Part shown: piece after piece, positions 1-64,000 of the stretch | Layout of the letters: each line of letters starts with the position of its first letter | How positions within the stretch are numbered: position 1 is the stretch's first letter | The notes under the pieces: generated by a model | The model's input: only the letters and a program-made list of their open reading frames with translations | Database searches by the model: none | What the model was told of the DNA's origin: nothing | Assembly (NCBI GenBank): GCA_028687545.1 | Contig: JAQTZZ010000005.1 | Coordinates: forward strand, 1-64,000 | DNA from: Candidatus Wallbacteria bacterium | GTDB lineage: Bacteria > Muiribacteriota > JAQTZZ01 | Reading direction: 5' to 3' | Length of the DNA stretch: 64,000 nucleotides | Made by a program: the position numbers and the translations under genes

Positions 1-24
1 CAACGCTATAGTTTTTTTGGCCAT
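1..24 (-). CDS. Start of a truncated unknown gene
   Basis: Only the first eight codons lie inside the window and read MAKKTIAL. The start is supported by AAAGGAG seven bases upstream of the ATG. It follows the toxin-antitoxin pair on the same strand with a 64-base gap and may be cotranscribed. The product cannot be named from eight residues. Confidence 0.4.
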
Positions 25-88
25 CGGTTTGCTCCTTTATTGAAACTTGGTCGTGGAAATTTTGGAGTTTCCGATGGCTATTATATTT

Positions 89-511
89 TCAGACTGCTTT
101 TTTTACACCACTTCCGGGGATTTTATCAAATTCGGAGTCAGGTTGAATTAGAAAATCTACGGTTACAGGTATTGATCCAGGCGCGCGCCATCTCTGGGAA
201 GTTTTACGACCATTAGGATTTTTATCCGGTTTAAAACCGTTATCACGTAAGTTCTCTGAAAAAGTTTTATACAATTCTTTTTTGAACAATGCTAATGACA
301 AACCGATATCAAGATCAATTGTACCGGCATGCGTTTCCGCACCTGTTGGAAGTCTGTCTTGGTCGATTAACAAAGAGGGGACCAATCCTCCCACGACTAC
401 TACTTCATCCATTAAATTTCCGAGTTTGGTAGCAACATGTAAGCAAGTTTGTTTTACTAGTTCAAATTGTTCGAGTTTATATTCAGAAGCAAGCGCGGGT
501 TTATTAAGCAT
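89..511 (-). CDS. AbiEii-type nucleotidyltransferase toxin, probably truncated
   Basis: The 140-residue protein has the core of the AbiEii/AbiGii nucleotidyltransferase family: a GG pair at residues 41-42, the metal-binding DLD at 66-68 and a third Asp (VTVDFL) at 119. In type IV toxin-antitoxin systems such proteins transfer nucleotides and the AbiEi partner suppresses them; that role is known for the family and inferred here. The gene overlaps the upstream AbiEi-like gene by 8 bases. Relatives normally continue well past the third Asp, but here a TGA follows about 20 residues later, and the next start codon lies 65 bases beyond that stop. It may be a shortened or decayed toxin. Confidence 0.7.
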   Translation of the reverse strand: MLNKPALASEYKLEQFELVKQTCLHVATKLGNLMDEVVVVGGLVPSLLIDQDRLPTGAETHAGTIDLDIGLSLALFKKELYKTFSENLRDNGFKPDKNPNGRKTSQRWRAPGSIPVTVDFLIQPDSEFDKIPGSGVKKAV

Positions 512-1562
512 TATTTTTCCAATTCAGGAATCTGTTTTTCAATTCGCTCGCCACTTCTTCTGATCTTTCAGGATGCGCCTTTAAGTCAAGATAAACTTGT
601 AATGGATGTACGCAGTTAATGTCTTCCATTTTTTTTTCACCCAAGAAAACTTCGGTATCGTTTGGAATAAGCAACCACAGATTAGCGCCACGTGGGTCCT
701 TACGAAAACCGATTTTTTCATAAAACGTTTGATCGGGTTCTTTTTCCACGTAAATAGAACATATCCTGAATCCAGAGAATTTTGTATATGCCCAAGCTGC
801 CGCCAGTCCCGTAGCGGCATACTTTGCATTGTTCGCAACAGAGATTTCAGCTATTTTTTTTAGAAGTTCATCCCCGGAGCGTGCTGGCGCATGACCTCGA
901 ATGATAATGTGCTTATCAAGCTTATAGGATTCCCTCCACGAAGACAGTAATAATTCCGGATCTTTTGGTTTTACAGCAGATTCATTATTTCTCTGCAGAT
1001 AACCATCCTTCAATAGACGTGTCACGATTCTGCTCACAAAGCCTTCATCCAGATATGTAGCACGGGAAATTTCACGTTGCGTGAATGATTTTTCATGGTG
1101 GAGAAGCAGCCATCTGGTTACCCTGGAACTTTTCGGGGCGAATAGATTTGCAGGCCTTCCCTGGTTAAGAAATTGATTTCGATTTCCAGAGATGATGATT
1201 CTGAGTTTTGGGGCAATTATATGCGCATTGCCGCTGAGGTCAAACCACCCTATATTGTTTTGCTCACAGACCTTACGTCCAACTTCGCCCATGTATGCTG
1301 CTGCTATAAGTGGATATTTATCCGATTTCCCATTGACAATTTGATGCTGCTGGAGATATTGAATAGTGGAGTTTATATTTGCGGCACTTGTATTTATGAT
1401 AAAATTCACTTGAAAAGTCATTCCGAGTGCTTTAAGTGTTAAATCGCTTGAAATACTTTCGGTTCTATGAAAATCTAATTGTTCGTTTGTGACCCCTAAA
1501 ATAGCAGCAAAAGTCTCGGGGATTTTAGACATCATCGAAATATGCTCAGATTTGTACCTCAT
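504..1562 (-). CDS. AbiEi-family antitoxin / transcriptional regulator
   Basis: This 352-residue protein has a helix-turn-helix near residues 146-190 (TQREISRATYLDEGFVSRIV) inside a longer protein. Its C-terminus has the AbiEi-like features YAATGLAAAW and VHPLQVYLDL. AbiEi antitoxins bind inverted repeats in their own promoter and block the AbiEii partner, which here is encoded directly downstream with an 8-base overlap. No ribosome site precedes the ATG at 1562; a good promoter ends seven bases before it, so translation may be leaderless. Alternatively the start is Met10 or Met11. Family assignment is fairly secure; activity is inferred. Confidence 0.8.
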   Translation of the reverse strand: MRYKSEHISMMSKIPETFAAILGVTNEQLDFHRTESISSDLTLKALGMTFQVNFIINTSAANINSTIQYLQQHQIVNGKSDKYPLIAAAYMGEVGRKVCEQNNIGWFDLSGNAHIIAPKLRIIISGNRNQFLNQGRPANLFAPKSSRVTRWLLLHHEKSFTQREISRATYLDEGFVSRIVTRLLKDGYLQRNNESAVKPKDPELLLSSWRESYKLDKHIIIRGHAPARSGDELLKKIAEISVANNAKYAATGLAAAWAYTKFSGFRICSIYVEKEPDQTFYEKIGFRKDPRGANLWLLIPNDTEVFLGEKKMEDINCVHPLQVYLDLKAHPERSEEVASELKNRFLNWKNNA

Positions 1563-1569
1563 GCTTGTT

Positions 1570-1600
1570 TAAATACCAGGACTTGATTTAATTGTCAAGT
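1570..1600 (-). promoter_or_regulatory. Promoter and likely operator of the AbiEi/AbiEii pair
   Basis: On the minus strand a TTGACA box (1593-1598) and TATTTA box (1570-1575) are separated by exactly 17 bases. An inverted repeat ACTTGA/TCAAGT (1581-1586 and 1595-1600) covers the -35 box and spacer, and a further related half-site lies at 1613-1618. This fits autoregulation by the antitoxin. The -10 box ends seven bases before the ATG. Confidence 0.6.
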
Positions 1601-1749
1601 TATATAATTTAGACAAGTTGATTGTATTTTTTTGAGAAGTGCCACACTTTGTTTTTTTCTAAGATGGACTTATTTACAATATTTGGATAAAATGAGAAAA
1701 ATCACCCGCTGTCAGATCCGTGACCGCAGAGGCTGAAAAAGGAGCAGGA

Positions 1750-3849
1750 ATGATCAAACACAATTTCCATTTTACCCATAAAGAACTTGTTCTGGCTCTT
1801 GTCCTTTTTTTTACGCTCGTCTCAGCTTATGCAGATACCTTGAAAATAGGGCTTTACGATAACAAACCCAAGATTTTCCGCGATGAAAAAGGACAGGCTG
1901 CCGGGATCTTCGCGGACATACTCGCAGACATCGCTGCCAGAGAACATCTGCAGATCGAATATGTATACGGCAACTGGCCGCAGGGGCTCGGCCGGCTCTC
2001 AAGCGGCGAAATCGACATCATGCCTGATGTGTGCTATACGGAAGCCCGGGCCCAGCTGTATGATTTCGGTGCCGTACCGGTACTGTCAGACTGGTTCCAG
2101 GTGTACTCCAGAAGGAAAGAACCTGTCACTTCCATCCTTGACCTGAACTGCCACAGGATCGGAGTGCTGGCGCAATCCGTACAGCAGGACATGTTCGTGA
2201 ACATGAGCCGCGATTTCGGGATCAACCCTGAAGTCATCGGGCTGGACGATTATCCGCTGCTCGTATCAGCACTGGCTGAAGGGAAAGTTGATTTTGCGAT
2301 TTTCAACCGCTATTTCATCCCTTCCGGGGATTTGGCCGGACAGATCAGGGAAACACCTGTGATCTTCAATCCCACACGCCTGCATTTCGCCTATACAAAA
2401 GGCAGGCATGCAGACCTGATCGTCAGCATGGACCGCTGCCTCAAGGAACTTCAGCAGGATCCTGACTCTGCATATTACAAGGCATTACGCAAATGGACTG
2501 ACCGCGCTCAGGTGCCGCTTGTCTCGAACAGATTCAGATCTCTGCTTTTCGTGGTTTTCTGTTTTTTAATCGCACTGGCTGTGTATTCCTATTTTCAGAG
2601 TCGCCAGGTGATCCGGAAAACCGCTGAACTCTCAGCCAAGACAGGTGCCCTGAAAAAGGCTCAGGCCGAGGCCCAGAACAGGGAGCGCCTGTTTTCCCTT
2701 GGCCAGATGGCAGGCGGAATCGCCCATGATTTCAACAATATTCTCTCCACTATCATCGGTTATGCAGAGTCACTTCATGATTACAATGCCAAAAAGTACA
2801 ATGACAGGCGGATCGGGGAAAATACTGAAGTGATCCTCAACGCAGCAGGTGATGCTGCAGTCCTGGTCACACGCATGCGCGAGTTCTACCGCAAGCAGGA
2901 TGAGAATGCTGCGCCCCAGCTTGTCAGCCTGAAAATGATGGCCAGGGAAGTGGTCAAGCTCGTACAGCCCAGGTTTGCCCTTGAATCCTATGTGGGAGGT
3001 CGGGAACTCTCCCTGCACTCCGAAATCCAGGACGTGCCGCTGGTGGCAGGCATTGAGAGCCAGCTCAAGGAGATCCTGCTAAACCTGATCTTCAATTCAG
3101 TGGACGCCTGCAGGGAAGGCGGGGAAGTGACTCTGCGCATGGTTCCGGAAGGAGAGAATGTCCTGATCGAAGTTTCAGACACAGGCACAGGCATGGACAG
3201 CGAAACACTTGCTCAGTTATTCGAGCCCTTTTTCACCACCAAGGGTGAGAACGGGACAGGCCTGGGCATGAGCATGGTGAAGGAGATAGTGGAAAGGCAC
3301 AATGGCAGGGTGAGTGTGAAGTCCGAGCCAGGCAAAGGCACTGCAGTCTCGATCCTTCTGTCTGCCGCGAAAAGTCGGGAAGGATCGGATAAGCCGGAAA
3401 CAGGAGCTGCAGGCAGGACCCTCTCGATCGTTGCAGTGGAAGACGATCTGCGGGCTCTGCAGGCCTTGTCCCTCATGCTTCTCTCAGACGGCCACAAGGT
3501 GCGCACTTACAGCCTGGCTAAGGAAGCACTGGAATCAATGCTCAGATACAGGCCTGACCTTCTGATCACAGATGACGGCATGCCTGGCATGAGCGGCACT
3601 GAGCTTGCCGAAGAAGCCAAAAAGATCTGTCCAGGGCTCAAAGTGATCCTGTTCAGCGGATTCGATCCGAGCCTTAAAAAGAAGAAGGAGTCGTGCGCTG
3701 CAGATCTCAGCCTGCCTAAACCAATCACTTTAACTGAAATGCAGAAAGCGCTCAATACCTTGTTCCCAGCCGGGCAGCCGGAAACAGGAAAAAATCTTTT
3801 TAGAACGAACACTGAATCCGATGGATTTAATGATCGGACATTTCAATAA
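1750..3849 (+). CDS. Hybrid sensor kinase with periplasmic solute-binding sensor
   Basis: I chose the ATG at 1750 because AGGAG lies six bases upstream; an in-frame GTG at 1720 has no such site. The 699-residue protein has a signal segment (about 11-28), a bacterial SBP_3-type binding domain (about 30-250), a membrane helix (about 263-282), a coiled linker, a dimerisation/phosphoacceptor domain with GGIAHDFNN (His326), an ATPase domain with GTGLGMSMV, and a C-terminal receiver domain with LLITDDGMPG. The layout resembles BvgS/EvgS-like kinases that sense a small ligand in the periplasm. No response regulator overlaps it; the HTH-REC gene 255 bases downstream is a possible partner, which is inference only. 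Confidence 0.9.
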   Translation: MIKHNFHFTHKELVLALVLFFTLVSAYADTLKIGLYDNKPKIFRDEKGQAAGIFADILADIAAREHLQIEYVYGNWPQGLGRLSSGEIDIMPDVCYTEARAQLYDFGAVPVLSDWFQVYSRRKEPVTSILDLNCHRIGVLAQSVQQDMFVNMSRDFGINPEVIGLDDYPLLVSALAEGKVDFAIFNRYFIPSGDLAGQIRETPVIFNPTRLHFAYTKGRHADLIVSMDRCLKELQQDPDSAYYKALRKWTDRAQVPLVSNRFRSLLFVVFCFLIALAVYSYFQSRQVIRKTAELSAKTGALKKAQAEAQNRERLFSLGQMAGGIAHDFNNILSTIIGYAESLHDYNAKKYNDRRIGENTEVILNAAGDAAVLVTRMREFYRKQDENAAPQLVSLKMMAREVVKLVQPRFALESYVGGRELSLHSEIQDVPLVAGIESQLKEILLNLIFNSVDACREGGEVTLRMVPEGENVLIEVSDTGTGMDSETLAQLFEPFFTTKGENGTGLGMSMVKEIVERHNGRVSVKSEPGKGTAVSILLSAAKSREGSDKPETGAAGRTLSIVAVEDDLRALQALSLMLLSDGHKVRTYSLAKEALESMLRYRPDLLITDDGMPGMSGTELAEEAKKICPGLKVILFSGFDPSLKKKKESCAADLSLPKPITLTEMQKALNTLFPAGQPETGKNLFRTNTESDGFNDRTFQ

Positions 3850-4025
3850 TCCAAACAATAGTCAAGAGAAAACTCCTTTTCAAGGCTGATCAAAAACAGC
3901 TGAGGCTGTGCTTGAATTTCAGGGTCTGGAATCATGCCAATGGCGGATTTCACAGGGATACCCGGGATTTTTAATTACAGATTATCACCTTAGTATCAGG
4001 TCAGGGAAAATCTAAAAAAAAGGAT

Positions 4026-4053
4026 TTGACTTGACAACTTTTCGTGCTATAGT
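4026..4053 (+). promoter_or_regulatory. Putative promoter of the first HTH-REC gene
   Basis: TTGACT (4026-4031), a 16-base spacer and TATAGT (4048-4053) stand about 50 bases before the HTH-REC start. An overlapping alternative is TTGACA (4031-4036) with a -10-like TTAAAT at 4053-4058. The rest of the 254-base gap (3850-4103) shows only a weak CAGC/GCTG hairpin near 3897. Confidence 0.5.
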
Positions 4054-4103
4054 TAAATCAGCAAACGATGCATAAACTGCAATCAAGATATAACTAACAA
4101 TGT

Positions 4104-4694
4104 ATGCTAAGTCTGCTAACGAAACAAACGGGCAAAACAATTAGAAACAAGACTTTCACTACTTTTGATATTTCAAAGATCCTTGAAGTTCATCCAAGCA
4201 CTGTATCCAGATGGATAAACGAAGGAAAATTAAAAGCATTCAACACTCCAGGCAGCCATAAACGAGTTTCAGATAAAAATCTGCTGGAATTCTTAAAAAA
4301 GTATGATATGCCGATCCCTGATTCCTTGAACCACGAAAAGAAAATTCTGGTCGTTGATGATGATGAAGTTGTTTCAAAGCTGATCAAAAAGATTTTGGAA
4401 GGAAGAAGAAAATACAAAGTATTTATCGCCAAGGATGGATTCCAGGCCGGGGAAGCAGTCAGCGATTTTGAACCGGGCCTGGTAATTTTGGACATCATGC
4501 TTCCAGGGATCAATGGCTACGACGTCTGCAAAATGATCAAAGAAAAGCATAAAAAAATAAAGATACTTGGGATCACTGGTTATGACACAGAGGAGAATAT
4601 CCGCAAAATGCTTGCCTCAGGTGCGGATGATTTAATGGTAAAACCCGTTGTAACCAGTGAACTGGTGAAAAAAGTCGGTTCGTTTTTCAAGTGA
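4104..4694 (+). CDS. HTH (excisionase/MerR-like) - receiver regulator
   Basis: The 196-residue protein joins a small winged-helix/excisionase-type DNA-binding domain (about 17-62, DISKILEVHPSTVSRWI) to a full receiver domain (about 79-196). The receiver has the acidic pocket DDD (85-87), phosphoacceptor Asp130 (LVILDIMLPG) and the conserved KP near the end. It is a close paralogue of the protein at 17602-18561, so related regulators bracket the gas vesicle genes. It ends 46 bases before gvpA. Control of the vesicle genes is inferred from position. The start is uncertain: the ATG lacks a ribosome site, and alignment with the paralogue suggests translation could begin about 12 codons later at a non-ATG codon. 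Confidence 0.8.
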   Translation: MLSLLTKQTGKTIRNKTFTTFDISKILEVHPSTVSRWINEGKLKAFNTPGSHKRVSDKNLLEFLKKYDMPIPDSLNHEKKILVVDDDEVVSKLIKKILEGRRKYKVFIAKDGFQAGEAVSDFEPGLVILDIMLPGINGYDVCKMIKEKHKKIKILGITGYDTEENIRKMLASGADDLMVKPVVTSELVKKVGSFFK

Positions 4695-4740
4695 ACAGGA
4701 TCGAAATTCCTGACAATCTCAGTGAAGGGAGGTGAAAAAC

Positions 4741-4947
4741 ATGGCAGTCGAAAAAGCAATCGGTTCCAGCAGTCTGGTCGAGGTTATCGACAGGATTCTT
4801 GACAAGGGCGTTGTAGTTGACGCCTGGGTCAGAGTCTCGCTGGTCGGCATCGAGATCCTCGCGATTGAAGCCAGGGTCGTAGTGGCATCAGTCGAAACTT
4901 ACCTGAAGTATGCGGAAGCCATCGGCCTGACGGCGACAGCGGCGTAA
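4741..4947 (+). CDS. gvpA: Gas vesicle shell protein GvpA (copy 1)
   Basis: This 68-residue protein is the major gas vesicle shell subunit. It carries the classic GvpA core [20 protein letters not shown] followed by [20 protein letters not shown]. Subunits polymerise into the rib structure of a hollow, gas-permeable protein shell in the cytoplasm. The ATG at 4741 follows a strong GGGAGGTG; the in-frame GTG at 4732 lies inside that ribosome site and is rejected. The protein is identical to the second copy at 5022-5228. Confidence 0.97.
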
Positions 4948-4960
4948 GGATCGCGCACTA

Positions 4961-4995
4961 ACGGACTGCAGCATCAGTAAGATGCAACAGTCCGT
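4961..4995 (+). promoter_or_regulatory. RNA hairpin between the two gvpA genes
   Basis: ACGGACTG (4961-4968) pairs with CAGTCCGT (4988-4995), and an inner GCATC (4971-4975) pairs with GATGC (4981-4985) around an AGTAA loop. No T-run follows, so a simple terminator is unlikely. It could protect the upstream gvpA message or act as a processing or partial-attenuation site; this is inference. Confidence 0.6.
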
Positions 4996-5021
4996 AAGAA
5001 AAATCTAACAAGGAGACACAA

Positions 5022-5228
5022 ATGGCAGTCGAAAAAGCAATCGGTTCCAGCAGTCTGGTCGAGGTTATTGACAGGATTCTTGACAAGGGCGTGGTAGTTG
5101 ATGCATGGGTGAGAGTATCACTTGTCGGCATCGAGATCCTTGCGATTGAAGCCAGAGTCGTAGTGGCATCAGTCGAAACTTACCTGAAGTATGCGGAAGC
5201 CATCGGCTTAACTGCAACAGCAGCATAA
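5022..5228 (+). CDS. gvpA: Gas vesicle shell protein GvpA (copy 2)
   Basis: The 68-residue product is identical at every residue to copy 1, yet I count 16 base differences, all silent. The 45-base start and a central stretch of about 50 bases are unchanged. The ribosome site is AAGGAG seven bases before the ATG. Two copies of the most abundant shell subunit presumably raise its dosage, as is seen in other vesicle clusters with repeated gvpA genes. The pattern fits an old duplication under strong purifying selection with possible gene conversion. Confidence 0.97.
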
Positions 5229-5285
5229 ACTGACATCAGGGGGGAGCTTGCCGGGTCATCCTCACATCCCAAGCAGGACCAGAGC

Positions 5286-5999
5286 ATGATTCGCCAAGAA
5301 GTTCCTTCCCGAAGCGGAGTATTTATGAGACCGGAAGTAACGGATCTGAAGAACGCAGCTGAGAACGTCATTTCATTTTATGAAGAAAAGATCGACAGCG
5401 TAGGAGCGGTTTTCGACAACACCCAGATTTTTGACAATTTTCAGGAAGCCTTTCTTGAAGATAAGGAAGAGGGTCAAAAAATCAAGACTGAGTTGCGGAA
5501 CATCCTTGCCCAGAACGAGCACTTGAGAAAAAAAGACTTTGACAAAATAACGCACAATGTAATCTCCGCCCAGGAAGAGCTGGAAACTGAAGTCAAGAAT
5601 TTATTAAAAAGCTATCTTAATCAGCAGCGGGAAATGTCGCGTACTCTGAGGGAGAATCTGGCTGAATTTAAAGCCGCCCTTGTCAAAGGCGATCTGCAGA
5701 GGGTCAAGAAATTTCAGGAAATGATCAAAGAGATCCTGGCCAGTCAGGATTTCAGGAAAGAAGAAGCCAATTCCAAGTTGAAGGAATTTCAGAAAGAGCA
5801 GCAGGAGATGGCAAAAAAACTTAAGGAACTTTTAATCAAGGGAAATCAGCTTCGGATCAAGGATCTCAAGGAAATGTTCCGCGAGTTCATGGTTCAGCAT
5901 AAAGAGCGGCTGGCTCGCAGGAAAGAAAGAAGAAAAGAAGTAGACATACTGCTTGGACGAATAAAAAATTCAACGGAGGTCAGCCATATAGAGACTTAA
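5286..5999 (+). CDS. Helical, GvpC-like gas vesicle protein (tentative)
   Basis: This 237-residue protein is almost entirely charged helix and probable coiled coil. Imperfect repeats can be seen: QQREMSRTLRENL...ALVKGDLQRVKKFQEMIKEI and EQQEMAKKLKELLIKGNQLR...KEMFREF, and a related stretch near residues 69-95. GvpC, which clamps the outside of the vesicle, is also built of helical repeats rich in E, Q and K, but this protein lacks the typical AEKQAQEL signature, so the link rests on position and texture. It starts 57 bases after gvpA. The true start may be the ATG at 5325 (GGAG upstream) instead of 5286 (AGGA upstream). Confidence 0.6.
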   Translation: MIRQEVPSRSGVFMRPEVTDLKNAAENVISFYEEKIDSVGAVFDNTQIFDNFQEAFLEDKEEGQKIKTELRNILAQNEHLRKKDFDKITHNVISAQEELETEVKNLLKSYLNQQREMSRTLRENLAEFKAALVKGDLQRVKKFQEMIKEILASQDFRKEEANSKLKEFQKEQQEMAKKLKELLIKGNQLRIKDLKEMFREFMVQHKERLARRKERRKEVDILLGRIKNSTEVSHIET

Positions 6000-6056
6000 A
6001 GAAAAGTTTCGGACCAGGAAGAGCTAATAATTCAATCACGAACAAGGAGGAACAAA

Positions 6057-6863
6057 ATGGGAATCTCTGAAAGCATGAAAGGTATCGCCGAAAACATCGC
6101 CAGTTCCAAACAGGAACGGACAAAAACACTTGTCGGAATACTCTCCGACACCCGTACGATTTTGAGTAAAGCCAGGGACACTGTAAAGGACTTTTCAAAG
6201 GATCGGGAAAAAATGGCTGAGGAGCAGGCCAAGAATCTTTCCGATTTCGCCGGGACTCTGTCCAAAAATGTTGAGTCCATGCTGACTGAATTCAAGACGA
6301 ATCGCAAAGATATGAGCGAGGAGCAGGCAAAAAAAATGGCGGACTTTGTGAAAAATCTTTCCAAAGAAGTAGAGGAAATTAAAACCTCAGCCAATCAGAA
6401 AGTGAAAGAGTTCAAGGAAGCTCATGTCCAGATGTCTGAAAATTTAAAAAATGATCTGGCGAAAAATGTCAGGGAGATCGCGAATCACACGAAAGAGCTC
6501 CGGAAAAATGCCAGGAAACTGGTAGGTGAATATAGTGCTGACATGAAAAAAGCTAAAGAAGCCTGGCAGAATCGGGATACTGCTTCCATCAAAACCAGAA
6601 AAGCAGTTTCAGCGCCTAAACCTGCCGTAGAAAAAGCCTCAACAGTAAAAGAGTCTGTGGAAGAAAAGGTGGAAGCCAGGGAAACCGGAAGTGACCTGCA
6701 CGGCACGGTTCTGAAGCTGATCAGCAAGCATCACAAGGGTATCAGTGTAGGAGATATGGAAACTAAACTTGGAGTGATGCGGGCCAGGCTCGGCCAGGTA
6801 GCCAAAAAACTTCTGGATGAAGGCAAGGTCAGGAAAGAGGAGAATCTATATTTCCCTGAGTAG
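6057..6863 (+). CDS. GvpC-like repeat protein with C-terminal winged helix
   Basis: The first 190 or so residues of this 268-residue protein are helical repeats that resemble GvpC. The units KMAEEQAKNLSDFAGTLSK and DMSEEQAKKMADFVKNLSK recur about 33-36 residues apart, close to the 33-residue GvpC repeat. A linker rich in A, P, V and E (about 190-210) leads to a compact domain (about 213-268) with VLKLISKHHKGISVGDMETK and LLDEGKVRKEENLYF, which looks like a winged-helix fold. A GvpC-type clamp carrying a possible nucleic-acid or protein-binding module is unusual. The ribosome site is AAGGAGG before the ATG. Confidence 0.72.
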   Translation: MGISESMKGIAENIASSKQERTKTLVGILSDTRTILSKARDTVKDFSKDREKMAEEQAKNLSDFAGTLSKNVESMLTEFKTNRKDMSEEQAKKMADFVKNLSKEVEEIKTSANQKVKEFKEAHVQMSENLKNDLAKNVREIANHTKELRKNARKLVGEYSADMKKAKEAWQNRDTASIKTRKAVSAPKPAVEKASTVKESVEEKVEARETGSDLHGTVLKLISKHHKGISVGDMETKLGVMRARLGQVAKKLLDEGKVRKEENLYFPE

Positions 6864-6921
6864 GAAGACAGGTTCCTGTCAAAGATGAGAATATCAATAA
6901 ACCTGGAAAGAGGTGAGGAAA

Positions 6922-7875
6922 ATGATTGATGAGATGATTACAGTGCTTGAGGCCAGTCCGATGCCTGATTTTGTAGAAACTAAATACATCAAAGCCGTCA
7001 CAGAGAGATCCCTTTCATATATCAAGGCTGGTTTTCCAGTCCATTTCAGAGGGATCTCAGGTACAGGCAAGACTACACTTGCCATGCATGTGGCAAGCAA
7101 AGTCAACAGACCTGTGGTGATGATCCACGGGGACGAGGAATTCACGACTTCCAACCTTGTCGGTGGAGAATATGGCTACAGGCTCAGGAAAGTCGTGGAC
7201 AGGTATGTCTCACGGGTTGTGAAAACCGATGAAGACATGGTCAAGCGCTGGGTGGACAATCGTCTGACTGTAGCATGCAAATACGGATTCACATTGATCT
7301 ATGATGAATTCACCCGCTCCAGGCCTGAGGCAAACAATATTCTGCTTTCGATTCTGCAGGAGAAGATGATGGATCTGCCTGTCGGAAGAGGCAGCGAAGA
7401 ACAGTACCTGAGGGTTGATCCTGACTTCACCTCCATCTTTACCTCCAATCCCGAGGAATACGCCGGAGTCCACAGGAGCCAGGATGCGTTAAGGGACAGG
7501 ATGATAACCATGGACCTGGATCATTTCGATTACGAGACAGAGGTAGCCATCACTCAATCAAAATCCAAACTTTCCAGAGCAGACACAGAGATGATAGTGA
7601 ATATCGTAAGGGGTTTAAGGGAATCCGGGAAGTGCGAATTCTCACCCACGATCCGCGGCAGCATCATGATTGCCAAAACATTCAAGATCCAGGGCGCTTC
7701 TAGAGCGAAACCCAACGGAGCTTTTTTGCAGGTCTGCCAGGATATCCTGGCCTCAGAAACAAGCAGGGTCGGCTCTAAAACCAATCAAAGCAGGGTGAAA
7801 GACATAGTCAAGGATCTGGTCGAGAAACATACCAGAGGGAGTAAACCGGATGAAGAGAATCCAGCAGTTAACTGA
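6922..7875 (+). CDS. gvpN: Gas vesicle AAA+ ATPase GvpN
   Basis: GvpN is a MoxR-type AAA+ ATPase needed for vesicles to enlarge to full width. The 317-residue protein has Walker A GISGTGKT at residues 44-51, the family stretch VVMIHGDEEFTTSNLVGGEYG, Walker B LIYDEFTRSRPE and sensor-like FTSNPEEYAG. I chose the ATG at 6922, preceded by AGGTGAGG, over the GTG at 6913. The last 26 bases overlap the next gene, suggesting translational coupling. Confidence 0.96.
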   Translation: MIDEMITVLEASPMPDFVETKYIKAVTERSLSYIKAGFPVHFRGISGTGKTTLAMHVASKVNRPVVMIHGDEEFTTSNLVGGEYGYRLRKVVDRYVSRVVKTDEDMVKRWVDNRLTVACKYGFTLIYDEFTRSRPEANNILLSILQEKMMDLPVGRGSEEQYLRVDPDFTSIFTSNPEEYAGVHRSQDALRDRMITMDLDHFDYETEVAITQSKSKLSRADTEMIVNIVRGLRESGKCEFSPTIRGSIMIAKTFKIQGASRAKPNGAFLQVCQDILASETSRVGSKTNQSRVKDIVKDLVEKHTRGSKPDEENPAVN

Positions 7876-8164
7876 TATCAGGGACATCAAAAGCATGCAG
7901 ACGATAGGCGGGAGATGCGTGCCCAAGGTTCAAAGATCCGCCTTTTTAGAATTGTATACTTTGGCACGGGAGAAAGACAGACTGGAGAAAGAGGCTTTTT
8001 CGCTGGATAAAAGAAGAAACGCGATCCGCAGACGTCTGGATACCATCCACAACTGGATCGAGAAATTGCAGAAAGAAATTTTCGAAAAGCAAAAGCCCAG
8101 GACTTTAAACATGGCTGGAAATGTTCCGGCCAAGCCGTTGAAAACGTTTTCTTTGAAGTATTAA
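7850..8164 (+). CDS. Small helical gas vesicle cluster protein, unnamed
   Basis: The 104-residue basic protein has a central helical stretch (FLELYTLAREKDRLEKEAFS and following, about 31-85) likely to form a coiled coil. It starts inside the end of gvpN with a 26-base overlap, and GAGGGAG lies about ten bases before the ATG. Small coiled-coil proteins of this type occur in vesicle operons, but I cannot assign it a gvp letter. A structural or chaperone role in vesicle assembly is inferred from context. Confidence 0.7.
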   Translation: MKRIQQLTDIRDIKSMQTIGGRCVPKVQRSAFLELYTLAREKDRLEKEAFSLDKRRNAIRRRLDTIHNWIEKLQKEIFEKQKPRTLNMAGNVPAKPLKTFSLKY

Positions 8165-8185
8165 TCACCGGAAAGGGGAATCAGA

Positions 8186-8704
8186 ATGGCAAGAGAAAAG
8201 AAAAAAAAGGAAGTGGAAAACTTTGATTTTGGCATCGGAGGTTTATTCAAGGGGATTGAAAAACTGGTGGATCTGGCTGAAGGCTTAAAAAGTTCAGGCG
8301 GAGAAATCAGAAAAGAAGGGGAGCTTGACCTCAGCCAGCTCAAGGAAGGCATGAAAGGCGTATTCGGCTTTTCCATCAAGACCGCTATCGGCGGGAAACA
8401 AGTAGTCGAGCCGTTCGGCAACATCAAAAAAACTCCACAGGGACCTAAGGTGGAAGAGGAAAGAGAGCCGATCACCGATGTTTTTGACGAAGCTGATGAA
8501 GTAAAAATCTATGCCGAGATGCCTGGTGTAAATCAAGAGGATATCAAGCTTGATTTAAAGGAAGATATCCTGGATATTTCAGCCCGGAACGGCAACCGGA
8601 AGTATCATAAGGAAATTCTGCTTCCAGTAAAAATACTGCCTGGGAATTTAACTTCAAGCTACAAAAACGGCATGCTGGAGATTATGCTGAAAAAATCCAG
8701 GTAA
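8186..8704 (+). CDS. gvpH: Hsp20/alpha-crystallin-like gas vesicle chaperone (GvpH type)
   Basis: The 172-residue protein ends in a small-heat-shock fold (about 92-172): PITDVFDEADEVKIYAEMPG, VNQEDIKLDLKEDILDISA and a final GMLEIMLKK. The N-terminal half (IGGLFKGIEKLVDLAEGLK) is typical of GvpH-like proteins. Such proteins act as chaperones for aggregation-prone vesicle proteins. It lies in the plus-strand operon 21 bases after the small helical gene, with GGAAAGGGG upstream of the ATG. Confidence 0.88.
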   Translation: MAREKKKKEVENFDFGIGGLFKGIEKLVDLAEGLKSSGGEIRKEGELDLSQLKEGMKGVFGFSIKTAIGGKQVVEPFGNIKKTPQGPKVEEEREPITDVFDEADEVKIYAEMPGVNQEDIKLDLKEDILDISARNGNRKYHKEILLPVKILPGNLTSSYKNGMLEIMLKKSR

Positions 8705-8768
8705 GCACTGAAAGGAAATCCTGATTACGCTGCAAAGTGACTGCTTTGAACTGAGGAAGGAATAAACC

Positions 8769-9713
8769 ATGGCATTGACCGGGTTATCAGAAAATGCTCT
8801 CCAGCTGATCTTATTCGGCGGAAAGGGCGGCGTGGGAAAAACGACCTGTGCGGTCAGCACAGGTCTTCACCTGGCCAGAGAAGGCAACAGAGTGCTGGTC
8901 ATTTCCACTGACCCCGCGCATTCTCTGTCAGACAGTCTGGGGCAGGAAACCGGAGATGACATAACAGAAGGAATGGGCGCGATCGGCCTGTCAGTCCTTG
9001 AAATAAATGCTCAAAAAGTTCTGATGCAGTTCAAAGAAAAATACGAAAAACAGATCAGGAAGATCTTTGATACCTCCACTGCTTTTGATCAGGAAGATAT
9101 TGATGCTGTTTTCGCACTTCCGATCCCAGGGATAGACGAGGTGATGGGATTCAAACAAATCATAGATCTGATCGAACAGGCCCAGTTCGAAAAATTCATA
9201 GTGGACACTGCACCTACAGGTCATGCCTTGAGGCTGTTGACTATGCCCACACTTCTTGACGAATGGATCAAGGTCTTAGCGAAAATGCGCTGGAAATACA
9301 GATACATGGTTGAGACTTTCTCCGGAAGATACAATTCCGACGATGGCGATGATTTTCTGATGGAAATGAAGAAAACCGTCAAGAATATTGAGAAATTGCT
9401 CAGAGACCAGAATAAATGTGAGTTTGTAGCAGTGACGATCCCGGAAGAGATGGCAATTTCGGAAACTGAAAGACTGATCAACACTTTAAACAACTATGGG
9501 ATAAAGGTTAAGCAATTGATAGTCAATAATTATTACGAATCAAGTGATTGTGAATTTTGCAAGCAAAGGCATAAAGAGCAGCAGAAATACATCCAACAGA
9601 TCAAGGTTCAGTTTTCCGACTTGAAACTTACCATTGTGCCTTTGCAACCTCACGAAGTCAGAGGACTGGAGTGTTTAAATCATTTGGGGGAATTTTTATG
9701 TCGCCAGAATTAA
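8769..9713 (+). CDS. ArsA/Get3-like ATPase of the gas vesicle cluster
   Basis: The 314-residue protein has the deviant Walker [12 protein letters not shown] near residues 17-27, [10 protein letters not shown], a switch region [15 protein letters not shown] and a C-terminal CEFC pair. This is the ArsA/Get3 family. Eukaryotic Get3 delivers hydrophobic membrane proteins, whereas ArsA drives arsenite pumps. Here the setting is gas vesicle genes, and the arsenic genes lie more than 20 kb away with ACR3. A chaperone role for the very hydrophobic GvpA or GvpJ proteins is a reasonable inference. Its end overlaps the next gene by 16 bases. Confidence 0.85.
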
Positions 9714-11845
9714 AAACGGATAAAGTGATTGTGTTAAAAGTCAAAGAAGCGCTATCCAAGGACGTGGGCCGGGTAATCGCCAGAATCGATCCTGAGGACA
9801 TGAAAAATCTCGGATTGGCTGTAGGCGATACTATTGAAATCAATGGTAAAAGAAAGACATCTGCGAAAGCAATGCCGTGCTATGCAGATGAAAGGGGTAA
9901 AAAGATCATCCAGATCGACGGCATTTCGAGGGAGAACGCCCAAACCGGGCTGGACGATAAAGTAAAGATCAGTAAAATTGCCGCCCATCCTGCTGTCAGA
10001 ATTACCCTGGCTCCGCTGACTATCTCCAGCCTGCAGCAGAGGGACAATGATACCAAATACATCGGTTCTTTGATCGAGGGACTGCCGGTTTCAGCAGGTG
10101 ACAGGATCAGAACCAATTTTTTCGGTTCCAGGTCGTGTGATTTCAAAGTGATGGATACCAGTCCTGACGGAGTGGTTTTGATAAATGCAGCAACATCAAT
10201 CAGGCTGGAGACGAAAAAAGGGGAGGCAAAAGCAACCTCGGTTTCCTATGAAGATATCGGCGGGCTCGGTACCCAGATCCAAAGAATCAGGGAAATGATC
10301 GAGCTTCCCTTACGATATCCACAGGTATTCGAGAGACTGGGGATCTGTGCGCCGAAGGGGGTTTTTCTTTACGGCCCTCCTGGCACAGGCAAAACTCTGA
10401 TCGCCCGGGCAGTGGCCAATGAGACTGAAGCTTACTTCACCCACATCTCAGGCCCTGAGATCATGGGTAAATTTTATGGTGAAAGCGAAGCCCGTTTGCG
10501 AAGCGTATTCGAAGATGCCCAGACCCATGCACCTGCGATCATCTTCATCGATGAGATAGATTCAATCGCCCCCAAAAGAGAAGAAATGGGCGGCGAGAAA
10601 CAGGTTGAGCGGAGGGTCGTGGCTCAGCTCTTGTCCCTTCTGGACGGATTGGAGTCCAGAGGCCAGATTATTGTAATTGGGGCGACAAACATACCCAATA
10701 CCATAGATCCTGCACTGAGAAGGCCAGGCAGATTCGACCGGGAGATATCAATCCCGATCCCTGATAAAAAAGGGAGACTGGAGATACTCCAGATCCATAT
10801 GCGGGGCATGCCTTTAGCGGAAGATGTCGAAATGGAAAAGCTGGCTGAGATCACCCATGGATTTGTGGGAGCCGACCTGGAGGCTCTGGCGCGTGAAGCT
10901 GCGATGAGCGCACTCAGGAAGATCCTGCCCAAAATTGACTTCGAAATGGCGGAAATTCCATATGAAACCCTGATGGACCTGGAAGTGACAATGGACAATT
11001 TCAGGGACGCCCTGAAAGAAGTCGAGCCTTCGGCAATCAGGGAAGTGTTTGTCGAAGTCCCGGACGTGAAATGGAGCGATGTCGGCGGCCTGGATAACAT
11101 CAAAGAGGAACTGAAAGAAGCTGTGGAATGGCCGCTCAAGTATGCGGACGTTTTTAAAAAGGCGGGAACTAATCCGCCCAAAGGCATTCTGCTGTATGGA
11201 GTTCCAGGCACAGGAAAAACGCTGCTCGCAAAAGCCATAGCCAATGAAAGCGGCGTCAACTTCATTTCAGTGAAAGGCCCTTCCCTGATCTCCAAATTTG
11301 TAGGTGAAAGCGAAAAGGCGATCCGGGATATCTTCAGGACTGCGAAACAGGCTTCGCCTTCGCTGCTTTTCTTCGACGAGATCGACAGTGTGGTGCCCAT
11401 GCGCGGTTCGAGTTCCACTGACGCCCATGTCACTGAACGGGTGATCAGCCAGTTCCTGACTGAGATGGACGGGATCGAGGAATTGAAAGGGGTGATGGTC
11501 CTGGCTGCCACCAACAGGCTTGATCTGGTCGATTCCGCAATCCTGCGCAGCGGCAGATTCGACATTTTGTTTGAGCTGCCGAAACCCGATCAGAAAACGC
11601 GGGAGGAGATTTTCAAAATTCACACTAAAAATAAACCTCTCTCTGATGTGGATTTCAAAGAATTAAGCTTACAGACCGAAGGAAGAGTCGGAGCTGATAT
11701 CGAATTTATCTGCAGGAAAGCTTCAATGCTGGCGATCAGGGAATATCTGGAAAATCCGAAATCCGAACTTAAGATTACGAAACAGCACTTTGCAGAAGCA
11801 TTAGGGCTGATGATTACCAAAAACGCAATCAGGAAAGGAGCTTGA
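9698..11845 (+). CDS. CDC48/p97-like double AAA ATPase
   Basis: This 715-residue protein has an N-terminal CDC48-type double-psi barrel ([20 protein letters not shown]) and two AAA modules. D1 has GPPGTGKT at 226-233 and [15 protein letters not shown]2 has GVPGTGKT at 501-508 and [10 protein letters not shown]. p97/CDC48 proteins form hexamers that unfold or extract proteins. In this operon it probably remodels vesicle assembly intermediates, which is inference. I chose the ATG at 9698, with GGGGG about seven bases upstream, over a GTG at 9671. The D2 Walker A has Val where Pro is usual. Confidence 0.93.
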
Positions 11846-11846
11846 T

Positions 11847-12941
11847 ATGAAAAAGATGGGAGTTTACATCTATGGAATAGTAAATTCTGCTGCAGATCTG
11901 CAGTTTGCCAATCCCGGAGACTCAGCTTCCGATGCGGGAGGAGTTCTTCCAAAAACGCCGGGGAAAAGTAAATTCGGGCGGGGAGTGCATACAGTTTCAT
12001 ATCAGGATATCTCAGCTCTGGTTTCAGCCTCTGAAATAGTCGATTACACGCACATGAGGACAGAGATCCTGGCCAGGCTGCTGGTGTGCCATCAAACTGT
12101 GATCGAACGAGTCCTGAATTCACATGCAGCAGTTATTCCCATGAAACTGGGTACTTTCGCTCAGGATGAGGCGGAAGTCAGGGATATCCTGTCCAAGGGA
12201 TACGGCATCACAAAAGAGATTTTTCAAAGAATCAGCGATAAAGTTGAGATTGATGTCGTGGCCCGCTGGAATGATTTCAGTTCAGTGATTAAAGAAGCGG
12301 GGGAAGACAGGGAAATCAAAGAATATAAAGAGAAACTGCTGACCAATCCCAAAGGGATCACAGTTGATGACCAGATGAAGATGGGTTTCATGGTTGGAAA
12401 AGCTCTCAATGGGAAAAAAGAACTGGTCGCCGGTAAAATTCTGGATGATTTAAAATTATTTTCCGTGGATATCAAGACCCATGAGCTTATGAATGACGAG
12501 ATGGTGATCAACATCGCATTCCTGATTGATAAAGAAAAACGGGAAAGTTTTGATCAGAAAGTGGAAACTTTAAATGCCGAATTCGGGGATAAATTGAATT
12601 TCAGATGCGTGGGACCGCTGCCGCCATACAGTTTCTTCACCCTTGAAGTAAAAAAAATGCAATTCGAGGAAATCGACTGGGCAAAGAAAAGACTTGGGAT
12701 TTCCAACGATGTTTCGAACAGGGATGAGCTGAAAAAAGCCTATCAGAAACAGGCGTTTTCCACTCATCCGGACAAGAATCCGGGGGAGTCCTGTGCAGTC
12801 GCGGAATTCAATGAAGTGAACAAAGCATACAAGATAATCTCCACCTATTGCATTGCGCTGGAACAGGAGCATCAGGACCAGATCCCCCTGTGCCGGGAAA
12901 TGTTCAAAGAGAACACTATGCTGATAAGGGTGAGAGAATAA
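11847..12941 (+). CDS. gvpF/L: GvpF/L family protein fused to a DnaJ-like domain
   Basis: Residues 1-270 of this 364-residue protein form a GvpF/L domain: it begins GVYIYGIV, has AVIPMKLGTFAQDEAEVRDI near 95-115, and ends with VGPLPPYSFF. Residues about 275-335 form a J domain with HPD at 307-309 followed by FNEVNKAYKII. J domains recruit Hsp70, while GvpF/L proteins are accessory factors that bind GvpA during nucleation. The fusion suggests this copy hands nascent shell protein to Hsp70. It starts two bases after the CDC48-like gene, and its stop overlaps the next start (TAATG). Confidence 0.9.
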   Translation: MKKMGVYIYGIVNSAADLQFANPGDSASDAGGVLPKTPGKSKFGRGVHTVSYQDISALVSASEIVDYTHMRTEILARLLVCHQTVIERVLNSHAAVIPMKLGTFAQDEAEVRDILSKGYGITKEIFQRISDKVEIDVVARWNDFSSVIKEAGEDREIKEYKEKLLTNPKGITVDDQMKMGFMVGKALNGKKELVAGKILDDLKLFSVDIKTHELMNDEMVINIAFLIDKEKRESFDQKVETLNAEFGDKLNFRCVGPLPPYSFFTLEVKKMQFEEIDWAKKRLGISNDVSNRDELKKAYQKQAFSTHPDKNPGESCAVAEFNEVNKAYKIISTYCIALEQEHQDQIPLCREMFKENTMLIRVRE

Positions 12942-13708
12942 TGGAAAAAGAAGGGAAATATATTTATTGCATTATCGCCACGTCCCAGGAGCGGAATTTC
13001 GGACCGATCGGTGTCGGCGGAAGAGGGGATGACGTTCTGACAATAAATTACAATGACCTGAGCATGGTCGTGAGCAGTCACCCACTGATTAAATTTGTCG
13101 TAGGAAGGGAAAATATCCTTACACATGAGCGGGTGATTGAAGAAGTGATGAAGGAATTCGGCGCTGTGCTGCCGGTCAGATTCGGGACCATCGCATCTGA
13201 CGCGGAAGAGATCAGGAATCTTCTGGACAGAAGATACCGGGAGTTCAAGACCGCATTGATGGAGGCTGACCACAAGATAGAGCTTGGCGTCAAAGGCGTC
13301 TGGAAGGACATGGGCATAATCTATCAGGAAATCATCGATGAGAACAAAGTGATTAAAAAAGCCAAGGAAGAGATCGAGAGCACCAATCTGAAAAGCAACC
13401 AGGCCAAACTGGAAGTGGGCAAGAAAGTGGAAAAGGCTCTTTCGATCAAGAAAAGAAAAGAAGCGGAAAACGTTGTGGATACCTTGAGGATTGCAGCCAC
13501 TGATTACAGGCTCAATCAACCCATCGGCGACGAGATGTTCATCAATGCGGCTTTCCTGGTGGGCAAAGGCAGGGAAAAGGAGTTCGACAACATCATGGAC
13601 GAACTGAGCGAAAAGTATCAGGAGCGGACAAAGTTCTTGTATGTGGGGCCTTTGCCGATCTTCAATTTTGTGAACATCGTGATTTATCCTGAGGAATGGG
13701 AGAAATAA
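12941..13708 (+). CDS. gvpF/L: GvpF/L family gas vesicle protein
   Basis: The 255-residue protein has the family pattern KYIYCII at the start, VLPVRFGTIASDAEEIRNLL near 68-87, and LYVGPLPIFNFVNIVI at the end. Its ATG shares a base with the previous stop (TAATG), which argues against the longer upstream frame. GvpF/L proteins are minor accessory proteins for early vesicle assembly. It is most like the next gene, so the two probably arose by tandem duplication. Confidence 0.93.
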   Translation: MEKEGKYIYCIIATSQERNFGPIGVGGRGDDVLTINYNDLSMVVSSHPLIKFVVGRENILTHERVIEEVMKEFGAVLPVRFGTIASDAEEIRNLLDRRYREFKTALMEADHKIELGVKGVWKDMGIIYQEIIDENKVIKKAKEEIESTNLKSNQAKLEVGKKVEKALSIKKRKEAENVVDTLRIAATDYRLNQPIGDEMFINAAFLVGKGREKEFDNIMDELSEKYQERTKFLYVGPLPIFNFVNIVIYPEEWEK

Positions 13709-14475
13709 TGGAAGACTCCTGCAAGGAAGGCAAGTACATTTACTGCATCATCGCGTCCAGCGGAGTACAGTCCTTTGGCCCTTTGGGGATCGGCGGAAGA
13801 GGCGACGAGCTGCACACAGTCGTTTTTAACGATGTTTCAGCTGTAGTCAGCAACTCGCCGATCAAGACTTATCCTGTTTCCCGGGAAAATGTGCTTACCT
13901 ATGAAAGGGCGATTGAGGAAGTAATGAAGGAACGCGCCGTACTGCCTGTCAGATTCAACACGATTGCAGAAAGCGCAGACAAGCTGAAAAAAATCCTGGC
14001 AAAAGAACATGATAAGTTTGTCGAACTGCTGAAAAAAATCGAGGGCAAAAAAGAGCTCGGCTTAAAGGTGATATTTAAGGATGACCTGATCTACAAAGAA
14101 ATCCTGGAAAAAAGCGAAGATATCAGGAAGTTGAAGTCTGCAATTTCTGCCGAACCCCTGGCCAAGACTTACTTTCAGAGGATGGAAATCGGGAAAATGG
14201 TTGAAGCAGCGCTGCAGAAAGAGAAAAACGCCTGTAAAGAAGAGATCATCAATACCCTTTCGCCGATTGCGCAAGAGGTAAAAGTCAACAACAGCTATGG
14301 GGAGCTGATGATCATCAACGCCGCTTTCCTGATCGAAAAAGAAAGGGAAGCTGAATTTGACCGGAATGTCCAGGAACTGTCGGAAAAAGAAAGTGCAAGA
14401 TTGAAATTCAAGTATACCGGAAATCTCCCGCCATTTAATTTCGTAAATGTGGTGATTCGTACGGCGGGAGATTAG
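13708..14475 (+). CDS. gvpF/L: GvpF/L family gas vesicle protein
   Basis: This 255-residue paralogue of the preceding gene begins KEGKYIYCIIAS, has RAVLPVRFNTIAESADKLKK and ends YTGNLPPFNFVNVVI. The start ATG overlaps the previous stop as TAATG, with GGGAG eight bases upstream. An accessory role in vesicle nucleation is expected from the family. It is followed by gvpG after two bases. Confidence 0.93.
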   Translation: MEDSCKEGKYIYCIIASSGVQSFGPLGIGGRGDELHTVVFNDVSAVVSNSPIKTYPVSRENVLTYERAIEEVMKERAVLPVRFNTIAESADKLKKILAKEHDKFVELLKKIEGKKELGLKVIFKDDLIYKEILEKSEDIRKLKSAISAEPLAKTYFQRMEIGKMVEAALQKEKNACKEEIINTLSPIAQEVKVNNSYGELMIINAAFLIEKEREAEFDRNVQELSEKESARLKFKYTGNLPPFNFVNVVIRTAGD

Positions 14476-14477
14476 AA

Positions 14478-14714
14478 ATGTTTTTAATTGACGATATCCT
14501 GGTGGCCCCGCTGAAGGGCCTGATCTGGCTGGGAGACAAGATCGGGGAGGCAGCTGACAGGGAATTTTCCGATGAAGGACTTTTGAAAGAGAAACTGATG
14601 GAACTGCAGATGAACTTTGAACTGGACAGAATCAGCGAGAGTGAATACACCAGGCTGGAAACAGAGCTGCTGGAGCGCCTGGATGAAATCAGGAAATTAA
14701 AGGAGGGTATGTAA
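14478..14714 (+). CDS. gvpG: Gas vesicle protein GvpG
   Basis: The 78-residue helical protein matches GvpG: it starts FLIDDILVAPLKGLIWLGDK and continues with a charged helix (KEKLMELQMNFELDRISESE). GvpG is a small essential accessory protein found next to gvpF/L in many clusters. It sits two bases after one gvpF/L gene and one base before gvpO, and its last codons contain the AGGAGG that serves gvpO. Confidence 0.93.
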   Translation: MFLIDDILVAPLKGLIWLGDKIGEAADREFSDEGLLKEKLMELQMNFELDRISESEYTRLETELLERLDEIRKLKEGM

Positions 14715-14715
14715 A

Positions 14716-14982
14716 ATGACCAACATCGGAGATGCCAGAAAAGCAGTCGTCGAGTTTCTGAAAAAGACCATTGGAGCAAGGGATGCGAAAGTGATCAGGA
14801 TGGCGAAAAATGGTACTGACTGGAATGTAGAGGCAGAGGTTTATGAGGAAAGCTCATTCATCAAGGCCCTGGGACTGTCCACTAAAGTCCAGGACAGGAA
14901 TGTTTATCTGGTCAAGCTGAACGAGAACCTGGAAGTAGATTCATACGGTCTTAAGGGTACTGAAGGGCAGGAGGAAAAATAG
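14716..14982 (+). CDS. gvpO: Gas vesicle protein GvpO
   Basis: The 88-residue protein matches GvpO: an N-terminal helix (DARKAVVEFLKKTIGARDAK) followed by a beta-rich part (GTDWNVEAEVYEESSFIKAL, YLVKLNENLEVDSY). In haloarchaea GvpO is required for vesicles and affects gvp transcript levels; in bacteria its role is less clear. It follows gvpG by one base and precedes the fourth gvpF/L gene by two. Confidence 0.92.
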   Translation: MTNIGDARKAVVEFLKKTIGARDAKVIRMAKNGTDWNVEAEVYEESSFIKALGLSTKVQDRNVYLVKLNENLEVDSYGLKGTEGQEEK

Positions 14983-14984
14983 CG

Positions 14985-15791
14985 GTGGAAGGATTGTACG
15001 TCTATTGCATCAGAGAAAAAAGCGGAGAAGCTGCTGAAATTTCCGGCTCAGGCATTGGCGGATCTGAAGATGTCAAAATCATCAGCCATCGCGATCTGGA
15101 AGTAGCAGTCAGCAGAGTGTCTCTCGAGCAATTCGGGCCCGAGATCCGGACCAAGGCCCTGGAGAACCTGGCCTGGATCAAGGAAAAAGCAGTTGCCCAC
15201 GAAATGATCATCGAAGCCGCGATGAACTGTAACGGCAAGTTATTAAATCTGATACCCATGAAATTCGGAACGATTTTCAAAGAGGAAGCCGGCTTGAAAG
15301 AAGCCCTGGACCAGGATTATCCTCTGATCAAAAAAGTCCTGGAAATTACTCGCGGCAAGCAGGAGTGGTCGGTCAAGGCATATCTGAAAGACAGAAAGAA
15401 ATTCGAGCAGCTGATCAGAAAAAACAATGAAACCATCAGGGAAGCCGAGAAAAATATGGCTGATTTACCTGAAGGAACTGCTTTTTTTATGGAAGAGGAA
15501 TTGAATCAGGCAGTTTCCGAAGTACTGGATCAGGAATTAACCAGGATTGCGGAAAGTCTTTACGAAAACCTGAAAAAACAGATTCCTCAGATAGTTAAAA
15601 TTAATGTTTTAGGGAAAGAGCTGACTGGAAGACGGGAGCCGATGGTGCTGAATTCAGCCTGTCTGATTCCTGAAGCAGATGTGGAAATTTTTAAAAAAGA
15701 TCTGCGAAGATTAAACAGGGAGATTCAGGCGGATGGAATTTATCTTGAATCCAGCGGTCCCTGGCCTGCTTATAATTTCACCAATTATTAG
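14985..15791 (+). CDS. gvpF/L: GvpF/L family gas vesicle protein
   Basis: The 268-residue protein starts with GTG after a GGAGG site. It has LYVYCIREK at the N-terminus, NLIPMKFGTIFKEEAGLKEA near 87-106 and SSGPWPAYNFTNY at the C-terminus, all family landmarks. It is the most divergent of the four GvpF/L copies, has a long charged middle, and may play the GvpL-type role. It closes the tightly packed run of genes; a 128-base gap with repeats follows. Confidence 0.92.
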   Translation: MEGLYVYCIREKSGEAAEISGSGIGGSEDVKIISHRDLEVAVSRVSLEQFGPEIRTKALENLAWIKEKAVAHEMIIEAAMNCNGKLLNLIPMKFGTIFKEEAGLKEALDQDYPLIKKVLEITRGKQEWSVKAYLKDRKKFEQLIRKNNETIREAEKNMADLPEGTAFFMEEELNQAVSEVLDQELTRIAESLYENLKKQIPQIVKINVLGKELTGRREPMVLNSACLIPEADVEIFKKDLRRLNREIQADGIYLESSGPWPAYNFTNY

Positions 15792-15808
15792 GAACACAAT
15801 TTTTAATT

Positions 15809-15883
15809 TTAAATGTTAAATGTTGAATGGAGGAAGGAATCAAGATGATATGTAAAATCCGCAATTTAAAATTCAACATTCAA
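15809..15883. repeat. Inverted pair of degenerate heptamer repeats
   Basis: TTAAATG, TTAAATG and TTGAATG run in tandem at 15809-15829. The opposite-strand versions AATTTAA, AATTCAA and CATTCAA occupy 15863-15883. The two arms can pair (AATGTTGAAT at 15819-15828 with ATTCAACATT at 15871-15880). They fill the only sizeable gap inside the vesicle operon and may form an RNA or cruciform structure. The class resembles short tandem heptamers of other bacteria. Confidence 0.6.
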
Positions 15884-15919
15884 AATTTATGATACAGCCC
15901 ACTGAGAAAGGACTAAATC

Positions 15920-16465
15920 ATGTATAGGAACGAGACATGCCATGAAAACAAAAACGTCACTTTAGTGGATGCCATAGATAAAGTTTTAGAGGTTGGAGCG
16001 GTCATCAATGGAGATATTGTACTGAGAATGGCAGATGTAGACCTTGTTTTTTTAGGGCTGCGGCTTATTTTGACCTCAGTCTCCAAAGCTGAAGAAATAT
16101 CCGGTAAAAATTACAGTGATCAGAATGAATTCACTCCAGCGGACCTGGAATATATAGAAAACCTGCAGAACGAAATCAGAAAGACCGAAGAAAACATTCC
16201 TAGCATGATTGATTTGGGCAGTCCCAGAAAGGCGGAGCAGGGTTTAGCCAAGCTGGTTTTGACGATTGTAGAACTGATCAGAAAATTGATGGAAAAAGAA
16301 GCTTTCCGCAGAGTTAAAAAAGGAACACTGTCCAATCCTGAAATTCAAAAATTGGGTCTGAGCCTCAAAGCTGTTAAGAAAAAGATCAAGGAAATTCAGC
16401 TGATTTTCGGGCTTGAGGATGAAGAATTGAATCTGGACCTGGGTCCGCTTGGAAATCTGATGTAA
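15920..16465 (+). CDS. gvpJ-gvpK: GvpJ-GvpK fusion protein
   Basis: The 181-residue protein joins two vesicle families. Residues about 12-62 are a GvpA/J-type shell domain (LVDAIDKVLEVGAVINGDIV, ADVDLVFLGLRLILTSV). Residues about 98-181 match GvpK (GLAKLVLTIVELIRKLMEKE, IFGLEDEELNLDLGPLGNLM). GvpK is an essential accessory protein normally encoded separately, and GvpJ is a minor shell protein at the tips. The fusion implies that the two act together at the same place, probably in tip nucleation. An AAAGGA site precedes the ATG. Confidence 0.9.
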   Translation: MYRNETCHENKNVTLVDAIDKVLEVGAVINGDIVLRMADVDLVFLGLRLILTSVSKAEEISGKNYSDQNEFTPADLEYIENLQNEIRKTEENIPSMIDLGSPRKAEQGLAKLVLTIVELIRKLMEKEAFRRVKKGTLSNPEIQKLGLSLKAVKKKIKEIQLIFGLEDEELNLDLGPLGNLM

Positions 16466-16478
16466 GGAGATTTTTTAG

Positions 16479-16781
16479 ATGTCTGAACAAATGACGCATG
16501 CAGTGAATGCCACGAATCTGGCGGATATTTTAGAGCGTGTTTTAGATAAGGGAATCGTGATTGCAGGAGACATCAAGATTCAGATTGCAGATATCGATCT
16601 GCTCACCATCAAAATCAGGCTGCTGGTTGCTTCAGTGGATAAGGCGCTGGAGATGGGAATAAACTGGTGGCAGGAAGATGCTTATCTATCAACAAAATCA
16701 AAGAATAAAGAGATCAAGAAAGAAAATTCCGAACTGAAAAAGAGATTGACAAAATTGGAAAAAAAGATAAACAACTCATAG
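16479..16781 (+). CDS. gvpJ: GvpJ-type minor shell protein
   Basis: The 100-residue protein has a GvpA-family domain (about 13-60, NLADILERVLDKGIVIAGDI, LLTIKIRLLVASV) with the IKIQIADIDL pattern typical of GvpJ, GvpM or GvpS rather than GvpA. A charged helical tail follows (KEIKKENSELKKRLTKLEKK). It lies 13 bases after the GvpJ-GvpK fusion with AAGGAG upstream. A role at the vesicle tips is known for related proteins. Confidence 0.9.
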   Translation: MSEQMTHAVNATNLADILERVLDKGIVIAGDIKIQIADIDLLTIKIRLLVASVDKALEMGINWWQEDAYLSTKSKNKEIKKENSELKKRLTKLEKKINNS

Positions 16782-16790
16782 AGAGGCTCA

Positions 16791-17486
16791 ATGAGAACAT
16801 TGATTTATGTCCCGATAATTCACACCAGTGCCGATCTCGGCTCTCTGGCGGGCGATGTAACCAGGCGCGGGATCGCAGACCTGGGGGAAGATTTCTGGGT
16901 TAAACATCAGAGTACAGTTGAAGGCTTCTGGGATGTAATCACTGATTATTTTGACACTCTGGATCCTGCCGGATTGAAAATATACCAGGATGGCATGATT
17001 GCTGACGGCGAAATGGGGATGAAAATTGTCGAAGAAAGCCTTAAATCAGGCAGCAGGAATTATGCAGTGGTTTCGAAACTCCTGAAAAGAGGAGCTGTTT
17101 TAGTTAAAACTGAAGACTTGAAATTAGTCAAAGCAGAATACGACAGATTGATGGAATTGACCAGGGCGGAATCCATCTGCAGGAAATTGTATGCTTTCCT
17201 GAAATATAAAATCGTCAAAAGCAGGCTGCTGAAAAAAAGAGATAATTACATAATCCAGAGAATCGAGGAAACTCTGGGCCAGGATGAAACTGGGATCCTT
17301 TTCATCGGTGCCCTGCACGACCTGATCAGTAAATTATCGAAAAACTTCAAGATAATAGAGATCAAAAGCATCCGGAAAGTCAGAGATTACCAGCTCCTCC
17401 TGCCGTCTTATCATAAGGACAGGCAAAGGTTTGAGCAGCTGAGTGAATATCTTGTCTCACAGATCGATAAAATGCATTTATCTTGA
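16791..17486 (+). CDS. Unknown protein at the end of the gas vesicle operon
   Basis: I do not recognise this 231-residue protein. It begins MRTLIYVPIIHTSADLGSLA, has no membrane segment or P-loop, and contains a basic helical middle (YKIVKSRLLKKRDNYI) followed by ETGILFIGALHDLISKLSKN. That last piece faintly recalls the 'GALH' motif of TraB/GumN-type proteins, but not enough for a call. It starts nine bases after the gvpJ-type gene with GAGAGG upstream, so it is probably cotranscribed with the vesicle genes. Confidence 0.75.
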   Translation: MRTLIYVPIIHTSADLGSLAGDVTRRGIADLGEDFWVKHQSTVEGFWDVITDYFDTLDPAGLKIYQDGMIADGEMGMKIVEESLKSGSRNYAVVSKLLKRGAVLVKTEDLKLVKAEYDRLMELTRAESICRKLYAFLKYKIVKSRLLKKRDNYIIQRIEETLGQDETGILFIGALHDLISKLSKNFKIIEIKSIRKVRDYQLLLPSYHKDRQRFEQLSEYLVSQIDKMHLS

Positions 17487-17511
17487 CTATTGTTATTAAA
17501 TTTAGTATTGT
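17483..17511 (+). promoter_or_regulatory. Putative promoter of the HTH-REC-REC gene
   Basis: TTGACT (17483-17488), 17 bases and TATTGT (17506-17511) overlap the stop codon of the preceding gene. A leader of about 85 bases would follow. This suggests that the second regulator has its own promoter as well as possible read-through from the vesicle operon. Confidence 0.5.
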
Positions 17512-17601
17512 TCTAATAACCACATAGTATCAATCTTCAAACCGACGTTAAACACTTGATTGAAAATGGCAGCTAGAGATGATGTGGCTAAAGGATAGAC
17601 A

Positions 17602-18561
17602 TTGAGGATCAAGACTTTTACTACGTTCGATATTTCCAGGATTCTGGAAGTGAATCCGAATACAGTAACCAGGTGGATAAATGCCGGTAAATTAAAGTCA
17701 TTCATTACTCCGGGAGGGCATAACAGAGTCCTGGCCAAGGACTTGCTGGCATTCCTGAAGGAATACAACCTGCCGGTCCCTGTAACCCTCACCTGCGAAA
17801 AAGAGATCAAAATTCTGGTAGTGGATGATGATGAAATTATCTTAAAGACATTCAAACAGGTACTGGAGAAAAACGGCTACGCTGTTTATCTTGCTAAAGA
17901 CGGGTTTCAGGCAGGTGATGCGCTGAATGATTTTGAACCTCAGCTTGTGGTTCTGGATATCCTGCTGCCTGGAATCAACGGATTTGCTGTCTGCAAGGCG
18001 ATTAAAGGAAAATATAAGAAAACAAAAATACTGGGGATCACAGGCCATTATTCTGAAGAGAGCAAAAATAAGCTGATGGCTGCAGGTGCGGCGGATTTGC
18101 TGGCAAAACCCATTACCAATGATGATCTGTTGAAAAAAGTCGATTCATTGTTAAACGATGATAATTTGCCGATCAGCGGATCCCTGAATGATCTGGGAAA
18201 AATCAAAATTCTGGTTGTGGATGATGATGAATCAGTCTTAAAGATCATTAAATTGATTTTGGAGGAAAACGGGTACCAGGTAAAGCTGGCTGCTGACGGA
18301 TTTCAGGCTGGAAAAGCCATCGGTGAATTTGAACCTCAACTTGTGATTTTGGATATCATGCTTCCAGGGATCAGCGGTTTCGATGTCTGCAAACTGATCA
18401 GGGAAAAATATAAAACAACCAAAATACTGGGGATCACAGGCCAGTATACTGCAGAAATCAGGAAAAAAATAATTGCCTGCGGTGCTGATGATTTAATTGA
18501 AAAGCAGTTCAATGTTGATGATCTGGTTGAAAAAGTCGGTTCACTGTTAAAGTCTCAGTGA
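17602..18561 (+). CDS. HTH (excisionase/MerR-like) - REC - REC regulator
   Basis: The 319-residue protein has the same N-terminal DNA-binding domain as the gene at 4104 (DISRILEVNPNTVTRWINAG, about 3-48) followed by two receiver domains. The first (about 69-185) has Asp119 in LVVLDILLPG and KP near its end. The second (about 200-319) has LVILDIMLPG but EKQF where KPF is usual. The receivers are so alike (both have DGFQAG and FEPQLV) that an internal duplication is likely. Translation appears to start at TTG with AAGGA upstream. Control of the vesicle cluster is inferred from position. Its end overlaps the convergent response regulator by seven bases. Confidence 0.82.
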   Translation: MRIKTFTTFDISRILEVNPNTVTRWINAGKLKSFITPGGHNRVLAKDLLAFLKEYNLPVPVTLTCEKEIKILVVDDDEIILKTFKQVLEKNGYAVYLAKDGFQAGDALNDFEPQLVVLDILLPGINGFAVCKAIKGKYKKTKILGITGHYSEESKNKLMAAGAADLLAKPITNDDLLKKVDSLLNDDNLPISGSLNDLGKIKILVVDDDESVLKIIKLILEENGYQVKLAADGFQAGKAIGEFEPQLVILDIMLPGISGFDVCKLIREKYKTTKILGITGQYTAEIRKKIIACGADDLIEKQFNVDDLVEKVGSLLKSQ

Positions 18562-19199
18562 TCTATCAGACCTTCGCTGATTGCCCAGCGGGTAAGTTCG
18601 GACTGTTTATGCAGGCCCAGCTTTTCCATGATGTTCTTTCTGTGCCAATTGACCGTGTTGACTGTGATTTTAAATCTTGCGGCAATTTCCTTGCTGCTGA
18701 ATCCTTCGGCAATCAGCTGCGCTGTTTCCCGTTCCCGCTGAGAAAGGCCTTCCCAGTCGCGGCATTCTGCGCGGCCTTTTAAGAATCCTTCCACGATATA
18801 TTTAGTGATCGAAGGAGAAAGATAGAATTTGTCGGAACTCACGGTTCTGATTGCTTTGATAATCTCGTCAGGCAATCCGGTCTTCAGGAGATATCCTCTG
18901 GCACCTGAGAGCATTGCTTTTTCAACTAAGGCCCTGTTGTCGTGCATTGAAAGAATGATAATCCGGCTCAAAGGGGAAATTCTCAGGATTCTGGGGATCG
19001 CGTCAATTCCGTTCAGCCCTGGCATGGAAATGTCCAGGATATACACATCAGTCGGATTTGTTTTTGCCAGGGCCAGGACTTCCTCGCCGTTTGATGCTTC
19101 CCCGGTCACAGTGATATCTTTGGCTTTTTTTTCGATCAGGGTCTTGATCCCCAGCCTGATCAGGTCATGATCATCTGCAATAGTCACTGTTATCTGCAT
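18555..19199 (-). CDS. NarL/FixJ-family response regulator
   Basis: The 214-residue protein has an N-terminal receiver (ADDHDLIRLGIKTLI, phosphoacceptor in VYILDISMPGLNG) and a C-terminal LuxR-type helix-turn-helix (LSQRERETAQLIAEGFSSKE, TVNWHRKNIMEKLGL). It binds DNA as a phosphorylation-controlled dimer in this family. I chose the ATG at 19199 with AAGG upstream over an in-frame ATG at 19238. The nearest signalling partner is the membrane receiver protein upstream on the same strand. Confidence 0.92.
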   Translation of the reverse strand: MQITVTIADDHDLIRLGIKTLIEKKAKDITVTGEASNGEEVLALAKTNPTDVYILDISMPGLNGIDAIPRILRISPLSRIIILSMHDNRALVEKAMLSGARGYLLKTGLPDEIIKAIRTVSSDKFYLSPSITKYIVEGFLKGRAECRDWEGLSQRERETAQLIAEGFSSKEIAARFKITVNTVNWHRKNIMEKLGLHKQSELTRWAISEGLIDH

Positions 19200-19274
19200 G
19201 TTAGTAGACCTTACAAAATTTTGAATCTTGAATTTCAAATTCCGAATTACAGATTTTGCCGGTCACCTTGACTT

Positions 19275-19309
19275 TTCTCCATTCTCCATTCTTCATTCAC
19301 TATTCACCA
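19275..19309. repeat. Degenerate heptamer tandem repeat
   Basis: Five consecutive 7-base units read TTCTCCA, TTCTCCA, TTCTTCA, TTCACTA and TTCACCA. They lie in the 180-base gap between the response regulator and the membrane receiver gene. The surrounding sequence also holds TTGAAT/ATTCAA-like stretches (19213-19240). The function is unknown; the class resembles the heptamers at 15809-15883. Confidence 0.6.
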
Positions 19310-19379
19310 TTTGAAATTTTCTGTAACTGTCAAACAGGTTCCTGTCTTATTATTCTATCTCAGAGCAGAGGGAATTGTT

Positions 19380-20099
19380 TCAAGTCAAGATGTGATTGAT
19401 CCCTTTGACAAGGTCAAGTTCATCAAACGGCTTGGACAGGAAACCTGCAGTTCCATCCTGGATTAGAGTGAAAATTTCCTGATCTAGGCTGCCTCCGGAA
19501 ACGAGAAGGATCCTGACAGCCGGATTTATTTCCCTCAAATTGCGGAAGATTTCTGTTCCCTTCATGTCCGGCAGCTGTATGTCAAGCAGCACCAGGCTGA
19601 TTTCCTTTCCCAGCACTCTGAAAATTCCAAGCGCCTGCACCCCGCTCCCTGCAGCGAGGACTTTAAATCCCATCCGGCCGAGCATTTTTTCGCCTAAGCT
19701 GCGGAAGATTTCCTGATCTTCAACCAGCAGGGCAGTCCCTGTAAAATTCCTCTGAAAAGTTTTTTCCGATTTCAGAATCTGATCAATTGATCCGGAATTT
19801 TCCCGCCTTCGAGGCTGCGCTTCCAACAATTCAACCAGCTTCACTGATTCCCCTGCTGCAGCTGTGATCCGTCTCAAATACTCGTCCTTCTTGGCAGTGG
19901 TAGATTCATCCAGTCCGATTTCAGCCTGCAGTAGAATCCCCCAGAAATGATTTTTGACTTCATGTGCCATCAGACTGGCTCTTTTAGAAAGCTCTTGAAT
20001 TTTCTGATAAAGTAGATAAATGCCTGTCAGCAGTGCAATCAATAAAATCAAGGTTATGATCTGAAAAAAATACAGCTTAACAAAAAGGATCTGAGTCAT
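19380..20099 (-). CDS. Membrane-anchored receiver protein with DHp-like domain but no ATPase
   Basis: The 239-residue protein has an N-terminal membrane helix (about 9-30), a short segment like the dimerisation/phosphotransfer helix of kinases (LMAHEVKNHFWGILLQAEI, about 42-100), then a complete receiver (about 120-239; LVLLDIQLPDMKG, KPFDELD). No ATP-binding domain lies between them, so it cannot be a normal kinase. It may be a phosphorelay intermediate or a membrane phosphate sink. It has no ribosome site, and its -10 box ends seven bases before the ATG, pointing to a leaderless message. Confidence 0.78.
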   Translation of the reverse strand: MTQILFVKLYFFQIITLILLIALLTGIYLLYQKIQELSKRASLMAHEVKNHFWGILLQAEIGLDESTTAKKDEYLRRITAAAGESVKLVELLEAQPRRRENSGSIDQILKSEKTFQRNFTGTALLVEDQEIFRSLGEKMLGRMGFKVLAAGSGVQALGIFRVLGKEISLVLLDIQLPDMKGTEIFRNLREINPAVRILLVSGGSLDQEIFTLIQDGTAGFLSKPFDELDLVKGINHILT

Positions 20100-20106
20100 T
20101 TGTCAT

Positions 20107-20135
20107 ATATTAAGCAATACATGTCTGCATGTCAA
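20107..20135 (-). promoter_or_regulatory. Promoter of the membrane receiver gene (leaderless type)
   Basis: On the minus strand TTGACA (20130-20135), 17 bases and TAATAT (20107-20112) precede the ATG at 20099 by only seven bases. No Shine-Dalgarno sequence is visible. Confidence 0.6.
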
Positions 20136-20163
20136 TCCGCAGTTTTGCAAATTGCAAGGGCTA

Positions 20164-20192
20164 TTGCAATTTACAATACTATAAGGTATAAT
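20164..20192 (+). promoter_or_regulatory. Promoter of the PAS hybrid kinase with TTGCAA repeats
   Basis: TTGCAA (20164-20169), 17 bases and a perfect TATAAT (20187-20192) precede the kinase. Two more TTGCAA copies lie just upstream at 20145-20150 and 20152-20157. The hexamer is itself palindromic, so the cluster could be an operator shared with the divergent gene. Confidence 0.55.
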
Positions 20193-20250
20193 TTATTTAA
20201 AGGCAATTCGTGTGATAAGGTTTTGGATTCTACACTAGAGGTGATACTTT

Positions 20251-22131
20251 ATGTCCAAAACTGATTTACTGCTCTGCAAATTTGACCGGAATTTCAAGAT
20301 AACTTACACCAGCCAGCAATTCAAGGATTATTTCTGCAGAACCCGTGAAATGTACGGTGATTCAATTCTGAGCATTTTTCCTGAGCAGGAACAGAAACTG
20401 ATCGCTCAGAAACTCGGCCTGCTTACTCCCAGAAACTATTTTATCGAGCAGGACGTGCAAACCCCTGACAACAGGGAGACTTGGATGAAATTTCAGTTTA
20501 CAGCTGTTTTTGAGAAAAATTGCGAACTGCTGGAATACCATGCAGTGGTTGAAGATATTACTGACGCCAAAGCAGCACAATTGAACAGGGAGCGGCTGCA
20601 GAATCTGGTTGAGCTGTCGCCGTTTCCGATCATCATTGTGGGAAAGGATCGCGCTGATTATGTGAATCAGAAATTCATTGACACATTCGGATATACTCTG
20701 GACGACATACCTACCGGACAAGCCTGGTTCGAAAAGGCTTTCCCTGATGAAACATACAGGAATAAGATTCTGGCGAAATGGTTTGCAGACGTACAGAAAA
20801 AGGAAAAATTCATCTTATCCGACGAAGTATATCATGTCACATGTAAAAACGGCAGGTGCAGGGAAGTGAACCTGAGCAGCACTTTCGCTGAAAATGATTG
20901 CTTCATCATTTTTTTCAATGACCTGACTGAGCTGCTAAAGATTGAAGCAGAGAAAAAATCCCTCACTGAACAGCTGATCCAGTCACAGAAACTGGAAGCA
21001 ATCGGCCAGCTTGCAGGAGGAATTGCTCACGATTTCAACAATATGCTGCAGGTGATCACTGGCAGTGCCGGCATGTTAAAGGACAAATTCAGACAGGATC
21101 GTGTCCATACGGATCTGGTCAACAACGTACTGGAAGCTTCCAGGCAGGCTTCAGGCCTGACAGGCCAGCTGCTGGCTTTTTCCAGGAAACAGGTGCTGGA
21201 AATGAAAGTGCTTAATCCAAACTCCCTGATTGAGGGCCTGAAGAAAACTTATTTCAAGCTCCTGCCTGAGAACATCAGTTTCGAATCCAGGCTTTCCCCT
21301 GAGCCCATGAAAATTCTGGCAGACCAGGTGCAGATGCAGCAGGTGCTGATCAACCTGGTGCTGAATGCCAGGGATGCCATCTCAGGCGCAGGGAGGATCG
21401 CAGTGGAGAGTTCCAGCCTGACAGAGGCGGAAGCCGAGCGGATAACCAGAGGTGAACTGAAGGGCAGATGTGTAATGTTCACAGTCAGCGACACCGGCTG
21501 CGGAATGGATAATGAAACTATCGGGAAAATATTCGAACCCTTTTTCACAACCAAGGAAATCGGCAAGGGAACAGGACTCGGCCTGTCTACAGTTTATGGG
21601 ATCGTGATGCAGCACTGCGGCAGGATCATGGTGGAAAGCGAACCAGGCAAAGGCAGTATTTTCAAGGTATTGATACCAATGGCAGAAGGGAAAATTGAAA
21701 AAGAGAAAAAAGTCCTGAAAAAGGCTGTCTGTGGAGGGTATGAGACTCTGCTGTTGATCGAAGACGATCCGGCAGTGCTCAAGCAGGTGAGCTGCCAGCT
21801 TGTAGAAGGCGGATACAGGGTGCTGGAAGCGTTAAACCCGGTGGATGCCTTGAAACTTGCCAAGCAGCACGGGTCTGAAATCAGTCTGATGGTGTCGGAC
21901 GTGGTGCTGCCGTATCTCTCAGGCAAGGAACTTTACCGCAAGCTCTCCACCATGCTTCCAGACCTGAAAGTGGTTTACATCTCAGGCTATACAAACGAGA
22001 TGATCTTACAACATGGGATTCTGGACAAGGGTGTGAGGCTCCTGATCAAACCTTTCAGTACAGAGGACCTGCTGCTGGGCGTCAGGGATTCCCTGGATTC
22101 ACCAGCGATAGAGCACTGCGCCCCAGCCTAA
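20251..22131 (+). CDS. Cytosolic PAS-PAS hybrid histidine kinase
   Basis: The 626-residue protein has no membrane segment. It has two PAS-like sensor domains (about 5-105 and 115-230), a short coiled linker, the phosphoacceptor helix GGIAHDFNNML (His260), an ATPase domain with [24 protein letters not shown], and a C-terminal receiver (LIEDDPAVLKQ, MVSDVVLPYLSG). AGAGGTGA precedes the ATG. It autophosphorylates and passes phosphate to its own receiver; an output protein is not encoded beside it. Its last 33 bases overlap the convergent KAS III gene. Confidence 0.93.
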   Translation: MSKTDLLLCKFDRNFKITYTSQQFKDYFCRTREMYGDSILSIFPEQEQKLIAQKLGLLTPRNYFIEQDVQTPDNRETWMKFQFTAVFEKNCELLEYHAVVEDITDAKAAQLNRERLQNLVELSPFPIIIVGKDRADYVNQKFIDTFGYTLDDIPTGQAWFEKAFPDETYRNKILAKWFADVQKKEKFILSDEVYHVTCKNGRCREVNLSSTFAENDCFIIFFNDLTELLKIEAEKKSLTEQLIQSQKLEAIGQLAGGIAHDFNNMLQVITGSAGMLKDKFRQDRVHTDLVNNVLEASRQASGLTGQLLAFSRKQVLEMKVLNPNSLIEGLKKTYFKLLPENISFESRLSPEPMKILADQVQMQQVLINLVLNARDAISGAGRIAVESSSLTEAEAERITRGELKGRCVMFTVSDTGCGMDNETIGKIFEPFFTTKEIGKGTGLGLSTVYGIVMQHCGRIMVESEPGKGSIFKVLIPMAEGKIEKEKKVLKKAVCGGYETLLLIEDDPAVLKQVSCQLVEGGYRVLEALNPVDALKLAKQHGSEISLMVSDVVLPYLSGKELYRKLSTMLPDLKVVYISGYTNEMILQHGILDKGVRLLIKPFSTEDLLLGVRDSLDSPAIEHCAPA

Positions 22132-23118
22132 GCCCCCTCCCATTGCAGCCAGCAGCAGATTGTCGCCTTTTTTGAAAAGGGACTTGTTCCCATCCATCAG
22201 AATCGGGATCGAGGCCATGGAAGCATTGCCGACTGTACTGTAATTGGTCAGTACTTTGTCTTCAGACAATCCCATGGCTTCACTGCTTTTATTGATGATG
22301 CTTTTACCTGCCTGATGCGGAAGAAAGTAAGAAATGTCGGCATATCCCAGGCAATGCTTTCTGAGCACCGCATTCGTTGATTCCATCAGTTTCTCCACAG
22401 CGAATTCCTTGACTACATGTGAGTGCATTTTCAGGCAGTGCATTTTATTTTTATAGATGTCCTTACAGTTTTCAGGGGTAATGGGCATTGAGCTGCCGCC
22501 TGCAGGCACGTCAAGCAACTCCCCTTTTTCTCCGTCGCTGCGGGCATAACATCCGAGGATCCCGGACTCCTCGCTTTCCGACCTTTCCAGTACCACAGCC
22601 CCTGCCCCGTCGCTGAAAGTGGCACCTGTAATGTAATCGCTGCGGTCCACGATTGTGGACATCTTTTCCGCGGCAGCCACCAGCACGTGCTTGAAACTCG
22701 GGTCTGATTTCATCAGGCTGTCTGCCACGAACAGGGCATAAACGAAACCCGGACAAGCGGCATTCACATCAAAAGCCCAGGAATTATTGCCGGCGTTGAG
22801 CTTTGACTGAAGAATCGAAGCAGTATTCGGGCCTTTTTTATCTGGAGTGGCGGTAGTGACTATGATCAGGTCCAGGTCTTCCGGCTGTATTCCTGCTTCC
22901 TGCAATGCCTTGCGACTGGCTTCCAGTGCCAGGTCGGATGTGGCTTCAATGTCCGAAGCTATGTGCCTGTTTTTGAATCCCATCACCCGTTCCACCCATT
23001 TTCCGTATGGCCCGCCTTTTTTTTCGTCATATCCGCTCAGGTCTACTGTCTGTTCCAGCTCCTCATTGTTGAGAGTTTTCAGAGGCAGATAACTGCCGAT
23101 TCCGATGATTTTGTTCAT
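22099..23118 (-). CDS. Beta-ketoacyl-ACP synthase III family enzyme
   Basis: The 339-residue protein keeps the KAS III triad: Cys122 (NAACPGFVYAL), His268 (LPHQAG) and Asn298 (STVGNASMASIP). Such enzymes condense an acyl-CoA or acyl-carrier thioester with malonyl-ACP. A KAS III encoded last in an operon with an SDR, a hydratase and a radical SAM enzyme is more likely to belong to a special pathway than to housekeeping fatty acid synthesis, though this is inference. Its ATG overlaps the SDR stop as ATGA. Confidence 0.9.
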   Translation of the reverse strand: MNKIIGIGSYLPLKTLNNEELEQTVDLSGYDEKKGGPYGKWVERVMGFKNRHIASDIEATSDLALEASRKALQEAGIQPEDLDLIIVTTATPDKKGPNTASILQSKLNAGNNSWAFDVNAACPGFVYALFVADSLMKSDPSFKHVLVAAAEKMSTIVDRSDYITGATFSDGAGAVVLERSESEESGILGCYARSDGEKGELLDVPAGGSSMPITPENCKDIYKNKMHCLKMHSHVVKEFAVEKLMESTNAVLRKHCLGYADISYFLPHQAGKSIINKSSEAMGLSEDKVLTNYSTVGNASMASIPILMDGNKSLFKKGDNLLLAAMGGGLGWGAVLYRW

Positions 23119-23867
23119 GCCGCGCCTCCATTGATTTTGATTACCTGTCCGTTGATGTAGCCTCCGCTTTTCGAAACAAGGTGCAGGATCGCAGCCGCCA
23201 CGTCTTCGGCTGTGCCGAACTTCCTGGAAGGTATTCGCTGCAGCAGTTTTTCGCGGATTTTATCAGGCGTGTGAGTCTTAGACATCCCAGCGTCAATGTA
23301 TCCGGGCGATACTATGTTGGCTGTTATATTGTGCCTGGCAAGTTCCAGGGCCATGGTTTTAGTCAGTCCGTACAGTCCGCTTTTGGACGCCGCATAGGCG
23401 GAGATACCCATCTCTCCCAGTTCAGCTGAAATAGACCCCAGATTGACGATCCGGCCATAATTCTGAGCCTTCATCAATGGGATCACCGAACTCGTCAGAT
23501 AAAAAACGCTGTTCAGATTGATCGAGATCGTTGTCTCCCATTCCAGAGCCGTGATTTCCTCGATTTTTTTCTGAGGCCCTGGAATGGCGGCATTATTTAT
23601 GAGTATCTCGATTTTCCCGCATTTTTCACGGCAGACGTCGATCATCCGCCTGACATCGATAAGCTTGGAGACATCGGCCTGAATCAGCTCAGCCCAGCCG
23701 CCCTGCCCGACGATCCTGTCCCTGACTGCTTCCGCCTTTTCCCGCTGCTCCAGGTAATTAATGAAAACCCGGGCACCCTGCCCGGCCAGCGTTTCTGCGA
23801 TCACTGCCCCAATCCCCCTGGATGCGCCAGTCACCAGAGCTACGTTTCCTTTTAATGCGAATTCCAT
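23115..23867 (-). CDS. FabG-like short-chain dehydrogenase/reductase
   Basis: The 250-residue protein has the NAD(P) motif TGASRGIG near residues 13-20, NNAAIPG and the catalytic Tyr158/Lys162 (YAASK). It reads like a 3-oxoacyl-ACP reductase. It lies between the enoyl-CoA hydratase and KAS III genes, overlapping the latter by four bases. Together the three could perform chain elongation, keto reduction and hydration/dehydration on a thioester. The ATG follows a GGAAGG site. Confidence 0.92.
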   Translation of the reverse strand: MEFALKGNVALVTGASRGIGAVIAETLAGQGARVFINYLEQREKAEAVRDRIVGQGGWAELIQADVSKLIDVRRMIDVCREKCGKIEILINNAAIPGPQKKIEEITALEWETTISINLNSVFYLTSSVIPLMKAQNYGRIVNLGSISAELGEMGISAYAASKSGLYGLTKTMALELARHNITANIVSPGYIDAGMSKTHTPDKIREKLLQRIPSRKFGTAEDVAAAILHLVSKSGGYINGQVIKINGGAA

Positions 23868-23883
23868 AATTTACCTTCCACTA

Positions 23884-24633
23884 TTATTTACTGATAAATT
23901 TATTGACTCTTTCCCTGAACTCAGGTTGATTCAGGCAATCCCTGAAGCAATGGCTCTCGGATTCGAAGTTAAGATAGTCGCCGTGCGAAAGGGCTTTCTT
24001 GGCCAGCCTCAGGGCATAGAGCGGACTTTTCGCAAGCGGAGCGGCAATTTCTTCGGCCGTCTTCAGCAGAACCTTGTCAGGAACTACCCTGTCGGCCAGC
24101 CGGGAGGCCAGGGCTGTCGCAGAATCCATGATTTCACCGGTCAGGATCATTCTTCTCGCTATGCCCGGCCCTACTCTCAGTGGTAGAAGCTGAGTTCCTC
24201 CGGCTCCGGGAATCAAGCCCAGCGTTATTTCCAGGAGACCGAATCTGGCGGATTCTCCGGCCAGGATGTAATCGCAGGCCAGAGCCACTTCCAGGCCTCC
24301 TCCCAGAGCGTGGCCTGAAACAGCAGCGATAGTCAGCTGCGGGATTTCAGACAGGCTGCGCATGAATCTGCGGCCGTTTTCCAGGAAATTGTGCACAAGT
24401 TCAGGCTCCTGATCGATTCTGGCGAATTCGTTGATATCAGCTCCTGTGATAAAGTTTGAACCGCTGCCTGAGAGGATCAGAGCCTTGATCGTTGCGCTGC
24501 CCCTGATTTCAGAGGTCAGCTGCAGGAGCTCGTCTGTCATGAGGCTGTTAATGGCATTGCCCTTTTCAGGTCTGTTGAAGATCAGATGTCCGATATGTCC
24601 TGCTTCCCTGAAAAGCAGTGTTTCAAATTTCAT
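23884..24633 (-). CDS. Enoyl-CoA hydratase/isomerase (crotonase) family enzyme
   Basis: The 249-residue protein has the crotonase landmarks FITGADINEF (oxyanion hole), HALGGGLEVALACD and LLEITLGLIPGAGGTQ. Both catalytic Glu positions of hydratases (in GGGLEV and LLEI) are present, so water addition or removal across an enoyl thioester is likely. It lies 16 bases before the SDR gene in the direction of transcription, and its start overlaps the end of the radical SAM gene by 11 bases. Confidence 0.92.
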   Translation of the reverse strand: MKFETLLFREAGHIGHLIFNRPEKGNAINSLMTDELLQLTSEIRGSATIKALILSGSGSNFITGADINEFARIDQEPELVHNFLENGRRFMRSLSEIPQLTIAAVSGHALGGGLEVALACDYILAGESARFGLLEITLGLIPGAGGTQLLPLRVGPGIARRMILTGEIMDSATALASRLADRVVPDKVLLKTAEEIAAPLAKSPLYALRLAKKALSHGDYLNFESESHCFRDCLNQPEFRERVNKFISK

Positions 24634-26158
24634 CGCTCTTCTCCCTGCATTTTTGGATTTCCCGGCTGAAGAAATTCATGTCCCTTTCCTTCAGCTTTGT
24701 AGAATGTTCGAGATAAACGGTATTCGGATCCTTTTTCAATAGATCTGCCATCAGATAAACCTCGTCCGAGACTCTGCTGATGCCGTGATCATACAACTTG
24801 CGGCTGATATCTCCGCAGATTTTCGAATAATCGAGAAAGGATTTCCCGCTTGAATGCTTGTAAAAATCCGCGGGATAAGTCCATTTATCAGGGTCCTGAA
24901 TATGCTCAACCCGCATCGTCATCATGGCTTTTTTCCATAAAGGGTTCAGAACATAGCCATGCCGCTCAGGGTGGGCAGTCAGTTCAGTGCGGGGAAAAGG
25001 CGCGATCGGAACAGAAGGCACTGAGTCCGGCCTGACCCTGAGGATGAAATCCACTGTGGATTTGAGGCTTTCTTCAGATTCGCCGGGATTGCCTACCATG
25101 ATGCTGGCGATCGCCTTGATCCCGGCTTTTTTGGTTCCCAGGATCACTTCTTCCAGATCTTCCCTGGTGTTCCTCTTGTTGAGCCTGCCCAGCACCCTGT
25201 TGTCCGCTGATTCCAGACCGAAGAAAATGGCCAGACAGCCGGCTAGTTTCATCCGTTCGAGAAGATCCTGCCTTCCCTTGAGCTCATGGGCTTCGGAAAA
25301 GCAGGACCAGGTCAGTGCCGGAAAATCTGTTCTGGTCAGGATTTCGGAAGTGAAACTCTCGATCAGCTCCAGGCTGAGCATGGAAGAAGTGACCCGGAAA
25401 TGCGAGACTCCGAATTTCTGATGATCGCTCTTCATCGAATCCACTACTTTCCGGATGTTGCGGGGACGGATCCCATGGCCTGACATTGCTTCATGGCCGC
25501 ACATGATGCAGCGGTTGAAGCAACCTCTGGAGAGATCCAGCATCAGAATCGGCCACATCCCTTCCTTTTGTCCATACAGACTCCAGTCAGGAAGCGGGGA
25601 GACAGACTCATCGGTGAGATCGTGGAAAATCTGCGGGGCTCCGCGCCGGATGCTGCCGCCCTCGACATAGAGGGCTCCAGCGATCTCTTTTTTTTTCCGC
25701 CTGCCTGCAAGATGCTCCAGCAGTTCCAGCATCGGTTTTTCACCTTCGCCGAGCAGCAGCATGTCAAAGACTGGCTTGTCGTTTCCAGTTATTTCAGGCA
25801 ATGTGCGCAAAAAATCTTCCTCGAACCAGGTGGCGTGATACCCTCCACCAACCACGAAAAGTGCCGGGAATCTCCTGCGCAGTTTTTGCAGGATGACAGC
25901 AGTGTCCTGATAAGCGTTGAACCAGGTGGTAATTCCGAGTACATCGGGCAGGTCCTGCTCGAATTCCGCGATCAGATAATCTGTGAGTGAGTGCTCGTCC
26001 GGGCATTGGCTGAAAATTTCCGGCCTGTTAAGGTCGAGCACTTTAGCGGAATGCCCGTGATTCCTGCAAAGCGTTGCCAGGATCGCAGGACCGGGATTAG
26101 GGATGAAATTATCTGAGTGCTGCGGATAACCTGAGTAGGAAAGAAATACAATCTTCAA
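24623..26158 (-). CDS. B12-binding-type radical SAM enzyme
   Basis: The 511-residue protein starts with a cobalamin-binding-like Rossmann domain (MKIVFLSYSGYPQHSDNF, VVGGGYHATWFE) followed by a radical SAM domain with CFNRCIMC binding the 4Fe-4S cluster. The pattern FFGLESADNRVLGRLNKRNT is typical of the B12 radical SAM group, which often methylates unreactive carbons or rearranges skeletons. The canonical DxHxxG of the B12 site is not evident, so cobalamin use is uncertain. It starts with TTG behind AAAGGAG and overlaps the acetyltransferase stop by four bases. Confidence 0.88.
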   Translation of the reverse strand: MKIVFLSYSGYPQHSDNFIPNPGPAILATLCRNHGHSAKVLDLNRPEIFSQCPDEHSLTDYLIAEFEQDLPDVLGITTWFNAYQDTAVILQKLRRRFPALFVVGGGYHATWFEEDFLRTLPEITGNDKPVFDMLLLGEGEKPMLELLEHLAGRRKKKEIAGALYVEGGSIRRGAPQIFHDLTDESVSPLPDWSLYGQKEGMWPILMLDLSRGCFNRCIMCGHEAMSGHGIRPRNIRKVVDSMKSDHQKFGVSHFRVTSSMLSLELIESFTSEILTRTDFPALTWSCFSEAHELKGRQDLLERMKLAGCLAIFFGLESADNRVLGRLNKRNTREDLEEVILGTKKAGIKAIASIMVGNPGESEESLKSTVDFILRVRPDSVPSVPIAPFPRTELTAHPERHGYVLNPLWKKAMMTMRVEHIQDPDKWTYPADFYKHSSGKSFLDYSKICGDISRKLYDHGISRVSDEVYLMADLLKKDPNTVYLEHSTKLKERDMNFFSREIQKCREKSDEI

Positions 26159-27150
26159 TCTGCGGCTCCTTTATGGGTGAATTCTTTCTGGACCTTTGAG
26201 ACTATTTCAGCCACTGCTTCGTCGCGGCTGTAAGCTTCATTGTGAACCATCCTGAAGCAATCGAACCTTAATCCGTCCTTTAGGAACCAGCCAGGCAGAA
26301 AAACAAACCGTCTGAATCCGATTTTTTCCAGATCTGCGATCAGATCCGACTTATCGGCCAGCACGTCCAGCTCTATGTATTTCGCATCAGCCATTTCCGG
26401 AATTGATTCCTGAGAGTCAGGGTTGAATAGATCAATCAACAGTTGCAAAGGATTGTCTGAAACGATTTTTCCGATGGACAGGCTTTCTTCATCAGAGCTG
26501 TAAGAATAGTGGACTATTCCTGAGCGCAGTGTGCAGCACCTGTCTGTATAGCAATCTGCCATGCAGGCTGAAGGATAGGGATAACTTCTGTTTTCCAGAG
26601 ACAGGCTGTCCAGAATATCCATCAGATATGAATTCTGATGATAAAGGTTATGATCCGGTGCCCTTCTTTTTTTAGAAAAACCTTGGGAGATTTTAATGAA
26701 AAAAGGGTGATTCTCACGGCGCTTTCCGGCCAGCCTGTGCTTCCCGGGCAGATAGCCGCAAAGAGTCAATCCGAGCTTTTCGCCTGCTGCGGAGATCCCG
26801 ACTTTTTCCCTCATCGTGTAATAGACAAGTTCGTAATCCCTGGAACCTGCTTCTTCCCAGATCGCTTCATGCAGGAGAGTGGCGATCCCCAGTCCACGCT
26901 GATCGTGGTCTATCACTACCCTGCCGCCTTCATAAGTCCGATTGCTGGGATTCAGAAGACCCAGCATGGTGCCTACCACTTTCTCACTGTCCAGAGCCAG
27001 TTTCCAGATCAGATCAGGTTTGTTCATCTGTTTGCGGATCAGTTCAGGGACTGTAAATTCCCTGTGAGGATAATAATTTCCGTACTGTCTGTGATAAACT
27101 GCGGAAATCTGTTCTGCATGCACAGGTTCAGCTTTGATGATCTTGATCAT
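26155..27150 (-). CDS. GNAT-family N-acetyltransferase
   Basis: In this 331-residue protein the first half is a GNAT domain: VVGTMLGLLNPSNRTYEG then the acetyl-CoA loop DHDQRGLGIATLLHEA (about 82-97). The second half (about 150-331) has no clear family match, is rich in Cys and aromatic residues, and may be a second degenerate GNAT fold. It is the first gene of a five-gene minus-strand operon with radical SAM, hydratase, SDR and KAS III. There is no ribosome site; a promoter-like -10 box ends seven bases before the ATG. Confidence 0.82.
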   Translation of the reverse strand: MIKIIKAEPVHAEQISAVYHRQYGNYYPHREFTVPELIRKQMNKPDLIWKLALDSEKVVGTMLGLLNPSNRTYEGGRVVIDHDQRGLGIATLLHEAIWEEAGSRDYELVYYTMREKVGISAAGEKLGLTLCGYLPGKHRLAGKRRENHPFFIKISQGFSKKRRAPDHNLYHQNSYLMDILDSLSLENRSYPYPSACMADCYTDRCCTLRSGIVHYSYSSDEESLSIGKIVSDNPLQLLIDLFNPDSQESIPEMADAKYIELDVLADKSDLIADLEKIGFRRFVFLPGWFLKDGLRFDCFRMVHNEAYSRDEAVAEIVSKVQKEFTHKGAAD

Positions 27151-27157
27151 GAAATTA

Positions 27158-27185
27158 ATGATATCCGCCCTTTTCCGGGTTTCAA
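27158..27185 (-). promoter_or_regulatory. Putative leaderless promoter of the five-gene operon
   Basis: On the minus strand TTGAAA (27180-27185), 16 bases and TATCAT (27158-27163) precede the ATG at 27150 by seven bases. No Shine-Dalgarno sequence is visible before this ATG. Confidence 0.45.
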
Positions 27186-27273
27186 CGCAAAAAAAAGGTG
27201 GAGTGCCTGAAAGCCTTTATTTGCAAGGGCAATACGGCATAAATATCCCGGCACAATTCTCTGTTGAAGGATC

Positions 27274-27633
27274 TTATGCATCTTTGAATTCCTTGGAAAA
27301 CCGCCTGAACCAGTGCAACTGCCGTTGATGGCTGAAATTTTTTTCCCAGCGATTGAGGTTTGATTTCTTCAACATGCTGCATAGCATGTCTGCTTTGCTG
27401 GCCAGCATTCCCGGGAAATGATCGTCTGGTCTCAGGGTATGGATTGAGCCGCATTTCACACACTTGTATCGCTTAAGGAACACGGGTTTCTGGATTTCTT
27501 CGAAATATCTTTTCACAAATCCATGGGACCAGAGCTCCCCACCGCATCCGGGACATGGGCCTGGAACATCCCAGGGATAGTTTTTTCCCAGTTCAATCAG
27601 ATTCTTTAAATCCATAGTTACGCTGATAATCAT
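27274..27633 (-). CDS. Small zinc-ribbon protein, unknown
   Basis: The 119-residue basic protein has two Cys pairs (CPGCGGELWSHGFVKRYFE and YKCVKCGSIHTLRPD), which should form one zinc ribbon near residues 27-67. A basic helical tail follows (KKSNLNRWEKNFSHQRQLHW). Similar small zinc-ribbon proteins occur near mobile elements or alone in genomes; I see no transposase here. GGCGGTG precedes the ATG. DNA binding is possible but unproven. The gap to the acetyltransferase gene shows nothing else clear. Confidence 0.65.
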   Translation of the reverse strand: MIISVTMDLKNLIELGKNYPWDVPGPCPGCGGELWSHGFVKRYFEEIQKPVFLKRYKCVKCGSIHTLRPDDHFPGMLASKADMLCSMLKKSNLNRWEKNFSHQRQLHWFRRFSKEFKDA

Positions 27634-27827
27634 GATCGCACCGCCTTTATTTATATAATCTACCTGATAAGAGTTCTTTTGGAATCCCCTAAAATGGTTG
27701 TTTTCGAAGAAATAAATGGTTGGAAGCAGGCAAGAAAAATATAACTTGCAATTTGAGGATAATAATTATAATAATTAGAATATAGAGTTTGCAGAAAATT
27801 AAATGAGATAAAAAAATAGAATCAAGC

Positions 27828-29543
27828 ATGTCTGTAAAATGGGAAACCCCTTTTAAATCCTCATCGCCTGTCCTCAGCTCATCTCAAACCATTGCTCTTC
27901 TGTCCTCACTTGTCCTGGAACATGCGCCTTGCGGGATCCTGGTTTACGACGAGTCCGGTCAGTGCGTGCTGGCCAACCCTGCCATTGCCGCAGCCATTGG
28001 AGCCACAATAGAGCAGGTCAAGGCCCAGAACTTCAGAAATCTCGAATCCTGGAAGAAATCCGGATTGCTGGAGCTTGCGGAATCAGTCCTTGCGACAGGC
28101 AATCCAAGCGCAAAAGTCGTGCAGCTGATCTCCTCTTTCGGAAAACAAGTCTGTCTGGACTGCCGCTTCGTGCCGTTCCAGGCTGAGAAAAAGAGGTTTT
28201 TAACCCTGATCGCCAATGACGTTTCTGAGAAAGAACGATTGCAGGCCGCTGTTCTGACTGCAGAAAAAAAAACTTCCAGGGATCTTCGGAAACTTGTGAA
28301 AATCCGCACGCGCAGGGTGAGAAACAAGGCGCAATGCCTCCAGATAAGCAATGAAAAATTGAATCTGGCCATCAAGGACCTGTCTAAATCCAACCAGGAA
28401 TTATTGCAATCCCAGAAGCTTGAAGCAATCGGAATTCTTGCCGGCGGAGTAGCCCATGATTTCAACAACAGCCTGATGGTGATACAGTGCAATGCGTCCC
28501 TGCTCAAACATTCGAACAATCAGGCACGGGATTGTCCGGAACGTCTCGGTGAAATCGAATCTGCCTGCATCAAGGCCGCTGAACTCACCAGACAGCTTCT
28601 GATCTTCTCCAGCAAGCAGGAAATGCGGGAGGAAATCGTCGATCTCAACAGCCTGCTGCGCAAACTGTTGAAAATGCTTTCCAGGCTGATTGGTGAGAAT
28701 ATCAAGCTGAAAATGCTGCTCTGCCCGCAATCAGCCGCTTTCAAGGGTGACCCCTTTCAGGCTGAACAGGTGGTTGTGAACCTCATCATCAATTCCAGAG
28801 ACGCGATGCCGGAAGGTGGAAACATTCTGATCAAAACAGAAATTGTGCAGATCTCGGCCGCGGATTGCACCAGATGCCGTATCCCGACTCCGGGCGAATA
28901 TATCATACTCACAGTCTCGGATACAGGTTGCGGCATCCCGGAAGAATTGATAGACAGAGTTTTCGAACCTTTTTTCACAACCAAGCCTGAAGGCAAGGGT
29001 ACAGGTCTCGGCTTGCCTGTAGTTTACGGCATAGTGAACAGGCACAATGGCGTCATCAATGTCAAAAGTCAGGTGGGCCAAGGAACTGCTTTCCAGATCT
29101 TCCTGCCTGCAGTCCCGATGATATCAGGCAATTCCCTGAAAAAGGATCCGGAAAAGATCGAGCAGGGTAAAGGTGAGCGGATTCTCCTGATCGAGGATGA
29201 TCCCGATATTTTGAAGATGTTTTCCATGCTCCTAACTCTCAATGGATATCAGGTAAAAACCGCGACTTCCCTGAAAGAAGCTGAGGTAATTTTTAAAAAT
29301 GAGTTCGGGGATTTCAGGCTGCTGGTTTTAGACATGATGCTTCCGGACGGCAACGGATTAGCCCTCGCCAAAAGGTGTAAATATCAGAACCCAAGATTGA
29401 AGGTAATCTTCATCAGCGGATATTTCGACCAGGAGAAGATCAGGCTTGAGGAGATCAAAGCCAAGGGGTTCAGATTCATTTCGAAACCCTGCGAGGTTGA
29501 AAAAATGCTGAAAACTATCAAAGAGGAACTGCAGCCTCGGTGA
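27828..29543 (+). CDS. Cytosolic PAS hybrid histidine kinase
   Basis: The 571-residue protein has a PAS domain (about 27-135), a basic coiled-coil linker (about 136-195), [12 protein letters not shown] with His210, an ATPase domain ([33 protein letters not shown]) and a C-terminal receiver ([25 protein letters not shown]). No membrane segment is present. Upstream is AT-rich with a TATAAT at 27767-27772 and a TTGCAA 15 bases before it, echoing the promoter at 20164. There is no clear ribosome site at the ATG. The output partner is unknown. Confidence 0.92.
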
Positions 29544-29567
29544 CTCCCACTTCGCAGGGAGGTTTTC
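29544..29567 (+). terminator. Terminator after the hybrid kinase
   Basis: CTCCC (29544-29548) pairs with GGGAG (29557-29561) across an eight-base loop and is followed by GTTTTCTT. It lies directly after the TGA of the kinase and just before the end of the convergent gene. Confidence 0.55.
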
Positions 29568-29570
29568 TTC

Positions 29571-30272
29571 TCACCACAATTTGATCACATGCGGGAATTT
29601 CCAGTAAGCCTGGGTAAAGGCGCTTGCGGACGGGATGATGAAATCCCTGGGCGAGGTTTCAGATTTCAATTGATCAACTGGAACTCCGGTCTTGAGGGAT
29701 GTGGCTGCCAGTGCCGCCTGGACTGCGCGCTGCGTACCCTGGCTGCAGGCATCCATGGCCTGGGAAGTGCTTCCGTATGATCCAAGGCAGACTTCGTAAA
29801 AATATTTGATTCTGGGTGGTTCCTGAACTCCGGGCTGCACCGGAATATTCTGCCAGACATATACATTGACCACTGCAAGAACGGTCAGGCCGGGCATCAG
29901 GCGGACCGGACCCTTCCAGATCTGAGGGTAGACCGGCTGATAGGTGAATTCCAGCCTGTATTTTCCCGGGTCCCCAAAGGCGTTGATCGTATAAGTGGCT
30001 TTGCGGATGGCGTCCTGGATCACAGTATCTTTGACTGCTATGGCGTCGAGGATAGCCTGATCCCTGGTGACTGAAGGCGCAGGAACACTCTCAGGGATCG
30101 GCAGTTCGTCGCCCGGCTGGGTCCAGTTCGCATATGAAGGCCTGGAAAATACGACATTCACTATCCCGGTGTAACTGACACCAGGTATGACCGGGTCCAT
30201 GGTGATCGCGAAACAGGACTTGCTGAAGAAAACCAAGCCGGCCAGGGCAATGATTTTAAAATTTAAATTCAT
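29571..30272 (-). CDS. Secreted protein of unknown function
   Basis: The 233-residue protein has a signal peptide (about 1-22, ending CFA). The mature part contains a repeated DAI pattern (DQAILDAIAVKDTVIQDAIR) and a beta-rich region (KYRLEFTYQPVYPQIWKGP, VLAVVNVYVWQNIPVQPG). I recognise no family. I chose the ATG at 30272 because AGGTGG lies just upstream; the ATG at 30284 precedes that site. It has its own promoter and stands alone, convergent with the kinase. Confidence 0.8.
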   Translation of the reverse strand: MNLNFKIIALAGLVFFSKSCFAITMDPVIPGVSYTGIVNVVFSRPSYANWTQPGDELPIPESVPAPSVTRDQAILDAIAVKDTVIQDAIRKATYTINAFGDPGKYRLEFTYQPVYPQIWKGPVRLMPGLTVLAVVNVYVWQNIPVQPGVQEPPRIKYFYEVCLGSYGSTSQAMDACSQGTQRAVQAALAATSLKTGVPVDQLKSETSPRDFIIPSASAFTQAYWKFPHVIKLW

Positions 30273-30310
30273 AGTCCACCTCATTCTGTATTCTGTATAT
30301 TATTAATAAA

Positions 30311-30338
30311 ATTATACCCGGAAACATTGTTTTTTCAA
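30311..30338 (-). promoter_or_regulatory. Promoter of the secreted protein gene
   Basis: On the minus strand TTGAAA (30333-30338), 16 bases and a perfect TATAAT (30311-30316) precede the gene, leaving a leader of about 30 bases with a ribosome site. Confidence 0.6.
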
Positions 30339-30448
30339 GCACAGGGGCCAGCCCAGCCAGTAATCTGGTCAGTCCCATGGAAATGTCTGCACATGGATTA
30401 AAAAGAGATAATCCGATAACATTTAGAGATAAAATCAGAGGAGTATTT

Positions 30449-31204
30449 ATGAAAGTCGCAATTGTCGGATATGGCGGCATGGGACATGAAGTGGAAAAGA
30501 TCCTGAAAACCAGGGGCCATAAATATATCACTATTGATGTCCAGGATAATACAGCCCAATTCAAGGAACTGAAACCTGAAACTTTAAGCGGGATTGAGGC
30601 AGCGATCGATTTTACACTGCCCAAATCAGTGCTCGAAAATGTGAAAACTTACGCCTCAGCAGGGACCAATGTTGTGATCGGCACAACAGGATGGGGTGAG
30701 CATCTTCAGGAAGTGAAAAAAATCGTATCTGAAGCAGGCACAGGCATGATCTGGTCCTCAAATTTTTCAGTAGGCGTGAATCTTTTTTATCAGATGGTGG
30801 AAGCAGCTGCTCAGATCGCGGACAATGTTCCGGAGTATGATGTGTTCTTACACGAGTTACACCACAACAGAAAACAGGACAGCCCAAGCGGAACGGCCAA
30901 GACGCTTGCCAACCTGCTGCTGAAAAATATCAGGAGAAAGAAAAAGGCTGTCTATGACAAGCTGGACCGCAGGATTGAACCGGACGAGCTGCATGTTTCC
31001 AGCACCAGGGGCGGGTTTGTGCCTGGTACGCATATTGTCAGTTTTGACAGTGAAGCTGATACGATAGAACTAAAGCATACAGCCAGAAGCCGCCAGGGAT
31101 TCGCGCTTGGCGCAGTGCTGGCTGCTGAGTTCATCAAAGGGAAAAAAGGCTGCTTTGAAATCGGGGATCTGATGGAGAACATAGTAAGGAGGACCCATGT
31201 TTGA
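30449..31204 (+). CDS. dapB: 4-hydroxy-tetrahydrodipicolinate reductase
   Basis: DapB reduces the DapA product with NAD(P)H in lysine and diaminopimelate synthesis. The 251-residue protein has the nucleotide fold start VAIVGYGGMGHEV, TTGWGEHL and the signature ELHHNRKQDSPSGTA containing the catalytic His-His and Lys. I chose the ATG at 30449 (GAGGAG upstream) over a longer frame from 30377. It is the first gene of dapB-dapA-dapF and overlaps dapA by eight bases. Confidence 0.95.
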   Translation: MKVAIVGYGGMGHEVEKILKTRGHKYITIDVQDNTAQFKELKPETLSGIEAAIDFTLPKSVLENVKTYASAGTNVVIGTTGWGEHLQEVKKIVSEAGTGMIWSSNFSVGVNLFYQMVEAAAQIADNVPEYDVFLHELHHNRKQDSPSGTAKTLANLLLKNIRRKKKAVYDKLDRRIEPDELHVSSTRGGFVPGTHIVSFDSEADTIELKHTARSRQGFALGAVLAAEFIKGKKGCFEIGDLMENIVRRTHV

Positions 31205-32081
31205 AGGCGCAACCACTGCTCTGATCACGCCGTTTCTGAAAAACGGGGAAGTGGATTACGAAGGATACAGGAAGAATCTGCTTTTCCAGATCAAATCCGG
31301 GATCAACGGACTGCTGGCACTCGGCACTACCGGAGAAACGCCGACGCTCGACGAGGAAGAACAGGAAAAGCTGATCAGAATCACTGTGGAAGAGGCAAAA
31401 GGAAAGGTACCTGTAATGGTCGGGACAGGGACCAATGATACAGCCAAAAGCATCAGGCGCAGTGAAATTGCTGAAAAACTTGGTGCAGACGCAGTGCTGG
31501 TAGTCACGCCTTATTACAACAAGCCGACTAATGAAGGCCTGTTCAGGCATTTCAAGGCTGTTTCGGATTCGATCGGGATTCCGATTTTCGTTTACAATAT
31601 CCAGGGGAGGACAGGCAAAAACATTGAAACCCCTGTGCTGAAGAGAATCGCCGAAATCAAGGGCGTGGCTGGAGTCAAGGAGGCATCAGGAAATGTGGCC
31701 CAGATGTCCGACGTGATCGAGCAGATCGCCAGGAAAAAATCGTTCACAGTAGTTTCCGGCGATGACGGACTGACCCTGCCGCTGATGTCTCTAGGCGGGA
31801 AAGGCGTGATTTCAGTAATCAGCAACGCGATTCCGGCACAGGTTGCCGAATTCGTGAGATTCGGGCTGAGCGGCGATTTCACCAATGCAGCCAGAATGCA
31901 TTATGAGATTATCATGCCAGTCACCAGGATCGCCTTTATCGAGACCAATCCTGTGCCGATCAAATACATCTGCGGAAGGCTGGGCCTGGCTTCAGGAACC
32001 TACAGGCTGCCCATGTGCGATCCTGAGGAAGCGTCCAGAAACAGGATCGATTCAGTGCTCAGGGAGCTGAAACTGATATGA
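31197..32081 (+). CDS. dapA: 4-hydroxy-tetrahydrodipicolinate synthase
   Basis: DapA condenses pyruvate with aspartate semialdehyde through a Schiff-base lysine. The 294-residue protein has LGTTGETPTL, PYYNKPTNEGL, YNIQGRTG and GVKEASGN with the catalytic Lys. The usual YNVPGRT loop reads YNIQGRT, a mild change. It overlaps dapB by eight bases and dapF by four, so the three enzymes are translationally linked. Confidence 0.96.
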   Translation: MFEGATTALITPFLKNGEVDYEGYRKNLLFQIKSGINGLLALGTTGETPTLDEEEQEKLIRITVEEAKGKVPVMVGTGTNDTAKSIRRSEIAEKLGADAVLVVTPYYNKPTNEGLFRHFKAVSDSIGIPIFVYNIQGRTGKNIETPVLKRIAEIKGVAGVKEASGNVAQMSDVIEQIARKKSFTVVSGDDGLTLPLMSLGGKGVISVISNAIPAQVAEFVRFGLSGDFTNAARMHYEIIMPVTRIAFIETNPVPIKYICGRLGLASGTYRLPMCDPEEASRNRIDSVLRELKLI

Positions 32082-32896
32082 AGTTCGTAAAAATGCATGG
32101 ATTAGGCAATGATTTCATTATATTAGACGGCATTTCTCAGGCTCTGCCGGAAAATCTGCCTGATTTTTCACGGGCTGCTGCTGACAGGCATTTCGGGATA
32201 GGGTGCGATCAGGTGATAGTGATCGAAGAAGGCCATAAGGCTCCTTTCCGCCTTTCCTTTTACAATGCGGACGGATCGCAGGCTGAAATGTGCGGCAATG
32301 GGACGAGATGCGCTGTCCGCTACCTGAAATCAGTTAAACTGCTCAAAGCAGAGGAAGTGGAGCTGGAGACCAGGAAACGGAGATTAAAAGCCTGGATCAG
32401 GGGCGACAGGGTCAGGGTCGATATGGGGAAGCCGCTGTTTAAAACTGCGGACTGGTATTTTGACGAGGAACGTGTGATCGGCAAAGAAGTGCTGATCGAA
32501 GGCGAAATGTACAGAATCACCCTGGTTTCGATCGGAAACCCTCATTGCGTCATTTTTCAGGATTTAGCGGTAAATTTCGAGATACAGCTGGCTGGTCCGA
32601 AAATTGAAAAATCTGAATATTTTCCGAATTCCATTAACGTCGAATTCATAAAAGTCATCAATGACGATGAGATCAGGATGCGGGTCTGGGAGCGGGGCAC
32701 AGGCGAAACCCTGGCCTGCGGATCAGGTGCCACAGCTGCGGCGGTAGCCTCGAATCTCAACGGCTTCACAGGGAAGAAGGTTCTTGTGCACCTCAATGGC
32801 GGAGACCTGGAAGTGGAATGGGCAGAGGACGGCCATGCTTACCAGACCGGCCCTGCGGAATTCGTCTTTGAGGGGAAGCTGAAAGATCTTCGTTAG
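32078..32896 (+). CDS. dapF: Diaminopimelate epimerase
   Basis: DapF converts LL- to meso-diaminopimelate with two Cys acting as acid and base. The 272-residue protein has MHGLGNDFI at the start, AEMCGNGTRCAVRYL with the first Cys and ETLACGSGATAAAV with the second. Its ATG overlaps the dapA stop. Meso-DAP serves peptidoglycan and lysine, so the operon indicates a DAP-type cell wall. Confidence 0.97.
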   Translation: MKFVKMHGLGNDFIILDGISQALPENLPDFSRAAADRHFGIGCDQVIVIEEGHKAPFRLSFYNADGSQAEMCGNGTRCAVRYLKSVKLLKAEEVELETRKRRLKAWIRGDRVRVDMGKPLFKTADWYFDEERVIGKEVLIEGEMYRITLVSIGNPHCVIFQDLAVNFEIQLAGPKIEKSEYFPNSINVEFIKVINDDEIRMRVWERGTGETLACGSGATAAAVASNLNGFTGKKVLVHLNGGDLEVEWAEDGHAYQTGPAEFVFEGKLKDLR

Positions 32897-32953
32897 ATCC
32901 CCAGAAGCAATCAAGTTGTAAAGCTGCCAATTCGATTCAGCAATAAAACATTC

Positions 32954-32984
32954 TTGACAAGTGATTGGCTATTTGGCAAAATAG
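32954..32984 (+). promoter_or_regulatory. Promoter and operator of the arsR island
   Basis: TTGACA (32954-32959), 17 bases and CAAAAT (32977-32982) precede arsR. A perfect inverted repeat CTATTT/AAATAG with a four-base centre (32969-32984) covers the -10 region, as expected for an ArsR-type repressor site. Confidence 0.6.
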
Positions 32985-33001
32985 AATAATAGAGGGGCGA
33001 T

Positions 33002-33316
33002 ATGAAACAGAAAAAAATTCCCCGGAAATATGAAACAAGAGCCAGAATTCTAAAAGCTCTCGGTCATCCTACCCGCCTGTTCATTGTAGATACTCTAAGC
33101 AAGGAACAAAAATGCGTCTGCGAACTGACTGAACTTGTAGGCGCAGATATTTCAACTGTTTCCAGGCACCTTTCGATACTCAAGGAAGCAGGCATACTCA
33201 GAATTGAAAAAACTGGGAACCAGGTGTTTTACGAAATCGTCTGCCCGTGCATTATGGAGATTTTTCCCTGCATTGAAAAGACTTTGAATGAAAGACTGAA
33301 AGACGAAGAGATGTAA
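33002..33316 (+). CDS. arsR: ArsR-family metal(loid)-sensing repressor
   Basis: The 104-residue winged-helix protein has KALGHPTRLFIVDTL, the metal-site pair Cys38/Cys40 (KCVCELTEL) and recognition helix ISTVSRHLSILKEAG, plus three C-terminal Cys (81, 83, 90). Binding of arsenite or a similar ion to the CVC motif releases such repressors from DNA. It heads a plus-strand island containing ACR3 and arsM, and a palindrome lies in its promoter. Confidence 0.92.
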   Translation: MKQKKIPRKYETRARILKALGHPTRLFIVDTLSKEQKCVCELTELVGADISTVSRHLSILKEAGILRIEKTGNQVFYEIVCPCIMEIFPCIEKTLNERLKDEEM

Positions 33317-33351
33317 AACAAGTTTTACTGTTACTAAAATCAGGAGGCAGG

Positions 33352-34653
33352 ATGGACTGGAAAGAAGAATTCAAAACACTGCTCATCATCACAACAGTAT
33401 TTTTAGTTTGTTTTTTTCTTCCTGTCGGTTCACCCAGATTTGACAATGCCCTGAACGAAGGTTTGCAGCTGGTGCGGTGGTATAGCCGTGAACATGTGAT
33501 ACTCTGCCTGCTGCCTGCATTTTTCATTGCAGGCGGTATCGCTGTTTTCGTATCCCAGGCCTCAGTGATGAAGTACCTTGGTGCGCGGGCCAATAAGACA
33601 CTGGCCTATGGAGTAGCAGCTGTGTCAGGCACGATCCTGGCTGTCTGCTCCTGCACAGTTCTGCCGCTGTTTGCCGGTATTTATAAAATGGGAGCTGGTC
33701 TTGGCCCTGCCATCGCATTTCTCTATTCAGGCCCTGCCATCAGCGTCTTGGCGATCATCATGACTGCCAGGATACTGGGCCTGGAGATCGGGATCTGGCG
33801 TGCTGCCGGAGCAATCATTTTTTCCATAGTAATCGGCTTGATCATGCATTTCATATTCAGGGCTGAAGAGAACCTGAAAGTTGAAGCGCAGATGGCTTTG
33901 CCTGAACCTGAAGCAGGCAGGCCTTTATGGCAGACTGCGTTTTTCTTCTTTCTGCTGTCAGGGATACTCATTTTTGCCAACTGGGCAAAACCCATGGAAG
34001 AAACCGGAACCTGGCACGCGATTTTCATGATTAAATGGCTGATCACAAGCATTCTGTCCGCAGCGCTGGGATTTGTTTTAGTCTTATGGTACGGCTGCAG
34101 AACCTGGAAAATTATACTCACTGCAGCTATAGTGACTATGCTGCATTTTCTGTTTCCGCCTGAACCTCTGATCCCTTTTGCAGCAGGTGTGATCGGACTG
34201 GCGCTGATCACTGCGACAACCGCAGGAGAGGCAGAACAGTGGTTCGCGGAAAGCTGGGGTTATGCCAAGTTGATCATGCCGCTGCTGCTGGGTGGTGTTT
34301 TCATCTCAGGCCTGCTGCTGGGAAGGCCAGGTACTGAAGGATTGATTCCATCGGCCTGGATCGCCACTTCGGTTGGCGGTAATTCCCTGCTGGCGAACTT
34401 TGTTTCATCAATCGTCGGTGCTTTCATGTACTTCGCCACATTGACAGAAGTGCCGATCGTGCAGGGATTGCTGGGAAGCGGCATGGGGAAAGGGCCGGCT
34501 CTGGGTCTCCTGCTCGCTGGCCCGGTGCTTTCCCTGCCTTCGATGCTCGTGATCCAGAGTATACTCGGCACGAAAAAAACAGTCGTATTTGTGAGCCTGG
34601 TAGTAATCATGGCTACGATTACGGGAATGCTGTTCGGGGCAGTGGCAAGGTAA
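33352..34653 (+). CDS. ArsP/YraQ-like permease (DUF318 type)
   Basis: The 433-residue protein has about ten membrane segments. The first repeat carries ILAVCSCTVLPLFAGIYKMG and FLYSGPAISVLAIIM, the signature of the DUF318 permease family, which includes ArsP organoarsenical exporters and related metal permeases. Its second half carries a parallel GPALGLLLAGPVLSLPSMLV. Placement right after arsR and before a small CxxC protein is typical of this family. The exact substrate cannot be told from sequence. Confidence 0.85.
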   Translation: MDWKEEFKTLLIITTVFLVCFFLPVGSPRFDNALNEGLQLVRWYSREHVILCLLPAFFIAGGIAVFVSQASVMKYLGARANKTLAYGVAAVSGTILAVCSCTVLPLFAGIYKMGAGLGPAIAFLYSGPAISVLAIIMTARILGLEIGIWRAAGAIIFSIVIGLIMHFIFRAEENLKVEAQMALPEPEAGRPLWQTAFFFFLLSGILIFANWAKPMEETGTWHAIFMIKWLITSILSAALGFVLVLWYGCRTWKIILTAAIVTMLHFLFPPEPLIPFAAGVIGLALITATTAGEAEQWFAESWGYAKLIMPLLLGGVFISGLLLGRPGTEGLIPSAWIATSVGGNSLLANFVSSIVGAFMYFATLTEVPIVQGLLGSGMGKGPALGLLLAGPVLSLPSMLVIQSILGTKKTVVFVSLVVIMATITGMLFGAVAR

Positions 34654-34715
34654 ATAATGCAGGGGCGGAACCCCGTTTCCGTCCGATCCTGAGGTTCATT
34701 GAAAGGAGACAGGCT

Positions 34716-34946
34716 ATGAAAATCCAGATCCTGGGCACAGGCTGCCCGAAATGCAGGAAACTGGCTGAGAACGCTGAGCTGGCCGCCAAAGAACTGAAGC
34801 TTGACTATCAGATGGAAAAAGTCACAAAGCTGGACGAGATCATGAATTTCGGAGTGATGATCACGCCAGCGCTGGCGATCGACGGGCAGGTGAAATCAGC
34901 GGGGAAAGTACTGACAACTGAAGAAATAAAAAAAATGCTGGGCTGA
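34716..34946 (+). CDS. Small thioredoxin-fold protein (CPKC)
   Basis: The 76-residue protein has GTGCPKCRKL at the start, then a short alpha/beta fold ending ALAIDGQVKSAGKVLTTEEI. It matches the small redox-active disulfide proteins that commonly accompany DUF318 permeases. It probably handles thiols or delivers electrons for the permease pathway. GAAAGGAGA precedes the ATG. The preceding gap has a GGGG/CCCC mini-hairpin near 34663. Confidence 0.9.
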   Translation: MKIQILGTGCPKCRKLAENAELAAKELKLDYQMEKVTKLDEIMNFGVMITPALAIDGQVKSAGKVLTTEEIKKMLG

Positions 34947-34965
34947 CCGGCAGGGAGGGAATATT

Positions 34966-35436
34966 TTGAAAAACATCGGACTTTTCGCTGCTTTGATTTT
35001 ATTTTCAGCATCAACTATTGCCTGGGCAGGTTGCTGCGGAGGTGGAACATGCGAGGTTAAATCCGGAGCCACCTGCGAGACTGCTGTACCTGCAGCTATG
35101 GTTTCTACCAGTGAAATTGCTGTCAGCAATGTAGGGGCACAGCATGCTGTGCCCCTACTAGTCGACCTTGGCGCAAAGACATGCATCCCCTGCAAGATGA
35201 TGATGCCTGTGCTGGAAAACCTGAAAAAAGACTATGCAGGCAGTCTGGAAGTCGTATTCATCGATGTCTGGGAAGACAGGTCTGCAGGCGAAAAATACGG
35301 CGTCAAGCTGATCCCTACCCAGATTTTCTTTGATCAGGACGGAAAAGAACTGTTCAGGCATGAGGGATTTTTCGCCAGCGAGGAAATTCTGGCAAAATGG
35401 AAATCATTAGGAGTCAGTTTAAAAGGGCAGAAATGA
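34966..35436 (+). CDS. Secreted thioredoxin-like protein
   Basis: The 156-residue protein starts at TTG after GGGAGG. It has a signal peptide (about 1-21), a short Cys-rich stretch (AGCCGGGTCEVKSGATCE) and a thioredoxin domain with active site CIPC (TCIPCKMMMP, about 73-82) and the cis-Pro loop IPTQIFFDQDG. WAGC could also act as a weak lipobox. A perfect 28-base palindrome codes for residues 56-64 between the Cys-rich segment and the domain. It is followed at once by the CcdA-like gene, its likely electron donor. Confidence 0.88.
   Translation: MKNIGLFAALILFSASTIAWAGCCGGGTCEVKSGATCETAVPAAMVSTSEIAVSNVGAQHAVPLLVDLGAKTCIPCKMMMPVLENLKKDYAGSLEVVFIDVWEDRSAGEKYGVKLIPTQIFFDQDGKELFRHEGFFASEEILAKWKSLGVSLKGQK
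35131..35158. repeat. Perfect 28-base palindrome inside a coding region
   Basis: The arm GTAGGGGCACAGCA is followed directly by its exact complement in reverse, with no loop. It is read in frame as VGAQHAVPL. Palindromes of this GTAGGGGCAC type are familiar as dispersed intergenic repeats in other bacteria, so this looks like a repeat captured inside a gene. Confidence 0.8.
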
Positions 35437-36141
35437 ATGATTGAAAAGATTTTCATCAACATGACCCAGGCTTTATACGGGTCATGGGGTCTGGCCCTGA
35501 CAGCTGCGCTGGGCTGGGGAATGCTCAGCGTGCTGCTTTCGCCCTGCCATCTTTCCAGCATTCCATTGATTATCGGATTCATCAGCGGGCAGGGAAGGTC
35601 AACCACTGGCAAGGCTTTCAGGATGTCGCTTGTTTTCTCTCTGGGGATTCTGGTTTCGATTGCCGTGATCGGCGCAGTAACGGCCGGGCTCGGGAGAATG
35701 GCCGGGGATTTGGGGAAATGGGGAAATTATGCGGTGGCAGCCGTGTTTTTCGTTGTCGGTCTCTACCTTCTTGGCTGCCTGCCCTGGCTGTCGAACATCT
35801 CAGGAGCTGCGCCCAGAGCGCTTGGCTCCGGATACAGCGGTGCTTTTCTGCTGGGTTTGATTTTCGGCGTGGCGCTCGGGCCATGCACTTTCGCATACAT
35901 GGCTCCGATTTTAGGGCTGGTGTTTCAGTACGGGTCTACAAACCCGTTGTTCGCCTTTGGCCTGGTTTTTGCTTACGGCCTCGGCCATTGCGGTGTGATC
36001 GCTGTAGCAGGCGGCTCTGCAGGCCTGGTGCAGAAGTACCTGGATTTCGGGGAAAAATCGCGGGCTCTGGATCTTTTTAAAAAAGCCTGCGGACTCTTAG
36101 TGATTGCCGGAGGAGTCTACCTGATCTATACAGTAAGATGA
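35437..36141 (+). CDS. CcdA/DsbD-like thiol-disulfide membrane protein
   Basis: The 234-residue protein has six or so membrane segments and two conserved Cys: LLSPCHLSSIP in the first helix and ALGPCTFAYMAP in the fourth. CcdA and DsbD-beta proteins carry electrons from cytosolic thioredoxin to extracytoplasmic thiols. The ATG directly follows the stop of the secreted thioredoxin-like gene, its probable target. Confidence 0.9.
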   Translation: MIEKIFINMTQALYGSWGLALTAALGWGMLSVLLSPCHLSSIPLIIGFISGQGRSTTGKAFRMSLVFSLGILVSIAVIGAVTAGLGRMAGDLGKWGNYAVAAVFFVVGLYLLGCLPWLSNISGAAPRALGSGYSGAFLLGLIFGVALGPCTFAYMAPILGLVFQYGSTNPLFAFGLVFAYGLGHCGVIAVAGGSAGLVQKYLDFGEKSRALDLFKKACGLLVIAGGVYLIYTVR

Positions 36142-36217
36142 CTGGTTTTCTTAACATTGCGGTTTTTGCTGTTTGATTTAAATGGATTACAGAGAAGTTT
36201 ATGGGAGAGGAGAAGAT

Positions 36218-37033
36218 ATGTATTCAAACTGGGTGAAACTTATTACCTTGCTTCTGGTTGTTTTTTGGGGTGTCTGTTCCGGATGGGCAGCTGATTCAGG
36301 GAAAACAGGGGAATCATCCATTTCTCAGGTTTCTGGTACTGTGGAGATTGCTGCAGGTCCAGGAATGGCAGCTGTTCAAAAGGCTTCTAGTGCTGGAAAA
36401 TACCTTTTCGCCTTTTTTTTTAGTGAAGATACTGATGAAGTGAAGCGATTAAGGGAGGTTTTCCTGACTGCAGCTAAAACTGCTGCTGACCGGGCCAACA
36501 GTGTCGAGATAAACATAAAAGATAGTGCAGAGATTTCTGTTGTAAAGAAATTCGGAGTGGATCGTGCTCCAATGCCTCTGGTGCTGGTGCTTGCTCCTAA
36601 CGGTGCTGTTACCGGAGGATTTCCTACTAAATTCAATTCAGAACAAATCCTGGGATCATTCGTTTCCCCCTGCATGGAAAAATGTCTCAAAGCCCTGCAG
36701 GATCAAAAACTGGTTCTGCTCAGCGTCCATAATTCCAAAACTAAATCTAATGATGCTGCGATGAAAGGAGTTTCAGATTTCATTAGTGATCCCCTTTATT
36801 CGGCAGCTACAGTGAACATAATTTTAGATCCGGCAGATACCAGAGAAATCAGTTTCATGACTCAGCTCAAGATTGAATATAAGGGCGGAGAAGCTGTGAC
36901 AGTGTTTCTCGGCCCTCCGGGAGCTGTGATAGCTGCATTTCCCGGAGCAACTGATAAAGATATGCTGGTCAAAGCGCTCACTGCAGCCATGTCATCCTGC
37001 GGTTCTGGCTGTGGCAGCGGTGGATGCAAATAG
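36218..37033 (+). CDS. Secreted thioredoxin-fold-like protein with Cys-rich tail
   Basis: The 271-residue protein has a signal peptide (about 1-24) and two similar halves, each with a beta strand, a helix and a phrase on gaps and filling: APMPLVLVLAPNGAVTGGFP and AVTVFLGPPGAVIAAFPG. This suggests a doubled thioredoxin-like fold without CxxC. The last residues SSCGSGCGSGGCK could bind a metal(loid). I chose the ATG at 36218, preceded by AGGAG. It lies ten bases before the ABC permease gene. Confidence 0.72.
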   Translation: MYSNWVKLITLLLVVFWGVCSGWAADSGKTGESSISQVSGTVEIAAGPGMAAVQKASSAGKYLFAFFFSEDTDEVKRLREVFLTAAKTAADRANSVEINIKDSAEISVVKKFGVDRAPMPLVLVLAPNGAVTGGFPTKFNSEQILGSFVSPCMEKCLKALQDQKLVLLSVHNSKTKSNDAAMKGVSDFISDPLYSAATVNIILDPADTREISFMTQLKIEYKGGEAVTVFLGPPGAVIAAFPGATDKDMLVKALTAAMSSCGSGCGSGGCK

Positions 37034-37042
37034 GTGATTTGA

Positions 37043-38260
37043 ATGCTGCTGAAAACTTTGGTTAGAAGAGAGCTGTTCGAACGCAGGAGTCAGTTGCTGA
37101 CGAGCTTCTTCGCTATCCTTCTGGGAATCACAGCTGTTGTTTCCATCAGGAATGTATCTTTTTATTCTGAAAAAGCTGTGGCACTTGAACTTGACGCACT
37201 GGGTGCCAATATTCTGGTGTTGCCGAAATCCGCCTCAGTTCAGGATTACTACAGCGCAGACATGCAGAACGATACTTTTCCTGAGGAATACGTGACCAGG
37301 CTGACGACTTCTGATCTGCAGGGGTTGGACAATCTCTCTCCAAAGCTCTCCACCCGTGTGGAGGTTGGTGGGAACATTGTCACAGTGACTGGAATCCTTC
37401 CCAAGAGCGAGTTTCAGGCCAAAGCTGCCTGGCAGGGAGCTGGGATCTTCATGCGACCTCAAGGTTGCGGCACAGTGATCACAACTTCCGGACAGAGTGA
37501 AGCCTCCAAAAAGGCGTTAGCACGGAAAAGAACCATTGACACTTTTGACGAACATGAGGCGCTGGTTGGGGCTGACGTTGCTTCCAGGTTGCGTGTTGTT
37601 CAGAGTGGGAATCTGACTCTCTTTGGCGAAACCTTCACAGTGTCCACACTTCTCCCTCAGACAGGGACAGTGGATGATGCACGGGTTTTTATCCATCTGC
37701 ACACCCTGCAACGATTGCTGAACAAAGGAACAGTTCTCAATGCAATTGAGATCGTAGGCTGCTGTAACGAAATCTCCAAAGGTCTGGTGCAGAAAATAAA
37801 TGGGTTGCTCCCGGAAGCCAAAGTGATGACCATCAATCAGGTTGTAGATACACAGATCAGGACCAATCGCCTGATGGCGCAGCTTTCAACGATTTTCATA
37901 GGCATCATAGTTCTGCTGGGCGGAGCGAGTATCGCTAATTACATGTATGCCAATGTGTTTGAGCGCAGGCGTGAAATCGGAACATTGATGGCTATGGGAG
38001 CCACTTCTTCTCTGGTGATGAGGCTGTTTTTGCTTAAAGCTTTTTTTCTTGGAATAGCGGGCGGTGCAGGAGGATACCTGCTGGGAACTTTACTGGCAGT
38101 GATAATTGGTCCTGAAATAGCCGAGATCCCGGTTCTGCCCATGCCGATTCTGGCTGTCTGGAGCATCGGCTTATCAGTGCTGATCACAATGTGTGCAAGT
38201 TATTTTCCTGCCAGGCGTGCTGCAGGGCTTGATCCCTGTACAGCGCTTCAGGAGGTATGA
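37043..38260 (+). CDS. FtsX/MacB-type ABC permease
   Basis: The 405-residue protein has one N-terminal membrane helix (about 18-36), a large extracytoplasmic domain and three C-terminal helices with FERRREIGTLMAMGATSSLV, the hallmark of the MacB/FtsX/LolC group. Such permeases transmit force to periplasmic partners rather than move ions. It pairs with the ATPase gene two bases downstream. Its place between Cys-rich secreted proteins and ACR3 suggests a part in periplasmic metalloid or thiol handling, which is inference. Confidence 0.88.
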   Translation: MLLKTLVRRELFERRSQLLTSFFAILLGITAVVSIRNVSFYSEKAVALELDALGANILVLPKSASVQDYYSADMQNDTFPEEYVTRLTTSDLQGLDNLSPKLSTRVEVGGNIVTVTGILPKSEFQAKAAWQGAGIFMRPQGCGTVITTSGQSEASKKALARKRTIDTFDEHEALVGADVASRLRVVQSGNLTLFGETFTVSTLLPQTGTVDDARVFIHLHTLQRLLNKGTVLNAIEIVGCCNEISKGLVQKINGLLPEAKVMTINQVVDTQIRTNRLMAQLSTIFIGIIVLLGGASIANYMYANVFERRREIGTLMAMGATSSLVMRLFLLKAFFLGIAGGAGGYLLGTLLAVIIGPEIAEIPVLPMPILAVWSIGLSVLITMCASYFPARRAAGLDPCTALQEV

Positions 38261-38261
38261 A

Positions 38262-38942
38262 GTGTATAAAATGGAGCAGGTTTGTTTAGAATACAGGCGG
38301 CGCGGAAAAACTGTCAATGCCTTGCAGGATGCGAATCTCGAAATTTGTGATGGCGATTATCTGTCGATTGTAGGTCCCAGCGGCAGCGGGAAGAGTACAC
38401 TGCTTTTGACGCTAGGAGGAATGTTGACTCCTACAAAAGGACGCGTAATGGCTGGCAGCGAATCTTTATACGATCTTGCTCCTGTCAAAAGGGCACAGCT
38501 GCGCAGGGAGAAAATCGGATTTGTTTTTCAGACTTTCAACCTGATCCCTTATTTAACAGCATTGGAAAATGTCCAGGTCCCATTGTTACTGGCCGGCGCT
38601 TCGGAAGCAAGGCAGCAGGAAAGAGCAAAGCAGCTTCTGGAAAGACTGGGTTTATCAGACAGGCTGGATCATAAACCAGGGGAACTCAGTGTCGGGCAGC
38701 AGCAGAGAGTAGCGCTGGCGCGGATGCTGGCCAATGAACCGTCTCTGATACTTGCTGACGAACCAACAGGCAATCTGGACCCTGATACTGGAAAAGAAGT
38801 CCTGTCTTTTCTGGAGCAGCTCAATGCAGAGGGCAGGACAGTTGTAATAGTAACTCACGATCATGCAGCAGCAGAGAGAGCTAAGAAAAGGCTCAGACTT
38901 GAAAACGGGTTCGTTCACCCTGTGGAAAAGGGGAATATTTGA
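38262..38942 (+). CDS. LolD/MacB-type ABC transporter ATPase
   Basis: The 226-residue protein has Walker A GPSGSGKST, Q-loop FVFQTFNLIPYLTALENV, signature LSVGQQQRVALARML and Walker B LILADEPTGNLD. This is the LolD/MacB/FtsE class. I chose GTG at 38262 because AGGAGG lies six bases before it; the ATG at 38271 is the alternative. It is coupled to the permease gene and probably energises it. Confidence 0.9.
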   Translation: MYKMEQVCLEYRRRGKTVNALQDANLEICDGDYLSIVGPSGSGKSTLLLTLGGMLTPTKGRVMAGSESLYDLAPVKRAQLRREKIGFVFQTFNLIPYLTALENVQVPLLLAGASEARQQERAKQLLERLGLSDRLDHKPGELSVGQQQRVALARMLANEPSLILADEPTGNLDPDTGKEVLSFLEQLNAEGRTVVIVTHDHAAAERAKKRLRLENGFVHPVEKGNI

Positions 38943-39011
38943 ATCGATCTACCACATTTTAAAGTATTTCAGATGCAGAATTTATACAAAACAGACTGGA
39001 AGGAGCATTAA

Positions 39012-40070
39012 ATGGAACAGACTGCAAAGCGCCTGAATTTTTTTGAAAGGTATCTGACGCTGTGGGTGCTGGTCTGCATGCTGGTCGGGGTGGGATTCGG
39101 CAAACTGCTGCCCGGCGCAGTGACTGCCTTGAGCAGGATCGAATTCGGCGAGGGCTCGCAGGTCAATGTGCCGATTGCGATCCTGATCTGGCTGATGATC
39201 TATCCGATGATGCTGAAAATCGACTTCGGTTCACTCCTGGGAGTCACTAAGAAACCGAAAGGCCTGCTCGTGACTCTGTTTGTCAACTGGCTGGTCAAGC
39301 CTTTCAGCATGGCCTTTTTTGCCTGGGTGTTCATTCAGCACTTGTTTTCAGCATGGATCGACACTGAAATGGCCAGAAACTACACTGCAGGCCTGATCAT
39401 CCTGGCTGCCGCACCCTGCACAGCCATGGTCTTTGTCTGGAGCTATCTCACAGACGGAGACCCTGCCTATACGCTTGTCCAAGTGGCAGTAAATGACCTG
39501 ATCATGCTGGTCGCCTTTGCCCCGATCGTGATGTTCCTATGTGGCGTGGCAAATGTGATTGTCCCTTCTAAAGTGCTGATCACTTCAGTGGTGGTGTTCA
39601 TCGTGATCCCCCTGGCTGCCGGATTTATTACACGTACGGCTCTTTTGAAAACGCATGGAAAAGACTGGTTCGAACAGAAATTCCTGCCAGTATTCCATCC
39701 GGTGACTGTTGTGGCATTACTGGCGACACTGGTGCTGATTTTCGCCTTCCAGGCAGAGAATCTTACAACCAGATGGTTCTCAGTGTTCCTGCTGGCAGTG
39801 CCGATCATGGTCCAGGTATATTTCAATTCAGGACTCACTTATCTGCTGATGCGCATGTTCAGGGTGCCCCACAATGTGGCATCCCCTGGCGCGCTGATCG
39901 GCGCTAGCAATTTTTTCGAGCTCGCAGTGGCTGTGGCAATCACACTCTTTGGGCCCGGATCAGGCGCAGCCCTGGCCTGCGTGGTAGGCGTGCTGGTGGA
40001 AGTGCCTGTGATGCTGTCTGTCTGCGGAATCTGCAACCGTTCACGCAGCTGGTATGCAGGCGGAATTTGA
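39012..40070 (+). CDS. acr3: ACR3-family arsenite efflux permease
   Basis: The 352-residue protein has ten membrane segments and the ACR3 signature AAAPCTAMVFVWSYLTDGDP, whose Cys is needed for arsenite transport, plus VNDLIMLVAFAP. ACR3 exports As(III) using the proton gradient. GGAAGGAG precedes the ATG. It lies 69 bases after the ABC ATPase and 30 before arsM. Confidence 0.95.
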   Translation: MEQTAKRLNFFERYLTLWVLVCMLVGVGFGKLLPGAVTALSRIEFGEGSQVNVPIAILIWLMIYPMMLKIDFGSLLGVTKKPKGLLVTLFVNWLVKPFSMAFFAWVFIQHLFSAWIDTEMARNYTAGLIILAAAPCTAMVFVWSYLTDGDPAYTLVQVAVNDLIMLVAFAPIVMFLCGVANVIVPSKVLITSVVVFIVIPLAAGFITRTALLKTHGKDWFEQKFLPVFHPVTVVALLATLVLIFAFQAENLTTRWFSVFLLAVPIMVQVYFNSGLTYLLMRMFRVPHNVASPGALIGASNFFELAVAVAITLFGPGSGAALACVVGVLVEVPVMLSVCGICNRSRSWYAGGI

Positions 40071-40100
40071 TGATAAAATCTACCGGATTTGGAGGAAATC

Positions 40101-40889
40101 ATGAGCAAAAAGTCAGTCAGGGATTCAGCTGACAATCTGAGAGACCAGGTCAGGGAAAGATATGCGGGGATAGTCAAGAAGAGCGGCTGCTGCTGCGGCT
40201 CTGATTGCGGGACTCCTGACCCGGAAGCGATTTCAACGGCACTCGGGTATGATAAAAATGAACTCGAATCAATTCCTGAGGGGGCAAATCTCGGCCTGGG
40301 CTGCGGCAATCCGCAGGCAATTGCAGACCTCAAGCCAGGCGAGACAGTGCTTGACCTTGGCTCAGGCGCAGGATTTGACTGTTTCCTGGCAGCACGTGCA
40401 GTTGGACCTGAGGGGCATGTAATCGGTGTGGATATGACCTCTGAAATGCTTGCCAAAGCCAGAGAAAACCTGAAAAAGAGCAAGCTCTCGAACGTGGAAT
40501 TCAGGCTGGGGGAGATTGAGCATCTACCTGTAGCTGACAATTCTGTAGAAGCGATCATCTCCAACTGCGTGGTTAATCTTTCACCCGACAAGTTTGCTGT
40601 TTACTGTGAAGCACATCGGGTATTGCGGGCAGGCGGCAGGATCGCGATTTCAGATGTGGTGGCCTTGAAGCCGCTTACAAAGAAGCTGAAATCAGATCTG
40701 GACACTTACGGCGGCTGTGTGGGTGGTGCTGCTCTGGTCAGTGAAATCAAGGAGATGCTTGAAAAAGCCGGATTCGTGAAAATCAGGATCAGTGTCAATG
40801 AAAAAAGCCGTGAATTCATCAAAGACTGGTTCCCTGGCAGCGGAGCCGAAAACTATGTGGCATCAGCGACGATCGAAGCTGTGAAATAA
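40101..40889 (+). CDS. arsM: Arsenite methyltransferase
   Basis: ArsM methylates As(III) with S-adenosylmethionine. The 262-residue protein has a Cys cluster near the start (SGCCCGSDCG), the SAM loop VLDLGSGAGFD and further key Cys in ISNCVVNLSP and YGGCVGGA, as in bacterial ArsM proteins. I chose the ATG at 40101, preceded by GGAGG. With ACR3 it gives two routes of arsenic detoxification. Confidence 0.95.
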   Translation: MSKKSVRDSADNLRDQVRERYAGIVKKSGCCCGSDCGTPDPEAISTALGYDKNELESIPEGANLGLGCGNPQAIADLKPGETVLDLGSGAGFDCFLAARAVGPEGHVIGVDMTSEMLAKARENLKKSKLSNVEFRLGEIEHLPVADNSVEAIISNCVVNLSPDKFAVYCEAHRVLRAGGRIAISDVVALKPLTKKLKSDLDTYGGCVGGAALVSEIKEMLEKAGFVKIRISVNEKSREFIKDWFPGSGAENYVASATIEAVK

Positions 40890-40903
40890 CCTCCGGGAAA
40901 AAT

Positions 40904-41389
40904 ATGGATACCACGTTAGAAAATGCTCTGAGATTAAGAAGTGAAGGCAAGCTGGAGGAGTCCAGGGATTTGTTGATCGGTCTTCTCTCGAATGATCCTC
41001 GAAATCCCGCTCTTTGTTATCAGTGCGGCTGGGCCTGCGACTGCCTGGGACTGGAAAAAGAAGCTGTGCCTTTTTATGAAAATGCCATCAGGTATGGACT
41101 GTCCGGAGCTGACCTGAGAGGAGCGTACCTTGGCCTTGGCAGTACTCTGCGCTGCCTGGGAAGGTACGACGAATCGTTGAAATATCTGCAGGAAGGGATC
41201 AGGCATTTTCCGGAAGACAGAGCTTTGCAGGTATTCCTTTCCCTGACTCTTTACAATTTAAACCAAAATAATGAGGCCACCAGGATTCTGCTTTTGAATC
41301 TGATTGAAACAACTGGTGATCAGAACATCCGTTCATATGAGCGGGCTCTGCGTTTTTATGCGGATAAGCTTGATCAGAAATGGGATTGA
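40904..41389 (+). CDS. TPR-repeat protein
   Basis: The 161-residue protein consists of three to four tetratricopeptide-like repeats (LRLRSEGKLEESRDLLIGLL, GLEKEAVPFYENAIRYGL, GRYDESLKYLQEGIRHFPED). TPR domains mediate protein contacts; no enzyme motif is seen. It begins 14 bases after arsM and closes the island. It is convergent with kdpE. Confidence 0.8.
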   Translation: MDTTLENALRLRSEGKLEESRDLLIGLLSNDPRNPALCYQCGWACDCLGLEKEAVPFYENAIRYGLSGADLRGAYLGLGSTLRCLGRYDESLKYLQEGIRHFPEDRALQVFLSLTLYNLNQNNEATRILLLNLIETTGDQNIRSYERALRFYADKLDQKWD

Positions 41390-41426
41390 ACAATGTTCAG
41401 GCTGAGTTTGACCAAAAATCCGGAAT

Positions 41427-42110
41427 TCAGATCACATCCAGACGATAGCCCACCCCATGTTCTGTTACAATCCTGCCTTTTAAATCAGGGTGGATTTCGA
41501 GCTTCCTGCGCAACTGGCTGATGTAGATCCTCAGGTAATGCGAGTTTTCCACAGCATTTGGCCCCCAGACTTCCTTCAGCATCTGGGTCTGGGTTACAAT
41601 CTTTCCGGCATGTCTGACCAGAATTTTCAGAATATCGAACTCAGTGGCGGTAAGCTTGACTTCGTTGCAGTCGAGCATTACTGAGCGGGTGTTGAAATCA
41701 ACACACAGCGGACCATAAGTGAAGGTCAGGTCATCTTTCAGACTGGCTCCATGCCGCAGGGCTACCCTGACTCTGGCCAGTAGCTCTGTCATACTGAAAG
41801 GCTTGACCATGTAGTCGTCCGCACCTGAATCCAGAAGAGTTTCCTTGTCTTTGTCGGAATCATGCACTGTGAGAATTATCACGGGAACCGAGGAAGATCC
41901 GCGGATCGTTTTTAAAACTTCCAGGCCATTGGTATCTGGAAGCTCCAAGTCCAATATCACCAGGTCAGGGTGATGGTCTGCCGTACATTTGATCCCTTCC
42001 CGCCCGTTTTTTGCAGTAATGACTTTGTACTGAGCAGCGAGGCTTATTTCCAGGAAACGGCGGATGGCTTTTTCATCGTCTATCACCAGAATTTTAGCAC
42101 CATTAGGCAT
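41427..42110 (-). CDS. kdpE: KdpE response regulator
   Basis: The 227-residue OmpR-type protein has a receiver (VIDDEKAIRRFLE, phosphoacceptor in LVILDLELPDTNG, KPFS) and a winged helix (ATEFDILKILVRHAGKIVTQ, RIYISQLRRKLE). It activates kdpFABC when potassium is scarce. It is the last gene of the operon, three bases after kdpD. The 37-base convergent gap with the TPR gene shows no clear terminator. Confidence 0.95.
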   Translation of the reverse strand: MPNGAKILVIDDEKAIRRFLEISLAAQYKVITAKNGREGIKCTADHHPDLVILDLELPDTNGLEVLKTIRGSSSVPVIILTVHDSDKDKETLLDSGADDYMVKPFSMTELLARVRVALRHGASLKDDLTFTYGPLCVDFNTRSVMLDCNEVKLTATEFDILKILVRHAGKIVTQTQMLKEVWGPNAVENSHYLRIYISQLRRKLEIHPDLKGRIVTEHGVGYRLDVI

Positions 42111-42113
42111 AGA

Positions 42114-44807
42114 TTACTCCTCAGAACCAAGATTCGGTTGTTTCTCCAGAGGAAGGCTGATCATGATCTCAAGTCCTCCTGCTTGCCGGTTATGAGCTTC
42201 GATTGTCCCTCCATGCATTTCGATCACGCTCCTGGCAATGCTGAGCCCCAGCCCTGTGCCACCTGACGAAGTACCAGGCACACGGTAAAACTTGTCGAAA
42301 ACTGAAGGCAGATGGTCTTCCGGAATTCCAGGCCCATTGTCCGCAATTGTCATTATAATATACTCTTCTTTTTCAAATGCGGATATCTCGATGCAGGAAT
42401 CCTCTGGTGTATATTTAGCGGCATTAATCAACAGATTGGTAAGTGCTGATTCGAACAGCGAGAAGTCGATTCTGGCAAAAGGAAGATCCTTTGCGATATT
42501 CTGCCTGATCTGATGGCCTTTCAGAAATTTGTCCAGCTTGGTCAGGCTTGTGTCGATGATCTCCCTTAAATCATTCCAGTCCAGCTTCAAATTGATTACA
42601 CCTGAGTTTAAACGTGACATGTCCAAAATGTTGTTGACTTCACGGTTAAGCCGTTCGACTGATTCCCCCAGTTCTTCCAGAATCTGAGCGCGCAGTTCTG
42701 AATCCTTAAAGGACTGCTCATTTTCCAGTACGGAAGTCAGACCTATGATAGCGGTAAGCGGGGTCTTGATTTCATGAGAAATGCAATCCAGAATTGTCTG
42801 GTGCAGCCGTTCTGACTCCTTCAGGCGTTCGGATTCCCGGACCTTTTCCTTGAGAAGATCGCGTTCCAGGTATGCCGAACACTGCCAGGCAATTGCAGCC
42901 AGAAGGTTTTTTTCGTCGATCGTAAACGGCCTTTTCGGATTATGCGGACTGAGAGAAACTACTCCCAGAACGTCAGTGGGTCCTTTCAGAGGAAAATAGA
43001 TGGCATTGGCCCGTGACAGGGTATCTGTGGACCAGCCTGCAGGCCGGTTGTTGTCGAACGACCACTGGGCCACTGCCCATTCTTTTGGATCGGAAAGCCA
43101 GCTGGAAAACGGCACAGGTATTTCTTCAAGTCCTCTGTCGGCTTTTTTATATATGATGGAACAAGCACCATCAAAGTGAGTCCCGAGCTTTACCGACAGT
43201 TTCTGCAGACATTCTATCCGGCCGGCGGCTTGAGCAATGATCTCCACGATTTCAAACAGCAGTTCGGTCCTGGCTTCCCTGGACTGAAGGAGAAGTCTGT
43301 TTTTTCGGATGCGATTGGCGAGAACTGCTGTGATAATTGCTGTAAACCCATAGGCGATGCACATCATGATATCTTCTGTTTTGAAAATGAAGAAAGTAAA
43401 AGTCGGCGGAATAAAAATGTAATTCCACAAGGTGGCGCTTAAAACAGCAGAGAGCAGAAGAGGTCCCAGGGTGGAGAAAGACCCGATGAACATGATTGCC
43501 AGCAGATAGACAAAACCAATCGACTGATAAGTGAAGAATCTCATCAGGAAGGAATTAAGCATGGTGATGGCTGCGATGATCAGAAGTGCTTTTAAATAAT
43601 CACTGCCTGTAGCTGTCAGCAGCCAGATCCCCGGATATCTGGTCGCCGGTAGAGAGCGGGTGATCTTATGTTCACGCAATACGTGGATATCGATGTTGGT
43701 TTCCTTGACCAGGCGGTCCAGCAGGGTCCCGCCTGTGATCAGATTTCTGATCCAGGTGCTTCTCGGCCTGCCTACTATGATCTGCGACACATTCTGCTGC
43801 TCTGCGATGCGTTTGAGAGCCAGAACTATATCAGTGTCCGAAGTCGTGATGATCCTGGCGCCAAGGCTTCTGGCAAGTTCAAGATTTTTTGAAAGCCTGG
43901 TCTTTTCCTCGTCGTTTAAAACAACACCGCTGTCTATGTTGGCGGCGACCCAGGGCATTTCCGCTGCAAAAGCTAACCGTCTGGCCGCCCTGACCAGTTT
44001 CTGCGAGTGCGGGCTGTGGCTGACAGCGACCATCAGCGCTCCTCTGCCGGCTGTGGATGCATTGTGTCCTTCGGATATTGCCAGGGTCAGCAATTCGTTG
44101 CTGACGACTTCTCCAGTGATTTTTAGAGCCAGCTCCCGCAAGGCAGTCAGTTTTTCAACTTTGAAAAAATTTTCAGTGGCAATGGCTGCCCGCTCGCCTA
44201 GATAGACCTTTCCTTCTCTGAGCCGGTCCAGCAATTCCGCTGGAGTGATGTCCACAAGTTCGATCTGAGTGGCCTGCTCCAGAAGGGAGTCAGGGACCGT
44301 TTCATTTACTCTGATTCCTGTGATCGATTCCACGTCTTCGTTGCGGCTCTCGATATGCTGGACATTCAAGGAACTGAATACATCGATCCCGTTGTCAAGG
44401 ATTTCCAGTACATCCTGCCAGCGTTTTTCATGCCTGGAACCCGGGGCATTGGTATGGGCAAGCTCGTCCACCAGCACCACTTGAGGCCTGCACGCAAGCA
44501 CTGCGTCTATGTCCAGTTCCTCAAGAGTCATCCCGCGGTATTCGGTTTTCTTACGCGGGATTATCCTAAGATTGGCGAGCAAGGCCTGAGTTTCAGTTCT
44601 GTCGTGGGTTTCCACCAGAGCGACTGCCACATCCAGGCCGGCTTTGCGCAGTTGATGCGCCGCCTGCAGCATGGCATAAGTTTTACCGACACCCGCAGAC
44701 ATGCCGAAAAAGATGCGCAACTTTCCCAGCTGCTTCTGTTTCTCCGCCTGCCTGATCGAATCAAGCAGAAGCTGCGGATCAGGCCTGGTTTCATCGCTGA
44801 AGGTCAT
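42114..44807 (-). CDS. kdpD: KdpD sensor histidine kinase
   Basis: The 897-residue protein has the N-terminal KdpD domain (KLRIFFGMSAGVGKTYAML, about 26-44, and LVDELAHTNAPGSRHEKRWQ), a USP-like domain, four membrane helices, a GAF-like domain, the kinase core with ISHEIKTPLTAIIGL, and ATPase motifs (IADNGPGIP, GGTGLGLSIA). It senses low potassium or turgor and phosphorylates KdpE. Its start overlaps kdpC as ATGA. Confidence 0.97.
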   Translation of the reverse strand: MTFSDETRPDPQLLLDSIRQAEKQKQLGKLRIFFGMSAGVGKTYAMLQAAHQLRKAGLDVAVALVETHDRTETQALLANLRIIPRKKTEYRGMTLEELDIDAVLACRPQVVLVDELAHTNAPGSRHEKRWQDVLEILDNGIDVFSSLNVQHIESRNEDVESITGIRVNETVPDSLLEQATQIELVDITPAELLDRLREGKVYLGERAAIATENFFKVEKLTALRELALKITGEVVSNELLTLAISEGHNASTAGRGALMVAVSHSPHSQKLVRAARRLAFAAEMPWVAANIDSGVVLNDEEKTRLSKNLELARSLGARIITTSDTDIVLALKRIAEQQNVSQIIVGRPRSTWIRNLITGGTLLDRLVKETNIDIHVLREHKITRSLPATRYPGIWLLTATGSDYLKALLIIAAITMLNSFLMRFFTYQSIGFVYLLAIMFIGSFSTLGPLLLSAVLSATLWNYIFIPPTFTFFIFKTEDIMMCIAYGFTAIITAVLANRIRKNRLLLQSREARTELLFEIVEIIAQAAGRIECLQKLSVKLGTHFDGACSIIYKKADRGLEEIPVPFSSWLSDPKEWAVAQWSFDNNRPAGWSTDTLSRANAIYFPLKGPTDVLGVVSLSPHNPKRPFTIDEKNLLAAIAWQCSAYLERDLLKEKVRESERLKESERLHQTILDCISHEIKTPLTAIIGLTSVLENEQSFKDSELRAQILEELGESVERLNREVNNILDMSRLNSGVINLKLDWNDLREIIDTSLTKLDKFLKGHQIRQNIAKDLPFARIDFSLFESALTNLLINAAKYTPEDSCIEISAFEKEEYIIMTIADNGPGIPEDHLPSVFDKFYRVPGTSSGGTGLGLSIARSVIEMHGGTIEAHNRQAGGLEIMISLPLEKQPNLGSEE

Positions 44808-45376
44808 TTGATTCCTTCCAGAGCCAGATTCAGTTTCAGGACATTGATCCTCGGCTCACCTAAAATATCCAGAGTGCGTTCTTCAGCCGTCTCCCTGATC
44901 AAGCCGAACAGTCTGTCAAGACGGGACTTGTCAAAACATCTTGCCGCTGCCACGCGGCCGGCCTGCAGGATTGCTGACCTGACACTGATGTGTGGATCAA
45001 GCCCGCTTCCAGACGAAAAGAGCATTTCCGTAGGGACGGTTTCCGAAGCAGGCAGCGAGTTGGCGGCGCTGAATTTCCCTGAATTGAGTGTCATCTGGTC
45101 GGATAAGGCCTGACCGGCAATTGGCAAGTTACTTCCGCTGGAAGGCATAGTGTTGTAATCTGTGGTCGAGGGCCTGGGCCAGAAATAATTCTGTCCTGCA
45201 AATTTCTGCCCGATCAAAGTGGAGCCGACGACTGCACCATTCCTGATGATCAGGCTGCCTTCAGCCTGAGACGGGAAAAATGACTGAGAGACCAGTGTGA
45301 CAAACAGTGGATAACAGAAACCGGTCAATACTGTCAGCATGGAATAGATTATAACTGAAGTCCAGATCTGTTTCAT
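44804..45376 (-). CDS. kdpC: KdpC potassium ATPase subunit
   Basis: The 190-residue protein has one membrane helix near the start and the KdpC motifs GQKFAGQNYFWPRPS, SGSNLPI, SGSGLDPHIS and LGEPRINVLKLN. KdpC stabilises the KdpFABC complex. The ATG at 45376 has TGAGG eight bases upstream; the ATG at 45382 is too close to it. It lies ten bases after kdpB. Confidence 0.96.
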   Translation of the reverse strand: MKQIWTSVIIYSMLTVLTGFCYPLFVTLVSQSFFPSQAEGSLIIRNGAVVGSTLIGQKFAGQNYFWPRPSTTDYNTMPSSGSNLPIAGQALSDQMTLNSGKFSAANSLPASETVPTEMLFSSGSGLDPHISVRSAILQAGRVAAARCFDKSRLDRLFGLIRETAEERTLDILGEPRINVLKLNLALEGIK

Positions 45377-45386
45377 GTTCATCGCC

Positions 45387-47471
45387 TCACAAGCTTGCAG
45401 ATGCAATAATCATGTCAATCAGTTTGATCCCGATAAAGGGAACTATGATCCCTCCTGCACCATAGAACAGCAGGTTCCGCTTCAACAGAATTTCAGCCGG
45501 TTCTGGTTGATATTCCACTCCTCTCAGAGCCAGCGGGATCAGAGCGATGATGATCAGGGCATTGAAAATCACTGCGCTGAGAATCGCGTTCTGCGGGGAG
45601 GACAGATGCATCAGGTTAAGGCCGGCCAAAGGGCCGGTTTTTCCGTTTACCGCATAGAGCGTGGCAAAAAGAGCAGGGATGATCGCAAAGTACTTGGCCA
45701 CATCATTCGCGATACTGAAAGTGGTCAGTGCTCCGCGCGTCATCAGAAGCTGTTTCCCGATTTCCACGATTTCAATCAGCTTGGTCGGATCGCTTTCCAG
45801 ATCCACCATGTTGCCTGCCTCGCGGGCAGCTTGAGTACCGGTGTTCATACTCACACCGACATCAGCCTGGGCAAGCGCTGGTGCATCATTAGTGCCGTCT
45901 CCGGTCATGGCCACCAGATTCCCTTCCCGCTGTTCCTGCCGGATGCGGGTGAGCTTAGCTTCCGGTGTAGCTTCGGCAATGAAATCATCGACTCCGGCTT
46001 CGGCTGCAATGGCTGCGGCTGTCACAGGATTGTCGCCTGTGATCATCACGGTCCGGATGCCCATTCTGCGGAGTCTGGCGAAGCGCTCGCTGATTTCACC
46101 CTTTACAATGTCCTTGAGATGGATCAGCCCCAGGGCTTTTCCATTGTCGATCACAGCGAGAGGAGTACCGCCGCTTCCGGCGATTTCCTGATAACTTTCC
46201 TCGAGATTCTGAGGGAAAACGCCACCGGATTTAATCAGCTCTCTCTTGATCGCATCTACCGAACCTTTACGGATGCACCGCTTGATTTTGCCGGATTTTT
46301 CCATGTCGATTCCGCTCATCTGTGTTTTAGCCGAAAAGGGGATGAAATCTGCATCTGCAGGTTTGAACTCTTCTCCGCGCAGATTGAATTTCCGTTTCGC
46401 AAGTATGACGATGGAGCGTCCTTCCGGAGTTTCGTCAGCCATGGAAGCCAGCTGAGAGGCATTCGCCAGCTCTCTGCCGGTAATGCCTGGTGCAGGGATG
46501 AAATCGACAGCCATGCGGTTGCCGAGGGTGATGGTGCCTGTTTTATCCAGGAGCAGCACATTGATGTCGCCGGCTGCTTCAACTGCCCTCCCGCTCTTGG
46601 CGATCACGTTCTGCCTGATCAGCCGGTCCATGCCTGCAATCCCGATGGCGTTCAGGAGTCCTCCGATGGTTGTGGGGATCAGGCAGACCAGCAAAGAGAC
46701 CAGCACAGGCACTGTTACAATGGCGGAAAGATCCTGGCCTGCTGAATTTCCGGCATAATCCGCAAAGAATTTCAGAGTCACCACTGCCAGCAGGAAAATC
46801 AGGGTCATGGCTGAGAGCAGTATGCCGAGGGCGATTTCGTTAGGAGTTTTCTGGCGCTGCGCTCCTTCGATCAGGGCGATCATGCGGTCGATAAAGCTTT
46901 TTCCCGGTTCGGCTGTGATCCTGATCACGATCCTGTCGCTGATTACTCTGGTACCGCCAGTGACTGCGCTCCTGTCGCCTCCGCTTTCGCGGATTACAGG
47001 CGCAGATTCGCCGGTAATGGCAGATTCGTCGACACTGGCGATCCCTTCGATCACTTCTCCGTCTGACGGAATAATGTCTCCTGCCTCGCAGACCACCAGG
47101 TCGTCTTTTTTGATTTCTGATGACGCGATACGCTCCTCAATGCCCTGTCTCAAAAGCCTGGCATAGACTTCAACCCTGGATCTGCGCAACGATTCGGCCT
47201 GTGCTTTCCCACGTCCTTCAGCTACGGATTGTGCGAAGTTGGCGAACAGCACTGTAAACCAGAGCCAGAGGCAGATCTGAATTTCAAATCCTGGAAATCT
47301 CCAGCTCAGAATCAAGTGGATGCAGGAAATTGTCGTCAGGATGGCTCCAGCCATGGTCACAAACATCACCGGGTTCCTGTACTGGACTGCAGGATTCAGT
47401 TTCCGGAAAGACTCTTTAGCTGCCATCTGCAAAATCGCAGTGTAACTCAGGGAGCTTTCATTTGCGTTCAT
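45387..47471 (-). CDS. kdpB: KdpB P-type ATPase subunit
   Basis: The 694-residue protein powers potassium uptake by ATP hydrolysis. It has the phosphorylation site [10 protein letters not shown] (Asp309), [10 protein letters not shown], the membrane motif [11 protein letters not shown] and the hinge [19 protein letters not shown] chose the ATG at 47471 after GAGGTG; a GTG two codons upstream lies inside that site. A seven-base gap separates it from kdpA. Confidence 0.97.
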
Positions 47472-47478
47472 AGTCACC

Positions 47479-49161
47479 TCAGAATTTCAAGCCGCCGTTC
47501 AAAAACAGTAAATGATCCACGACCGGTCCGAGTACTAGAGAGGGCAGGAATGTCAAAGCGCCGACGATCAGGATCACTCCGATCAGGAGCAGGGCAAAGA
47601 CCAGATTGTTTACAGGCAGTGTGCCGCTGGAAGCAGGAACAGATTGTTTGACTGCCAGGCATTCGGCGAGTGCCAGGCAGGGCAGCATTACAGCGAAGCG
47701 TCCGATCAGCATGGAAATCCCCAAGCTGAGATTGTAAAACTTCGTATTGGCGGTAAGACCGGCAAAGGCACTGCCGTTATTGGCTGCCGCAGAAGTAAAG
47801 GCATAGAGGATCTCGCTGAATCCATGAGGTCCTTTTGCTGACAGCGAAGAAAGAGCAGCTGGAAGAACGCAGGCCAGCGCTGTACCCAGCAGGATGACGG
47901 CAGACGGCGCAATGATCCCGATGCAGACCAGCTGGATTTCCTTTCGTTCGATTTTTTTGCCCAGGTATTCAGGCGTCCTGCCCACCATCAGGCCGGAAAT
48001 AAAAATAGCCAGCAGGACAAAAAGCAGCATTCCATACATCCCGCAGCCGAGCCCGCCGAAGATGATCTCCCCCAGCAGCATGTTGAACAGTGCCACACTG
48101 CCGGATAGCGGAGAAAGGCTTTCCTGCATGGCGTTTACCGAACCATTCGAAGCCGCTGTGGTGGCGCAGGACCAGAGAATACTGTTGGCTGTGCCGAAGC
48201 GGGTTTCCTTGCCTTCCATGGCAATCCTGCCGACTACGCCGCCTGCCTTATATTCCGACCAGAGAGAAACGCTGAGTCCGGTCAGGAAAATTACCATCAT
48301 GACCGAGTATAGGACCCAGGCGTGTTTTTTCTGATTGACCATGACCCCATAGGTGTAAACAAAACCCGCGGGCAGCATGAGAATCGCCAGCATCTCGATA
48401 AAGTTGGAGAGCGGAGTCGGATTTTCGAACGGATGGGCACTGTTGGCATTGAAGAAGCCGCCGCCATTGGTGCCGAGCTGTTTGATGGCAATCTGCGAAG
48501 CTGCTGGACCCATCGGAATAATCTGTTTGACGCCTTCGAGAGTTGTGGCTTCTTGATTGGCTGAAAAACTCTGGACAACGCCCTGCTGAACCAGAACCAG
48601 AGCCAGTACAAGCGAAAGCGGCAGCAGAATGTAAGTTGTGGCGCGGGTCATGTCCACCCAGAAATTTCCGATGCGGGTGTTGTTTCTGATCACTCCCCTG
48701 AATAGTGCCACTGCTGCAGCCATGCCAGTGGCTGCACTCAGAAAGTTCTGCACACAAAACCCGGCCATCTGCACCAGATTTCCCATGGCTGTTTCACCTG
48801 CATAGGATTGCCAGTTGGTGTTGGTCACAAAACTAACCGCTGTGTTGAAGGCTAAGGTCCACTCCACATCTGCGGCGTGATTCGGGTTGAGCGGAAGCCG
48901 GGACTGGAATAACTGCAGAAGAAAGAGAACTATCAGACCGATTAAATTGAAAATCAGCAGATTCCCGGCATATTCTTTCCAGCCGGTTTCGACTTCAGGT
49001 TTCACACCGCAGATTTTGTAAAACAGTCGTTCGGGATATCCCAATAAAGGAATGGAGCTCAGCTTTCCCTCAAATACTCTGGCCATGTAGATTCCTGTCA
49101 ACGGAGTCAGGGCAATCAGACAAGCGACATAGAGGCTGATCTGCAATAAATCATTATCCAT
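47479..49161 (-). CDS. kdpA: KdpA potassium-channel-like subunit
   Basis: The 560-residue membrane protein forms the potassium entry path. It has about ten membrane segments and four filter-like loops, including [31 protein letters not shown] and [12 protein letters not shown]. Its length equals that of the usual KdpA when it starts at 49161, two bases after kdpF. GGAGA lies about ten bases upstream. Confidence 0.97.
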
Positions 49162-49163
49162 GG

Positions 49164-49247
49164 TTAAAATTTCTCCGGATAAAGCATTGTATAGATCAGA
49201 TAGATGCAGAGAAGCAGAGCCGAGATTCCAGCCAGCATGAATTCCAT
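49164..49247 (-). CDS. kdpF: KdpF small subunit
   Basis: A 27-residue reading frame codes for one membrane helix (LAGISALLLCIYLIYTMLYP) directly upstream of kdpA, with AAGGGAGG five bases before its ATG. Size, hydrophobicity and position match KdpF, the lipid-like stabilising subunit of the potassium pump. Two bases separate its stop from the kdpA start. Confidence 0.9.
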   Translation of the reverse strand: MEFMLAGISALLLCIYLIYTMLYPEKF

Positions 49248-49274
49248 GGCAGCCTCCCTTCTTTTCCTGACTCA

Positions 49275-49339
49275 ACTATAGCGCGAATGCTTAGGCAAAT
49301 CGAGTAAAAAGGCAGCTCAAACCCGTAAGGAATCCGTAA
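49275..49339 (-). promoter_or_regulatory. kdp promoter with candidate KdpE direct repeats
   Basis: On the minus strand TATAGT (49275-49280) lies 27 bases before the kdpF ATG and lacks a good -35 box, as for activated promoters. Further upstream TTACGG occurs twice, one helical turn apart (49323-49328 and 49334-49339, 11-base period). OmpR-family activators such as KdpE bind such repeats. The rest of 49340-49481 has a palindromic CCGAATTCGG at about 49348 and a pyrimidine-rich run. Confidence 0.5.
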
Positions 49340-49481
49340 AATCAGCCCGAATTCGGATTCTTTTCTTTTTCCTTAAGAAAGAGACGTACCATACACCGGG
49401 TCTATACAATTGACAGAAATTAAAATCACAAAGTCAAAAACCGTCACCTTACCTCAAGTGCAACACTACAGATAGTCGTTT

Positions 49482-50648
49482 TCAACAGCTTGTGAAGATA
49501 TCGGTTAGATCGTGCCAGCCCAGGATGCTGGTATTCCTTAGTTTCAATTTTTCCTCCCCCCCGTAAATTAGAAAGGACCGCCCATTCAGACCGCTGATTT
49601 TTTCCCAGTATTTAATCGAATCAAGATGATCAGGTACGATTGTTTTCCCGCTTTTCACTTCTATCGCGATCGGCTTACCACCGATTTCTACGATGCAATC
49701 GATCTCACGCCCTGATTTATCCCGGAAAAAGTACAGCCCGTTTCCGATTCCGCGATTCCAGCGATATTTTAAAAGTTCACAAACAACCAAAGACTCGAAA
49801 ATAGATCCGCGCAGATAATGAGTTTCCAGTTGTGCGCTGTTTTCAATGCCTAGCAGCGCGCATAAGAGGCCGGTATCATAGAAAAACAGCTTGGGCATTT
49901 TGATAAGTCTTTTGTTGAAATTGTTGTGGTATGGCCTGGCGAAAAAAATCAAATAGCTCTGTTCCAGAAGCCCAAGCCAGGATTTTGCCGTATTGTGTGA
50001 AATTCCGCAGTCAGAAGCCAGAGAAGAAAAATTTACCAGCTGTCCTACTCTTCCTGAGCAAAGCCTGAGAAATTTCTGAAAAAGGTTCAGGTCAAAAACA
50101 TTCTGAATAGATCTGAGATCGCGTTCCACATATGTCTGTATGTAATTCGGAAACCAGTCTCCAGCCGGTATTTTCCGGTCATGCATCCCGGGATAAAGCC
50201 CGGTGTAAAGAAGTTCATCAAGTTTATGAATATCGAATTCGGTTCCTTTTGTTTCTTCCAAGCTGAATGGCAGAAGCTTCAGGATAGCAACCCTTCCGGC
50301 CAGGGTTTGCGAGATTGATTCGTGCAGCAGAAAATTCTGCGAACCTGTCAGAATAAACTGGCCTGATTTTCCAGTTTGATCAACAATAGTTTGAATATAA
50401 GAAAAAAGTTCTGGAACACGTTGTGCCTCATCCAGGATCATACCTTCTGGGTGTGCCCCGAGAAATCCTTTCGGATCTTCCAGAGCGACCCGTCTGATTC
50501 CCGGATCTTCTAAAGAACAGTAATGTTTTCCAGGGAAAGCTGTTCTGGCCAGCGTGGTTTTGCCGGACTGCCTCGGGCCTGTGATTGCGATCACCTGGAA
50601 TTTTTCAGACAGTTCAAGTGCTTTTCTGTTCATGATTCTTTCAATCAT
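49482..50648 (-). CDS. AAA ATPase with DUF4143-type C-terminus
   Basis: The 388-residue protein has Walker A GPRQSGKTTLARTAFP, Walker B-like MILDEAQRVPELFSYIQ, ILTGSQNF and a C-terminal PD-(D/E)XK-like region (KSGREIDCIVEIGGKPIAIE, VKSGK). This is the common ATPase family with DUF4143, of unknown biological role and often linked to mobile or toxin-antitoxin-like behaviour. It stands alone between kdp and glnN. It has no ribosome site, and a strong promoter with a 17-base inverted repeat ends six bases before the ATG. Confidence 0.88.
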   Translation of the reverse strand: MIERIMNRKALELSEKFQVIAITGPRQSGKTTLARTAFPGKHYCSLEDPGIRRVALEDPKGFLGAHPEGMILDEAQRVPELFSYIQTIVDQTGKSGQFILTGSQNFLLHESISQTLAGRVAILKLLPFSLEETKGTEFDIHKLDELLYTGLYPGMHDRKIPAGDWFPNYIQTYVERDLRSIQNVFDLNLFQKFLRLCSGRVGQLVNFSSLASDCGISHNTAKSWLGLLEQSYLIFFARPYHNNFNKRLIKMPKLFFYDTGLLCALLGIENSAQLETHYLRGSIFESLVVCELLKYRWNRGIGNGLYFFRDKSGREIDCIVEIGGKPIAIEVKSGKTIVPDHLDSIKYWEKISGLNGRSFLIYGGEEKLKLRNTSILGWHDLTDIFTSC

Positions 50649-50654
50649 AATCTA

Positions 50655-50706
50655 AATATATTCAGTTTAGGCCAAATTGTCAATTGTAATGACAATTTGG
50701 CCTAAA
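50655..50706 (-). promoter_or_regulatory. Promoter within a 17-base inverted repeat
   Basis: TTTAGGCCAAATTGTCA (50666-50682) and its perfect complement (50690-50706) surround a seven-base centre. On the minus strand TTGACA (50678-50683), 17 bases and TATATT (50655-50660) form a near-consensus promoter whose -35 box and spacer lie inside the repeat. A repressor bound there would block transcription. Confidence 0.75.
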
Positions 50707-50904
50707 ATAAAGTCTTGAACTGATTTTCTTGTCAAGAAACTGGTGGCAGTTTTCTTTGCAACCGGTTACGCCTTCATTTTTCTTATATCGTACTTTTCAT
50801 AATTAACAAAATCACACCTGTCAAAATCAGCTCTGAAGAGGAGAATAAGGGCTTAGATTCAGTACTGCACGGAGAAGGAGCTTACTAAGTTTAGTGGTTC
50901 ATCC
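50707..50904. other. Rest of the gap between the ATPase and glnN
   Basis: The gap 50649-50970 (322 bases) holds no gene. Besides the two promoters there is a small palindrome TTTCTTG/CAAGAAA around one base (50725-50739), which could be an operator. I see nothing else in it. Confidence 0.5.
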
Positions 50905-50934
50905 TTGAAAAGATTAAAGAAGTTTGAGTATAAT
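50905..50934 (+). promoter_or_regulatory. Promoter of glnN
   Basis: TTGAAA (50905-50910), 18 bases and a perfect TATAAT (50929-50934) lie about 37 bases before the glnN ATG, which has AGGAGGG upstream. Confidence 0.6.
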
Positions 50935-50970
50935 GCATCTGTATTTCTTACCTAGTCAGGAGGGCAAAGT

Positions 50971-53124
50971 ATGAATCCACGCGTCAAAATCATCAGGGAA
51001 ATATCCGAAAAAACAAATCCTTCCAATTATATTGAAAAAGGCGCAGTATCGCGCTACTTCGGAGAAAACACGCTGAACACCAAGGCCTTGAAGGAAAAAC
51101 TTGCCCAGAGAACTTTTATGAAGCTGCAGAAATGCATCTCTGGAGAGGATGAACTGACCATCGAAGTCGCCACTGAAGTCGCGCATGCCATCAAGGAATG
51201 GGCCATCAGCAAGGGAGCCACCCATTACTGCCACTGGTTCCAGCCTTTGACAGGCTCCACGGCTGAGAAGCACGATTCATTCCTGGCTTTTGAGGACGGG
51301 AATCTGATCGAGCGTTTTTCCGGCAGGCAGCTGGTAACGCAAGAACCGGATGCTTCCAGCTTCCCAAGCGGCGGGCTGCGCGCCACCTTCGAAGCCCGTG
51401 GCTATACGGGCTGGGACCCGACTTCGCCGGCTTTCATCAAGGAAGGCGAGTACGGGAAAACCCTCTGCATTCCATCCGTATTCATTTCATATCACGGAGA
51501 TTCCCTGGACCAGAAAGCTCCACTGCTTCGTTCCGTGGAACTGATCAGCCAGAAAACAAAGGAATTGCTGGCTCTGTTCGGAAACAAACCACAGAAAGTA
51601 TTTCCTACGATCGGTGCTGAACAGGAATTTTTTCTGCTGGACCGGGACCTCGCCAACCTCAGGCCAGACCTGGTGCTTACAGGGCGGACCATCTTCGGAG
51701 CCAGGCCACCCAAGGGGCAGGAACTGGAAGACCAGTATTTCGGCAGCATGCCTGAGCGGATCATGAATTTCATCAATGACGTGGAACAGGAAGTTTACAA
51801 GCTGGGAATTCCGATTGTTACAAGACATAACGAAGTGGCGCCTCATCAGTTTGAACTGGCTCCCATATTCGAAGATGCCAATCTGGCTACTGATCATAAT
51901 CAACTGCTGATGGAAGTGATGAAAAGGAAAGCCATCAAGCACCGGCTCTTCCTCTGTCTGCATGAAAAACCGTTCGCCAGGCTCAATGGAAGCGGCAAGC
52001 ATGTCAACTGGGCTCTGGCTGCAGACGGACACAATCTGCTGGAACCAGGAGAAAATCCTGAAGAAAATCTGCAGTTTCTGACTTTTCTGATCGCTATTGT
52101 GCGTGGAGTTTACAGGTATTCGGCACTGATCAGAGCTTCCGTCGCATTTGCATCCAATGATCACCGCCTGGGAGGAAATGAAGCTCCGCCGGCTATCATC
52201 TCAGTGTTTCTAGGGAAAGGACTGTCATATGTTCTGGACAGCATAGAGCAGGGAAAAGTATCGAAAAAATCAGTCGATGAGAAAATCAACCTCGGCATCC
52301 GCTCGATCCCCAAGATTCCCAAAGACAGCACTGACCGCAACCGCACTTCACCGTTCGCTTTCACAGGCAACAAGTTCGAATTCAGGGCTGTCGGTTCCTC
52401 GCAGTCGATCTCAATTCCTGTCACTTTCCTGAACACTGCTGTGGCTGAATCCCTGGAATTCATGAAGGACAAGATTTCAGATAAACTCGCCAGGGGATTC
52501 GGGCAGATTGAAGCAGTGGTCGCAGTACTCAAAGAAGTGATCCCTGAAGTGCGCCCCGTACTTTTTGAGGGCGACGGTTATTCAGATGAATGGCAGAAAG
52601 AAGCAAAAAGGCGCGGGCTCCCCAATCTGAAGAGCACTCCTGAAGCCATGAAAGCTTATCAGAAACCAGAATTTCAGAAGATGTTCATCGGTTACGGAGT
52701 TTTTTCGCACTCCGAACTCGATGCCAGGTATCATGTGGAAATCGAGAAATACTGTAAGACAGTGCATATTGAGGGACAGACAGCGATGGACATCGCCAAA
52801 ACTAAAATACTGCCTGCTGCTCTGCGTTATCAGGGGCAGCTTGCCGGATGCATCATGATCGCCTCCAAATCACAGGTTCAGGAAAAACTCCTTTCTGATC
52901 TCGCAGAGAAAATCAACGAACTGATTGCAGTGATGGGCGATCTGGAAAAGCGTCTGGATCGGGGAGTTTCTGAAGAGGATCTGGATAAAAAGGCCGAGAT
53001 CTACTGCAGGATGGTGATGCCAGGCCTGGATGCCCTGCGCAAGACAGTAGACGAACTGGAAACAGTGATTGACGACGAACTGTGGCCTCTGCCGAAGTAT
53101 TACGAGATGCTGTTTTACTATTAG
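50971..53124 (+). CDS. glnN: Type III glutamine synthetase
   Basis: GSIII makes glutamine from glutamate, ammonia and ATP. The 717-residue length and motifs fit the GlnN class: THYCHWFQPLTGSTAEKHDS, GAEQEFFLLDRDLA, VTRHNEVAPHQFELAPIFED, LNGSGKHVNWAL and APPAIISVFLGKGL. The long C-terminal helical tail is also typical. It has its own promoter and is followed by a hairpin. No ammonium transporter or PII gene is adjacent. Confidence 0.97.
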   Translation: MNPRVKIIREISEKTNPSNYIEKGAVSRYFGENTLNTKALKEKLAQRTFMKLQKCISGEDELTIEVATEVAHAIKEWAISKGATHYCHWFQPLTGSTAEKHDSFLAFEDGNLIERFSGRQLVTQEPDASSFPSGGLRATFEARGYTGWDPTSPAFIKEGEYGKTLCIPSVFISYHGDSLDQKAPLLRSVELISQKTKELLALFGNKPQKVFPTIGAEQEFFLLDRDLANLRPDLVLTGRTIFGARPPKGQELEDQYFGSMPERIMNFINDVEQEVYKLGIPIVTRHNEVAPHQFELAPIFEDANLATDHNQLLMEVMKRKAIKHRLFLCLHEKPFARLNGSGKHVNWALAADGHNLLEPGENPEENLQFLTFLIAIVRGVYRYSALIRASVAFASNDHRLGGNEAPPAIISVFLGKGLSYVLDSIEQGKVSKKSVDEKINLGIRSIPKIPKDSTDRNRTSPFAFTGNKFEFRAVGSSQSISIPVTFLNTAVAESLEFMKDKISDKLARGFGQIEAVVAVLKEVIPEVRPVLFEGDGYSDEWQKEAKRRGLPNLKSTPEAMKAYQKPEFQKMFIGYGVFSHSELDARYHVEIEKYCKTVHIEGQTAMDIAKTKILPAALRYQGQLAGCIMIASKSQVQEKLLSDLAEKINELIAVMGDLEKRLDRGVSEEDLDKKAEIYCRMVMPGLDALRKTVDELETVIDDELWPLPKYYEMLFYY

Positions 53125-53173
53125 CAGCTGTTTCAAAATCCGAGCTTACGCGAGGATTTTGATTACAGCTGCT
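53123..53173 (+). terminator. Long hairpin at the end of glnN
   Basis: AGCAGCTGT (53123-53131) pairs with ACAGCTGCT (53165-53173), and the inner CAAAATCC (53134-53141) pairs with GGATTTTG (53154-53161). The stem starts at the stop codon. No T-run follows, so it may protect the 3' end or be part of a repeat rather than a classical terminator. Confidence 0.5.
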
Positions 53174-53174
53174 T

Positions 53175-53220
53175 ATCCCCGAAGCCCTTTTGAGCAAAGC
53201 ACAAAAAGGCGGAGCGGGAT
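53175..53220. repeat. Second imperfect hairpin after glnN
   Basis: ATCCCCG near 53175 pairs with CGGGAT near 53215, and GCCCTTTTG pairs with CAAAAAGGC inside. It directly joins the previous hairpin and the next inverted-repeat element. Confidence 0.45.
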
Positions 53221-53222
53221 TA

Positions 53223-53326
53223 AAGGCTGTTGAAAAACGCCAATCTGCCTCGTTGTGTAGAGGCTCTTACAAACTAGTTTGTTAGAGCCTCTCATGCCTT
53301 GCATCTGACCATTTTTGAACAGCCTT
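53223..53326. repeat. MITE-like element with terminal inverted repeats
   Basis: AAGGCTGTT at 53223 and AACAGCCTT ending at 53326 are perfect inverted ends of nine bases, extending to about 14 of 16 matches (AGGCTGTTGAAAAACG against AGGCTGTTCAAAAATG). Inside is a near-perfect palindrome, AGAGGCTCTTACAAAC followed by its reverse complement with one mismatch (53259-53292). The 104-base size, ends and lack of coding suggest a non-autonomous transposon relic or structured repeat. Confidence 0.55.
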
Positions 53327-53334
53327 GATGTAAG

Positions 53335-55107
53335 CTACCTTAAGATTTCAAGTATCAGCGGCATTTCATATGGTTCGAAGAACCGATTCAGGGGCTTGCA
53401 GAAAATGCTCAGGCCGTTTTTGAGTCTGGAGTCTTTGGGGACTTCCAGCCGCAGCGTGTTCAACCCTTCCTTCAGTGCGCCTGGTCTGTAAATTGAAATT
53501 CTCAAATATTCCCCTGTAGTGTGAATGGATTTGAAAACCTGTCTGGAAACTTCCACTCCATTAAGAATGACCTTGATTTCAGAACTGTACCGCTCTCCCT
53601 TCGGAAAACCCATTGGGTGGGAAGCAAAGCGCCCGTGGAGAAAAAAGCCGCTGATTGAAGCTGCATCCTTGATCTGAAAGTTGTATTCAATGCCTCCATA
53701 ATCCCGGCATTTAATGATCGAGAGTCCGCTGCTGCAACGCTCTGAACCCTGCCAGTGTGTAGTTACCAGATTGAAATCTGAGCTTGAGTAATCAGCCGGG
53801 TTAATCACCAGGGTCTCCGCACCTTTTTCCCTGAGCTGCTCTAAAAATGGTTTCTCCTGGACCCCCGCTATTTTGACGGGTTTTCCGGATACTTCACGAA
53901 CCAGATTGCGGAATTCTGCCGGATCATCGAAACCTGCCGGCAGGAAAGTGATGTTGTCTGAAAAGAAATCATCCGTATCGGTTGTAAGGATTTTCCCTGT
54001 CTTTCTGCAGATTTCAGCAATCCTGTGCCCTGGATGCGGCTGCAGGATCTGAAAGTCATAACCTCCCGAAGGATTCAATCCTGAAACCCATTCAGACACC
54101 AATCTGAGTGATTCCCTGGTCTCGCCTGGCGCACCTGCTATCAGAAGCAGTGCTGCCAGTATGCCAAGCTTATCGCACCAGGAAAGTGCTTCTGCCAGTT
54201 TTTTTTGATCGAGCGACTTACCGAGGTGCCTGAGGATCAGCGGGTCGATCTGCTCGATGCCGAGAGTGATCTTGCAAAGCCCGATTTTTTTCAGGTGCAA
54301 GAGGATGCCGAAACTAAGATTCTCAAGCCTGCAGTTGATCCTGAAGCGTATTCCAAGACCGCTTTTCTGCATCTGATGGATAAAGAAACTTGCGAATTCC
54401 CCGTCAGAGAGGAAATTGTCGTCTTCAATTGCGAAGTTGCTAATACCGAGTTCAGAACTCAGGTATTTAAGTTCTTCCACAGCCTGCTCCGGAGTTCTGT
54501 ATCTGGGATTACGGCCGAACATGGCAGGGCTCGCACAGAATGTACAGGTGCCCACGCATCCTCTTGAGAACATCACAATCGCTGCCCTTTCTGAAAAAGC
54601 CTGATCATAAAAAATCCCTTGATCAGGAATCAGTTTCCGGTTTATGATCGGGAACTTCGTAATGTCCGGATGAGGTCCGGCAGGTTTTCCAGAGACTTTC
54701 CCTTCTCTGATCCTGTAAATCCCAGGATGATCGGGATTGCCACTGAGAAGCGAGAGGAGCGGTTCTTCTCCCTCTCCTGAGATCACAAAGTCCAGCTCTG
54801 GATTTTCGAGAAGAATACCGGGATTGAGCGAAGCATGCACTCCCCCGAAGACAGTCCTTTTTTCCGGGAATCTCTTTTTAACTGCAGAAGCCAGGGCCAG
54901 AGCCCTCCTGGCTTGATAGGTCATGCCTGTAAATCCGATGAATTCGAATGATTCCGCTTTGGAAAGGAAGAGGCCTTGATCCCCGTTGTCGTAAAAAATT
55001 TCCGCCATCCCTGCCGGCAGGAAGCTTGCCAGTGAACCGAGCGACAGGGAAAGGCGCTCTGGAAATGGAGCCAGGGAAGAGGGAAGCGGGTTGACGAGCA
55101 GTATCAT
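53335..55107 (-). CDS. B12-binding-type radical SAM protein with beta-rich tail
   Basis: In this 590-residue protein the N-terminus is a cobalamin-binding-like domain (MILLVNPLPSSLAPFPERLS, VFGGVHASLNPGILLENPEL). The radical SAM core has CVGTCTFCASPAMFG, giving CxxxCxxC. After about residue 440 comes a beta-rich domain (NFQIKDAASISGFFLHGRFA, VILNGVEVSRQVF) resembling carbohydrate-binding modules. The substrate is unknown. I chose the ATG at 55107, since the ATG at 55134 lies inside the upstream gene. It is the third gene of a minus-strand operon with a tRNA nucleotidyltransferase and an SGNH hydrolase. Confidence 0.85.
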   Translation of the reverse strand: MILLVNPLPSSLAPFPERLSLSLGSLASFLPAGMAEIFYDNGDQGLFLSKAESFEFIGFTGMTYQARRALALASAVKKRFPEKRTVFGGVHASLNPGILLENPELDFVISGEGEEPLLSLLSGNPDHPGIYRIREGKVSGKPAGPHPDITKFPIINRKLIPDQGIFYDQAFSERAAIVMFSRGCVGTCTFCASPAMFGRNPRYRTPEQAVEELKYLSSELGISNFAIEDDNFLSDGEFASFFIHQMQKSGLGIRFRINCRLENLSFGILLHLKKIGLCKITLGIEQIDPLILRHLGKSLDQKKLAEALSWCDKLGILAALLLIAGAPGETRESLRLVSEWVSGLNPSGGYDFQILQPHPGHRIAEICRKTGKILTTDTDDFFSDNITFLPAGFDDPAEFRNLVREVSGKPVKIAGVQEKPFLEQLREKGAETLVINPADYSSSDFNLVTTHWQGSERCSSGLSIIKCRDYGGIEYNFQIKDAASISGFFLHGRFASHPMGFPKGERYSSEIKVILNGVEVSRQVFKSIHTTGEYLRISIYRPGALKEGLNTLRLEVPKDSRLKNGLSIFCKPLNRFFEPYEMPLILEILR

Positions 55108-55111
55108 CTGA

Positions 55112-56188
55112 TTACTTTTCCTTGTTGAAAACATTTTTCAGGATAAATTCAGCAATGGCTTCAGCTGCGACTTGATGCCCGAACTGGTTGGGATGACTGG
55201 AGATGCTGTTTTTATTCAGGTCTTCTTCATTCCTGACCTCTTTTTCAGCATATTGCCTGTAAACGTCCAGCAGGTCCAGCCGCGGAATTTTCCGTTCCGC
55301 ACAGAAATCGGCTGTCAGCAGGTGTCTGACATAGAAATCATTTTTTTCATATTCCCTGAAGTTATGGAAAAACGGGAAATGCACCAGTATTAATGGAATG
55401 CCATTCTCAACGGAAATCCGATAGATCGATTCCAGAGCTGCGTAGTTCTGATCAAAACCTGGTTCATAGAGATTGAAGTTATACCGGATTTCTCTCCTGT
55501 TGATCAGCTGCTCCAGGCTGATGAAGAGGAACGGAATCAGCTCCGAAGACTCTAAGACCAGCCGGTTGTATCTGCCAAAGTCGATCAGCAGAGGAATTTT
55601 CCTGGGCTGGTAGTAAGAGAATTCGAGACCTCCACTGACCTCGCGGTAATTTTCGGCCAGGGAGGTGTCGTTATTGACATAGGCGAGCAGGATCAGGTCA
55701 GGCTGTGATTTGAGCCCGAATTCTGATAACCAGGCTGCTTCCTGCACTGTATTGTATCCACCGACCCCTGAATTCAGCACTTCCACCCTGCGCTGAAGTT
55801 TCCGGTTCAGGATGTCCTGCAGGACGAAAGTATAGCCATAGGGTGGATGACAACTGGCGAACGGGTCAGTCACTGAATCCCCCAGCACCAGGATCCTGTA
55901 TGTGCCCGTTTCCCGGCTGACGGGAATTTTCTTGCCGTAAATACCCAGGGGATTGAAATTCGGACTGTCCGGATTATGCATGATGCCGATATTTCCCGGA
56001 ACGACTCTGTATTCACTGACTTTCTGGTTGTATTCTTCTGAATCCCTTGGATAGACCACTTTCTGAACGAGCGTCAAAACTGCATGCGGACGGAAAATTC
56101 TGAGGGAGATTTCGCCGAAAACAAAGAGATTCAGGATTATCAGCAGGATCATAAGTGTTGAAAATACAAATTTTCTGCCGGTTTTCAT
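55112..56188 (-). CDS. Membrane-anchored SGNH/GDSL-type hydrolase
   Basis: The 358-residue protein has an N-terminal membrane anchor (about 8-28) and an SGNH fold: block I LVLGDSVTDPF with the nucleophilic Ser, NSGVGGYNT, YVNNDTS and the late SSHPNQFGHQVAAEA with the catalytic His. Such enzymes remove acyl or acetyl groups from polysaccharides or lipids outside the membrane. It overlaps the tRNA nucleotidyltransferase gene by four bases. Confidence 0.88.
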   Translation of the reverse strand: MKTGRKFVFSTLMILLIILNLFVFGEISLRIFRPHAVLTLVQKVVYPRDSEEYNQKVSEYRVVPGNIGIMHNPDSPNFNPLGIYGKKIPVSRETGTYRILVLGDSVTDPFASCHPPYGYTFVLQDILNRKLQRRVEVLNSGVGGYNTVQEAAWLSEFGLKSQPDLILLAYVNNDTSLAENYREVSGGLEFSYYQPRKIPLLIDFGRYNRLVLESSELIPFLFISLEQLINRREIRYNFNLYEPGFDQNYAALESIYRISVENGIPLILVHFPFFHNFREYEKNDFYVRHLLTADFCAERKIPRLDLLDVYRQYAEKEVRNEEDLNKNSISSHPNQFGHQVAAEAIAEFILKNVFNKEK

Positions 56189-57489
56189 AAGAATTTCCCC
56201 CCGAATTCCTGCAGGATTATCCTGTGTGCCTCCTCCTTGGTTGTTACAACCCCCCTGATCTGCTCTTCAAGGAGAAAATCTTTGATTCTACGGACATTTG
56301 CACCGGCCGGGATCTTCAAAATCTCCATGATCTCCAAACCGTCGAGCAGCGGGGCAGGGAGTGACCCATTGAATGCAGAGCGGAACTCCTGGATCTTCTG
56401 ATCCAGCCAGTCCAGACTTTCCAGTTCAATGTCAGATCTGCCCAGCATGAGAAGTTCTGAAAGATGACTCCCGTTTTTCCTGATGAATCGAGCCAGAGCC
56501 CTGGGTGTGGGGGAGAGGGATAAAAGCTTGAAATGCATGTGATCCCTGATCAGAGTCTCAATCAGATTCGAATCTTTCCTGGAGAATCTCAGGCGGGAGC
56601 AGATCCCTGCTGCCAGTTCGGCACCTGCCAGAGGATGTCCGTAGAAATGGAATTCACCCTGTTTTCCACTCCTGGTGCCTGGTTTACCGATATCGTGCAG
56701 CAGAGCCGTGAATCTTAAGAGAGCGGAATCGGAAATTCCAGACAGGTTTTCCAGCACATCGAGGGTGTGGCTGTACGCGTCTTTTTTGTGATGGACGCTG
56801 CTCTGGTCAAACCCCACCAGTCTCTGTACCTCAGGCAGGACGGCAGCCAGCAGGCCGGTCTCCCTCAGCAGTTCTATGCCTGGCCTCTGCATCCCGGGCG
56901 TTGCAGCCATAATCTGTAACAGTTCGTTCCTGATGCGTTCAGGTGAAACTGAACAGATCAGGTTTGCCTGGAGCTTGATGGCATCGAGCAGATCCTGGTC
57001 GAGGGTAAAATCAAGGGTGGTGAAAATTCTTACTGCTCTCAGCATCCTGAGCCTGTCTTCTGAGATCCTGGCTGAAGGATCTTCCACAGCTCTGATGATC
57101 CGTTTCTTAAGATCAGCGATTCCGCCGAAGAAATCCTGCAATCTGCCTTCAGAGTCCATGACCATGGAATTGATCGTAAAATCGCGCCTGCTGCAATTTT
57201 TCCTGAGCGATTCCAGAGAACCACCAGCAGGCAGAGAACTGACTTCGAAATTATCATTACCTGCGACGACTGTGACAGTACCATGTCTCGCGCCGACCGG
57301 GACTACTTTTTCAAACAACTGTTGCAGATCCTCTGCTTGCGCGTCGGTGAGAATGTCGAAATCATGGGGAGGCCGCGAAAGCACAAGATCTCTTACGCAG
57401 CCCCCGACCAGAAAAGCGGAAAACCCTGACTCTTTCAGCCGGGACATGATTTCCCGCGCTTTTTCCTGCAGTGTCGAGTTATGATGCAT
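56185..57489 (-). CDS. cca: CCA-adding tRNA nucleotidyltransferase / poly(A) polymerase family
   Basis: The 434-residue protein has FLVGGCVRDLVLSRPPHDFD with the DxD metal site, RRDFTINSMV, the RxxRxxR region (SEDRLRMLRAVRI) and an HD domain (FTALLHDIGKPG). It adds or repairs the 3' CCA of tRNA, or adds A only; sequence alone does not decide. It has no ribosome site, and a -10-like TATCAT ends six bases before the ATG. Confidence 0.92.
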   Translation of the reverse strand: MHHNSTLQEKAREIMSRLKESGFSAFLVGGCVRDLVLSRPPHDFDILTDAQAEDLQQLFEKVVPVGARHGTVTVVAGNDNFEVSSLPAGGSLESLRKNCSRRDFTINSMVMDSEGRLQDFFGGIADLKKRIIRAVEDPSARISEDRLRMLRAVRIFTTLDFTLDQDLLDAIKLQANLICSVSPERIRNELLQIMAATPGMQRPGIELLRETGLLAAVLPEVQRLVGFDQSSVHHKKDAYSHTLDVLENLSGISDSALLRFTALLHDIGKPGTRSGKQGEFHFYGHPLAGAELAAGICSRLRFSRKDSNLIETLIRDHMHFKLLSLSPTPRALARFIRKNGSHLSELLMLGRSDIELESLDWLDQKIQEFRSAFNGSLPAPLLDGLEIMEILKIPAGANVRRIKDFLLEEQIRGVVTTKEEAHRIILQEFGGKFL

Positions 57490-57495
57490 AGGCTT

Positions 57496-57524
57496 ATGAT
57501 ACCGGAAAAAGAGGGCGTTTGCGA
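57496..57524 (-). promoter_or_regulatory. Possible leaderless promoter of cca
   Basis: On the minus strand TCGCAA (57519-57524), 17 bases and TATCAT (57496-57501) precede the ATG at 57489 by six bases. The -35 box is weak, but no Shine-Dalgarno sequence is present. Confidence 0.35.
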
Positions 57525-57528
57525 CCTC

Positions 57529-57556
57529 TTTACATTTGAGGAAATAAGGGTAAAAT
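57529..57556 (+). promoter_or_regulatory. Promoter of the secreted protein gene
   Basis: TTTACA (57529-57534), 16 bases and TAAAAT (57551-57556) lie about 29 bases before the ATG at 57586, which has AGGAGGTG upstream. Confidence 0.55.
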
Positions 57557-57585
57557 AGGGTTGACTTTCAATTTTAGGAGGTGAC

Positions 57586-58233
57586 ATGAGCAAGTTACTG
57601 GCTGTTCTGCTCCTGACATGCTTGGCTGTGAGCTGTTTTGCCGCAGATACCAGGGAAATACTGCTGAAAGGATACAAGTTTTACCAGAATCAGGGGATCA
57701 AGAATTATTCCGCGGTGCTGAAGAGCGAACCCGCGAACCCACTTGTGACAAAGACTACAATTCATTGGCAGGATACCGGGAAAGTCTCTTATGAACTGGA
57801 ATTTACCGCAAACTGCCCTGATGCCCAGAAGCAGATGATGAAGGATGCCATGAAGGAAACCATGATTATCCCGGAGCAGATGACTGACAACCTGCTGAAG
57901 GATTTTAATATCACTGAACTCAAGGAAATGCCTAATGCCGTTTCACTGACAATGGAGCCGAAAGACCCCAACAGCCCGCTCAAAAAACAGATCCATGTTT
58001 ATGATAAAAGCGGAAAAATGATCGGGCAGAGAATAATCTCAGTGAATCCTCAAGTCAGCAGTGATGCAACTGTCAAATTCAACTATCTCAAGTCAGGTAA
58101 TTTCGAAGTGCTCGAGCGTCAGGAATGCAGGACAAAAGTGAAGATGAAAAATCCTGCACCAGGAGCCACCAGCGAGATCGAGACAGAGAACTCCTCGGTC
58201 ACGGTTTTTTCGGATTATCAGATCAACCAGTGA
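57586..58233 (+). CDS. Secreted protein of unknown function
   Basis: The 215-residue protein has a signal peptide (about 1-20, LLAVLLLTCLAVSCFA). The mature part is beta-rich (TTIHWQDTGKVSYELEFTA, KQIHVYDKSGKMIGQRI) with a helical insert, somewhat like LolA/outer-membrane lipoprotein-sorting folds, but without a firm match. VSCFA is not a proper lipobox. It precedes the PRPP synthetase gene by 42 bases. Confidence 0.8.
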   Translation: MSKLLAVLLLTCLAVSCFAADTREILLKGYKFYQNQGIKNYSAVLKSEPANPLVTKTTIHWQDTGKVSYELEFTANCPDAQKQMMKDAMKETMIIPEQMTDNLLKDFNITELKEMPNAVSLTMEPKDPNSPLKKQIHVYDKSGKMIGQRIISVNPQVSSDATVKFNYLKSGNFEVLERQECRTKVKMKNPAPGATSEIETENSSVTVFSDYQINQ

Positions 58234-58275
58234 AGGTATGCGGAAAAAATTATTAATCTAACCCGGAGGGAAGAC

Positions 58276-59400
58276 ATGCTAAATCCAAGTCCCAGTCTTT
58301 TCATCAGCCAGGAAACTTACTCCCAGATCAGGGAAAAGAAACTCAAGGGACCGAATGGCTGGCTGTTGTTTTATGCTACAGAATCGGGATTCCGCAGGGC
58401 TCAGCGAGTGGTGGACATCTATAACGACCGGCTGAGCCAGTGCTCCGATGCCGGCAAGCAGGTGGAATTGATTCACAAGCGCGAGGACGGGACGCCAGTG
58501 ATCAAGGGTTACGACGATACAGAGACCAATCCCAGACTTCCAAACCATGTGGCTGGAGCCAATGTTTTCGTTTTTTCCGACCCGCACAGCAGAGTCTCAG
58601 GGAAGAGTGTCAATGACGAAATTTACAGAACTCTGCAGCTGGTTTATACCTTAAAAGTGCATGGCGCACACGAGGTAAACCTGGTGATGCCGTACCTGCC
58701 GTATTCCAGAGCTGAACGCTCATCATATCTCAAGCGCGAAGCCGCCCAGTCAGAGCTTTTCGCAAAACTTCTTGACACAGCTGGAGTGAACAGGGTGATC
58801 ACTTATCACCTGCATAGCGATGCGATCAAGGCTTTTTTCCAGCCCAAGCGTGTGGTAGGCCTCTCAGGCATGGATTTTTTCATAGAACTGCTTTCAAGAT
58901 TCAAAGGGGACCTGCAGAGTGTGGTTATCTCTACTGACGCCGGCGGAGCCAAACAGACATATCTGCTGGCCCAGAATCTCAACCTGGATTACGCTGTTTC
59001 AAGTAAATACAGGTCCACCAGCAAGGAAACAACTGAAAATCTCGGCATTATCGGTAATCTGGAAGGGAAGCGGGTGGCATTGATCACTGACGACGAAACA
59101 GTAACTTTCGGATCGTTTCTGAATGCGATCAAGAATCTCAAAGCCAGGCACGATGTGCAGGAGATTTATGCTGCGGTTTCCCATTTCAAGCTGATGCCTA
59201 AGTATCTGAACAATCTGATCGAGTGCACGAAATTCGGTCTTAAAAAACTCTATGTGACAGACACTATCCCCCAGATTCCAGAACTCCTGAATCAGACTTT
59301 TATCGAGCAGAAATCACTGGACGATCTGCTGGTCTTTGTGATCAACCGCCTGCATTATGACCAGTCGGTCAGCGCGCTGATTAAACTTGACGAGAAATGA
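58276..59400 (+). CDS. prs: Divergent ribose-phosphate pyrophosphokinase
   Basis: The 374-residue protein is longer than the usual 310-320. PRPP synthetase landmarks are present but altered: VMPYLPYSRAERSSYLKREA (usually RQDRK), YHLHSDAIKAFF (usually DLHADQIQGFF), VVISTDAGGAKQTYLLAQ and the PRPP loop LITDDETVTFGSF (usually DDIIDTGGT). It may make PRPP, or be a paralogue with changed specificity. It overlaps the PHP gene by four bases. CGGAGGG precedes the ATG. Confidence 0.8.
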   Translation: MLNPSPSLFISQETYSQIREKKLKGPNGWLLFYATESGFRRAQRVVDIYNDRLSQCSDAGKQVELIHKREDGTPVIKGYDDTETNPRLPNHVAGANVFVFSDPHSRVSGKSVNDEIYRTLQLVYTLKVHGAHEVNLVMPYLPYSRAERSSYLKREAAQSELFAKLLDTAGVNRVITYHLHSDAIKAFFQPKRVVGLSGMDFFIELLSRFKGDLQSVVISTDAGGAKQTYLLAQNLNLDYAVSSKYRSTSKETTENLGIIGNLEGKRVALITDDETVTFGSFLNAIKNLKARHDVQEIYAAVSHFKLMPKYLNNLIECTKFGLKKLYVTDTIPQIPELLNQTFIEQKSLDDLLVFVINRLHYDQSVSALIKLDEK

Positions 59401-60239
59401 AAGGTTTCAGCAACTATCATACGCACTGCAATTTCTGCGACGGCTCGGGAAGCATGACCGATGTCGTGGAATCGGCCTTGCGCCTCGGTCTGGCCTCCCT
59501 CGGTTTTTCCTCACATGCACCGCTGCCTTTTTCCACGAGCTGGGCGATGAAAATCGAGAAGCTTTCAGAGTATCTTCAAACAATCCAATCTCTGAAAGCG
59601 CAGTATCAGGGAAAACTGCAGATTCATCTCGGCTTTGAGGTGGACTATATTCCGGGAATCACCGGCCCAGGCAGGATGAAAGAGCACAAACCTGACTATC
59701 TGATCGGATCCCTGCATTATGTTGACAGTAAATCTCTCCTGACGATCGACTACACTGTCGAGGAATTTGAAAAGCTGATCGACCATTTCCCGGGCGGAGT
59801 CAGGGAAATGGTTGAGCGTTACTATGAGCTTACCGGTGAAATGGCCGAGAAAGAAGCTCCGGACATTATCGGACACATGGATCTGGTCAGGATGAATAAT
59901 ACAGGCAATCGATTTTTTTCTGAGCGAGATACCTGGTATCGGAACGCTGTGGACTCAGCTCTGCACAAGATTGCAACTGCAGGTTCGATCGTTGAAGTGA
60001 ATACTGCACCCATGAAGCGCGGCAAAGGATTCTATCCGAGCCCCTGGATTCTGGAGCGCTGCCTGGCACTCAAAATCCCGCTGACTATGAACTCAGACTC
60101 GCATAAACCTGAGCATCTCGACTGCGGTTTTTCAGAAGCAGCCCGCCTGATCAGGGAAACCGGCCATCAGGAGCTGATGGTGCGCACCGAGTCCGGCTGG
60201 AGTTCAAGAAAGTTCGATCAGCAGGGAATTATCTGGTAA
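59397..60239 (+). CDS. PHP-domain phosphatase, histidinol-phosphatase-like
   Basis: The 280-residue protein has the PHP metal motifs NYHTHCNFCDGSGSM, GFSSHAPLPF, LGFEVDYIPG, DIIGHMDLVRMNN and MNSDSHKPEHL. It is most like HisJ/HisK histidinol phosphatases. Overlap with the PRPP synthetase gene is suggestive, because PRPP is the first substrate of histidine synthesis, but no other his gene is near. Confidence 0.85.
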   Translation: MKGFSNYHTHCNFCDGSGSMTDVVESALRLGLASLGFSSHAPLPFSTSWAMKIEKLSEYLQTIQSLKAQYQGKLQIHLGFEVDYIPGITGPGRMKEHKPDYLIGSLHYVDSKSLLTIDYTVEEFEKLIDHFPGGVREMVERYYELTGEMAEKEAPDIIGHMDLVRMNNTGNRFFSERDTWYRNAVDSALHKIATAGSIVEVNTAPMKRGKGFYPSPWILERCLALKIPLTMNSDSHKPEHLDCGFSEAARLIRETGHQELMVRTESGWSSRKFDQQGIIW

Positions 60240-60241
60240 GC

Positions 60242-61099
60242 ATGTTCGGAGCTTATCTTGCTCTGCTCGGACGGATTCTGCTGCTGGGCTGGGAGCGGAT
60301 TGTAGTCAAGAGTCTGGGTGAAAAGGCAGATTCGCGGGTGGTGGCCTTTCATTTTTTCGGGATCGCCACTCTGCTGATGCTGCCGTTCGTTTTTTTTACA
60401 GCCAGGCCGTCTGATTATTATTTTCTGATCAGGGTCTGCATTTCCAGCCTGGTCTATTCCGCCTCTTTTTCTCTTTACGTGAAATCCCTGTCTATGGCCG
60501 ATGCCTCCCTGGTCAGCCCGCTCTATAATTTCAATGTGTTTTTCCTGCTGATCCTGACCACAGTTTTCCTCGGGGAATCTCTGACGATCTATAAAATTGC
60601 CGGAATGTCGCTGCTGGTTTACGGGGCTTCCTTTCTCAGCAGGCAGAGAAATTTATTATTGTCACTGGGTGCATTATTTAAAAACAGAGCCTGCCTGATG
60701 ATGATCGTCTCCTCCTGCCTGATCGCAGTCGGCAGGACCATTGACGGCGACACTGTGAAAAGCGTCAGCCCTCTGATTTATGCGACCTGCCTGTATGCAG
60801 GGATCAGCCTGGTGCTGTTCCTGGTAGTGGTGATTTCCGGCAGACGCTCTGAAATCATCTCCCTGGTGCGTGAAAATCCCTGGACAGTGCTCGCTGCCGG
60901 AGCCATCAATTCATATTCATACCTGTTCCTGCTGATCTCCTTCACCAGGATCGATGTCAGCGTGGCTGAACCTTCCTCGATGCTGTCCATGGTAGTGACG
61001 GTTTTTCTCGCCAGGCTGATTTTCAGGGAAGAGATCAGGGAACGTCTGATCGGTGTGATCATCATGATTATCGGGGCCTGGGTGCTGTTTTATAAATAG
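60242..61099 (+). CDS. EamA/DMT-family transporter
   Basis: The 285-residue protein has ten membrane segments in two repeats, each ending with the EamA-like pattern of an acidic residue and a helix: FLGESLTIYKIAGMSLLVYG and IFREEIRERLIGVIIMIIGA. Such permeases move metabolites across the inner membrane; the substrate is unknown. It starts two bases after the PHP gene. A weak AGCAAG/CTTGCT hairpin follows near 61098-61130. Confidence 0.85.
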   Translation: MFGAYLALLGRILLLGWERIVVKSLGEKADSRVVAFHFFGIATLLMLPFVFFTARPSDYYFLIRVCISSLVYSASFSLYVKSLSMADASLVSPLYNFNVFFLLILTTVFLGESLTIYKIAGMSLLVYGASFLSRQRNLLLSLGALFKNRACLMMIVSSCLIAVGRTIDGDTVKSVSPLIYATCLYAGISLVLFLVVVISGRRSEIISLVRENPWTVLAAGAINSYSYLFLLISFTRIDVSVAEPSSMLSMVVTVFLARLIFREEIRERLIGVIIMIIGAWVLFYK

Positions 61100-61135
61100 C
61101 AAGGTAAATGATTTGCATTTATAGGCTTGCTCACT

Positions 61136-61182
61136 GTTAGTGGTTGATAAGTTAGTAGGTTTGTACGTTTGTATGTTGGGAG
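61136..61182. repeat. Degenerate octamer tandem repeat upstream of the nitroreductase
   Basis: After GTTAGTG (61136-61142) come five 8-base units beginning with GTT: GTTGATAA, GTTAGTAG, GTTTGTAC, GTTTGTAT and GTTGGGAG. The last unit supplies part of the GGGAGGTG ribosome site. It is another short, drifting tandem repeat like those at 15809 and 19275. Confidence 0.55.
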
Positions 61183-61195
61183 GTGTTGCATAAAC

Positions 61196-61735
61196 ATGGA
61201 ATTCCTGGATCTGGTTAAGACAAGGCGCAGTGTGAGGAAATATCAAAACAGGCCAGTGAGCCGTGAACTGATCGATAAATGCCTGGAAGCCGCCCGCCTT
61301 GCCCCATCGGCCTGCAATTCACAGCCCTGGAGCTTTGTAATCTGTGATACACCGGAAAGCACTGCCAGGCTCTCAGATCTTGCCTTCAGCGGCATTTATA
61401 AAATGAACAATTTTGCCGGATCTGCCCCTGTCCTGATCACAGTGATCACTGAAAAATCCGAGTCCGCAGCCAGGCTGGGAGGATTCTTCCGCGGTACGCG
61501 ATTCGCTCTGATCGATGTAGGGATGGCCTGCGAACATCTAGCGCTGCAGGCTGCAGAACTTGGGCTGGGTACCTGCTTCTTCGGCTGGTTTAATGAGAGG
61601 GCAGTAAAAAAACAGCTTGGCATCCCCAGATCCAAAAAAGCTGACCTGATGATTTCGCTTGGTTACCCTGCTGATGAAGCTGTGGAAAAGAATCGGAAGA
61701 AACTGGATGAAATCAGGAGATATTCCGGATATTAA
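61196..61735 (+). CDS. Nitroreductase-family flavoprotein
   Basis: The 179-residue protein has the FMN-binding start KTRRSVRKYQNRPVS, LAPSACNSQPWSFVI and late GTCFFGWFNERAVKKQLGIP and SLGYPAD. It reduces nitro groups, quinones or flavins in related proteins; the true substrate is unknown. The ATG at 61196 has GGGAGGTG about a dozen bases upstream. Its end overlaps a small opposite-strand frame by 23 bases. Confidence 0.92.
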   Translation: MEFLDLVKTRRSVRKYQNRPVSRELIDKCLEAARLAPSACNSQPWSFVICDTPESTARLSDLAFSGIYKMNNFAGSAPVLITVITEKSESAARLGGFFRGTRFALIDVGMACEHLALQAAELGLGTCFFGWFNERAVKKQLGIPRSKKADLMISLGYPADEAVEKNRKKLDEIRRYSGY

Positions 61736-61889
61736 TTACAGCAGTTTCCGGGCCTTTAATCATTATTTGAATAATTTCTTGTTTATTGTGACGAAAAGTC
61801 TGATATTCTTCTACTTCAGGTTTTTCAAGTGGACCAAAGCTAAATGCTTTCTGTTTGAATAGAGGCTGAACAGGGGAGAGTTTTTTCAT
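61713..61889 (-). CDS. Possible 58-residue protein, paralogous start to the next gene
   Basis: This short frame starts MKKLSPVQPLFKQ, close to MKKLSPLRPLLKN of the next gene upstream, and GAGGTG lies seven bases before its ATG. It begins 13 bases after the stop of that gene and runs into the 3' end of the nitroreductase gene by 23 bases. The shared first 17 bases suggest duplication; the rest differs. It may be a real small gene or a remnant. Confidence 0.4.
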   Translation of the reverse strand: MKKLSPVQPLFKQKAFSFGPLEKPEVEEYQTFRHNKQEIIQIMIKGPETAVINIRNIS

Positions 61890-61902
61890 GTTTACACCTC
61901 AA

Positions 61903-62262
61903 TCATAACCATCTGCAGTATGGCAGTAAAATCTTTTCACACTGAGTAGACAACTTTTCTATCAGGGCGCTCAGCCTGTAATAATAAATTCCATTACCTT
62001 TTCGCTTTTTCCAGGTTGTAGGTGTATCTGAAAAATAGACAAGATACTCATATTCTCCCAAGTCAAACTTGTCAGTCAGCACTGTGATCTGAATCTCCAG
62101 CTGAAAATCCTGACTGATCATTACCAGTAGCTTTTGCATGGTATCGATGAAAGGCGGATCCTCATTCAGATACTGCAGCCTTCTGCCAAGCCGGATCTCC
62201 AGCCTGAGCTGTAACGGCCGCAGGTTCTTGAGTAGAGGTCGGAGCGGGGAGAGTTTTTTCAT
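61903..62262 (-). CDS. Hypothetical protein
   Basis: The 119-residue protein has a basic start (MKKLSPLRPLLKNLRPLQLR) and an alpha/beta-looking rest (LEIQITVLTDKFDLGEYEYL, KGNGIYYYRLSALIEKL). I recognise no family. GGAGGG precedes the ATG, and it lies 17 bases after the upstream gene on the same strand, suggesting a small operon. Confidence 0.6.
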   Translation of the reverse strand: MKKLSPLRPLLKNLRPLQLRLEIRLGRRLQYLNEDPPFIDTMQKLLVMISQDFQLEIQITVLTDKFDLGEYEYLVYFSDTPTTWKKRKGNGIYYYRLSALIEKLSTQCEKILLPYCRWL

Positions 62263-62279
62263 TGCAAAGCCCTCCAGGC

Positions 62280-62738
62280 CTACTTTGGCCAGTAGCAGTT
62301 TCTGATGTATGGTTTATATCGCAGGATTGCTTCCTTTATACAGCTCAACACTTTAATGTCCATATTGTTCCAGTCGCAGTACCATAATTCACAGGTGATT
62401 TCATTGTGCTCGAAGATCTGTATTCTACCCTGAAGCACACGCTGCAATGATGATCCGGCAAAAGGCTGCCAGCCACGCAAAAACTTGAGCCTGTCAACCT
62501 GCAGATGCGGCAGGTTTATTCTGTAAGAAAAAAGAACCCCAAACATCCTGTTTTCAGTTGTGAATGCAAGATAAGAAGTCTTGTGCTGGGATGATTGTCC
62601 ATGGCCCTGAACTGCATCTTCGGTTGCACGATCTGGATCAATGCTGAATTGGGTGACTTTTTTTATTGTTCTGACTTGCCGGGTTTTAGAAATCATGACT
62701 GAATAAATAACAATCCCCATGCCAAAAGCCAGAAGCAC
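62280..62738 (-). CDS. Hypothetical protein with N-terminal hydrophobic segment
   Basis: The up to 152-residue protein begins with a hydrophobic stretch (LLAFGMGIVIYSVMIS) that could be a membrane anchor or the end of a longer signal. The rest is mixed (NRMFGVLFSYRINLPHLQVD, LRGWQPFAGSSLQRVLQGRI). The start is uncertain: GTG at 62738 lacks a ribosome site, ATG at 62720 is the alternative, and an in-frame TGA stands just upstream. A broken 5' end is possible. No family is recognised. Confidence 0.5.
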   Translation of the reverse strand: MLLAFGMGIVIYSVMISKTRQVRTIKKVTQFSIDPDRATEDAVQGHGQSSQHKTSYLAFTTENRMFGVLFSYRINLPHLQVDRLKFLRGWQPFAGSSLQRVLQGRIQIFEHNEITCELWYCDWNNMDIKVLSCIKEAILRYKPYIRNCYWPK

Positions 62739-62818
62739 ACAGGAATTTCATGCTTCTTCGGATTTCAGGCCTGGCCGGCAGCTCAATTAATAAAGATCAG
62801 TAATCAAATTATTATTAG

Positions 62819-62856
62819 ATTAATCATAATATGATTAATGCTGCTGAGTCGCAGCA
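62819..62856. promoter_or_regulatory. Two adjoining palindromes in the intergenic gap
   Basis: ATTAATCAT and its complement flank a three-base centre (62819-62839). Directly adjacent, TGCTGC pairs with GCAGCA around TGAGTC (62839-62856). They lie about 50 bases upstream of the sigma-54-like element and could be activator or operator sites. The function is inferred only. Confidence 0.45.
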
Positions 62857-62902
62857 CAGAAGGCCTGCCAATGCTGCGGGAATTGGTTGCTTTTTGAAGA
62901 CC

Positions 62903-62918
62903 TGGCACGGGGATTGTT
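62903..62918 (+). promoter_or_regulatory. Sigma-54-type promoter candidate
   Basis: TGGCACG GGGA TTGTT matches the -24/-12 consensus TGGCACG-N4-TTGCW except for T in place of the C of the -12 GC. The spacing between the GG and the TTG is correct. It stands 42 bases before the ATG at 62961. Upstream palindromes could bind an enhancer protein. Confidence 0.5.
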
Positions 62919-62960
62919 ATTTGATCTGCTAAAGCAAATCCAAAAATAAACGGGGGGACT

Positions 62961-64000
62961 ATGAAAAATCTGCAGAATCTTCTGGAAGGCCTGGAGAAAA
63001 ACGATCTGCTCGTTTCGCGGCGGCTGAAGCTCTTTATCGACGCTTCCGGCCTGCCTTTTGCCAGCGACCTGGAATACACAGAGGCCAGGGTGTTTCCCAT
63101 GGAAGTCCTGGAATCATGCCAGAAGTACTGCAATTACATCTACAGGCAGTCTGATGGCGAAGCCACAAATCTGGAAGACTTCACTCCTTTCTGCGAGCAG
63201 CTGGAAGAGATCATTGCGGCCAGGGAAGAGCTGAGCAGCAAAGCCGGGTTTGTGCCCAGGCTTTTCTATTTCTGCGGGAACTCCGGCATTTCAAAACAGG
63301 AGCAGGCCCTGTTTCTCTACGCTGTATTCAAAGCCAGGTCTGGCAGTAGAACATTTTCTCTGCGTGATTTTCTGAATGCCTTCCGCTTCAACCGTGATCT
63401 GCAGGCCAATATCCCTGAGGATTCCAGGCTGTTCAAGCTCTCTGTGATCGAGATCGAGTCAGGGACTGAGAAGAAGTTCCTGGAACAGGTTTACTCGCTT
63501 CATCCTGTCAGCCTGAAGGTCTTTTACGGCCAGAAGCTGTCGGATTCAGAGACAGTGGAAGCAGCCGGCCTGGGCATGCTGGAAGCTATGGGCATTGAAG
63601 GCGGGGATATAGCCAGGGAAGTCCGGGAAATGGGCAATGACGAGGAAAAGCTGTTCCTACCAGGCATTGGCGATGACTCTGCCCCTGAATTCAAACTCTC
63701 GGACCTCACAATCGAGGAAGACGAGAATCCTCTGGAAGACTCCACTGATGAAGACAAGGCGATCAGGAGCGACATCGAATACTTGGAGGAAAGCTTCAAA
63801 TGGCTGCTTTTGAGGATGCAAGCCACCGGCTTTGTGCGCGACATGGCCGAGAACCCGGTCAGCCTCAGGCTCAAGGAAAAGCGTCAGCGCAGGATGATCA
63901 ATTACAGGGTCAGAAAGGGCGGGCATACGCCGAGATTCCAGAAGCTGAGCAGGATGCTGCACCTGTCCCTGTTCGAGCAATACATGATCATGTACTTGGC
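62961..64000 (+). CDS. Large protein, truncated by the window end; possibly an AAA ATPase N-terminus
   Basis: The visible 346 residues are soluble, acidic and largely helical. Two stretches, GISKQEQALFLYAVFKARSG with FSLRDFLNAFRF and LSRMLHLSLFEQYMIMYL, resemble the helical N-terminal regions of some bacterial AAA-family ATPases, where 'LS..E..LFLY' patterns precede the ATPase core. No Walker motif is reached before the window ends, so this is a guess. GGGGGG precedes the ATG, and a sigma-54-like promoter lies upstream. The frame is open to the last base. Confidence 0.7.
   Translation, partial: MKNLQNLLEGLEKNDLLVSRRLKLFIDASGLPFASDLEYTEARVFPMEVLESCQKYCNYIYRQSDGEATNLEDFTPFCEQLEEIIAAREELSSKAGFVPRLFYFCGNSGISKQEQALFLYAVFKARSGSRTFSLRDFLNAFRFNRDLQANIPEDSRLFKLSVIEIESGTEKKFLEQVYSLHPVSLKVFYGQKLSDSETVEAAGLGMLEAMGIEGGDIAREVREMGNDEEKLFLPGIGDDSAPEFKLSDLTIEEDENPLEDSTDEDKAIRSDIEYLEESFKWLLLRMQATGFVRDMAENPVSLRLKEKRQRRMINYRVRKGGHTPRFQKLSRMLHLSLFEQYMIMYL

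Follow-up and report, generated by a model that had tools for sequence, protein, structure and literature searches.

In Bacillus (Priestia) megaterium, the gas-vesicle genes run in the order F-G-L-S-K-J (PMC11445434, PMC11223475); GvpS is a GvpA homologue, and GvpK is encoded directly after it, as in the locus described here (PMC11223475, PMC11445434). The gvpS and gvpK reading frames overlap by 47 bp (PMC11223475). Contact between GvpA2 and GvpL requires each of GvpS, GvpK and GvpJ in this organism, and a role in seeding was proposed (PMC11445434). In the published view, the GvpS of Bacillus is the counterpart of haloarchaeal GvpM (PMC9501494, PMC11445434). GvpM was recovered with GvpK as bait in haloarchaea, and in split-GFP assays GvpL was the only partner of GvpJ, GvpK and GvpM (PMC7688916). 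Published localisations of GvpS, GvpK and GvpJ on vesicles conflict: tagged GvpS and GvpK bind loosely and are lost in 6 M urea, whereas GvpJ is retained and was mapped to the cylinder, close to the polarity reversal point (PMC11223475); in another study, as related in PMC11445434, GvpS stayed on bicones in urea. None of the four main gas-vesicle systems studied can do without GvpK (PMC11445434), whose role is unknown, and the seeding of gas vesicles is an open question (PMC9994262, PMC11445434).

The 64,000-nucleotide stretch of Candidatus Wallbacteria DNA analysed here (the window) shows the B. megaterium arrangement as G-(x)-L-[S-K]-J, but GvpS and GvpK, two proteins in B. megaterium, form a single chain. 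The gene (15920..16465, forward strand) is one ORF of 181 codons from ATG to TAA, without an internal stop, preceded by an AAGGA-like site and encoding a C-terminus that reads ...ELNLDLGPLGNLM. By hmmscan, its N-terminal half matches PF00741 (Gas_vesicle; residues 14-52, E=3.6e-10, 40.2 bits versus a cut-off of 25) and its C-terminal half PF05121 (GvpK; residues 102-181, E=4.5e-28, 97.6 bits versus a cut-off of 25), the latter over model positions 6-85 of 85 and including the C-terminal LNLDLGPLG. The first-pass annotation had proposed that a shell-type domain and a GvpK domain share this 181-residue protein, so that GvpK adjoins a minor shell-like protein; with both halves above the Pfam cut-offs and a complete GvpK on the same polypeptide as the shell-type domain, this holds. 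Chance is excluded by the Pfam scores together with 13 other genomes that carry the same architecture at 65-80% full-length identity. The fusion is the sole GvpK of the source genome, a 4.54-Mb draft. A search of this genome found four PF00741 proteins, namely two GvpA copies, one GvpJ and the fusion, to which alone the S role is thus left.

The same annotation had taken the shell half for GvpJ. Three classes of GvpA-family domain were recognised by motif in the fetched loci: A, with ...YLKYAEA; J, with LADILERVLDKGIVIAGDI...GINWW; and S, with VTLLDLLDRVLDKGVV.GDVTLSVADVDLIYLGL and without WW. The shell domain is short (62 columns), and a tree of it did not separate S and J cleanly; we therefore used class HMMs trained on unfused domains of classes S, J and A, sorted by motif, with the fused domains held out. 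The shell domain of the window's fusion (15959..16075) scored 69.7 bits with S, 47.8 with J and 9.4 with A; S was still ahead of J when the WW-motif tail was removed (59.6 versus 44.8), and all 21 distinct held-out fused domains ranked S > J > A. The same models placed haloarchaeal GvpJ in class J and haloarchaeal GvpM in class S, which the latter shares with the window's shell half, although in haloarchaea gvpM is not beside gvpK (order J-K-L-M) and the proteins are separate. NCBIfam profiles also favour GvpM (27.9 bits) over GvpJ (20.1 bits) for the window's fusion; they prefer GvpA for two alphaproteobacterial fusions, and the S class of these two consequently rests on the class HMMs.

Gene order points the same way. 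Directly upstream of the fusion lies gvpL (14985..15791; GvpL/GvpF family by Pfam, best NCBIfam match GvpL), and directly downstream a separate gvpJ (16479..16781; 100 residues, PF00741 63.2 bits, NCBIfam GvpJ 50.3 bits) with the J-type motif ...EMGINWW, both on the forward strand, so that the fusion occupies the gvpS place of the Bacillus order. The G(I/M/L)(N/D)WW motif (GINWW type) is absent from all fusions and present in the J genes that adjoin them. By these comparisons, the shell half is of the GvpS (Bacillus)/GvpM (haloarchaea) class and not GvpJ, the S label resting on gene order, the test with haloarchaeal GvpM and the published S-M homology. A pairing of GvpK with GvpJ would find some echo in a Natronorubrum haloarchaeal plasmid, where a J-class GvpA-family gene stands just before gvpK, and in the RefSeq name GvpJ given to the alphaproteobacterial fusions. 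Against the class scores of the 21 fusions, the missing WW motif and the window's own gvpJ, we consider it highly improbable, and the GvpJ identity of the shell half was rejected.

Unfused GvpK proteins carry an N-terminal segment of 30-45 residues (for example TIDAELDDLRREVERLRGILPDRVDVDPDAVENGL in L078), to which residues ~70-101 of the fusion align, and the fusion thus consists of a whole GvpS and a whole GvpK. The region between the two Pfam domains (residues 53-101, 16076..16222) can accordingly be divided into a seam (~62-72) and the GvpK N-terminal helix (~73-92), with the GvpK domain proper following at 16223..16462. AlphaFold predicts helix 15-25, strands 27-37 and 40-51 and helix 54-61 in the shell half, an alpha1-beta1-beta2-alpha2 arrangement, then helix 73-92 and long helices 102-134 and 139-163 in the K half; mean pLDDT is 72.8 and pTM 0.52, with values of ~60-70 in the shell half and the lowest at the seam. 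In the PDB, Foldseek ranks the gas-vesicle shells 7r1c and 8gbs first and second, both as weak matches (E 0.04 and 0.1). The predicted residues 15-61 may thus resemble the GvpA/GvpB shell in fold, but differ from it in their S-class sequence and in the attached GvpK. A sequence search of solved structures returned 8gbs only (E=0.13).

The source is a draft assembly of 108 contigs, and a merging of two genes by assembly or sequencing error would be conceivable on that ground. The recurrence of the identical architecture and linker in the 13 further genomes leaves such an error with almost no probability, and it was rejected for the window's lineage; purifying selection on the linker also argues that the fusion is no artefact. 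The labels of these genomes include Bacteroidota, Omnitrophota, Atribacterota, Thermodesulfobacteriota, Elusimicrobiota, Planctomycetota, Neomarinimicrobiota, Desantisbacteria and others, although most are metagenome bins and individual phylum labels may be wrong. This spread, together with two genomes of the same phylum as the window (G020 and G036) in which GvpK is present but S and K are unfused, suggests horizontal transfer. Across residues 57-101, dN/dS was 0.03-0.12 in four close pairs, resembling both domains, and 0.35 in one more distant pair; judged by these ratios, purifying selection maintains the linker in the window's lineage. The seam region of the 13 homologues shares no in-frame internal start that has a ribosome-binding site, and separate internal translation of GvpK was rejected. 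The low linker dN/dS and the lack of a conserved internal start together indicate that, most likely, translation of the fusion yields a single polypeptide and selection acts on it as such. Cleavage of this chain into GvpS and GvpK after translation would be in keeping with a seam that is the least confident part of the prediction and the most variable in length, but we regard it as quite improbable. The seam of three relatives (L037, L038, L043) carries insertions; L037 and L043 have in common the in-frame FTPHQSKLGAG, which repeats the FTP of the linker.

GvpK was found in 22 of the 382 sampled genomes, four of which, the source genome included, carry this S-K fusion. One of the 22 (G361) encodes the reverse K-S order in a single 155-residue ORF (L018:1456-1920), with both Pfam domains above cut-off. 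Further S-K fusions occur in two Chloroflexota bins, one Rhodococcus, one actinomycete bin and on Methylosinus and Methylocella plasmids; the sample of genome contigs was drawn with fusion queries and therefore gives no frequency. Ten other fusions also exceed the Pfam cut-offs in both domains. Single cases (e.g. L056 and L068) could be errors, and the single Rhodococcus and actinomycete fusions could result from frameshift errors. The fusions of Methylosinus sp. C49 (WP_142864684.1) and Methylocella tundrae (WP_197732044.1), named GvpJ, join an S-class shell domain and GvpK in one chain like that of the window, but have a longer, proline-rich linker, 28-35% identity to the window's protein and a separate place in the GvpK tree. 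Membership of the Chloroflexota and alphaproteobacterial fusions in the window's lineage was rejected on their other linkers and other positions in this tree. The window's fusion lineage forms a single clade (support 100/99), and the fused state requires seven changes at best, four of them forced by well-supported branches, the number of origins being approximate with 81 columns and long branches. As read from these data, the S-K fusion arose several times, once in reverse order. The partner of GvpK in the surveyed fusions was always GvpS, never GvpJ or GvpA. S-K fusions are already in RefSeq under the name GvpJ; in the open-access literature we found no description of a natural gvpS-gvpK or gvpJ-gvpK fusion.

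The recurrence of fusions in distant bacteria suggests that GvpS and GvpK act side by side at the start of a gas vesicle. We think it probable that the window's protein, in whose gene a complete gvpS (gvpM-class) is joined end to end with a complete gvpK, acts uncleaved as a bifunctional seeding factor. The S half, with its predicted GvpA fold, would nucleate or cap shell growth, and the helical K half, on the cytosolic side, would dock it onto GvpL, with GvpG, where the shell protein GvpA could then be loaded. Once fused, S and K would reach the GvpL-centred seeding complex together, at a fixed 1:1 ratio; fusion may also hold the hydrophobic S half in solution. A place at the nucleating tip, which the first-pass annotation thought probable, may or may not follow, as the published localisations conflict. 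We counted in favour of a seeding factor the two domains, the S class, the lack of a second GvpK or another S candidate in the genome, the selection on the linker, the several origins, the K-S order, the overlap of unfused pairs, the recovery of GvpM with GvpK bait (PMC7688916) and the need for S, K and J in the GvpA2-GvpL contact (PMC11445434). Against it count the haloarchaeal split-GFP result, with GvpL as the only partner of GvpJ, GvpK and GvpM (PMC7688916), a possible cleavage of the chain and the chance that the fusion just mirrors gene adjacency and shared translation control. In adjacent unfused pairs, K starts mostly within ~30 nt of the S stop, often overlapping it, and a stop lost between two such translationally coupled genes could leave both proteins undisturbed and have no functional meaning. 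The insertions tolerated at the seam (L037, L038, L043) and single cases such as Rhodococcus JCM 9791, fused among unfused sisters, would suit this neutral origin; the purifying selection on the linker across genomes of many phyla does not, and the K-S order requires a rearrangement beyond stop loss, so that we hold it to be unlikely. A bolder extension of the seeding-factor reading, which we put forward only tentatively, is that S-K is a covalent seeding unit in which GvpK permanently adjoins a shell-like subunit, on the outer face of that part of the vesicle which is built first, and that fusions in both orders reflect one S-K module in gas-vesicle systems generally.

The fusion is a new arrangement of known parts, of use because the role of GvpK is unknown. 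Recurrent GvpK-GvpS fusions mark GvpS as a functional partner of GvpK, and a natural 1:1 S-K protein is a ready tool to locate GvpK on growing vesicles; it could also serve in smaller gene sets for ultrasound reporters.

The cluster that holds the fusion is otherwise an ordinary gas-vesicle cluster, with all genes on the forward strand. It begins with two near-identical gvpA genes (4732-4947 and 5022-5228; PF00741, own-genome search), whose protein sequences are identical over 68 residues. These are followed by two coiled-coil-like proteins (5286-6863), a gvpN-like AAA ATPase (6913..7875; assigned by position and the AAA_5 domain PF07728), an Hsp20 protein (from 8186), an ArsA-type ATPase (from 8769) and a CDC48 ATPase (from 9671). 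A GvpF/L-family protein with a C-terminal DnaJ J-domain (11847..12941; PF06386, PF00226) has near full-length relatives in the gvp clusters L042, L039, L036, L052, L043, L051, L062 and L060, and its domain content hints at a GvpF-type chaperone that may recruit Hsp70. Two more GvpF/L-family genes (PF06386) lie at 12848-13708, with the real start probably at 12938, and at 13696-14475; gvpG (14478..14714; PF05120) and an 88-residue protein without a Pfam match (from 14716) lead up to gvpL. Most relatives encode a conserved CxxC protein of ~90 residues between the S-K fusion and gvpJ (L035:3067-3327, L021, L034, L036-L038, L042-L044), which was not found in the window. After gvpJ comes a 231-residue protein (16791-17486) without a Pfam or NCBIfam match, kept in many gvp clusters at 33-63% identity. 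Two proteins that combine a helix-turn-helix with response-regulator domains flank the cluster at 4104-4694 and 17602-18561 (forward strand), and are possible regulators of it.
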